Source of the DNA: Strigops habroptila
Lineage: Eukaryota > Chordata > Aves > Psittaciformes > Psittacidae
Direction of reading: 5' to 3'
Assembly (NCBI RefSeq): GCF_004027225.2
Contig: NC_044284.2
Location: 42,084,420-42,148,419, forward strand
Length of the DNA stretch: 64,000 nt
Part shown: positions 1 to 64,000 of the stretch, in pieces
How the letters are laid out: the number at the start of each line of letters is the position of its first letter
Numbering within the stretch: position 1 is the first letter of the stretch
Made by a program: the position numbers and the translations under genes
The notes under the pieces: generated by a model
What the model was told of the DNA's origin: nothing
Database searches by the model: none
Seen by the model: only the letters and a program-made list of their open reading frames with translations

Positions 1-15052
<15,052 letters not shown>

Positions 15053-15471
15053 ACAGCTGCACCTGAACCACACACAAGAGGGGACAGTCACAAGCACAGG
15101 AAGGAAAGCTCCAGCCCCCCAGCTTCAGCCTCTCCGCTCAGGGGAGCCCTGCGCCGGAGCCCCATGTCCCAGGGAGGAGGCTGGGGCACCGGCGGGGAGC
15201 AGAGCCCCTCCAGCCAGGACCGGGAGCGGCCCAGCTGCAGGAGGCAGACCGCCTCATGGTAAGGCCTACTGCCCCCAGCTCACCAAGGAAGGCCTCCTCG
15301 CCCCCAGGCGCCGCAAAGGAGCTGGGCCGAAGAAGACCGAACCCTCCCCCACTTCCGCCCGCCACAAATATGGCGACCCGGACGGCGGCCCGCCCAGCGC
15401 GTCCGCGGGGCTGACGGGAAGGGAGTTCAAACGGCGCCCGGCGGGGAGCAGCGCTGCAGCCTCTACTGGCC
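15053..15471. promoter_or_regulatory. Bidirectional CpG-rich promoter of DARS2 and CENPL
   Basis: This 419-bp GC- and CpG-rich interval separates the divergent start codons. It holds a CACTTCCG ETS/GABP-type site (15,350-15,357) and, 10 bp on, AATATGGCG in a YY1-type context (15,367-15,375). Both are typical of TATA-less promoters of nuclear genes for mitochondrial proteins. No TATA box is seen. Transcription start sites cannot be fixed from sequence. Confidence 0.75.
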
Positions 15472-18400
15472 ATGGAGTCGGTGGATGGGGCAACGCGGTC
15501 GCTGCCCAGTATCAGGCGGCTGTCACGGGGGCTGCCGTTTGGGCGAGCGCGTGGACGGTTCGGGCTCAGCCCCAGTGGTCGGCTGCTTCTGCCGGTAGGG
15601 ACGGGTGGTGGGTGCGGTGGGGCCTACTTGTCCTCTCGGCCCCCTGGCGGGCTCCTTTCGCCGCTGTTCCCCGCGTATGTGGGACTCGTCTCAGTGCTGC
15701 CTCCTCCCGCTCAGCACTGCTCCAGCGGCGCTGCCAGGCGCGAAACCTGCCCTTGGTCGGGCACAGAGACTGCGAGCGGCGGTGGGCCATGCGGGCGGGG
15801 GGTCCCCCTGGAAGCCCAGACTGAGGAAGCTGTTCCTCATTGCTGCGGGGGGTAATATTTTAACTTTTTTTCTTTTTTTTTTTTCTTCAGAGAAACGCAG
15901 ATTCCCAGACAACAGCGTTTCTACTGCGCAAGCACTGGGCCTTATACAGCGTGACTCCTCTGTATAAGTTCTCTAGCGCTCATCTGAAGGCTTACGCTAA
16001 ACTGTTGAGTGCATTTATCGCTGCCGAGAAGCAGAAGGGGCTGGCGGTGGAAGTAGGGGTTGAGCTCGACATCAAAGTGGCTGTCACCAGCCTTCCAGAC
16101 CTGAAAGGTAGTGACCAAGACGAGGATGCAATTCTCGTGCAGGTAAGGAGTCTTCCTGGCAGTTTTTGTTATTTTACTTGAGAATAGCATTTCAAAAGTT
16201 GCTTTTGCTGTCATAAAATGCGCTCTCAAAAAAAAAAAAAAAAAAAAACCAAAAACCACACAACTAAACACTAGCTGTGTTGTAGTGTCTGTTGCAATTT
16301 AATATAAGTGAGCCTGGTCCATTTTTAACTGGAACACAAGCAATGCAATTTTGAGTTTAAACGTTTTTATACGATCAGACTACAAGGAGCAATCCTGGTC
16401 TATTTTTTTAGTGAGCAGTCAATTAACTGCAAGAACTCTGTTTATTTAGCTTCCTGGATAAAGTTGGCATAATTCTACCTCCTGGCCATAGCTCAAGTCT
16501 AATTAATATTTCTGAAATGCTTTGCCTCAAGTGAAAGATGCTTTTGAAATGCCAAGTTCAGTATGGCAATGGTCAGTATGTACCATGGTTTGGCTCTTCT
16601 GAATTAAGCAGCATAAACTTGGATCTCAGGATCATTCCTAATGAAGTGCTTTTACTGCTATTTTCAACAGAGTTGCACACATCTTTTAGGGATGTAACAG
16701 ACTGAATAACTGTATGAGCTTTGCAGAAAATAATGTTGTATGTGAGGTTCTTGAGACAAAAAAGTTGTACCATGCTTGAGATTATAAAACAAACAAAAAT
16801 TGGCTAAAGAAAGTCTAACTTGCTTTGTAGCATTCAAATGCTTCTTTTCCCCATCCCAGCTTTCTTTAAGATCACAAGCTTACCAAAAAAAGTCAGAAGA
16901 GAAACTGGTATGGTCGGGCTGGTTCTGCTCTGTGTATGGAGATGATCTTTCCAAGAACATGCCAGAGGACTTCACTTGTTTACCGGTTTTTCTTGCTAAT
17001 GGGGCAGAGAGTTACACGTCCATTGTTGGAAGTTGGTTTCAGAAGACTTTTGACTGCTGCTTCCACCGTTTAGCCATCAGCCCTCTCAGTCTCAGTTGGA
17101 TGGCAGCTATGTGGACTAGATGCAAGGTAGACAAAACTGCATCTGCCATGGAACTTGTTTTCTCTGTCCCCCATCTGCCCCAGCCTCTGGATATTTTATA
17201 TGCCATTCATCCAGAGGATGCAAAAGCTCTGTGGGACACAGTCCAAAAAACGCCAGGAGAGATAACTCAAGAAGAGGTGAATGTCTTTATGGATTGCCTT
17301 TACTCTCACTTCCACAGACACTTTAAGATCCACTTGTCATCTACAAAACTGGTGAAAGTTTCTACAGCAATTGCCTCAGCACACTGTGATGGGATTATAA
17401 AGGTGAGGTTTAAAGTAGCACATTGTCCTAACTAATGTGCAACAAATAAAATAGCTGTACCTCTCTAGAAATGCCTTACTCTTAAAAAATGAAGGTTTCA
17501 TGTTTCTTGTGCATAATTTCCTTTAAGAAATTGTTAAGCCCTCAGGTTTTATTAGTCATAATTGGTTCTGGAGTTGGGGCTATCAATACAGTATTTTACT
17601 GCTGTATTGAAATAGAAGCTACTAACCCTAGTCTTGAGCCAGAAATAGGTGTATTAGCTGTGGTATATCAACAGGAAAATTTCTTTGCCCATTGCCCAAA
17701 ACTTAAGCTTAAAAAGATCCCAAACTTAATAAAAAAACTTTAAGAAAAAAAAATTACTAGCTTCCAGTATTGCAGTAATTAAGACAGGTAAAAAGATAAA
17801 TATAATTAACCTGCTATATTAAAATAACTGGTGTGTGGGTGAGCCAAAAGACAACATAATTTTAAGAGTGAAAATGTTTTGCTTAAAACCACTTATAACC
17901 CTTTTCATAAAGATGCATTTGTCTTCCTATAGAGGTATCTATAATGTCTTTTAAAATCATGGAGGATTAATCCTTCCTGAAGTTTCTTCAATCTGAGTTA
18001 AAGAACAATTTGTGTAAATGCAATTGCTTAAATTTAGTCTATGACGCTCTGTCCTTATTGTTCTGGGTACAGAGGGAATGGTAGAGGCTGTAACTGGGAC
18101 CCCCCTCATGCACCTCTTTCCTGGAGCATGAGTTCATCAAATGAAAGATGATAAACTTTGCTTAACAATTTTGGCCTTCAGCAGAACTGCAAAAGCTAAA
18201 TGTTAGTGGTACATTGCTTTTTTTTATCTGCAGCAGTTTAAAAGTGGCTGAAACATCTTTTGCAGTTAAGTAAGCACAAATGGTATTCAACTGAATAGGC
18301 TTTCTGAAGAAGGGTTCTCTTTGGGAATGTCTGTGGTGCAAACTCAGTTTGGGCTCTTCCATAATGAGGATATATTTGGTATGGAAAATAGGGGTGTTCA

Positions 18401-18818
18401 AGGAAACAGCAACCTCTTTCCTGATCTTCCTAAAGAAGGGAGGTAGCTGAAGGAGCAGAAGTGCTAGGATTCTCAGCTTCTGAAAAAACTGGAGTAGAAG
18501 CAGGACATTTCTTAAGATATCCTGCTTCACATGGGACAGGAGCAGAAGACAGGGCTCTGAAAGGAGCAGCATGTAGGCATGTGTATCTTATCCAGGGTCA
18601 AAACAGTAACAAAGGTACTGTACAAATAACAGAGAAGCTGACTAGTCACATGGAACATGGGGTAGTTGGTTTTCAACCATTTAAGGGTGTGGAAATCTGG
18701 CAAGTGCAATTTTCTTTTACATGCCTTTTTTTTTTCTTTCTTTCAGTTTCTACAAAGCCAATATGTAATTGAAGTGCTGATGCTACTGACAGAACTAGCA
18801 ATCTCTCAGATAGAGTGA
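15472..18818 (+). CDS. CENPL: Centromere protein L
   Basis: CENP-L is a subunit of the constitutive centromere-associated network. With CENP-N it forms a heterodimer that helps read CENP-A nucleosomes at kinetochores. Coding exons are 15472-15594, 15891-16142, 16860-17402 and 18747-18818. All junctions are phase 0 with GT-AG borders, giving 329 residues (human 344, from memory). The ATG sits in a good Kozak context (GGCCATGG). The 41-residue first exon is Arg/Ser-rich and unlike the human N terminus, as expected for a fast-evolving tail. Conserved blocks are LYSVTPLYKF, AEKQKGLAVEVG, DFTCLPVFLANGAES, WFQKTFDCC, LSWMAAMWT and AIHPEDAKALWD, then MDCLYSHFHRHFKIHLS and the C-terminal LLTELAISQIE. 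The intron 1 acceptor has an unusually long poly-T tract (about 15,864-15,886). Confidence 0.96.
16228..16248. repeat. Poly-A tract
   Basis: An uninterrupted run of about 21 A in CENPL intron 2. No attached SINE body was recognised. Confidence 0.6.
17445..17450 (+). terminator. CENPL: Possible intronic poly(A) signal in CENPL intron 3
   Basis: AATAAA lies 43 bp after the exon 3 donor. If intron 3 is retained, the frame runs 10 more residues and stops at 17,435, just upstream of this signal. Usage is untested. Confidence 0.3.
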
Positions 18819-20885
18819 GAGTCATTTCAGCAAATCATGCTAAAGAGGCTACTGCTGGAAGATGTATGCTGAGAAACCAAGTAGAAACTCACTCCTGCAG
18901 CATCTTCTTTCCTTTCATGCTGGCTGTCCAAAATTGAACTCCTAAGTCCTGCACTTGCCTCTAGCTGTAATTCAGTGTCATGTACAGTAAAGACAAGCAG
19001 ACATTTCTGCCCTAAAGAAGGGCTACAGTACAAACTACTAATAGCTTCTTAAGCACCTTTGTTTTTATCATAGTCATTCTGTTCATTTATGTGTAGGTAT
19101 CAGCCGGGGCTAGGAGATAAACTTTGCAAATTCTTGGATGCAACTTGCTGACAGGTACTTCTGTTGTTTCAAATAGCAAGTTGGTTTTCACTTAAGTAGA
19201 TAGCCTAAGCTATACAGACCTTAATCTTAGCTCAACTAGGACTACTCTTGGGCCAATCTAACTGCACTCAAACACCCCAGAGAAAGGGTGCATGCTCTAC
19301 AACCCAGGGCAGAAAAATCCAGGTTTCTAACTTCCTTTCTAGCTTGCTAAGAACAGTTGGTAATGGTCATAAAGTATTCATCTGTGTCCTGTTGGGCTAA
19401 GTTGAACAGCATGAGACTGACAACTGCCTTTTGTGTCCAGCCTGTTGGTTCTCTTAGATGAGTTAATACATCAGAAATTAAGGGCTGTGGATAAACTAGA
19501 TATTGACTGTGCTTTGCCTGATGGTTGTTGTCTTGGATGTAATCTTGTAGGTCCCAGAGCTCTTGGGGTTGGAGCTATGGGTGCTAAAACTTTATACTAG
19601 ATCTCTCCCTTCTACAGCACTTAGGAGTTCAGTTAGTGGACAGTGCCTGGTCATAGCTTAAACAAGCAAAAAGTAAGTAGAGTAAATATATGTCAAGTGT
19701 TATAATTTTGTATTACAGTACTAAATAATATTTGCCATCTTTTACCAACAGATCGGTCTTGAGCTAAGTAAAGACCAGATATGCTTGCTTAAATATATAC
19801 TTGTAGGGTGCTTACCTGATTTAACTACCCATTGTTGCCTATTAAATAATTCTGTGAGCAGCAAAATTTAAAGTCTAGTTTCTTATTACAAGTGAATTGT
19901 ATACCTTCACACTTGTGCAGCATCTCTGAGGTGTGATGAGTTTGTGCTGTGACATTCTCCCTAAACAGGGCCACAAGTTTCCCTTCTTTGCCCAACCACA
20001 TAATTTTAGGATTTGTCAGCTGTCACTAAAAACATTCTTCATTCTTCTCCCCACACACTAAGATGAACCAGCCATGCAAACATGTAACTACCTAATGTGA
20101 CATAATTGCATACCTAGTTCCTAACCTACTTTAGCTAATTCTGGAAATAGATTATTAAAAGAAACATGCACTTGGTTTTAGTTTTTGTTTACTAGTTGAA
20201 GATGGATTATTTTTGCTTGTAAAGGTTGCAGTCTGCCAAGTGCTAACTCTTACCCTGATAGAAGCAGCTAAGCAATTTCCTGAAGGTCTTGACAGCACAG
20301 CAGCTATTTAAACTATCGCTTCTGGTGCTTTAGTTTCCTTTTATGAAACATCTTAGACAAAGTTTGCTATCTTGATTCAGAGGAACACTGGCTAAAGCAG
20401 TAGGAGGTCTGACATAACTGGTACCTGTATTTGATTTGAAAACAGGACTGTTGCAGCCATGGCTTAGTTTTAAATCTAATGCTCAGCTCTTTCCAACAAA
20501 TTTGCATAGATCTCTAAAAAACTAAATTCCATATAGCCTCTTTTAACTAGTCCTTTGCCTTAAGAACACAGTCTAATAAGCATGTGAATTTCCAGTGGAG
20601 TGCATATATCAACTATGGCCGTACTCAGCTTTCAAGACCAATGTTTTGCTGTGTATGCGTGCGTCTGCTACAGCCTAGCTGTAAGGTAGCGCTGGAATGA
20701 AAAGCTACTTTCTCCAAAGCTACTTTGGAGAAAATTGGAGTATAGCCCTCATTGGTAACTGCAGTAAAGTGACCAGAGCTAGATTCAGCCAGGTAGTACA
20801 GCTGCTTTCTTTGAGAAAAAGCTGTTTTTGAATGATGTGCTTCTAAGCAATTGAGGGTAGCAATAAACAGCAAAGTTTTAAGCCA
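18819..20885 (+). other. CENPL: Probable CENPL 3' UTR and poly(A) site
   Basis: No coding exon or recognised repeat is seen here. The first canonical AATAAA after the stop is at 20,862-20,867, so a transcript could run about 2.05 kb past the stop. ATTAAA variants near 19.84 and 20.15 kb are earlier alternatives. The extent is inferred and not proven. Confidence 0.5.
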
Positions 20886-20994
20886 GTTTTACTTGGACTG
20901 GTACCTGGAAAAAACAAAACATACCAAAAAAAACCCAGCATCTGTGTTCACACAAACTATACAAAAATATAGTCCAATTTCACCCAAAGGAACA

Positions 20995-22849
20995 AACCAA
21001 GAACAGCATAGAAGAAATTTATTAAGATAGCACTATTTATACAAGTTACTCATGCTAGAAAAAAGCATAAATGATACATGTAAACATTTGTTTACAGAAT
21101 ACTTGTTTTCCTTGTAAAGGTGCAAATGATCTTCATATGTAAACACAAGAATACCGACCGTTAGGGGTAAAGGGACTTTTAAAAAAAGTTTTAAATGGCC
21201 CATTTATTACTGTAGTGTAATTTTTACTATATTCAAGCACATTAAAATCTGAGTTACATGAATCAAACTATGAAGTTAAAGAACTTAAGATGTCAGCACT
21301 GCCTTTTTCATCTCAGGAATTTACAGTCCTATTACTCTTTTGAAATCAGATTTAGTAAGGTCCAAATTTTTATCAGGTGCAAAAGGTCATTCTTTCATAC
21401 TAGATAGAAATTACAGTACAAATGTATCAGAACCTTTGAGTCTAGAGTTCCTCCTTCCTCTCCCCCTGGATGCCTTCACAGTCACTGAAACACGAGTTAC
21501 TCATAGTGCCAGCAAACAGTCCATCCCCTCCAAACTCTTTAATGAGTCTCATACCTTTTCCTGCTCTAAACACACACAGGCAAAGTGCATAAAAATAAAA
21601 ATAAAAAAAAAAATCACTAATAGAGAGGGTACCATCTCATCGTGGTCAGTGTTTTACAAGAGGAATTCTAAAGACACAGACAAGAGGCAGGAGGGCAGCT
21701 AAGATGCTGGTCTAAACTTTTTTCAGCAGCTGACCATGTGTCTGGCAATCTAGCAAGAACCCAAGAAGTGAGCATTGATCTAGGCTAGTCAGAATTAACA
21801 GATGACACCTGCATCCCAGCTTCAGACAAGAATTGATATCTAGCAGGCAATGTGAGAAGAAGGTTTTTATAAGTAAGCAACAACTAGTTGTTTCTAGGTT
21901 TACACAGGGGAGGGGAGAGACAAAAGCTGAACTTTTGTACCATACACTGTACAGTAAAAAGGCGTTAATTTGAAATCCTTTTCACTCTCACCCTTTTCGG
22001 GCACTTCACTGATTCAGTCGATAGATGAGAGTTCCAGTTCTACTTCTTGCCTCCAGCAAGACTGAAAAGATACTCAGGGCACCCATCCTCACAGCTCTCC
22101 TGTACTCTTAAGAGACCCTAAAACATACCACAAGGGTTGGAACCACAACAGCTGGCAAGACATAGCCCTGCCCTAACCGCCAGCTTATCAAAACTCAAAT
22201 TGCACACGTACATATACATATGTATAAAATACATACATATATGCACACATATGTATATAAAAAGCTGGAATTATGGCTGTGAGCAGTACAAAGAAAATAC
22301 ATGATACAAATGAAAAAATAAATATACTCTGTGCACAGAAAAGCTTCTGTGCAAAGGTGGCACCTTGCAGGTCAAGTACTTTTTTGAAGCTCTCTGTAAA
22401 TAAGGCAAAAGCAAAGTTTTCTGGATCACCTTCCTCTTTCGCCCACCACACAGCTGCCACATCCACTGCTCACACAGCAGGAGGGAAGGCAGGAAACCCT
22501 CCTCCTTGCCAGACTCCCAGTGTAGCATATAGTTTCTACATCAGCACTGTTTACGCTACAGTAACTTTTACAGTTTGGTTTATTCAAAAATGTAGACTAT
22601 TTAGAAAAAATACGGACATAAGCAACACTTCTACTTTTGTCCAGTGGTTCCCTGGGGTCTGACAACGTGGTCTCCCATCGGGCACACTCTCACAGAAGTC
22701 ATTTTTATGATCCCATAGAAAGAGTCACTGGCAAAGAGTTATATTGGATCTAGACTGTGCATACTAGAGCTGCAAAGAGGTCCAGTGTCAAAAAGTCTCT
22801 TCAGTTTTTCTAGGAATGAGAACCAAGGGGTCTCCCTCCCTCTTGATGC
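20995..22849 (-). other. KLHL20: Probable KLHL20 3' UTR
   Basis: This is noncoding sequence downstream of the KLHL20 stop codon on the minus strand. Minus-strand AATAAA signals are at 21,203-21,208 and 21,018-21,023. The latter would give a 3' UTR of about 1.85 kb ending about 110 bp from the predicted CENPL end. No other gene is seen in it. Confidence 0.6.
22203..22262. repeat. Alternating purine/pyrimidine (ACATAT-rich) low-complexity tract
   Basis: About 60 bp of imperfect CA/TA steps (ACATATACATATGTATA…) inside the KLHL20 3' UTR. It is likely unstable in length. Confidence 0.7.
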
Positions 22850-25800
22850 TTACCATATATGGGATTCACAGTGTGTCATTTTGATAACACCTACTCCTCC
22901 TCCCAGCCGCCGATAGTTCATCCCACCATACAACCTGCAAAGACAAGGTTTCAGTGGTCACTAATTCATCTCCTTCATGGAGCTACCATGGGAAAGACTG
23001 AACCATCCATTGTGAGCAAAATTACACCATTGTTAACCTCTGGCTAAAGTGGACCATGACAAGTAAGAAGTTGGGTAGCAGTCAACTTACACACTTCCAA
23101 GGTAAACAGCTGTATTTGCTCATGCCCTTCTCAAAGCAGAAACTGCTTCTCATTTTGACACTGCAGTTTTCTCAAATAATCACTTGCTTTCCCCATCTGG
23201 TAATGTACAAGATAGAAGAGAACTCTGTAAACTATAGCTGACCTTGGGCTACATTTTGGGTAACACAGAAGCAAGAATAGGTTTGCTATTCACAATTGAA
23301 CTAATTTCTTTTATATTTCTAATACCCTAAATTCAGCTGATCCAATCAAGATACAACACATCTGAAGCACCATCTGTTTCTCTGAAATATGTTACTGAAA
23401 TGGTGCCTGCATTTCATATGGAAATCTAATCTCTACTCACTTCAGCTGCGTATTCCCCTCTGTGCCACTGAAGTCTGCTGGCAGAAGTGGGAGAAGCAAG
23501 TTTTTAAACAACTCCTACCAATGCAATTTGTTAAACTCAGACTGCATCAGAAGCGTTTCTCAGTTAGGTGACTCAAAAAATAACCTTCATGGAGCAAGAA
23601 GTTCAGCAAACAAAAGAAAGAAAAGACCACAGATGTTATCAGCTATACTGAATTTAGTGGGAGAAAAACAAAAGCAAATACATTGAACAACCTCCTTACC
23701 TTCTGTGAATGCTAGCCCAGGCAGTAACTTCTAACTCTAGACATGTTATTACTCTGCCACTGGGAGTAACTGAAGCTATTCAGCTAAGGAATATGAAGCA
23801 TGTATTACTCTCTACTCAACTGGTTTTCTCAGCAGTTCAAAAAGCACTGTCCATAGTTTGACAAACAAGGCAAAATTCCTCCAGTGCTTCTCATGACAGC
23901 TTATCTCAGCAGGAAAGAGTTAATCTGCTAGTATTACTAGGCTGGAAGGAATAAAGACATTAACTTCTCTTCCCCACTCCTGCCAGATTACTAAGGCAGC
24001 AAGAATACCCATGGGATCTTGAAATTTTGTATTAATTAGATTTGGGAATAAATACACAAGCAATTGCTTTCAAGTGTAGTTATTACTAAAAAGGCTATTT
24101 TTCCTATTTCTTTTCTGCTCAGTATGTATTTTTGAGCAGCAATTTCATATTATTCCTCTCAGCTTGTAAATCTGATGACATTCTTCTAATTGCTGTCTTG
24201 CAGATTTAAAGGGGAAGAACATCATATGCTTGAAGTGTTCTGTTTCAGCTCCTCCAAAAGGATTTGGAAGTCAGAGCCTCAGCTTGAAAGAAAAAAAACG
24301 AGTAGGCTTAATTTTCCATCATGACTGTGAGCTCCTTCTGCTAAGGACAAGCGTAGTTTTATTGAGAAGCAGATAATAAATAGCCCAAAATAAACAGAAG
24401 GGGCATCTCACAAGTACAATATTTGTGTTATATTCAAAAACAGCACTTAAAAACAAACTAGGTTTTGGTATGACCTTTTGCTTGCTACCCAACAAGCCTG
24501 CTAAATAATTTATTTTCTCTGGGTCTCAATAAGCTATATACGTTACTACCTGCAAAAGATGCAATGCAACTTTATTCATTAGGTGTTGGTTAAATCTGTT
24601 GGGATACTTAGATGGGAAAACCATGGAAATCTCACTCCTGTTTTACTTAAAATGGAGTCAATGACTGGAATTCAAGCAGAAATCTGCAAGAAAATGTTTC
24701 TCAACTGCCACAGTCATAGACATGGGGATGCTGTATGTAAATGACATATTGTGATATTTTTCAAAATGTGATTCTCTTTCTTACACTTCCATGCAAGCCA
24801 ATAAGCCACAATGTCAATCTTATGCTGGCTACCACACATGAGTTCTTCGCTACAGTGTACATCACACTTCTAATTTGTCTGCGACACTTCCAGCTGAGTG
24901 GCACCAGGTACAGCTGGAGATTGCTTTTTGATTGTTTCACAAACTTAACAGTTACCTCCATGTGTTAGCATCTGGATCAAACACCTCAATGGTCTTCAAG
25001 TATGTTGTGCCATCAAAACCCCCCACTGCCATCAGCTGTCCATTCACCACGGCAAGGCCAACCTGCAAAACAAGCATCACAGATAGCAGCTACTTAGCTG
25101 GGATGTCCTGGAAAGACAGGTCCTGAAAAGCAGGGTTAGAATGAAAATGAAAGGCAGTCTGCAGCAGAGGTTTTTTGGTTGGGGGAAGGGCAAATAAAAT
25201 AGCCTAAAAATAATGAGACATGAAAAGTTATCTCAAAACAGAATCTCTTAGAGAAGAAGCAGAAGGTTCCCCTTATTACCAGCTAAAAGAACTAGAACTG
25301 CCAGAATTATAACAGATACATGAGAACCTAAGCCTTTGTCAGACAAAACTTACTATGTCCTGGACTGAAATTCTTCAAGTGTGACATGCATGCACCAGAA
25401 TATCTACCAGCCTACAGCCTGGAATGCTTGCTTGAACTAGGAGACCCATATTTAAGCCCCTGGCTTGCTCCTCTCAGGCTGGGGCTTGGACCATCTGTAA
25501 GTATCTTGGACTCCAGCATTTCTCTTTTTTTCTGCCGAAGCACAAAAAAAAAAAAAAAAAATCACTGAAATCTCCAATAGTTCTGTGGTTTAGAAAGATC
25601 ATTTCCAGTGAAAACATCTCGTGGCATAACAGAGAAAATACAAGAACACAATATAAAGTGCTTGTTTTGGCTCTGAGAAAGTTAGAAAACTCAGGAGGGC
25701 TGCAGATACAGATGTATCTGTTCAGCAGCTTACAGAAAGCAAATAGAGAAGCAGCTCATGAAAAGTCAATGCCTGATCATTAACTAAAAAGGACAGCATT

Positions 25801-28800
25801 GGACAGGAAACTATATGTCTTGATGGAAAAAAATATGTGTTCTCTGCCTCCAAAACCAGTAGTTACTCAAATTATGATTCATACTTGCCTCACCAAAGAA
25901 ATGCTAACTTACAGACAGAATTAATCCACTCTTTACTATATAATTCAATACTCTTCATGAGGGACTGTAGTGATAGAACATGTGGCAATGGGTTCAAATT
26001 TAAACACGGGAGATTAAGGTTAGATATAAGGAAGAAATTCTTTACTGTGAGGGTGGTGAGGCACTGGAACAGGCTGCCCAAGGAAGTTTTGAATGCTCCA
26101 TCCCTGGCAGTGTTCAAGGCCAGATTGGTCAAGGCCTTCAGCGACATGGTCTAATGGAAGGTGTCCCTGCCCATAGTAGGGGGGTTGGAACTAGATGATC
26201 ATAAGGTCCTTTGCAACCCAAACCATTCTATGATTCTATCCAATGATAAATATTCATAGCATTTGCATCTGCCTAAATATGATGACTACTTAAACCACTG
26301 TTAATCCTTCTCCCTCCCCCCCCCTTTTTTTTTTAAACAAGCCTACAGAAAGCACTAAGATTAGCAGTTGATGAGAAGATGCTGCAACTCCCAATATTCA
26401 CAGGACTCAGTGAAGAAAGGCAATGTACTAAGTGAAAATCCAGAAACCTTCTTCCCACACACATCTCAAGGCAAGTAAAAGACTTTGATGAAGTCTATAT
26501 CTAAACACCTGCTTGCCCAAATTCCCAGCTTGCTCTTCTTTGAAAGTATGTTCATCTCCTAATTCACCCAAAAAGACTCGGGTGCTAATTTTGATACTGT
26601 TCTCTAAAAGTATCTCATACCAAGTGTGGCTACATCACCAAGTAAAAACCTCAAGAACTCTTCTGTTTCAGACCTAAGTAGTTGACTTCATATAAGTAAC
26701 CAAAACTATTAAAAAGATCCTCCATTTCCCCATCCTCAAGCATGTTAAACAGCTGTCTATGGCATGATATGACTACTACTTCAGCCTTGCTAAAGAGCTT
26801 TGACTTTTTGCAAACCTTTCCCCCTTTCCTCTCACAGAAGAAGAGAGGTGAAGGTACAGAGAAAGCAAGAGAAAATCCTCACAAGATGACACTATACTGT
26901 GTTCTCACCACACAATTATGCGTAGTATAGACAACAAAACCAAGCCAAACTCACTCCACTCCGGCGGGATGTCATGGCCACAACAGGAGACCACTGGTTG
27001 GTTCGAGGGTTGTATCTCTCCGCACTGCTGAGCTCTGTTGTATCATCTCTGCCTCCCACAGCATAAATCATGTCTTGGTATACTGCACAGCCCAGGTGCT
27101 TCCTCCTTGTCCCCATAGGAGCAATTGTGTGCCAGCGGTTCTCCTGGGGATTGTAGCGTTCCACTGCAGAGGAAATGACACAGTGGCAGTTAGCACTTTC
27201 GAACCTGCATCCAAAGCATTGTTCAATCTGTGAAGATGCTACAATTTGCACACACCAAAAATACGATGAACCAGTTTGTTATCTCTCACTCTAATGCTTT
27301 TGTTCTACACAACTCTTGCTATTATCTCTCCTGTCTCCAGCCCTACAGTCAATCACATTCAGCATCTTCACCCAAGAGGGAGCTGGTAATGCTACAAACT
27401 GACCTGCATAATCATCTTGCAGTAATTTTACCTTTTGCAATTTCCTTCCTACAGCAGAAGAGGGTTACTGCAGGAAAAAAAAAGATGTGCTTGCAACTGT
27501 TATGCAAATGATCAAAGTATTGTATTCAGGACGCACTGCCAAATGCAGCATCAAGAAAAAAAAGGCAACATGCAAGCCTGGAGAGTGAATTACTGTATGG
27601 CAAAAATTGTATTTTAAGAAGAAAAAAACACTACAAACTCATCATTAAGATAATCAAAAGTCATCTGGGGACATAAAGGACAAACAGGACCACAACAAGA
27701 GCTGACTGCAGTTAAGGGAAAGGATTGGCATACCAGTATTGAGAGGAGAAGTTCCATCAGAGCCTCCCACAGCATAAAGGAAGCCCCCTAGCACAGCCAC
27801 TGCAACTCCCAGGCGCCTGGTGCTCATAGAAGCCACTCGAGTCCATTTGTTTTCTTTGGGATCATACCTGGCAGAAGAATAAACAACAAAGCTTAGTGAA
27901 GTGTCGACATCTTCACAAAGGGGCAGGAACCTTATTCTCTTCAAACAAAAATCCCTGTAAGATCTGTACAGCAACTGCTCATCTGCATCAATTGCACCTT
28001 CTAAGAGACCTTCTTCTCCTTGTGCCCCACCTTTTTTAATTAGAAAGTACCTTTCTACAATGTTTAGACAAGAGACACCATCCTGGCCACCCACAGCATA
28101 GAGGTAGCCTCCAAGAACTGCTACTCCAACACTGGTCCTGCAGGTACTAGTGGGGGCCACATCACTGCTCCACTGATTGGTCTTCGGATCATACCTAGAA
28201 AAAACACACCAAACAGCATGAATTCCTTGTCTAGGTATGCTTCAGACTCTCATGCTTGGGAACTACTAAGGCAGTGAAACTTGCGTATCTTGAGCTTAAA
28301 CTGCAACACAGCTATTTGTAAGTTGGACAAAACCTCTGAAGTGATATAATGCATCCAATACATGTTATTCCAGGGATGTTCAAACTCCAGCATAAGATGA
28401 TTCAAACTGAAGATCAAAGGTTCAGGTTCATAAGAGAGCAGGTTACCAGAGACTGGCTGACATGTGGTACCTTGCTTCTATGCAAAGAGCAGCAGCCAGA
28501 GTTACTCTGCTGTATGTTTTCTGCAGTTCACACAAGAACTCAGCCAGCACTAGGACCTGCATTTCAAGATAAAAGATGGAAGAGCCAGATGGACTTGGGA
28601 ATCCAGAGACAAGGAAATATGGTGCATAGAAGAAAAGTGCAGGACACAGGAGATGCAAGGCTAGGGTTATGATTTGGGAACCTGGGAGTATGCAAGGAGA
28701 CATGTGGGAAGGAAAGGCTCAAGGAGAAAATAGATATTTGTATACGTCACTATATTTGTTACAGAGCCAAGATTTATAGTACTAGGAGTGCCTAAGTCTT

Positions 28801-31800
28801 ACGGCTTTTAGGTATGGGGATTGCCATATGAAGCCTGGTAAAGCCTTTTTGACTTAAGTCTTTCACAGGTCTAAAACTTACGCATTTTCCTTCTTCTGTG
28901 TAAGTACTAAGGTTCCTTAAATCTCCAGTTACCACTCCCCAATAAAATTCCAGGATCTTTCCCTCAACATCTAAGAAATGCTTACTGTAACCTCACCTTC
29001 CTCAACAATGCTAAAAACAAACTACAATTGAAAAGAAGGTTAACTAGGAGCAGCACTCCTCCCACCAATTATACCCAGACCCACCTCTTACATATGCCTT
29101 CCTTATATCAAAGGCTATGTCTTGTCTCATTAAGCTGGGGATAACATGACACAAGCTGTTATGCATTAAGCCCTAGTTGAACAGTAAACCAACACAATAT
29201 TGAAGGGGTACAGAAGGGAGGAGGAAATGTAGATAACATAGTATAAATTTCAGGTTTTCAGAAGAACAAGAACAGAGCTGGCAAAATGAATTCATTTTTA
29301 AGAGGCTTCACCCAGGTTTAAGCATTCAGAGTTAACATCTTGCACACTAGCCTTCTAGAGACCTACCTTTCTACACTGTTAAGATAAGAGGAACCATCAT
29401 GGCCTCCCACAGCATAAAGAAGATCATCCAAAACACTGACTCCAACACCACAGCGTCTTTTGCTCATGGAAGCCACCATCCGCCACTCATTGGTTTGAGG
29501 GTCATAGCGCTCGACACTGGAAATTGCATCTCCGCTACACCAGCCCCCCACTGTGAGAACCAAACACAAGAAATAGCATCATAACAATGCACTGAGCTCA
29601 TGTACTCTGTGTGTGCCTGGTACAAATAATGCCTCTGGACTTTGCGAGTCTTAACCCACTTCCCATCTCCGAGTTACTCATTCTAAGAACGACAATTAGA
29701 AGACAGAATGTGATTTTCAAGAGTATTAATATAAGTTTGGAAGTGCTGTGGTGTTCATAGCACCGAAGAAATCACACAAGTAAGAATGTGAAAATTAACT
29801 CAAACCTCCAAATATTAATGCACAGGTCACTTCAGAAATATATTGTGAAGACTGGCCTTCCAGGAACACTACCACCAGAAAACCCAGAACTGAGTCTCCT
29901 GACCTAAGCCAGCAGGAGCTATACATACCTGCAAAGAGCACTTCTCCACAGCGGATGGGTTTGCGTGGCCTAGTTCTTGGTCCTTGCATCAGTGGCCGCT
30001 CTTGGGGCAACAGGAGATAGTTTTTAGCTTCATCCACTAGATCCCTGTGCAAAACAGGAAAATATTAATCCCCAAAGTTCACCTGATACCAGTCTCAGGA
30101 GAAGATAAAAATCAAAACCGATCACAACAGAAGCCAGCAATAGTCATGCACTTCACATATTCACAAGTCATGTAAGTGCATGAATAGGTCAAGTCAAAAC
30201 ATAAACTCATCACTGCACTGGCATTGTGGGAAATCACAGACTCGAACCCCAGAATCCAATTAAGTTATCAAAGTGCAGACTTTTTACATAGAAAAACTAC
30301 TTTCAGTCCTAATGAGATTATGAATGCCATGCAAGTGATAAGCTGTAATGAAAGGCCATGACTAGAGAAACAAAAAATGTAAAGTAGAAAACAGTACACT
30401 GAAAGGTATTTTACCAGCAATAAAACTGCACACTTAAAGTTTACTATTTCACTGGAAACTTGAGAGAACAAAAACATTTGTAGGGCACACCACTGACTAT
30501 TATGCAAACAGAAAACACTTTTTCTTGCATCTCTTCTCCTCCCAGTTGCGAGAGGGGAAATTGTGAGATATTACCCATTTACCACTGACAAATCAGCACA
30601 GTTTTAGAGAACAGATGCAAACACAATGAAATCTCACTGTGTAAATCAGTGAGGAGATTTACCGGCATTCCTCGTCGCTCTTAATAAGTGGATCAGAACC
30701 CACTGTACCCACAAGAAACTTGGGACTCAGCAGTGGTAGACGGACGTGCTGCAGGACCTAAAACACAAAATGGAATATATATGGTAAACCACACACCCCC
30801 ACAGAGATGCAAGAAGCCAAATGGAAAATAGTGGCTAAAAGATTTTGAAAAAGAGTTAATAATTCCTCTGGCAAACATGCACAGTCATTTACACAGCCAA
30901 ACCCTGGCATTTTAGCTCCTCTTACAGCACCTTTATCTTCTCAATATACCCATTTATATACCCAGCAAAATACCAGTCTTTGAAAGGGAACAACCCACTG
31001 GATCTATTAACAGCTGGAAACAAGGTCACAATTAAAAACCTTTACAAAATTACAGATGTCAATACATTTGCCTGAAACACTAGTTTACTTAGAAGTTTTA
31101 TCAACCATTTAGCTCTCTTAAATGTGAGCCGTATTGTGCAGTAAAGGAACAATAACAAGCAACATGCTTTTCACAATGGTTTAGAATTTAGAGGTGAAAG
31201 CAGGTATAGACAGAGAGGCCTAAAAAGGCAAACATTTATAAGAGCATTAAGAGCTACCTTGAGAACAGCAGGTTTTTCTGGCTTGGTTTATTTAAAACAA
31301 TTTCCAAAGCTTTCAACTAAATAAAGTTGCACTTAATGTCTATTTTCAAAGCAGAAACACTGAGGCAGGCAGACTCTCACCTCTTTTGATCAGAAAGCCT
31401 GAGACTTCAGAGGCTTTCCAGCTGACAAGCTTTGTCAGAATGGGTACTTCTCTGTGAAATGGCTTGGCTTAGATGAAGCATCATATTTCAACAAAACCAT
31501 TCTGACAAGCTCCAGTACAGGATCATGTGGGCCGAGGCATCAAGCAGCAGAGCTTAAAGATACACCATAAATGAAGAAAAGCTTTTTTTTTTTAATCCAC
31601 TATGTTTTTTATACAACACTCAAAGCAATGCAGATGGGTTTGTCTGGACAGACCACTGGAGTGATCTAGCTTGGCAAGTCCTGCCTAGAAACAATTCAAC
31701 AACGCCCCTGTTGAAGACTCCAGACAGTGCACCTTCCAGCTTAGATGAACAGAGAGTGCAAGCCACCTACCACAGGTAGAAGTCAGAGAGATTTACTGGA

Positions 31801-34800
31801 GCTTTGCATACATTCAGAACTGACACTGCTGTGGCACCACCACATCAGCCCTCATTACTCTTCTTCTGGATAAAGCAGCCTCAAATGTTACTGTGCTCAA
31901 GATTACCTGTGGCAGCTGCGGTCTTCTTTCCTGAATGCTGTATTTCACCCAGGCCATCACTGCATTGAACACCTGCTCTTCACTGCGAACATTTAACTCA
32001 TCACTGGATATAATGTCTATGAGCTGATTGGCAGGAAGCAGCATGAACTCCTCACTCTCCATTACCTGATTAAACAGAAAAGGAAAGGGGGGAAAAAAAA
32101 AGTAAGGACAATGGCCAAAGCACCAGAGCATTCACCACACCAGCACTTCAGTGCAACTCTGAAGAGGACACAGTCCACCTGAATTAGAGTCTAATGGACA
32201 GATCCAGTAAAGTGCCAAATACCCATCAGTTTTGACATCAACACATGTGAAGGGTTTGCTGCACAGAGCAGAATGCAGTCCCTTGCAACACAACAAAGAC
32301 ACTTTTAGATGGGAATGCAAGTGAAAGGGACCTTTACACAAAATTCTTTTTTGTAGGACACTTTAAACCACAGAACACACTGACTGGATTTCAAAATACA
32401 CGAGAAAAACAAAGCCCTTCTTTAAAATCAGTCTCCTTGTTTTGGCATGTCTAACACAAAGCAGAAATAAAAATGTTGCATAGATGATAAATATGCGACT
32501 GAAAAGCACTATCAGAATAGAGAGGCTCTATTCACAAGAAATTCGAAACAGAGAACAAAATAAAAGTCTCAGAAACAAGTTATTAGAGACATTGTAGAGA
32601 ACATGGAAAGTCTTCCTGAATGTCGATTTGTGGCAGAATAAAAATATTTCAGGAAAGGGAGATGGACTGATTTGATCCTGCCTCTTTCATTTGCTCTTAA
32701 TATGCAAGTATGCACAAGTCCAGATGCACTAAAGAGAGAATCAGAGCTTCCTAAGGCCCTAAAGACTGATCTCTTGTGAAATTCAAGCCACTGACAATCT
32801 CCAAACACATAATTCCTTCAGCAGCCAAGATAGCAACCGAGTTTCTCAGAAGGCTTTAGCTGTCACTGGAGGACTGCTCAAACAACACACTGCAGAGCAC
32901 ATGTGAGTCACTCTGTGACTGCCTTGGGAAGTTACCGAGCTCATGCACAGCCATGTCTTCCTCACAGGTACCATGGGAAAGATGCAAGAATCAAAATAAA
33001 GAGAACTGCAGAAATGGTTTGATTCATAACTGCCATCTTGGCTTCCCTACAATCATTCCCAGTTTGTAGCCTGTAATCTCCAAGAGGTTCAGTGACAAAA
33101 AATTACTGAATATTGGCCTTGTTCTTATAATTTGTGGGCACATTAGAATTCCACGACTTATTTTATGATTTGCAGCATAAATTATATACCTCGACACAAC
33201 CATCTCAACAGGAATCAGCTGTGCAGTCCTTTTAATTACCTAAAGAAATTACTTAAAAGCACTGAACAGATCCACAAAAATCACCAAGTTACTGACAACA
33301 GAAAATATTGTTTAAAAAGACCACAACAATGAGATCAGTTACAAGACGGTTCTTGGATTTCATGGGCGTTCAGGGACAGGTTAACCCACACTTCTTCAGG
33401 CTTAGAGTAAGAACGGGGTTTATCATTAAAGATATTTATCAGCACTTTTCCACAGTCTCCCTCCTTTCTACGCTGACTAGCTTATGTCTAAACTTTACTC
33501 TGACAGTTTGTAAATGCAGCCTCAGAGACTGAAAACAGAGGCTCTGGAAATCTATGAGTTAAGGATGGTCATCCAGACTCTCCTTTCCACGCTCAGAAAA
33601 CCCAGTTCCATTGATGGCCTCAGAAAACTCAAAGTACTGGAAGCACTTCTGCAAACCAAATCATTACTACTATGCAACTTGTTAGTTTACATAGTAAATA
33701 ATTTTAAATGCTTTGGCTTATTCTGGCTTAATTATCAGGACACTAATAATTACCTAATACTACTAATGGTCTATTAGACTGACTTCTTATTAAACAAGAA
33801 TTGGATTGGCTTCATTTCCTCTACAGTATTCATGTGCACTGCTGCTTTTACAAACAGAACAAATGTCAAAGTATATAATATGGGGTGCGTTTTTTGTCTG
33901 TTGATACAAAGTACAAGTTGTTCATCCTCAAGTATATTTCTCCCTTCCCAAAGGTGTCAGAGACCAAACAAAAAAATACAAAAGTTGTCCTTGTACAGCA
34001 GAGTTGTTAACAGAACCATTTCACGTTATATCCACAAGATTCGCTAGGAGGTTTAGGCAACAAATTAAACTAAGGGGAATGGAAAACTTGGAAAAATATT
34101 TTACCAAGAAGTTAATGATCTAATACAGCAATACACATAAAAATTAATAGAACTAGAGGTTAGTGCAGCAGAGAACATGAAGCAATTCAAACTGCGTTCA
34201 AGGTAACTTGGCATGGATTGGCCTGATGCCTAGTGCTTAATATTTTACATTGTCATTCAGGAAAATCCCATCTCGCATTTCTTCCCAGCTCGGAGGAATG
34301 ATGAGCGTACAGCCTCTGCAGAGGAAGGCACATTTTTATCAGTTCTCAGCCTCCACAGTAGAGGATGATTAAGTAGCTGTATCACTGGCTTCCATCAGAG
34401 ATTACCAGTCCATTCTCCAGATGGAAAATAATGGCAGATTAGAACACAATGCCAAAAAGCAGCACCACTAAGATTGTCTGCAGAGAAACAGTGGGAGCAA
34501 AGAAATGATCATTAAGGATGAAGAGCTGCAAAATTCCCAGGGCACTGAAAGGGACATCAAAACCTGCCCAGGCCAACAAATAGTGCTCTAATCTAAGCAC
34601 TTGTTTTCCGGAGGCCATGATTCAGTTAAGTCAATTTTAATTTGCCTCATCTTTGAGTAGGAGTGGTTTTGAGTCCAAAACTTTTGCTTTTTGTGTTTTA
34701 ACAGGGATAAGGAAGATAGAAAGCTGTTTCTGAGGGACTGCAAAAGAAAAGAACCCCATAGCAAGCAGCCCTTAACAGCCAGCTATATGTACTAATGCTA

Positions 34801-37800
34801 AAACATTTTAAACCAAAATTGTTATGCTGTTAAAAAGTTATTTAGAGGCTTGTAAGCATGCCCTACTCATGTAATAACAAGAGCAGCACAGATCTAACCA
34901 TTAAAACAACCAGGCACTGAAAAAAGTGGCCATCTGGTTACCATCCTGCTCCCCCCAAAAAAATGTAGAAGAAATTAAATGCAGAGCAAGCACAGAGCAC
35001 ATGAAATGGACAGTTAAAATGTCAGGTTTTTGGGAAATCACCAAGTTCTGCAAAACACAAGCTCTCATCTTATACAGCAAATTCTATTTTCTAGTCTTTA
35101 CAGATAGGAAAGATGTATTTAACTGCAACTTTTAGAGTAAACTGATGTCATGTGTCTACAGCTAGATACCAAGTATTGTCTTCAATGTGTCCAACAGTCA
35201 AGTTCAACTGTGTTTGCTTCTGCTCATATTTTTTCTGATTGAAATTAATACAATTCCAATCTGTTTCCTGCAGGGGACAAAAAGTCAGCAAGCTGCAATC
35301 AATTACAGCACTTACATACTGCAGCTTCTCTGGGGACACTAAATGAGCACCACGAGTTGATACCGGAGTCACTCCCTTTGGAAAAGATCTACCTGTGAAG
35401 TAGGTGGAATGAGGAGATTTCTCCACAGCAGGCTACATGTTCCAAAGGATGAAAGAGTGCAGCTTCTAGAAGAGGCAAGAGACTAATCTCTTTTAGCAGA
35501 GGAACAGACGTCCATGCTGAGCGCACTCCTACAGAGCAGCTGGTTCCCAAACACAGACAAATTTTTACCCTTCCAACCAGGGCTCAGGAAAGACACCACT
35601 TAAAAGCACTGGGCTCCTTCCTGCATCTGGGTGTAACAGCAAAGTAAAGACCCATTCTTTCCAGACTACTGCTCACAAAATCCTTAATTATTATGCTGAT
35701 CCTTCCCCGAACCAGTTGCTGGCAATTCCCCTCCCCCACCCCCCCAAAAAAAACACTAAAAAAAAAAAAAAAAAAATCACCTAGGCAGAGAGTCACATAG
35801 GAACAGAGATTTGAGTTCAGAAAGGTAAGCTACAAAATTAAACAGCTTCTGCTGAATAATAGATGCAAAACCCTAGTTCTGCTACAGGAAGGGAGTTGAA
35901 GACTCCACTGAGGCAGTTGTGTGCTCTCCCATACACCCACCTTTCCAATCCCTAAACTCGACATCAAATTTTTTTGGTTCTATCGATGTACTGTCCTTAC
36001 TTTAACACCTATCTCCCCTCCAATCATGTAGAATCCAGAACATTTCTGAAAGGGGAATGAAATGTCATACCATTATGCAGTCCTGTCAGATTCACTGCCA
36101 AACTCCAGCTACACCTGCAACCTTGCCTTCCACATAGCACTTGCCACTCAACTTTCAGAAATGCTATGGATCATATACAAACCACTAGTACAACACAGTC
36201 CTACAAGTACTTCTTTCCTCTTTCTTCCCCACCTAATGACTGGTACCCATCACTGTTATGGCACACAGCAAATATAAAGGTAGGATTTGGAAAGAAGCAC
36301 AAGATGAGAGCTGCTCAAAGCTGTCACAGGACACATTCACACATTTTACACCCTAACTCCAACACACTAGCTTCTTACCTCCTGGAAGTTATGCTGTGTG
36401 AACTTGTCAGCAATCCTCAACAGTTCACGGCATGAATGAGTGTCAGCAAAAGCTCGGATGCCCAGGCAATTGGAAGGGTCCAACTGTCTCTTAAGGAACT
36501 CACAGCAGGCCTCCTGGATCTCAGCCAACTGGAGAAGGCAAGCAGCTGGCAACAAAGTCTGGACATTTCCCTCTTCTACAGTGATCTGAGAGGTGTATGC
36601 AAAGTCAATCAGCAGTTCCATGGCCCTTTCGTCGATGTCTCTAATTACTACTTCTGTCTGCCGAGACTCTGCCAGTTCCCCAGTGAACATGGCTCGGAAG
36701 TAAGGGCTGCAGGCTGACAGAATCACCCTGTGGGCATAGATCTTCTTTGCACCAACTACTAGCACCACATCACACAACTCCCGGTGCTTCCTCAGAAGAT
36801 TGATGACTTCCAGGGTTTGTCGAGGGTGCTTGTCAGAGATGTAGGGCATGCGAGCAGGCTGAGGCACCCCTTCTGGCAGTTTGTTAGGATCTCCGAGTGT
36901 GCAACGGCTAGTCACATCCATTCCGGTCTCTCCTGGTCGAGTACTGGTACACCTGCAGCGAAGGAAGTCGTAAGACAGGACCATCATCAACTAGTCTACC
37001 ACCAACTGTAAGCCAAAGTGCTCTACAGCTCGCACTGATTACAAGCACAAAACCAGCAGTGCCTGTAGCTCCATGCTGTAACATGGAAACAAGCACACAA
37101 TCACATGAAAGAGGAATCTGTCTCAAACCAAAGCATACCTAGAAGTAAACAAACATCAACTTCCAGCAGGCTTATATTTATACCTATTTTTATATGTTTT
37201 CTATGACACATGGCTGTAATATCCAACTACACATACATATTCATTAACTGAACTTCATAATAGCCTTGTGTGGTAGAGAAGCAATATCCCCATTTCATAG
37301 AGAGTAACTCAAAGCAGAAAAGATTAGCTGACTCGCCCATTGTCACTTGAGTTTTCTTTAACAGAGCTGGAGATGGATTTCCACTGCCAAGAATTCCAGC
37401 TGCATGATTTAGCCAAACTTTTCTGTTCTTTTACCTACTGTTTTTAGAGGGTCACTCATCATTGATGTCTGAACACACTAAACTGTCACACAGACTTCAG
37501 TAATTTAACATAGCCTGCAGCCTACCATGAGTGTTTCAGGTTCACAGAATATCCACGTAATCATCACCTCTTCAGTTATTTTGGAATTATGGAGGCTTCT
37601 GACTCAATCGACCTTCCCTGACACGTTTCAAGAGAAGGCTAATCTTTCCCAAGAATGGTAGACTAGGAGCTGCAGAAGGCAATTGGGATTATCATCCTGA
37701 TCAGGAAAAAGTCAAAACAATCAAAGTATCTACAACTATTCGCCTAGTGAGAAAGGAAGAAAATAAAGTCAAGATGATAACTTTAGAGATGAGGAATGAC

Positions 37801-40800
37801 TTGAGAATATATAAACCAAGTTTCTGGCACAGAGTAGGAACAACATACTATCTTCCGAGTTCCACATGCAACGTGTTAGCTAGCTGATGTTCTTCTTTAT
37901 GAAAGTTCACGTACCTTTCCTTTAGCCCTCACATCCCTGAGCAGATGTCAGCTCTGCCACAGCCTAAGTGCAGTAGCCCTCTGCACAGCAGCATGACAAT
38001 GCTGACAGACCACACTTCACACCACATATACTACTAACCCGAGAGAATGGGAATGCAGTATTGCCCCAAGGCTTTCTGCAGTTCTGCAGGGATGAACCAA
38101 GATGACACACCTCAAACCCCACTTTGCAGAGATGTCTGCCTACACCCCAGGCTTCATAACACATTATGACTGAAATCAGTGCTAAACGAGAACTAAACCC
38201 AACTCTATTTTCAGCAATCAGACTAAATAAGCAGATCAGTACACACATAACTGAGGTGGCATTTTGCATGTTCCAAGCATAGCATATGTGAATTTCTGCC
38301 ACATATCATACGCACAATTATTAAAAAAGATGCATCAGCGCCAGTAACATTCCAATTACTATGAAAATAAAGAAAATAAAGGAAACTATTTCCTCTTCCC
38401 ACTTCAAAGGAAAACCACCACTTAGATCAATTAAAGCGTACTGCACAAAGTATCAGAATACTGATAGTTATGAATTATCCAGTTAGTACACTAGCTGTTG
38501 AAAATATACTAAAAGACCCAATACATGCTATCCATTACCACCTTCTCTGGTACACTGTTATCTGTGAGCTGTCACTATCTCACTTGGTTTATATCAAGAG
38601 TTAAAAAGAAACCTAACTTCACATTGCTATTGCTCAATGTATTTTGCAGCCTGCTTGAAGTAAAGAATTAAAAAAAAGTAACTCGTATCTTTTCCTCTCA
38701 TTACTATGTCAAATGCACTTTCCAACCACAGGGAAACCAGTCTCTTTGCAACCATTCAAATTATTCACTTGCATCTTAGCCTGTTTCCCCATTTCCCCCA
38801 TGCTCTCTTCTTCATCAGCATATTCAGATGTTTCAGACCATTAGCAGCTGGGTCTTCCCTCTCGGTTTTGTTGCTTGTTCCTGTTCAGCCTCTGCACCTT
38901 AAATGCCTTGTGTTTTACTCCTATTCCATCTTTTTTATATCCATCACCATTCTCCTTTTCTGACACCTCTGACACATCCTTCTGCTGTTATACTGCCTCT
39001 CACTCTCCTCCACCCACTCTTGTCCCTCACAACCCAAATTCACCTTGTAGGGTTTGACAACCATTTTCAAAGCTCTGCCAAGTTCCTCATGAAAAATGCA
39101 CTAAGCTCTCCTCACAGCAACATAGACAAACCAAGTTTAATGGTACCCCTACAAAACCCCCTAAGAAACCTGGACTAAAGATTAACTTACCTAATTAGCT
39201 TGTTTTCATGGTCCTTAGCAGCTAAGGCCAGAGGGCAAGTAATTTAATCCCTCTACCAAGAGATGAAGAAAGTTAGTGACAAAAATCACCCTGTAGAGCC
39301 TAGCTCTTGCCAAGCAAGTCAAACAGATTTTTACTGTGCATTAGGGCTTTCAAGCTATGTCAAACCAAGCCCTGGGAGAAAAAAAAGAAAAATAAGAGCC
39401 CTATTAAGACACACACTCACTATAGTAATTTTTGGTCAGTCAAATCACAACAGTACAGAACAAGCATTCTTCAAATCAAAAACCCATTCCATGTAACTAA
39501 CATATCACAAGAGATGACCTATGTCCAAGACAATACCTGCTTCTGGAAAGCAGAATCCCTCTACTACACCCGTAGGCTTTCCTCAAAGACAACTCCCACT
39601 AAAAACAGCCCTAAAGAAGATCTCAGAGAACTTTTCAGACTGGCACAGATTCTAAGTACAGAAAGATTAGATTAAGTCTATGCTGCCACAAGGAATACAG
39701 TGTACCTCGTCAATCCCACCACCCAAGACTCTTTGCTGACACAGAGCAATGGGGTGGACCATCTTATGCCACATGACTGGCCAGATTTAGGCAGTAGTCC
39801 TTCCTGGCCAAGACAGGACAGAACAGGATTTTTACGCCCAAATGAGACTGCTGAACAAGTCTTTAAATAAACTGACTGAAAGGGAGTCTGGTTAGTAAGA
39901 TCTGGAGGCGTTCGTGCATTGTTCCCATCAGTGTTCATCTGAGTGCCCGCATTGCATCCAGCCTCCTTCCTCCAGGAAAGTCCTGGTTAATGACTAATAA
40001 AAACTGAATGGGTGGAAAAAAAGAGTAATAAACAAATTAGCACTCCCAATTCATCCATAACTTATATCTGGGAAATGCAAGAGCTTGGGAATTTCCAAAC
40101 TGGACCAAACCAGATGTCTGATGTTAAGCACTGTGGGTTGCTGCTTACACAGGCATGGAAGCATGTATTAGAAGGACACTGTCTGATAGCAAGCGCCTCC
40201 ACAGGTATAATAATTTAACTGCATTATGTGTGCATTATGCATATGTATGCATAGAGAATGAAATGATGAGTCAGTAGCTTAGAGGTGTGAAAGACAGAAG
40301 GCAACACTTGATCCTCACATGGCAGGCTAGCTGCCTCCCCCCACACACGCAAAGATAAGAGCTGCTCCTGAACACTCGGGGTGATTAAGAAGGGTTGAGG
40401 ATTGGAGAGGAAATGTGTATGCAAGGATAAAAGATTCACACCCAGCTATGCAGATATTCTGGGATTAGCTTCCATTAACATGCAGGGCTCGGGAAATCAG
40501 CAAATACAATGGGATTAAGAAAGGGCTGACAAAGGATCAGTTTTTGTAGCGCACTGCTGAAAAGTACAAATGGGAACACAGGCAGTCTGCAACACTAAGT
40601 GAGCTAGATAAATACGCTGCTCTGCCTCCATTTTACTAGGCTACACCAGTTGCCAAAACTTCATTCATTAACGCAGACATCTGTGAAACATCCAACCCAG
40701 GAGCTTACAGCAGCTCCTTCCAAAGTTCAAAAAAATATCTACTAACATATCTAGGAAAAATTCTCTCCAGCACTGTCCTAGAGCTCCTTAACTTCCAAGT

Positions 40801-43800
40801 CAGTGGCCTGTTTTTTTTTTTTTTTAGGTTAACATATGTTTTAGCATGAGATTATAAGCAAACTTTAACATTTTCCAGGAAAAAAAAAAATAGGCTGACC
40901 TATGCAACAGGACAAGTCTCAGGCTGAAAACATCAACTGAAATCCAAAATCATACATCACTACTGGATTTCAGTAGCAACAGATTTTAGTAGCAAATGAA
41001 AACAACAAACCAAACCAGTAGAAATTTCTGTCAATGCCTTGCTTTGAAATTAACACATACACAAAGAATATATTATTTCCTATACTTGTTACAAAACTGC
41101 CAGAACAAAGATCTTTGATTTGGACTAGCCAAATGAAATACCTTTGATGATGGAAGAGGCAATAACACTGCCAACTAAGTAAATGGAAGTGCTTTATTGT
41201 GACTATCAATACTCTAGGAATTAGTTAGCTAAAAGTCTGATTATTATTAAAAATACCACCAATTCCTCTTCTTACCTAGCCAGCAAGGTTTAGATACACA
41301 TTATCAATGAGACTGAGTCATGCAAACAAGCAAATAAACCTGACTGCAACAGTATTTTATACTGCTCAAAAGGAGAGCAGCAAGGATCTGGTACATATTT
41401 ACTACGAGGGTGGTGAGGTACTGAACAGGCTGCCCAGAAAAGTTGTGGATGTCCCATCCCTAGAAGTGTTCAAGGCCACACTGGATGGGGCTTTGAGAAA
41501 CCTGGTCTACCGGAAGGTGTCCCTGCCCAAGGCAGGGGGGATTGGAACTACATGAGCCCTTCCAACACAAACCAAACCATTCTATGCTTCTATGATATGT
41601 CTCTATTCCATTGTTTAGTTTGGTTTTTACTGACCAAGCCCAGAAAACTCAGTTTCACCAAGAATGAGGATGTCCATACTCTGAAAGACGAAGTCATTAC
41701 TGGAGTCTTTCAAAACCTTCCTAAGCCTTTTGTATTTTATCTTGGTCAAGAGCTATGTCCAAGCTATTGATTAACTTCAAGTGCACACAAGGGCCTCAAG
41801 CGCGCGGTTGGGGTCTGAAGACTCCCCCTCAGCATGGTCTGGCTGCCTGTGCTTGAGGCCGCTACGGTACAGCACTGTTGTAAGCTGGAATCAGGCTGCA
41901 GGAAAGAGGAAAGAGGTAGGAGGACCTCCCTGCTTTGCTTGGGAGCTGCTCAAGCCCTCGTGCCTGGTCTGAGCACATCTGCACCTGACCTTGTACTCCA
42001 CTGACACTGACCTGCTGAGTTGGCTTCCTGGCTTGACCTCAGCCCTTCTTCATCACTACAGACTTGGCTGATGAGTACCAGACTCCTGACTGACCCTGGT
42101 CATCAGATTTGCTTTGCCCTCCTTGCTCAGGTACTGTGGGACTATGCCCTTTACTGAGACGTCCCCTCTGCCTTGTTATTTCCTTCAGCAACACAATGTT
42201 CTCTTGCTGCTCCCTGACAGGGAGAAAGTATAGCCTGCCCCAACTGTCACTTCATTCCTAATGCAAGTGTCACGGTTTAAACCCAGCCGGAAAAGCAGCA
42301 CCACGTAGCCACTCGCTCGCACCCCCCACTTCTCTCTCCCCAGGTGGGACGGGGAGGAGAATCGAAAGAATGCAAAACCTGCAGGTTGAGGTAAAAACAG
42401 TGTAATAACTAAAATAAAGTACTATCTCATAATGATAATAATAAGGGAAATAACAAGGAGAGAGATATAAAACTAAAAGGGGACCCCACCCACCCAAACC
42501 AGCAAACACAAGTGATTCACAATACAATTGCTCACCACCCACTGACCGATACCCAGCCAATCCCCAAGCAGCAATCAGCCCCTTCTAGCCAACTTCCCCA
42601 TATTATATACTGGGCATGATGTGCTGTGGTATGAAATATTCCTTTGGCTAGTTTAGGTCTGGTGTCCTGTCTCAGCTCCCTCCTGGCTTCTTGTGCCCCT
42701 CCTCACTTGCTGAGCATGGGAAACTGAAAAGTCCTTGATCAGGGTATGCACTACTTAGCAACAACTAGAATATCGGTGTGTTATCAGCATTATTCTCACA
42801 CTAAAGCCGAAATACAGCAGGGCACCAGCTATTAGGAAAAAAATTAACTGTGTCCCAGCTGAAACCAGGACAGCAAGATAAATACCGTTTCAACATCAAT
42901 GTGTTTACTATACCCTTGACAGAAGTATCTGCAATTCCTTTTCTGTTCAAACTGTACTTCCCATCCTCTGAATGCTGTACACGTTTGATACCAAGTCGCC
43001 ATGCTTACTAATAGAGTACAGACAAGTCTCACTTCCCTCTTCTTGCAATATCTAACAGGACTCTTACATGTGGTATTAAATGGCTGCAGAGCCCTGAATA
43101 AAAGGATAAAAGGAAGTGCTCCACCATTGGCTTAGCTGGACTTTATAGGAAGATCTGGGAACTTAAAGCTCAGTCAGGAATCTTTTATCATTTTCTGCTA
43201 AGACACGCAGTCGAACAACAAACAAATTTTAACAATCCACACAGAGGGCTTTAAAATATGCAAGCATATTCAAGAATTGAAGTCCACAGCTTACGGTAGA
43301 GCGCTGCTTGTTAGCCTAGACTGCAGCAGTACAATACGTCGAGGCACAGTAATCAGCTAGCTAGATCAAAAGTAAAAGCATGTAAATACGTCAAATGTGT
43401 TATCCATGCCTTAACCTGTTTTGCCAGAGAGGGAGAGAAAACAAGAAGTACTCAAAAGTCTGGTCTGCACCCATTACTCACATAAAATTAAAAAATCCCC
43501 CAAAGCCTGAAGTGCCAGGATCAGCATCACAATAGAAAACCTCTATTACTTTAGCACCCAGCTGTTACTCACCACTAAAACTACCTAGTCTGAGTAGCAG
43601 ACAGAACTTCCATGATAGCAAGTCCAAGGCCACAAACCCACAAAAGACATGAACTTCAGCACTTCAATTTTCTGCCTCAATGCAACATGCAGAAAACAGC
43701 AGACAAAAAAAAAAAAAAAAAATTTAGAACCTCAATTTTTCCATTAGGAACACAAAAAATAGAGAGAAAACAAGAAAACAAGCCAAGCCAGTCACCAATT

Positions 43801-45123
43801 TCATGTCATCTTGTAAAAAGGTTTTGATAAATGAAGTACAACACGAGAACCTGAAAAGCTGTGGTTTTATACTGGTTAATGTTTAAACAGTCTACATTGT
43901 AGAAGACTAAGATTGAAGAAAGTTCACCTGCTACTTAATCTGTCTTAAAGAAGGAACTCACTGTAAAAGTCACATACAGCTCATTTGCCAAACTACATTT
44001 CTTATCTTGGCAAAAATATTGAACAACACATAACCTCACAGCAGTGATGCCCATATCATGTCACAAGGTTTACTCGTTAGCTTAACTGAAGCAGCAGCAC
44101 AGCCTTTTTTTGTTGTGCTTGACAGGTTCATTTAATTAAACAATACAGTGTCACTCTTTAAGGGTTTAAATGACTATTTATTTATTGCCTTCTTATACAG
44201 AACCTGGGCTAATGGTTTCTGCAAATGCTGTAGCTAAAAATGCTCTACATATTCATCTATGGTTAAAATTCCTTTTCTTCTTTTACATGACTGTTTACAG
44301 AATTATTATTAATACAAGTTTCCCTACTTTCGACATCCTAAAGAGTGCAGACAGACTAAGCAATTTGTATCAGTTGTCTTTACTTCATTTAGAGGTATAG
44401 AACTTCAGGAAACTTTGCTTCCACACAGCCTATATCACACACAGAAATACAGAAATATATCTGCTGTTAAGTTTCTCCATGGGATTGCCACTGGATAGTG
44501 AAATGCAACTAGAATTAGCAGACAACCCTGTTTGCCAACCTGTCATCAAGCTGATTTACTGTGGTAATTGTTTCTGTATATTACAGATAATGTTTCTGAC
44601 ATAACCACTGCAGGAACTCCCCGGAATTAAACTTCAGCTTCATCTTCAACTCATTAGAACTGAGGCAACTGACACCCCCCATAATTTGAAAAGGAAATCT
44701 CCTTTTCACCCAAGATCTTACCCCATCAAAGAAACTAAACTCTAGTTAAGAGAAAAAACAATGCCCCTTAAAGTTTAAATTTATTCCCAGGCAGATTATT
44801 TCACACAATTAAATTAGTAATTAAATACTGAATTTTAAATAGGATAGTGAATGGGGGATGGAGAATTATAACTTGTCTCCTGTACTCTTCCTAACAGCAC
44901 ATTCATTTAGAGACTTCTGGTCTTGTAAATATAGAAAACTAAATACACTGAAGTAAGGACTAAGAGTGGACACTTTATATTATAATTCTCCTAGCCAGGG
45001 CTTAAAAAAAAGAAAGAAATCGTCTAGGCACTTGAGAAACCAACTCGTGTGATTTATCATGTCTGGGTAAGAGAAGGACTATTGTTTTTCATGGTCTTAC
45101 CTGCGCATTGGCTTTCCGTCCAT
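22850..45123 (-). CDS. KLHL20: Kelch-like protein 20, CUL3 substrate adaptor
   Basis: BTB-Kelch adaptor that recruits substrates (DAPK1, PML and others in mammals) to CUL3-RBX1 ubiquitin ligase; it also acts in Golgi trafficking. Coding exons in transcript order: 45101-45123, 36379-36952, 31907-32065, 30663-30757, 29929-30044, 29367-29550, 28051-28194, 27734-27867, 26955-27163, 24956-25062, 22850-22934. They sum to 1,830 bp, i.e. 609 codons plus stop, the human length. The first coding exon gives only MDGKPMRR. The 574-bp exon carries the BTB and start of BACK (about residues 68-220, with [20 protein letters not shown]). Six Kelch blades follow from about residue 319 (GGWCSGD, GGHDGSS, GGQDGVS, GGSDGTS, GGRDDTT, GGFDGTT). 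The protein ends MTHCESHIW. Introns 1 (8.1 kb) and 2 (4.3 kb) are the largest. The gene converges on CENPL. Confidence 0.97.
25961..26239 (+). mobile_element. CR1 LINE 3' end (5'-truncated)
   Basis: About 280 bp with the standard CR1 3' sequence: TTCTTTACTGTGAGGGTGGT, GCACTGGAACAGGCTGCCCA, then GTCCCTGCCCATAG, GGTTGGAACTAGATGAT and the ATTCTATGATTCTAT end. It lies in a KLHL20 intron, antisense to the gene. Confidence 0.93.
35731..35776. repeat. C-rich then A-rich homopolymer tracts
   Basis: CCCCTCCCCCACCCCCCC is followed by A8 and, shortly after, A19 in KLHL20 intron 2. It is a simple repeat prone to length change and sequencing error. Confidence 0.7.
41396..41596 (+). mobile_element. CR1 LINE 3' end, diverged fragment
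   Basis: About 200 bp with GAGGGTGGTGAGGTACTG, AACAGGCTGCCCAGAAA, GTGTTCAAGGCCACACTGGA and ACCATTCTATGCTTCTATGA. It is older or more diverged than the copy at 26 kb. It lies in KLHL20 intron 1, antisense to the gene. Confidence 0.88.
41780..42262. other. Unassigned moderately GC-rich block beside the solo LTR
   Basis: This block is rich in CTGAC/CCTGACT-type motifs (GACTGACCCTGG, CACTGACACTGACCTG). It differs in composition from the AT-rich intron around it and looks repeat-derived, possibly an old LTR remnant, but I cannot name a family or find ends. Confidence 0.3.
42268..42872 (-). mobile_element. Solo LTR of a bird endogenous retrovirus (ERVL-like, family tentative)
   Basis: 605-bp element that, read on the minus strand, begins TGTCCTGGTTTCAGCTGGGA and ends in …GGTTTAAACCGTGACA, with a TATATAAT-type box inside. 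It is flanked by a 5-bp direct repeat GCAAG (42,263-42,267 and 42,873-42,877). No internal region or second LTR is present, so it is a fossil left by LTR-LTR recombination. I know this LTR type from many bird genomes. The class assignment rests on the 5-bp target duplication and on memory. It sits in KLHL20 intron 1 in the same orientation as the gene. Confidence 0.85.
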
Positions 45124-45161
45124 GCACCGTGAAGAGAAACCTTCACCCTATGCTTCAAGAC
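45101..45161 (-). other. KLHL20: KLHL20 exon 2 (5' UTR plus first eight codons)
   Basis: The acceptor CAG at 45,162-45,164 (minus strand, TTTTGGGATCAG) and donor GTAAGA after 45,101 bound a 61-bp exon. The ATG is at 45,121-45,123. Peptide MDGKPMRR differs from human MEGKPMRR at one residue (memory). Confidence 0.85.
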
Positions 45162-46839
45162 CTGATCCCAAAAGAAAAAAAGAACAAAAAAGGGTCATAT
45201 TCTGAAGGAAGAGAACCTTCTTTCCTCTCTTCATTCTGGCTCTAGGACAACAGAACTGACCACATCCATGGACTAATATGCCTTCAAGCTCTTAACCAGC
45301 TATAAAATCCACAGCCTAGATTAATGATGTCTTGGATTGCAGAGAATAAAACAGGAGAAAATATCAACATTAAATTTCACTACAGCTGCATAATGATTCT
45401 TTAGGCAAATGGAATACACACATCATAAAGTCAATAAACTGTCTGCCTCCCTGAATCCTTAAAATTGTTCTACCAAAGGAAAAAGTATCTCATGTAACAG
45501 GGTGTTCACTCTCAGAGCCAGGAGGTATCTCTCCTTCATACATTTACCAGATTTAAGGCAGGCTGGCACCTAATAAACAGCACTGCGCTGCTCAACAGCT
45601 ACACTGCAGAAACTATCTGATGCAAGATAAAACTTGTGTCTGGAAACTGAAGATAACTATGTGCCCCAGAGGTAAAAGGGATGCTAATAATGGTACTACA
45701 TCTGCAAAGATTAATGATGCTGCCTAATGCTCACCACACATCCACTCCAAATATCCATTTTCTGAGGAAAATAACAGTTTGCAACTGCACAGGTCTTCCA
45801 TGTTCAACCACTAACTTTTAATTCTAATGCAGATCAACCCTTTTTTCAAAGGTATTAATCATCTAAATTTTATTTTTAATGTTGATGCAATTAAATACAA
45901 ATTCAATTCAATCATTATTTAAAGCAATAAGGCTAACTTCCATCATATAGTAAAAAAACAGAAGGGTGTTCTGCTTCCATACTGACTTCCTCACATCCAT
46001 AACTGATGTGAGAAATCAGAAACTAGTGAAACTATAGGAAAAGCAATGACAGAATGAGACTGAATAACTCTGACAATAAAGAGAAGTAGGATTTAAATTA
46101 GGAAAACTTAAATTCTGGAAGAATAAAGTAATTTTTGGAAGACTGAAATTGTCTCATTGAAAGCCCTGCATCCAACAGCAACAAAATACTTTCTGGCACA
46201 ATTCAAATTTAACTACAAAATAAATATTTGGCTACATGAAGAAGCAAGTTATTTTATATGCAACATTCTGTAGGTACATTATCACAGAAACACAAACACA
46301 GCAGTTTGCCAGTTAATGAAAAATAAGCTCAGATTTGCTGTCTTCCACAGTTGCAAATTACTCAGGTTCATCGCTTCCTGCAAATAAAGCAAGCCGATTC
46401 CTCCTGGTTAGGGCACTGCATACCCATTTAAATCCGAACTATGACTGCCTGGCCTCTCCCCGACTAGACTCTGCTACCCCTCCTCTCGCCAGCATCGAGG
46501 GGCTTCCTGGAAAAGCGAGCTTCACTGCACGCACCCACACGGACCACCACCTGCCCCACTGCAAAGCAGCATCTTCACAACTGCCCGTGTGCTGGAACAC
46601 ATGCAAAGGCCGTTCACAGCATTCTGCACATGCCACGAAATGTGGACGATACCATTCTTAGACCCCTGATTGCATCAGATTTAAAACCCCTTAAAACCGC
46701 ATTAAAAGTCATGAGGACAAAAAACACATTTTGGACTAGGGTCCTCGATTTAGTGCTCTCCACGGGGCAGCAACTGGACGAAACGACAACCTTCCCAGCA
46801 ATGCGTAGGCATGGCTTTCTATCACCCACAGGCGCAAGT

Positions 46840-47575
46840 AGGTTTCCCGGGACGTACGGCTGCTCCTCCCGGACGAGCACGGCTCCCTCCTGCCCCTTCC
46901 CCCGGAGACCTAACGCCAACCCGCGGCGCGCAGGGCACACCGCCAACCGACAGCAAGCGGCGGGCAGGGGCGTGGACCCCGACCCGCAGGAGAAGCCGAC
47001 GCGAGCCGAGAAGCCGGGCGCGCTACACCTGGCCCGCCGCTTCCCCACCGGCCCGGGAGCGAATGGCCCAGGCCGCGCTGCAGCGGCGGCCTGCCGAGGC
47101 AGCGCGACACGCACCGCTGCCAGCCATGCCCCGCCACCCCAACGGCACCGGGAGAGGGCAGCGCACCCGGCCCCGCACCGCGGCGCCAAAGGGGCCCTCA
47201 GCACGCGCGCTGCAACGAGAAGCGGTCCCCAGCCCAACGCCGCCGCACGGTCCGCGCCGCGCTCACTCACGCCGGGCGCCGGGTCCGCCGCCGAGCCGCG
47301 GTCCCCCAACAGCCGCGCCGAACGCAGCGCACCCTGCGGGCCCCTCCCCACCGGCAGGAAATGATCCGACCCCGCGCGACGGCCCCGCCAACCGCGGCTG
47401 CCGCGCGCCGGGCCGCGCCCGCCCCTTCCGTCCCTCCCGCGGCAGCGGCCCCGGAACGGCGGGGCCTAGCGCAGCCCGCCGCTGGCTACGACCTCTCCCA
47501 GAGCTGGCCGTGTGTCGGCACGGCCCGTGCCAGCCGGTATATCCGTGACGGCCGGGTGCATCTGCCGCCGTCATG
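46840..47575 (-). promoter_or_regulatory. KLHL20: CpG island and promoter of KLHL20, with noncoding exon 1
   Basis: This roughly 740-bp stretch is extremely GC- and CpG-rich, about 2 kb upstream of the first coding exon (45101-45161 including 5' UTR; its acceptor is at 45,162). On the minus strand a strong splice donor GTGAGT follows position 47,271, so the noncoding first exon probably ends there and the start site lies about 47.3-47.5 kb. Long open frames on both strands here are by-products of GC content. Confidence 0.7.
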
Positions 47576-47756
47576 AGGCATGGACTCTGCGGAGGGCCCA
47601 GGTGGCTACCCATGTCCCACCGGCTAATCAGTGCCCCAGAGATATACCCATACCCTGGAGGTTCTAAATAGGAGCACATGTACGAGTGAGGCGGCAGCGG
47701 ACGACGCATGCCAGGCTTCCATTGGCCATTTCCCTCCAGGAATAGTTACGGACTAA

Positions 47757-47838
47757 GCGACCTCCAAGGGTGGTGCGACGGCGAGCATCACATCAGGAAA
47801 AGAGCAGGTGTTAGAACAGGAGGATGGCAGCTCCAACT
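47757..47838 (+). repeat. Diverged fragment of the 5-kb array unit at the left edge
   Basis: It aligns at roughly 80% by eye with 50,437-50,515 inside unit 1 (GACCTCCAAGG…CATCACA, GCAGGTGTTAG and GGATGGCA…CTCCA in the same order). The next recognisable homology jumps from there to the sequence just before the unit's CpG block (about 52,890). About 2.4 kb of unit sequence, including the CR1 piece and the degenerate gene copy, is therefore absent here. Confidence 0.65.
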
Positions 47839-47939
47839 GTAATATATTCATGCACGCACCAGTGACTTCGCTTCGCCACTTACTACTCCCTCACCCGCCA
47901 CAACCCCCCCACGGCCACGGCCAGCCAGAGCGCCCTCAC

Positions 47940-48260
47940 TGCGTGCCTTGCTGGGGAAGGGCCGTTCCCCCACGTGCCTGCCGGTGGCAGAGGCCGTGAA
48001 AGCCGGTTCCAGACCGTTTGGGCGCTCCCTCTGGTGCACGCTCCCTCACAGCACGGCCTCCCCCGGCCGTGCTCGCTGCCCTTTTGCCGCCATGTTGAAC
48101 AGTTCAAGCCTCGCGTAAGGTTAAACTCATGGGCAGCTGTGCGGGAAGTCCCCGTGAGGAGGGACAGGGACACGCGAGAAGGAAGCGAGCCGGCACCAAC
48201 TCATCTCGCAGCTGAAGCTGGAGCGCAGCAGCCCACCAGTGCCATCTACCGGGGCCTTCC
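47940..48260 (+). promoter_or_regulatory. Promoter-like CpG block of array unit 1
   Basis: CpG-dense stretch with CACGTG, a perfect YY1 core CCGCCATGTTG (48,087-48,097) and, 17 bp later, a good splice donor CGC|GTAAGG. This looks like a short noncoding first exon feeding gene copy A. It lies about 0.5 kb from the KLHL20 CpG island and points the other way. Confidence 0.5.
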
Positions 48261-48899
48261 AGGAGCCTCATGTGGGCACAAGAGGGTCGTGCTGGTGACT
48301 AAGGAGGCCGACAGCACGAAAGCCTTTGCATTTCTTAATGCTGAAAACACTTTAAAATCCACGGAATGGCTGAGCTTAGAAGGCAGCTGCTCTGGACGCC
48401 AGTTCGTCCAACGCTCTGTTCAGGCACGGTTCAGGCTATGGTCAAAGTGCATGGATTTTGGGCCTTCCTCTTAACATGGGCTGCCGCTTGGTCCCCAAGA
48501 GGATTTCGAGCTGAACCGTGTCACGGCTGCCCCGCTGCTGAACGCAGCCTGCATGGAGTCTGAGCACAGCTCCTTCTCGCAGAGAAGCGGAGAGCACAGC
48601 CCAAATGACCTGGGGCAGAGTCCCGCTCCACTGCTGGGCTCAGTGTCTGCTGGCAGGCACAGCGGTGAGAGCAGCAGGCTTCAAAATCCACCTGCGGGGG
48701 TCCTCCCCAGCTCCGCTTCAGCCGTCACCGCCTGCAGGGCGCGCAGGGAAGGGTTTTGTGACATCACAGAGCCTTGTCTGACATCAGCAGCCCTTCCAAG
48801 TGCAGACACACGGGGTGACCACTCAGTCCTGCTGGTCGCTGCCTGACAGACAGAAGCCAGCTCGTGCACTGTGATTTTCCTCCCTTGGGAGAAACCAAG

Positions 48900-50219
48900 A
48901 TGAGGCTCCACATGGTTCTCTCCCTGACCATGGCACTCTGCATGGCGGTTCTGTTCCCCGGTGGCCTTGGCCTTTGCAACCACCACCACTGCATCATAGC
49001 CGGGAGGGAAGACTTTCCTGAAAACTGGTGCGGCTGCCTCTTGTCACTGAGAGCACGACTGCCGAATGGAGCAGCAGCATTGGGTCTCCGCAGCCGCCAT
49101 GGCAGGGTGCGAGTCAGGACAGCCGTCATTCCTGAGGGCCAGAAGCAACCACCCGTCGTTGCAGAGGGCATGGCTGCTGAATGGAGCAGGAGCATTGGTC
49201 GTCGCAGCCCCCAGAGCCGGGTCCGGGTCAGGATGGCTGTCATTCCTGAAAGCCAAGAAGCAACCACCCATTGTTGCAGAGAGCATGGCTGCCGAATGGA
49301 GCAGCAGCACTGGTCTTCGTAGCCCCCAGAGCTGGGTCCGGGTCAGGGCAGGCGTCACTCCTGAGGGCCTGAAGATCATGGCCTCTCACCTGCCCTTCCC
49401 TCTGGGCCAGCAGGGGCAGATGACCTGGCTGCTTTGCCACCCCTGGATAACCGTGTGGCTGCTCTCTATGGCTGGGACTGCCCTTGGCCTCTGGAGAAAT
49501 GTGAGGAGACACAAGGGACAGGTAAGCAGTCGAGATCAGTCACACAAAGGGGGCCAGGTTGTGGGGAGCAAAAAACCGCAACAGCCTTGGCCAGAAAGGC
49601 TTTGCAATGAACAAACAAAATCCATATTGGATAAGAAAGCTTCAGTAGGCCCCGAGAGGTCCTCTGCCTCTTCACCAAGGACATGCCAAAGCGCAGGGCC
49701 AAAACCCTCCAAGAGACCCCAGCACAACACAGGTCCCACGGAGGTTTTCTATGTGCTACCTTGGGCAGTCCTGCAAGGCTGGACTTCTTCCAGAGGAAGC
49801 CAAGCCCAGCAGGGCACTTTTTAGCTCCACCGGGCCTCACGTGCTTCTTTGTGCCCCAGCCCTGTCATTTCCAGGGAAGGAGACAGACGGCCTCGTCTTT
49901 CATGGCAACAGGCTACTGGAAAAAGAGAAGCTTGAGATATTACAGATTGCTCTGCCGGCTGAAGACCGCCAATGGAGTGATGCTCAGGTGCCTGCGGCGT
50001 GTCTCCGACCAACGCCAGAAAGTGATTGAGTACAAGCACTTGAAGGAGAAGGCACGAGTAAACGATAAGAAGCGGAGCGCCTGCCCTAGCTCCCCATGCA
50101 ACTCCAGCCAGCATGTGTCCCAGCCGATTGACAACATTAAAGGCAGTGGTACAAGGGAGTGCTGTTGTCTGTGTGGGGTGGGACGTGAGGCAGGGGAGAA
50201 CTGGCATCCGTGGCTGTGA
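48900..50219 (+). pseudogene. Array gene copy A1: frame-disrupted copy of the repeat-bearing membrane-protein gene
   Basis: Same layout as the copies at 53,924 and 58,948: start ATG 48,900, exon end 49,521 with donor GTAAGC, second coding exon from about 49,873, and ATTAAA at 50,136-50,141. Relative to those copies it has a missing C near 49,025, an extra G near 49,081, an extra C near 49,253 and a missing C near 50,120. The frame therefore shifts in the extracellular part, and the tail runs on to a stop at 50,219. Two more single-base indels (near 49,602 and 50,262) lie outside the exons. Substitutions against copy 2 are very few, so real decay and base-calling error are both possible. Confidence 0.6.
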
Positions 50220-50518
50220 GGTGCCCCATGGGTGTCCAATCCCAGGAAGGGAGGCCCACGTCTGGCAGGATGCCCTTGTCCCTGTGATGTTCCAGGTTGG
50301 TGCCTATGTCCCACTGAGGTACCTGGTACATGCCCACATCCCGTGAGGTGTGTGGTTCTTCCTTCCCATGTCCCATAACGGGGCAGTGGCCAGTGCCTGC
50401 CCATGACCCATTCGGTTCCTTGGGTTTTAGGACCTCCAAGGCTGGTGTGAGGGCATCACACCAGGAAGAGGGGCAGGTGTTAGGAAGAGGGTGGATGGCA
50501 ACTCCAGCCGGAGCATCC

Positions 50519-50648
50519 AGTTGCCCAGAGAAGAAGTGGATGCCCCATCCCTGGAAGCGTTTAAGGCCAGGTTGGACAGGGCTTTGAGCAACCTACTCTA
50601 AAAGAAGGTGTCCCTGCCTGTGGCAAGGGGGTTGGCTCTAGATGATCC
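50519..50648 (+). mobile_element. CR1 fragment inside array unit 1
   Basis: TTGCCCAGAGAAGAAGTGGA, GCCCCATCCCTGGAAG, TTTAAGGCCAGGTTGGACAG and GTGTCCCTGCCTGTGGCAA are CR1 3'-end landmarks, ending near GGCTCTAGATGATCC. It was carried along in every unit. Confidence 0.85.
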
Positions 50649-51074
50649 ATGTTCCTGCAGGGTGGCCACAGCCAATGGGTGACCATGTCCTGGTTGGTTG
50701 CTCATGTCCACCTGGCACAAAAGCCAACAGGAATTTGGCACCTCTCTGGTGACAGACTTTGCGGAGGATCCCTTTCTCCACCCTCCCAAAGATGATGCCT
50801 GGGCCCACTGACATCCCAAAGGCGTCCCTTGGGTCAGGATGCCATCCAGGGGAACTCCTCGAGGTTGCGTGTGTGCGTGTGTGTTTCCTTTCTTGTTCTC
50901 TTTGTTAAAAATCAAAGCTTATCTCAGCTCACGTGGGGCTGGAGAGCAATGGAGCATTGAGCATCTAAGGTCTTAAGCTTTTAACCATGCAGAACAAAAA
51001 CAATGCTCTGGAAAAGCTGGGAATCATGAGAGAGAGCAAGGCTAAAGGCCCCTGCTCCAGGCTTCACGGGAGCA

Positions 51075-51898
51075 GGGCCTCTTCCTGACCATGACACTAT
51101 GCATGGTAGTTCTGTTCCCCAGTGGCCTTGGCCTTTGCAACCACCACCACTGCATCACAGCCGGGAGGGATGCCGGCTGTGTCTGAAGCAGCTGCCTCTT
51201 GTCACTGAGAGCATGGCTGCTGAATGGAGCAGCAGCATTGGTCTTCACAGCCCCCACAGCTGGGTCGGGCTCAGGACGGCCATCATTCCTGAGAGCCAAA
51301 AGCAACTGCCCATTGTTGCGGAGAGCATGGCTGCTGACTGGAGCAGCAGCATTGGTCTCTGCAACCCCCACAGCTGGCTGCGGGTCAGGATGGCCATCAT
51401 TCCTGAAGGCCTGAAGATCATGGCCTCTTACTTGTCCTGCCCTCTGGGCCATTAGGGGCAGATGGCCTGGCCGCTTTGCCAGCCCTGGGTAACCGTGTGG
51501 CTGCTCTCTATGGCTGGGACTGCGCTTGGCCTCTGGAGAAATGTAAAGAGATCCAAGGGACAGGTGAGCAGAAGAAGGGGCTGGGTTGTGGGGAGCAGAA
51601 AACTGCAACAGCCTTGGCCGAGAAGGCTTGCTATGAACAAACAAAATCCATATTGGGCAAGAAAGCTTCAGTAGGCCCCGAAGCTTTCTTCCTCTGCCTC
51701 TTCACCAAGGACGTGCCAATGTGCAGGGCCAAAACCCTCCAAAAGACCCCAGCACAACACGGGGAAGGAAGGTGCTGGGCTTTCTTGTCAGATTCCTGCC
51801 TGGTGGGGCGCACAACCATTTGTGTCTCGGTACCCAGCAGTAATGCAAGGGAGAAAGCAGCAGGCCTCTACAGGATGAAATTTAAGTTGGGTCAGTCA
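51075..51898 (+). pseudogene. Degenerate paralogue A' of the array gene, unit 1
   Basis: About 2.16 kb downstream of copy A, the same signal-peptide segment (LCMVVLFPSGLGLCNHHHC), repeat segments, membrane span (WVTVWLLSMAGTALGLW) and exon-end donor (GTGAGC after 51,563) recur. A TGA follows the signal region, and a TAG falls before the membrane span. Only two 38-residue repeats remain, against three in copy A. The intron stays similar up to about 51,870, and then homology stops. It reads as an inactive older duplicate inside the unit. Confidence 0.7.
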
Positions 51899-51899
51899 T

Positions 51900-52900
51900 G
51901 AAAGAGACGCAGTGAAATGCCTGCTGCAAAGCAAGGCTTTTTGGCGCATCCAGTTCCCTCTCTTGAGCAGAAGTGACTGTGGCTGCAGATGTGCATGATT
52001 TCCTAATCTGGTAGCTGGATGGCAGCCAGGGGAGAAAGCCAGCCTACTAAGGACCATTGGGGACCCCTGTGGATGCTGGCCTCAGCTTTAATCCCCTCCA
52101 GTGGTCAGATCTGAGGAGCATTTCATTATTCCTCCCCAGAGATGAACAACAGGTAGTACCCGTCCCAGGTGTAACAGAATCCATCTCTTTGAGAAAAGAG
52201 AGGCAGCGGTAGCTCACAAGGATGCAGCAAGACTGTGAGGCTCGGTTGCGGCGGGGTGCTGATCCTAGCTGTGGTCACAGAGGCCAGAGGCAAGTTCTTC
52301 ACCAGAGCAGAACTGCAGCACAGTCAGGAGAGGAGGGACCCACAAAGGCCTGGTGCACCTCTCTTCTGTAGCCATGAAGGAAAATGCAAATTTTGAGGAA
52401 AGGAACTGCATTCAGCCTGGGACACCCGTTACTCCTGTTAGCTTGAGGGAAGGCCACAGCAGTCTCTCGTGAAAGCACACCTGACTGCTGTGGTCTGTAA
52501 TCCTGTAGCAGCTCCCCAGACGCAGGACTCGTAATGCGTCCATTCCTCACCACCGTCTCTTGCACAGATACCTCTGGTTGGCACAAGAGACCCATATGCT
52601 CGCATGTGGCAGTGACAACTGCTGAGGGGAACCGCAAGATCCCCACAGTACCGGGCAGAGCGCATCAGCATTGGATGCAGCTCCCACAGACCTCCTGTGC
52701 ACCCCCAAAATTGGCCCTACCAATGGCCCTCACCTCTCATCTCAGAGTCCACCCTCAAAGCATGCTGCGGCAGTTCACCATCTCTGCGGCGATGATGACA
52801 AACTCCCTCGCACAAACCCCTGTCTGTCCACAGACCAGTGGCTGTGGAGATCTGAGCCTACAGTATGCCTGAAGACAGCCACGCATCCCCGTCCCACCAC
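51900..52900. other. Inter-gene spacer of unit 1
   Basis: About 1 kb of unique-looking sequence between degenerate copy A' and the next CpG block. An open frame begins at 52,671 and runs to 53,498 across the unit junction, but it has no recognisable domain and overlaps the CpG block and putative first exon. I treat it as incidental. No further repeat or gene was recognised. Confidence 0.5.
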
Positions 52901-52904
52901 TTTG

Positions 52905-53284
52905 CTGCTGCCTCAGCCGCCACAGCCCCCCACCACCACCACGGCCAGCCAGCGTGCCCTCACTGCGTACCCTGCTGGGGAAGGACCGTTCCCCCACGTG
53001 CCTGCCGGTGGCAGAGGCCGTGAAAGCCGGTTCCAGACCGTTTGGGCGCTCCCTCTGGTGCACGCTCCCTCACAGCACGGCCTCCCCCGGCCGTGCTCGC
53101 TGCCCTTTTGCCGCCATGTTGAACAGTTCAAGCCTCGCGTAAGGTTAAACTCATGGGCAGCTGTGCGGGAAGTCCCCGTGAGGAGGGACAGGGACACGCG
53201 AGAAGGAAGCGAGCCGGCACCAACTCATCTCGCAGCTGAAGCTGGAGCGCAGCAGCCCACCAGTGCCATCTACCGGGGCCTTCC
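52905..53284 (+). promoter_or_regulatory. Promoter-like CpG block of array unit 2
   Basis: Copy of the block at 47,940, with YY1 core CCGCCATGTTG at 53,111-53,121 and donor GTAAGG from 53,139. A plausible acceptor for the next exon is GCCTGACAG at 53,865-53,873, 50 bp before the predicted start codon. Confidence 0.5.
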
Positions 53285-53923
53285 AGGAGCCTCATGTGGG
53301 CACAAGAGGGTCGTGCTGGTGACTAAGGAGGCCGACAGCACGAAAGCCTTTGCATTTCTTAATGCTGAAAACACTTTAAAATCCACGGAATGGCTGAGCT
53401 TAGAAGGCAGCTGCTCTGGACGCCAGTTCGTCCAACGCTCTGTTCAGGCACGGTTCAGGCTATGGTCAAAGTGCATGGATTTTGGGCCTTCCTCTTAACA
53501 TGGGCTGCCGCTTGGTCCCCAAGAGGATTTCGAGCTGAACCGTGTCACGGCTGCCCCGCTGCTGAACGCAGCCTGCATGGAGTCTGAGCACAGCTCCTTC
53601 TCGCAGAGAAGCGGAGAGCACAGCCCAAATGACCTGGGGCAGAGTCCCGCTCCACTGCTGGGCTCAGTGTCTGCTGGCAGGCACAGCGGTGAGAGCAGCA
53701 GGCTTCAAAATCCACCTGCGGGGGTCCTCCCCAGCTCCGCTTCAGCCGTCACCGCCTGCAGGGCGCGCAGGGAAGGGTTTTGTGACATCACAGAGCCTTG
53801 TCTGACATCAGCAGCCCTTCCAAGTGCAGACACACGGGGTGACCACTCAGTCCTGCTGGTCGCTGCCTGACAGACAGAAGCCAGCTCGTGCACTGTGATT
53901 TTCCTCCCTTGGGAGAAACCAAG

Positions 53924-55154
53924 ATGAGGCTCCACATGGTTCTCTCCCTGACCATGGCACTCTGCATGGCGGTTCTGTTCCCCGGTGGCCTTGGCCTTTG
54001 CAACCACCACCACTGCATCATAGCCGGGAGGGAAGACTTTCCTGAAAACCTGGTGCGGCTGCCTCTTGTCACTGAGAGCACGACTGCCGAATGGAGCAGC
54101 AGCATTGGTCTCCGCAGCCGCCATGGCAGGGTGCGAGTCAGGACAGCCGTCATTCCTGAGGGCCAGAAGCAACCACCCGTCGTTGCAGAGGGCATGGCTG
54201 CTGAATGGAGCAGGAGCATTGGTCGTCGCAGCCCCCAGAGCCGGGTCCGGGTCAGGATGGCTGTCATTCCTGAAAGCAAGAAGCAACCACCCATTGTTGC
54301 AGAGAGCATGGCTGCCGAATGGAGCAGCAGCACTGGTCTTCGTAGCCCCCAGAGCTGGGTCCGGGTCAGGGCAGGCGTCACTCCTGAGGGCCTGAAGATC
54401 ATGGCCTCTCACCTGCCCTTCCCTCTGGGCCAGCAGGGGCAGATGACCTGGCTGCTTTGCCACCCCTGGATAACCGTGTGGCTGCTCTCTATGGCTGGGA
54501 CTGCCCTTGGCCTCTGGAGAAATGTGAGGAGACACAAGGGACAGGTAAGCAGTCGAGATCAGTCACACAAAGGGGGCCAGGTTGTGGGGAGCAAAAAACC
54601 GCAACAGCCTTGGCCAGAAAGGCTTGCAATGAACAAACAAAATCCATATTGGATAAGAAAGCTTCAGTAGGCCCCGAGAGGTCCTCTGCCTCTTCACCAA
54701 GGACATGCCAAAGCGCAGGGCCAAAACCCTCCAAGAGACCCCAGCACAACACAGGTCCCACGGAGGTTTTCTATGTGCTACCTTGGGCAGTCCTGCAAGG
54801 CTGGACTTCTTCCAGAGGAAGCCAAGCCCAGCAGGGCACTTTTTAGCTCCACCGGGCCTCACGTGCTTCTTTGTGCCCCAGCCCTGTCATTTCCAGGGAA
54901 GGAGACAGACGGCCTCGTCTTTCATGGCAACAGGCTACTGGAAAAAGAGAAGCTTGAGATATTACAGATTGCTCTGCCGGCTGAAGACCGCCAATGGAGT
55001 GATGCTCAGGTGCCTGCGGCGTGTCTCCGACCAACGCCAGAAAGTGATTGAGTACAAGCACTTGAAGGAGAAGGCACGAGTAAACGATAAGAAGCGGAGC
55101 GCCTGCCCTAGCTCCCCATGCAACTCCAGCCAGCATGTGTCCCCAGCCGATTGA
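53924..55154 (+). CDS. Candidate single-pass membrane protein with 38-residue repeats, array copy A2 (intact frame)
   Basis: Not recognised as any known family. Exon 53,924-54,544 (207 codons) ends CAG|GTAAGC; exon 54,897-55,154 (85 codons) follows TTTCCAG, and the junction is phase 0. An in-frame acceptor 15 bp earlier is also possible. The product is about 292 residues. Residues 1-26 form a hydrophobic signal peptide, then CNHHHC. Three 38-residue repeats span about 49-86, 87-124 and 125-162 (core AEWSSSIGLRSPQSWVRVR). A membrane span lies at about 176-198 (ITVWLLSMAGTALGLW). A basic tail (RNVRRHKGQ, YWKKRSLRYYRLLCRLK, then KVIEYKHLKEKARVNDKKR) completes it. The start has A at -3. ATTAAA (55,159-55,164) follows the stop by 4 bp, with a GT-rich run about 25-45 bp further on. 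It is possibly a TEX50 counterpart by position only. Coding status is inferred. Confidence 0.6.
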
Positions 55155-55158
55155 CAAC

Positions 55159-55164
55159 ATTAAA
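55159..55164 (+). terminator. Poly(A) signal of array copy A2
   Basis: ATTAAA lies 4 bp after the stop, with TGCTGTTGTCTGTGTGGGGT downstream as a GU-rich element. Equivalent sites are at 50,136-50,141 (unit 1) and 60,183-60,188 (unit 3). Confidence 0.5.
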
Positions 55165-55542
55165 GGCAGTGGTACAAGGGAGTGCTGTTGTCTGTGTGGG
55201 GTGGGACGTGAGGCAGGGGAGAACTGGCATCCGTGGCTGTGAGGTGCCCCATGGGTGTCCAATCCCAGGAAGGGAGGCCCACGTCCTGGCAGGATGCCCT
55301 TGTCCCTGTGATGTTCCAGGTTGGTGCCTATGTCCCACTGAGGTACCTGGTACATGCCCACATCCCGTGAGGTGTGTGGTTCTTCCTTCCCATGTCCCAT
55401 AACGGGGCAGTGGCCAGTGCCTGCCCATGACCCATTTGGTTCCTTGGGTTTTAGGACCTCCAAGGCTGGTGTGAGGGCATCACACCAGGAAGAGGGGCAG
55501 GTGTTAGGAAGAGGGTGGATGGCAACTCCAGCCGGAGCATCC

Positions 55543-55672
55543 AGTTGCCCAGAGAAGAAGTGGATGCCCCATCCCTGGAAGCGTTTAAGGCCAGGTTGGA
55601 CAGGGCTTTGAGCAACCTACTCTAAAAGAAGGTGTCCCTGCCTGTGGCAAGGGGGTTGGCTCTAGATGATCC
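55543..55672 (+). mobile_element. CR1 fragment inside array unit 2
   Basis: Identical by eye to the fragment at 50,519-50,648, offset by 5,024 bp. It arrived by duplication of the unit and not by a new insertion. Confidence 0.85.
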
Positions 55673-56098
55673 ATGTTCCTGCAGGGTGGCCACAGCCAAT
55701 GGGTGACCATGTCCTGGTTGGTTGCTCATGTCCACCTGGCACAAAAGCCAACAGGAATTTGGCACCTCTCTGGTGACAGACTTTGCGGAGGATCCCTTTC
55801 TCCACCCTCCCAAAGATGATGCCTGGGCCCACTGACATCCCAAAGGCGTCCCTTGGGTCAGGATGCCATCCAGGGGAACTCCTCGAGGTTGCGTGTGTGC
55901 GTGTGTGTTTCCTTTCTTGTTCTCTTTGTTAAAAATCAAAGCTTATCTCAGCTCACGTGGGGCTGGAGAGCAATGGAGCATTGAGCATCTAAGGTCTTAA
56001 GCTTTTAACCATGCAGAACAAAAACAATGCTCTGGAAAAGCTGGGAATCATGAGAGAGAGCAAGGCTAAAGGCCCCTGCTCCAGGCTTCACGGGAGCA

Positions 56099-56922
56099 GG
56101 GCCTCTTCCTGACCATGACACTATGCATGGTAGTTCTGTTCCCCAGTGGCCTTGGCCTTTGCAACCACCACCACTGCATCACAGCCGGGAGGGATGCCGG
56201 CTGTGTCTGAAGCAGCTGCCTCTTGTCACTGAGAGCATGGCTGCTGAATGGAGCAGCAGCATTGGTCTTCACAGCCCCCACAGCTGGGTCGGGCTCAGGA
56301 CGGCCATCATTCCTGAGAGCCAAAAGCAACTGCCCATTGTTGCGGAGAGCATGGCTGCTGACTGGAGCAGCAGCATTGGTCTCTGCAACCCCCACAGCTG
56401 GCTGCGGGTCAGGATGGCCATCATTCCTGAAGGCCTGAAGATCATGGCCTCTTACTTGTCCTGCCCTCTGGGCCATTAGGGGCAGATGGCCTGGCCGCTT
56501 TGCCAGCCCTGGGTAACCGTGTGGCTGCTCTCTATGGCTGGGACTGCGCTTGGCCTCTGGAGAAATGTAAAGAGATCCAAGGGACAGGTGAGCAGAAGAA
56601 GGGGCTGGGTTGTGGGGAGCAGAAAACTGCAACAGCCTTGGCCGAGAAGGCTTGCTATGAACAAACAAAATCCATATTGGGCAAGAAAGCTTCAGTAGGC
56701 CCCGAAGCTTTCTTCCTCTGCCTCTTCACCAAGGACGTGCCAATGTGCAGGGCCAAAACCCTCCAAAAGACCCCAGCACAACACGGGGAAGGAAGGTGCT
56801 GGGCTTTCTTGTCAGATTCCTGCCTGGTGGGGCGCACAACCATTTGTGTCTCGGTACCCAGCAGTAATGCAAGGGAGAAAGCAGCAGGCCTCTACAGGAT
56901 GAAATTTAAGTTGGGTCAGTCA
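56099..56922 (+). pseudogene. Degenerate paralogue A' of the array gene, unit 2
   Basis: Copy of 51,075-51,898 with the same stops and the same two repeats. It was therefore already inactive before the 5-kb unit was duplicated. Confidence 0.7.
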
Positions 56923-57925
56923 TGAAAGAGACGCAGTGAAATGCCTGCTGCAAAGCAAGGCTTTTTGGCGCATCCAGTTCCCTCTCTTGAGCAGAAGTGA
57001 CTGTGGCTGCAGATGTGCATGATTTCCTAATCTGGTAGCTGGATGGCAGCCAGGGGAGAAAGCCAGCCTACTAAGGACCATTGGGGACCCCTGTGGATGC
57101 TGGCCTCAGCTTTAATCCCCTCCAGTGGTCAGATCTGAGGAGCATTTCATTATTCCTCCCCAGAGATGAACAACAGGTAGTACCCGTCCCAGGTGTAACA
57201 GAATCCATCTCTTTGAGAAAAGAGAGGCAGCGGTAGCTCACAAGGATGCAGCAAGACTGTGAGGCTCGGTTGCGGCGGGGTGCTGATCCTAGCTGTGGTC
57301 ACAGAGGCCAGAGGCAAGTTCTTCACCAGAGCAGAACTGCAGCACAGTCAGGAGAGGAGGGACCCACAAAGGCCTGGTGCACCTCTCTTCTGTAGCCATG
57401 AAGGAAAATGCAAATTTTGAGGAAAGGAACTGCATTCAGCCTGGGACACCCGTTACTCCTGTTAGCTTGAGGGAAGGCCACAGCAGTCTCTCGTGAAAGC
57501 ACACCTGACTGCTGTGGTCTGTAATCCTGTAGCAGCTCCCCAGACGCAGGACTCGTAATGCGTCCATTCCTCACCACCGTCTCTTGCACAGATACCTCTG
57601 GTTGGCACAAGAGACCCATATGCTCGCATGTGGCAGTGACAACTGCTGAGGGGAACCGCAAGATCCCCACAGTACCGGGCAGAGCGCATCAGCATTGGAT
57701 GCAGCTCCCACAGACCTCCTGTGCACCCCCAAAATTGGCCCTACCAATGGCCCTCACCTCTCATCTCAGAGTCCACCCTCAAAGCATGCTGCGGCAGTTC
57801 ACCATCTCTGCGGCGATGATGACAAACTCCCTCGCACAAACCCCTGTCTGTCCACAGACCAGTGGCTGTGGAGATCTGAGCCTACAGTATGCCTGAAGAC
57901 AGCCACGCATCCCCGTCCCACCACT
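56923..57925. other. Inter-gene spacer of unit 2
   Basis: Duplicate of the spacer at 51,900-52,900. No gene was recognised. Confidence 0.5.
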
Positions 57926-57928
57926 TTG

Positions 57929-58308
57929 CTGCTGCCTCAGCCGCCACAGCCCCCCACCACCACCACGGCCAGCCAGCGTGCCCTCACTGCGTACCCTGCT
58001 GGGGAAGGGCCGTTCCCCCACGTGCCTGCCGGTGGCAGAGGCCGTGAAAGCCGGTTCCAGACCGTTTGGGCGCTCCCTCTGGTGCACGCTCCCTCACAGC
58101 ACGGCCTCCCCCGGCCGTGCTCGCTGCCCTTTTGCCGCCATGTTGAACAGTTCAAGCCTCGCGTAAGGTTAAACTCATGGGCAGCTGTGCGGGAAGTCCC
58201 CGTGAGGAGGGACAGGGACACGCGAGAAGGAAGCGAGCCGGCACCAACTCATCTCGCAGCTGAAGCTGGAGCGCAGCAGCCCACCAGTGCCATCTACCGG
58301 GGCCTTCC
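57929..58308 (+). promoter_or_regulatory. Promoter-like CpG block of array unit 3
   Basis: Third copy, with YY1 core at 58,135-58,145 and donor GTAAGG from 58,163. One substitution against unit 2 (GGGCCG for GGACCG near 58,007) is visible. Confidence 0.5.
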
Positions 58309-58947
58309 AGGAGCCTCATGTGGGCACAAGAGGGTCGTGCTGGTGACTAAGGAGGCCGACAGCACGAAAGCCTTTGCATTTCTTAATGCTGAAAACACTT
58401 TAAAATCCACGGAATGGCTGAGCTTAGAAGGCAGCTGCTCTGGACGCCAGTTCGTCCAACGCTCTGTTCAGGCACGGTTCAGGCTATGGTCAAAGTGCAT
58501 GGATTTTGGGCCTTCCTCTTAACATGGGCTGCCGCTTGGTCCCCAAGAGGATTTCGAGCTGAACCGTGTCACGGCTGCCCCGCTGCTGAACGCAGCCTGC
58601 ATGGAGTCTGAGCACAGCTCCTTCTCGCAGAGAAGCGGAGAGCACAGCCCAAATGACCTGGGGCAGAGTCCCGCTCCACTGCTGGGCTCAGTGTCTGCTG
58701 GCAGGCACAGCGGTGAGAGCAGCAGGCTTCAAAATCCACCTGCGGGGGTCCTCCCCAGCTCCGCTTCAGCCGTCACCGCCTGCAGGGCGCGCAGGGAAGG
58801 GTTTTGTGACATCACAGAGCCTTGTCTGACATCAGCAGCCCTTCCAAGTGCAGACACACGGGGTGACCACTCAGTCCTGCTGGTCGCTGCCTGACAGACA
58901 GAAGCCAGCTCGTGCACTGTGATTTTCCTCCCTTGGGAGAAACCAAG

Positions 58948-60178
58948 ATGAGGCTCCACATGGTTCTCTCCCTGACCATGGCACTCTGCATGGCGGTTCT
59001 GTTCCCCGGTGGCCTTGGCCTTTGCAACCACCACCACTGCATCATAGCCGGGAGGGAAGACTTTCCTGAAAACCTGGTGCGGCTGCCTCTTGTCACTGAG
59101 AGCACGACTGCCGAATGGAGCAGCAGCATTGGTCTCCGCAGCCGCCATGGCAGGGTGCGAGTCAGGACAGCCGTCATTCCTGAGGGCCAGAAGCAACCAC
59201 CCGTCGTTGCAGAGGGCATGGCTGCTGAATGGAGCAGGAGCATTGGTCGTCGCAGCCCCCAGAGCCGGGTCCGGGTCAGGATGGCTGTCATTCCTGAAAG
59301 CAAGAAGCAACCACCCATTGTTGCAGAGAGCATGGCTGCCGAATGGAGCAGCAGCACTGGTCTTCGTAGCCCCCAGAGCTGGGTCCGGGTCAGGGCAGGC
59401 GTCATTCCTGAGGGCCTGAAGATCATGGCCTCTCACCTGCCCTTCCCTCTGGGCCAGCAGGGGCAGATGACCTGGCTGCTTTGCCACCCCTGGATAACCG
59501 TGTGGCTGCTCTCTATGGCTGGGACTGCCCTTGGCCTCTGGAGAAATGTGAGGAGACACAAGGGACAGGTAAGCAGTCGAGATCAGTCACACAAAGGGGG
59601 CCAGGTTGTGGGGAGCAAAAAACCGCAACAGCCTTGGCCAGAAAGGCTTGCAATGAACAAACAAAATCCATATTGGATAAGAAAGCTTCAGTAGGCCCCG
59701 AGAGGTCCTCTGCCTCTTCACCAAGGACATGCCAAAGCGCAGGGCCAAAACCCTCCAAGAGACCCCAGCACAACACAGGTCCCACGGAGGTTTTCTATGT
59801 GCTACCTTGGGCAGTCCTGCAAGGCTGGACTTCTTCCAGAGGAAGCCAAGCCCAGCAGGGCACTTTTTAGCTCCACCGGGCCTCACGTGCTTCTTTGTGC
59901 CCCAGCCCTGTCATTTCCAGGGAAGGAGACAGACGGCCTCGTCTTTCATGGCAACAGGCTACTGGAAAAAGAGAAGCTTGAGATATTACAGATTGCTCTG
60001 CCGGCTGAAGACCGCCAATGGAGTGATGCTCAGGTGCCTGCGGCGTGTCTCCGACCAACGCCAGAAAGTGATTGAGTACAAGCACTTGAAGGAGAAGGCA
60101 CGAGTAAACGATAAGAAGCGGAGCGCCTGCCCTAGCTCCCCATGCAACTCCAGCCAGCATGTGTCCCCAGCCGATTGA
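58948..60178 (+). CDS. Candidate single-pass membrane protein with 38-residue repeats, array copy A3 (intact frame)
   Basis: Same two-exon model as copy A2, shifted by 5,024 bp: exons 58,948-59,568 and 59,921-60,178, phase 0 junction, about 292 residues, poly(A) signal 60,183-60,188. The only coding difference seen is in the third repeat, where GTC-ACT-CCT in A2 is GTC-ATT-CCT here (Thr to Ile), matching the VIP of the other repeats. The signal peptide, the three repeats, the span and the basic tail are all intact. Two intact copies with no frame break suggest recent duplication, some constraint, or both. It is not a recognised family. Confidence 0.6.
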
Positions 60179-60566
60179 CAACATTAAAGGCAGTGGTACA
60201 AGGGAGTGCTGTTGTCTGTGTGGGGTGGGACGTGAGGCAGGGGAGAACTGGCATCCGTGGCTGTGAGGTGCCCCATGGGTGTCCAATCCCAGGAAGGGAG
60301 GCCCACGTCCTGGCAGGATGCCCTTGTCCCTGTGATGTTCCAGGTTGGTGCCTATGTCCCACTGAGGTACCTGGTACATGCCCACATCCCGTGAGGTGTG
60401 TGGTTCTTCCTTCCCATGTCCCATAACGGGGCAGTGGCCAGTGCCTGCCCATGACCCATTCGGTTCCTTGGGTTTTAGGACCTCCAAGGCTGGTGTGAGG
60501 GCATCACACCAGGAAGAGGGGCAGGTGTTAGGAAGAGGGTGGATGGCAACTCCAGCCGGAGCATCC

Positions 60567-60696
60567 AGTTGCCCAGAGAAGAAGTGGATGCCCCATCCCT
60601 GGAAGCGTTTAAGGCCAGGTTGGACAGGGCTTTGAGCAACCTACTCTAAAAGAAGGTGTCCCTGCCTGTGGCAAGGGGGTTGGCTCTAGATGATCC
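60567..60696 (+). mobile_element. CR1 fragment inside array unit 3
   Basis: Third duplicate of the 130-bp CR1 piece, 5,024 bp from the second. Confidence 0.85.
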
Positions 60697-61122
60697 ATGT
60701 TCCTGCAGGGTGGCCACAGCCAATGGGTGACCATGTCCTGGTTGGTTGCTCATGTCCACCTGGCACAAAAGCCAACAGGAATTTGGCACCTCTCTGGTGA
60801 CAGACTTTGCGGAGGATCCCTTTCTCCACCCTCCCAAAGATGATGCCTGGGCCCACTGACATCCCAAAGGCGTCCCTTGGGTCAGGATGCCATCCAGGGG
60901 AACTCCTCGAGGTTGCATGTGTGCGTGTGTGTTTCCTTTCTTGTTCTCTTTGTTAAAAATCAAAGCTTATCTCAGCTCACGTGGGGCTGGAGAGCAATGG
61001 AGCATTGAGCATCTAAGGTCTTAAGCTTTTAACCATGCAGAACAAAAACAATGCTCTGGAAAAGCTGGGAATCATGAGAGAGAGCAAGGCTAAAGGCCCC
61101 TGCTCCAGGCTTCACGGGAGCA

Positions 61123-61945
61123 GGGCCTCTTCCTGACCATGACACTATGCATGGTAGTTCTGTTCCCCAGTGGCCTTGGCCTTTGCAACCACCACCACTG
61201 CATCACAGCCGGGAGGGATGCCGGCTGTGTCTGAAGCAGCTGCCTCTTGTCACTGAGAGCATGGCTGCTGAATGGAGCAGCAGCATTGGTCTTCACAGCC
61301 CCCACAGCTGGGTCGGGCTCAGGACGGCCATCATTCCTGAGAGCCAAAAGCAACTGCCCATTGTTGCGGAGAGCATGGCTGCTGACTGGAGCAGCAGCAT
61401 TGGTCTCTGCAACCCCCACAGCTGGCTGCGGGTCAGGATGGCCATCATTCCTGAAGGCCTGAAGATCATGGCCTCTTACTTGTCCTGCCCTCTGGGCCAT
61501 TAGGGGCAGATGGCCTGGCCGCTTTGCCAGCCCTGGGTAACCGTGTGGCTGCTCTCTATGGCTGGGACTGCGCTTGGCCTCTGGAGAAATGTAAAGAGAT
61601 CCAAGGGACAGGTGAGCAGAAGAAGGGGCTGGGTTGTGGGGAGCAGAAAACTGCAACAGCCTTGGCCGAGAAGGCTTGCTATGAACAAACAAAATCCATA
61701 TTGGGCAAGAAAGCTTCAGTAGGCCCCGAAGCTTTCTTCCTCTGCCTCTTCACCAAGGACATGCCAATGTGCAGGGCCAAAACCCTCCAAAAGACCCCAG
61801 CACAACACGGGGAAGGAAGGTGCTGGGCTTTCTTGTCAGATTCCTGCCTGGTGGGGCGCACAACCATTTGTGTCTCGGTACCCAGCAGTAATGCAAGGGA
61901 GAAAGCAGCAGGCCTCTATAGGGTGAAATTTAAGTTGGGTCAGTC
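61123..61945 (+). pseudogene. Degenerate paralogue A' of the array gene, unit 3, at the array's right edge
   Basis: Copy of the A' paralogue with the same stops. Homology to units 1 and 2 ends abruptly after GTTGGGTCAGTC near 61,945. The last 30 bp already carry two substitutions (CTATAGGGTGAAA for CTACAGGATGAAA), so the right breakpoint lies in the A' second intron/exon region. Confidence 0.7.
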
Positions 61946-62125
61946 GCAAAGATCATGGTTTCCAGTGGTTGCCCTTGTCCCTTGTGAGTGCTCTGACTCC
62001 TGGCTACACTAGTAGTTTCCGGTCCTCACTGATCAGCACACTCTTGGTGTCAGCCATTCAGCCTGTTTTCAGTCTATCTCACTGTCTGCCCAGCCAGCCC
62101 ATTCATCAAGAGCTTCACATGAGGA
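61946..62125. other. Right-hand array junction sequence
   Basis: Unique sequence after the array breakpoint. No gene or repeat end was recognised, except that its distal part (TCAGCCTGTTTTCAGTCTAT) may be the continuation of the antisense CR1 fragment that follows. Confidence 0.4.
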
Positions 62126-62345
62126 TCTTATAGCAGTCTATGTCAAAAGCCTGAGAGAAATCAACATAGACAATACGCTGTGGTCTTCCCTCATCTGCCA
62201 AACCAGATTATAGAGGTTTATCACTTTGTTTAAGCATGCCTTCCCCTTTGTGATCCATGCTGACATAAAGTGATTTGCCACACAGCGATCTACCCCTTTG
62301 CTAAAAGCAGTCTCACCCTTGCCCAATGCCCACCCCACTATTGCT
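62126..62345 (-). mobile_element. Antisense CR1 LINE reverse-transcriptase fragment
   Basis: On the minus strand, broken frames give CQHGSQRGRHA, then FGRxG/LADEGRPQ and IVYVDFSQAFD. These correspond to CR1 SQHGFTKGRSC…VDEGRAVDVVYLDFSKAFD, the RT motif A region. It is degraded, with several stops and frameshifts. Confidence 0.7.
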
Positions 62346-63103
62346 AATGCCCCCCTGCCTCTAAGCTCTTTTGATGAAATTCATTTGACTGTCACCTCTT
62401 CAAGAGATTTAATGGGAAGGGCTGAACTTCTCCATCTCTCTGCTATCTTGAGACCACAGAGGGGTTTCACAAAAACACCCAAAGCCGTATGTGCACAGGT
62501 CTTGCTGAGAGCTAGCCTGGCCAGCCAAAAGCCAGAGCCACTGCCTTCAGCACCTCCCTTTTCACGCAAGCAGTTTGTGCCAGGAGCTTTGCTCCAGGTG
62601 TGGCTTTGACTTGCAGAATGAAGACAACATTGCCCAAGTCTGCTTCCACACTGGGAACACAGCTAGCAACATGCAGTACCAAGGAAACAAGAAACACCAG
62701 CATCCATTTGTTCTGTCTTTATTTACAGGGGAGAGGAGGCCAGCATTTTATCTTGAGAGCTGTCTTGGCTGCTTAAGCCCCAAGATGCCTCACCAGTTCT
62801 GCAGGGCTTTGGTCCCTCTTACCTATGTGTGGGAGGTACACCCACCCTGACAAAAGCCCTGGCAAGAAACTGACAAAAGCCCAGGAGAGCTTCCCACCAC
62901 AAAGAGCCCGGGAGAGCTTCCCGTGTGCGCAGCTCTTGTCCCACCCACATGGTGGTGGTCCATGGGTGCAGGGGTGAGAAAGTTGAGTCCTGAGCCCATG
63001 GGGGCCTGCATGACCATGTCTGAACTGGGGTCATACAGGAGACCTACCAGAGGACACGTTTCAGTCCTCCTCAGAGCAGCAGGTCTGCAGTCAGGGACTC
63101 TCC
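62346..63103. other. Gene-free stretch right of the array
   Basis: A short internal repetition (CCTGACAAAAGCCCTGGCAAGAAACTGACAAAAGCCCAGG; GAGAGCTTCCC twice near 62,888-62,920) is visible. No coding exon, RNA or mobile element was recognised. Confidence 0.4.
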
Positions 63104-63152
63104 CCTTGGGTCAGGACGCCATCCAGGGGAACTCCTTGAGGTTGAGAGCCCT
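63104..63152 (+). repeat. Diverged fragment of the array unit (first part)
   Basis: CCCTTGGGTCAGGACGCCATCCAGGGGAACTCCTTGAGGTT matches 50,826-50,868 of unit 1 with few differences. The unit's next bases are interrupted here by about 300 bp of other sequence. Confidence 0.75.
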
Positions 63153-63454
63153 CCCTTTTCATGTGAGTGATTGCGCATTTTGGATCATTGGCCATGAAGT
63201 TCAAGATTCAGTAGCATAGTGACGAATTCATGTGGCATTCCAAATCTTTAGTTAATGTTGGTAGAGCTTTAATTGAGTTTGAATAAATTTTATTCAGCTT
63301 CAATTTATCAGTTCTGTGACATTATGGCTGTACCTAGAATTGCCCAGTGCCAGCCCCTGGTTATGGCAAAGCTAGCATAAGGGGATAAAGGGCTGCCACG
63401 TGCCCCCATCACAGATCAAGAGGGAATGAGGTTGTCCCAGTAGAGGTCACGGCA

Positions 63455-63660
63455 GGGGTGTGTGTGCGGGTCGTGTTTCCTTTCTTGTTCTCTTGTTAAA
63501 AATCAAAGCTTATCTCAGCTCACATGGGGCTGGAGAGCAATGGAGCATCGAGCATCTAAGGTCTTAAGCTTTTAACCATGTAGAGCAAAAAGAATGCTCT
63601 GGAAAAGTTGGGAATCATCAGAGAAAGCAAGGTTAAGGGCCCCTGCTCCAGGCTTCACGG
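63455..63660 (+). repeat. Diverged fragment of the array unit (second part)
   Basis: From GTGTGTGCGGGTCGTGTTTCC through the TCTTAAGCTTTTAACCATGT region to GGCTTCACGGG it matches about 50,869-51,070 of unit 1 at roughly 95% by eye. It stops just before the A' signal-peptide segment. It is an older partial copy beyond the main array. Confidence 0.85.
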
Positions 63661-64000
63661 GATGCCTATGAAACTTTGTTTTCAATGGGGCAAGTCAGAC
63701 CCAAAAGCATGGGCCAAAGGATCTTGCTGGCTGCCATCCTACGTCCCCTTCACTGGCTGCCACCAAGCCTCTGGCCCAGCCCTGCTGCCCCTTGCTCTCC
63801 AGGCATCCCATGACCTGCAGTCCAATCCCACCAGGCTCTCCTGGGCCACAAGTGCTGCAGCACTAGCAGGTTAGGGGAGACTAGGTCTCACCCTGTGCAA
63901 GGGAGGGCACTTCCTGGGCAAACCTGGGGATGACTGCAGGGACACTGTCCTCCAGCAGGACACAATGAAAAGGACACAGACTAGGTGACAGCATGCTTTG
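63661..64000. other. No feature recognised
   Basis: Moderately GC-rich sequence without a convincing exon or repeat up to the window edge. Confidence 0.4.

What the first reader, a model, noticed from the sequence alone, without database searches (positions are those of the whole stretch)
47888..61945. Recent tandem amplification of an undescribed two-exon membrane-protein gene next to KLHL20
Seen: a 5,024-bp unit is repeated 2.8 times and carries promoter-like CpG block, gene, poly(A) signal and a dead paralogue. Two copies (53,924 and 58,948) have fully open, phase-compatible exons predicting signal peptide, three 38-residue repeats, one membrane span and a long basic tail. Inference: a lineage-specific, possibly expressed, copy-number-variable gene family. 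I know of no bird gene described with this architecture, but I could not search.
Basis: partly seen in the sequence, partly recalled or inferred. Interest (0 to 1): 0.88.

Follow-up and report, generated by a model that had tools for sequence, protein, structure and literature searches.

The report
Fast-evolving bird membrane-protein gene, tandemly triplicated
In the kakapo genome a small, fast-changing gene for a repeat-bearing membrane protein sits in three near-identical tandem copies beside KLHL20; relatives exist in eagles, penguin, ibis, stork, crane, pigeon and cormorant, and what the protein does is unknown.

Summary
In detail: a 5,024-bp unit repeats 2.8 times (47,888-61,945), and copies 2 and 3 have open exons that join in phase (292 aa). 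The window is kakapo. NCBI already predicts copy 3 (LOC115611879) and copy 1 (LOC115612217) as uncharacterized proteins. The gene is not kakapo-specific: relatives occur in eagles, penguin, ibis, stork, crane, pigeon and cormorant, with 1 to 5 copies of the 38-residue repeat. Nine of nine full models chosen for alignment run across the exon junction without a gap and stay open, which a neutral simulation makes very unlikely. No named hit outside birds came from three protein searches; no convincing Pfam match.

Two corrections. Apart from its diverged left edge, the 'broken' first copy differs from both others only by six single-base indels and no substitution, which looks like consensus error, not decay. 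The protein changes at about the rate of its own intron, so selection is relaxed or diversifying.

Best reading: a coding, fast-evolving single-pass membrane protein gene, head to head with KLHL20, recently amplified or homogenised in kakapo. A male-germline role, perhaps related to mammalian TEX50, is a hypothesis I could not test. Expression and true copy number are untested.

The parts
47888..52911 (+). tandem unit A (5,024-bp period); its left edge (to about 47,950) is diverged from the B/C counterpart, the rest is near identical
52912..57935 (+). tandem unit B
57936..61945 (+). tandem unit C, partial (0.8 unit)
48900..49521 (+). copy A exon 1, frame broken by three of the six single-base indels that separate A from B and C
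   Evidence: NCBI LOC115612217 is a model of this copy
49875..50131 (+). copy A exon 2 (one single-base indel near its end)
53924..54544 (+). copy B exon 1: signal peptide-like start, three 38-aa repeats, probable membrane span; 207 codons, open
54897..55154 (+). copy B exon 2: basic tail, 85 aa plus stop, phase 0
55159..55164 (+). polyA signal ATTAAA, copy B (A: 50,136; C: 60,183)
58948..59568 (+). copy C exon 1 (one residue differs from copy B)
59921..60178 (+). copy C exon 2; the copy C protein equals NCBI LOC115611879
51079..51763 (+). dead paralogue in unit A (exon 1 and part of the intron)
56103..56787 (+). dead paralogue in unit B: 84% identical to the live gene over 56,231-56,787, in-frame stop, deletions
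61127..61811 (+). dead paralogue in unit C
53414..53473 (+). possible upstream exon: 50% match to the start of the Buteo buteo model (also 48,390 and 58,438)
53783..53810 (+). pair of TGACATCA octamers (CRE-like) 114-141 bp before the ATG (also 48,759 and 58,807)
46800..47600 (.). CpG island upstream of KLHL20; the start of the pigeon model P0022 matches 47,253-47,519 (+)
27657..28241 (-). KLHL20 kelch exon
63493..63662 (+). older 94% fragment of the unit (copy of 50,902-51,071)
   Evidence: family D8

Best explanation
A real protein-coding bird gene, so far only an automatic gene prediction. It makes a single-pass membrane protein: signal peptide, a short ectodomain built of 38-residue repeats (1 to 5 in different birds), one membrane span, and a basic cytoplasmic tail encoded by a second exon. 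It lies head to head with KLHL20. In kakapo its 5,024-bp unit, which also carries a dead half-copy, stands three times in tandem after recent unequal crossing-over or gene conversion acting on an older duplication. Shown here: unit, open frames, splice signals, relatives with the same order of parts, repeat-number change, and a protein rate close to that of the adjacent intron. Inferred: topology; that the repeats form an extracellular contact surface which evolves by repeat gain and loss under diversifying or weak selection; that copy A is intact in the bird. The tissue I think most likely is the male germ line (my estimate about 0.4), because of the fast evolution, the paired CRE-like boxes and the nearby mammalian sperm gene TEX50; none of these is a direct test.
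For: Array and frames. NCBI models of copies C and A. Relatives in other birds. The nine models put into alignment A4 (of 15 named ones found) run across the kakapo exon junction without a gap. Unspliced ORFs from unnamed contigs leave the family sequence at that same point. Neutral simulation (assumed one indel per ten substitutions): 0 of 4,000 lineages stayed free of stops and frameshifts at each of 0.10, 0.12 and 0.15 substitutions per site, 2.2-5.3% free of stops alone; at 0.06 and 0.08 about 13 and 2 of 4,000 stayed open; kakapo is 37-54% identical to the other eight models, which is below the 56% simulated at 0.15. Exon 1 aligns to kakapo in its frame in 7 of 7 read-through ORFs, while the intron aligned best in another frame in 4 of 7. 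Repeats. Linkage to KLHL20 in pigeon. CRE-like pair.
Against: Codon-position bias is weak: live against dead copy dN/dS 0.77, changes 23/24/26 by position; repeats against each other 0.36-0.60. Exon 2 in the right frame (67/85) is no more conserved than noncoding frames (64/74, 41/55, 32/38) between kakapo and P0010. So purifying selection is not demonstrated, and the intron may itself be constrained. Relatives come from protein databases, which favour intact frames. Two further pigeon models (P0022, P0023) leave the frame inside the span region, and the Buteo model lacks the usual signal-peptide start. The simulation ignores CpG effects and uses one assumed indel rate. No RNA evidence was available. 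Hydropathy of the span is moderate (1.39 in kakapo), and in 3 of 9 proteins checked the strongest window after residue 100 lies in the tail instead.
Confidence: 0.68

Rival explanations
1. Noncoding locus: a KLHL20-divergent transcript in GC-rich, stop-poor DNA whose long open frame is incidental; the array is an ordinary segmental duplication.
For: Weak codon-position bias. Right-frame exon 2 no more conserved than noncoding frames. The intron is also open for 75 codons after exon 1 in six unspliced ORFs.
Against: Nine full models in six bird lineages stay open across both exons, against under 1 in 4,000 per neutral lineage at 0.10-0.15 substitutions per site. Repeats are gained and lost as whole 38-codon units.
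Confidence: 0.12
2. It is the bird counterpart of mammalian TEX50, a sperm membrane protein needed for acrosome integrity, with repeats added in birds.
For: TEX50 is listed with KLHL20 and ANKRD45 in one horse genomic region (passage of a gene table, order not given). [quoted passage not shown] That TEX50 is small with a single span is recalled.
Against: No named mammal or reptile protein came up in three protein searches. No ankyrin domain (as in ANKRD45) was seen on the + strand of 64-114 kb, where TMCO1-like and ALDH exons lie; of the minus strand only 84-94 kb was scanned. No TEX50 sequence was at hand.
Confidence: 0.15
3. The array is partly an assembly artefact: the number of units, or copy A, is a misassembly of fewer (or more) real units.
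For: In the unit body copy A differs from both others by six single-base indels and no substitution, the mark of unpolished long-read consensus.
Against: B and C differ by seven transitions and no indel, A shares alleles with each, the left edge of A is a diverged older version of the unit edge, and a 94% fragment lies beyond C.
Confidence: 0.15

Closest known systems
NCBI 'uncharacterized protein' models LOC115611879 and LOC115612217 (Strigops), LOC115349058 (Aquila), LOC142035436 (Buteo), LOC135580089 (Columba), LOC135314121 (Phalacrocorax)
   Same: Same gene or relatives with the same order of parts: 38-aa repeats, span, junction and tail; the usual signal-peptide start in all but the Buteo model and LOC115612217
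   Different: Only automatic predictions; repeat number varies; no paper of the library names any of these six LOC ids
TEX50 (mammalian testis expressed 50)
   Same: Gene in the KLHL20 region; a membrane protein (from passages)
   Different: Sequence relation not shown; 38-aa repeats not known for TEX50 (recall); domains found beyond the array differ from ANKRD45
Fast-evolving, repeat-bearing reproductive surface proteins (general kind, recalled)
   Same: Protein changes at about intron rate; repeat gain and loss; tandem copies
   Different: No tissue, partner or binding evidence here

Membership tests
Uncharacterized bird gene family of LOC115611879 | 38-aa repeats, span, gap-free exon junction, basic second exon | tested here: met
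TEX50 | Sequence homology to mammalian TEX50 | not testable with these tools
   No TEX50 sequence at hand; no named mammalian hit (searches limited to shared 5-residue words)
TEX50 | Position beside KLHL20 | tested here: inconclusive
   Array upstream of KLHL20 in kakapo; horse region lists TEX50 and KLHL20 without order; ANKRD45-like domains not seen on the + strand of 64-114 kb
TEX50 | Expression in testis, presence on sperm | not testable with these tools
   no RNA or proteome data
Any Pfam-A family | Profile score above the curated cut-off | tested here: not met
   0 families; 0 for four relatives, one below its cut-off for P0025; only weak scattered matches among 8 members, best E 0.0077, cut-offs not shown there
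Any protein of known structure | Sequence match in the PDB | tested here: not met
   0 matches; 3 matches, best E 0.7

The most novel reading that the evidence does not exclude
A bird germ-cell surface protein under diversifying selection, derived from the same ancestor as mammalian TEX50, that gains and loses 38-residue ectodomain repeats and, in kakapo, whole gene copies; copy number could differ among individuals of a species with poor fertility (recalled).
Probability: 0.08. Interest if true: 0.75.

Novelty: new member of a known kind. Interest (0 to 1): 0.42.

Why it matters
It joins a row of automatic 'uncharacterized' predictions into one defined bird gene family with a testable architecture, shows repeat-number and copy-number change at one locus, and gives a named candidate for a fast-evolving surface protein in a critically endangered bird. 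If expression is germline, copy number could be compared with fertility in population genomes of kakapo (such data are recalled, not looked up here).

Tried and rejected
A viral relative was sought in viral contigs with P0001: 38 stretches matched a pattern, none encodes a relative. Rfam on 46-64 kb: no family. PDB and Pfam: nothing usable. The idea that the gene is confined to this lineage was rejected. Decay of copy A as a natural pseudogene was judged unlikely. Genome searches with spacer, upstream and downstream DNA of the unit did not complete; only the live gene's 1-kb query was, giving 7 places: 6 in this array and one weak match over 79 bases on another contig. Papers: TEX50 or KLHL20 (395 papers, 20 listed), TEX50 (13), 'Testis expressed 50' (3), six LOC ids (0), kakapo with tandem duplication and copy number (1; passages seen, nothing on this locus in them), CREM/spermatid/TGACATCA (listing with abstract starts), bird-specific/KLHL20/avian/testis (listing with abstract starts). 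PMC7609060 held neither term in its main text.
Full report
Observation. The repeat finder gives three in-register copies at 5,024-bp spacing between 47.9 and 61.9 kb, and a 94% fragment further on at 63,493-63,662. In copies B and C exon 1 (207 codons) and exon 2 (85 codons plus stop) are open and flank an intron that begins GTAAGC and ends TTTCCAG, phase 0. All three copies have ATTAAA just after the stop. Residues 40-153 are three 38-residue repeats. The tail is strongly basic. Each unit also holds a broken second copy of exon 1, 84% identical in DNA to the live one; in unit B it has a 4-bp deletion, one repeat missing and an in-frame stop, and exon-2 protein matched only the three live copies.

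Where it is. A search of 5.8 billion proteins with the copy B translation returned Strigops habroptila LOC115611879, which equals my translation of copy C, and LOC115612217, which carries copy A's own frame changes. So the window is kakapo, and NCBI's pipeline already predicts proteins here. To the left lies KLHL20 on the minus strand (solved KLHL20, E 5.7e-87), then a mitochondrial aspartyl-tRNA ligase exon, neighbours that I recall from mammals. To the right, on the plus strand, no domain passed its cut-off from 64 kb until a TMCO1-like exon near 103.5 kb and aldehyde dehydrogenase exons up to about 113.7 kb; the minus strand was scanned only for 84-94 kb.

How the copies differ. Over the shared body of the unit, B and C differ by seven base changes, all transitions, and by no indel. 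Copy A has no base change of its own there but six single-base insertions or deletions, in or beside short runs of one base; three lie in exon 1 and one near the end of exon 2. Natural decay should leave substitutions as well, so I read these as consensus errors of the assembly; copy A may be intact in the bird. Copy A shares its base with C at two of the seven sites and with B at the other five, and its left edge, up to about 47,950, is a clearly diverged version of the unit edge. That fits an older duplication later homogenised by unequal exchange or conversion. At a bird rate of about 2 per 10^9 sites per year (recalled), 7 changes in about 4,000 bases mean some 0.4 million years, or less signal if conversion is at work.

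Relatives. The first search named kakapo, crane, white-tailed eagle and ibis. Two profile searches added golden eagle, crested eagle, buzzard, harpy eagle, Humboldt penguin, pigeon, cormorant and stork. All 15 named models are birds, and none carries a functional name that fits this part; the crane model is fused to a reverse-transcriptase domain and the harpy model to another sequence. No named chicken, songbird, reptile or mammal appeared, but these searches need shared 5-residue words and cannot prove absence, and the species of the unnamed contigs are unknown. I put nine models that look complete into alignment A4 (kakapo, penguin, four hawks and eagles, ibis, pigeon, cormorant) and left out six: kakapo copy A (P0002), crane P0003, pigeon P0022 and P0023, harpy P0025 and stork P0026. 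In the nine, the alignment crosses the kakapo exon junction without a gap. Eight of the nine share the usual start; the Buteo model has another first exon, and the cormorant model has an extension in front. Full repeats number 3 in kakapo and golden eagle, 2 in penguin, pigeon, cormorant and three other hawks and eagles, 1 in ibis and 5 in crane. Crane repeats 1 and 2, and 4 and 5, differ by two residues each, so repeat gain is recent there.

Is it coding? In a neutral simulation from the kakapo exons, assuming one indel per ten substitutions, 0 of 4,000 lineages stayed free of stops and frameshifts at each of 0.10, 0.12 and 0.15 substitutions per site, and 2.2-5.3% stayed free of stops alone; at 0.06 and 0.08 about 13 and 2 of 4,000 stayed open. 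Kakapo is 37-54% identical to the other eight models, lower than the 56% simulated at 0.15. Six lineages have full open models. Databases favour intact frames, so this is strong but not clean evidence. Exon 1 matched kakapo in its own frame in the 7 of 7 read-through ORFs that I compared for exon 1 and intron (P0004, P0005, P0006, P0008, P0015, P0018, P0022), whereas the intron aligned best in a different frame in 4 of 7; for the other three only a weak same-frame intron alignment was listed. P0022 and P0023 (pigeon) leave the frame in the span region, unlike the other pigeon model P0016 (by eye). Against protein constraint: changes between live and dead copies are spread 23/24/26 over codon positions, and kakapo exon 2 against P0010 (67/85) is no better conserved than noncoding frames (64/74, 41/55).

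Rate. One search compared 28 pairs of unspliced ORFs. Twelve pairs are distant and have their introns in the same frame (all pairs among P0004, P0005, P0006, P0008, P0015 and P0018 except the three among P0004, P0005 and P0008): in 12 of 12 both the start and the span are less conserved than the translated intron. Six of these 12, those among P0004, P0006, P0015 and P0018, were tested: Fisher p 0.0006 to 0.064. Pairs share members, so they are not independent. The three close pairs (90-98%) tell nothing. Thirteen pairs include kakapo or P0020; in 12 of them the introns are out of frame with each other, so that intron identity is low for that reason alone, and in the thirteenth, kakapo-P0020, the span (22/54) is below the intron (37/59). 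With the intron frame matched, however, kakapo against P0006, P0008, P0015 and P0018 has exon 1 slightly above the intron in 4 of 4 (98/174 and 60/109; 89/138 and 59/108; 99/169 and 53/108; 65/136 and 43/108). Overall the protein changes at about the rate of its intron: relaxed or diversifying selection, or a constrained intron. Diversifying selection is possible, not shown.

Transcription. The pigeon model P0022 begins with a stretch that matches kakapo 47,253-47,519 inside the CpG island upstream of KLHL20 (61.6 bits; best of 500 shuffles 48.1), although this low-complexity stretch also gives weaker matches in other frames and CpG-rich places; the Buteo start matches 53,414-53,473 in the unit (23.9 bits; best of 500 shuffles 21.6). 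This suggests that the family sits beside KLHL20 in pigeon too and that an upstream exon exists in some transcripts. Two TGACATCA octamers 12 bp apart lie 114-141 bp before each ATG; the pair occurs 3 times in the window, once per unit, 0.10 expected at up to two mismatches. The three are copies of one event, and the motif was picked after looking. That such CRE-like boxes mark spermatid promoters is recalled; CREM's role in spermatids I saw only in abstract starts of a listing.

TEX50. [quoted passage not shown] that paper is not held. This is a lead for tissue and ancestry. I had no TEX50 sequence, so I do not file the gene as TEX50.

Verdict. A real array and a real, broader bird gene family; probably coding, fast-evolving, and not described in the papers that I could search.

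Noticed in passing
window 52,028-52,096 and 57,052-57,120 (+): A 23-residue stretch matches (69.6%, E 3e-4 to 7e-4) a middle part of the harpy eagle model P0025, in which this gene's tail is fused to a different-looking sequence; no further significant match of that partner was found in the 134 kb examined.
   Followed up: partly
P0003 (Grus japonensis model): Crane exon 1 is fused in its database model to a reverse-transcriptase domain (PF00078), perhaps a gene-model artefact over a transposable element.
   Followed up: no
L011-L012 (window about 103-114 kb): TMCO1-like and aldehyde dehydrogenase exons follow on KLHL20's 5' side in kakapo, suggesting a synteny break relative to mammals, where ANKRD45 is recalled to lie there.
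   Followed up: partly
window 54,545-54,896: The intron of this gene is about as well conserved among birds, when translated, as the exons; it may carry a regulatory element.
   Followed up: partly
G000:C2:18059880-18059958 (L007): A 79-bp, 78% match to a part of the intron elsewhere in the genome, perhaps a short repeat.
   Followed up: no
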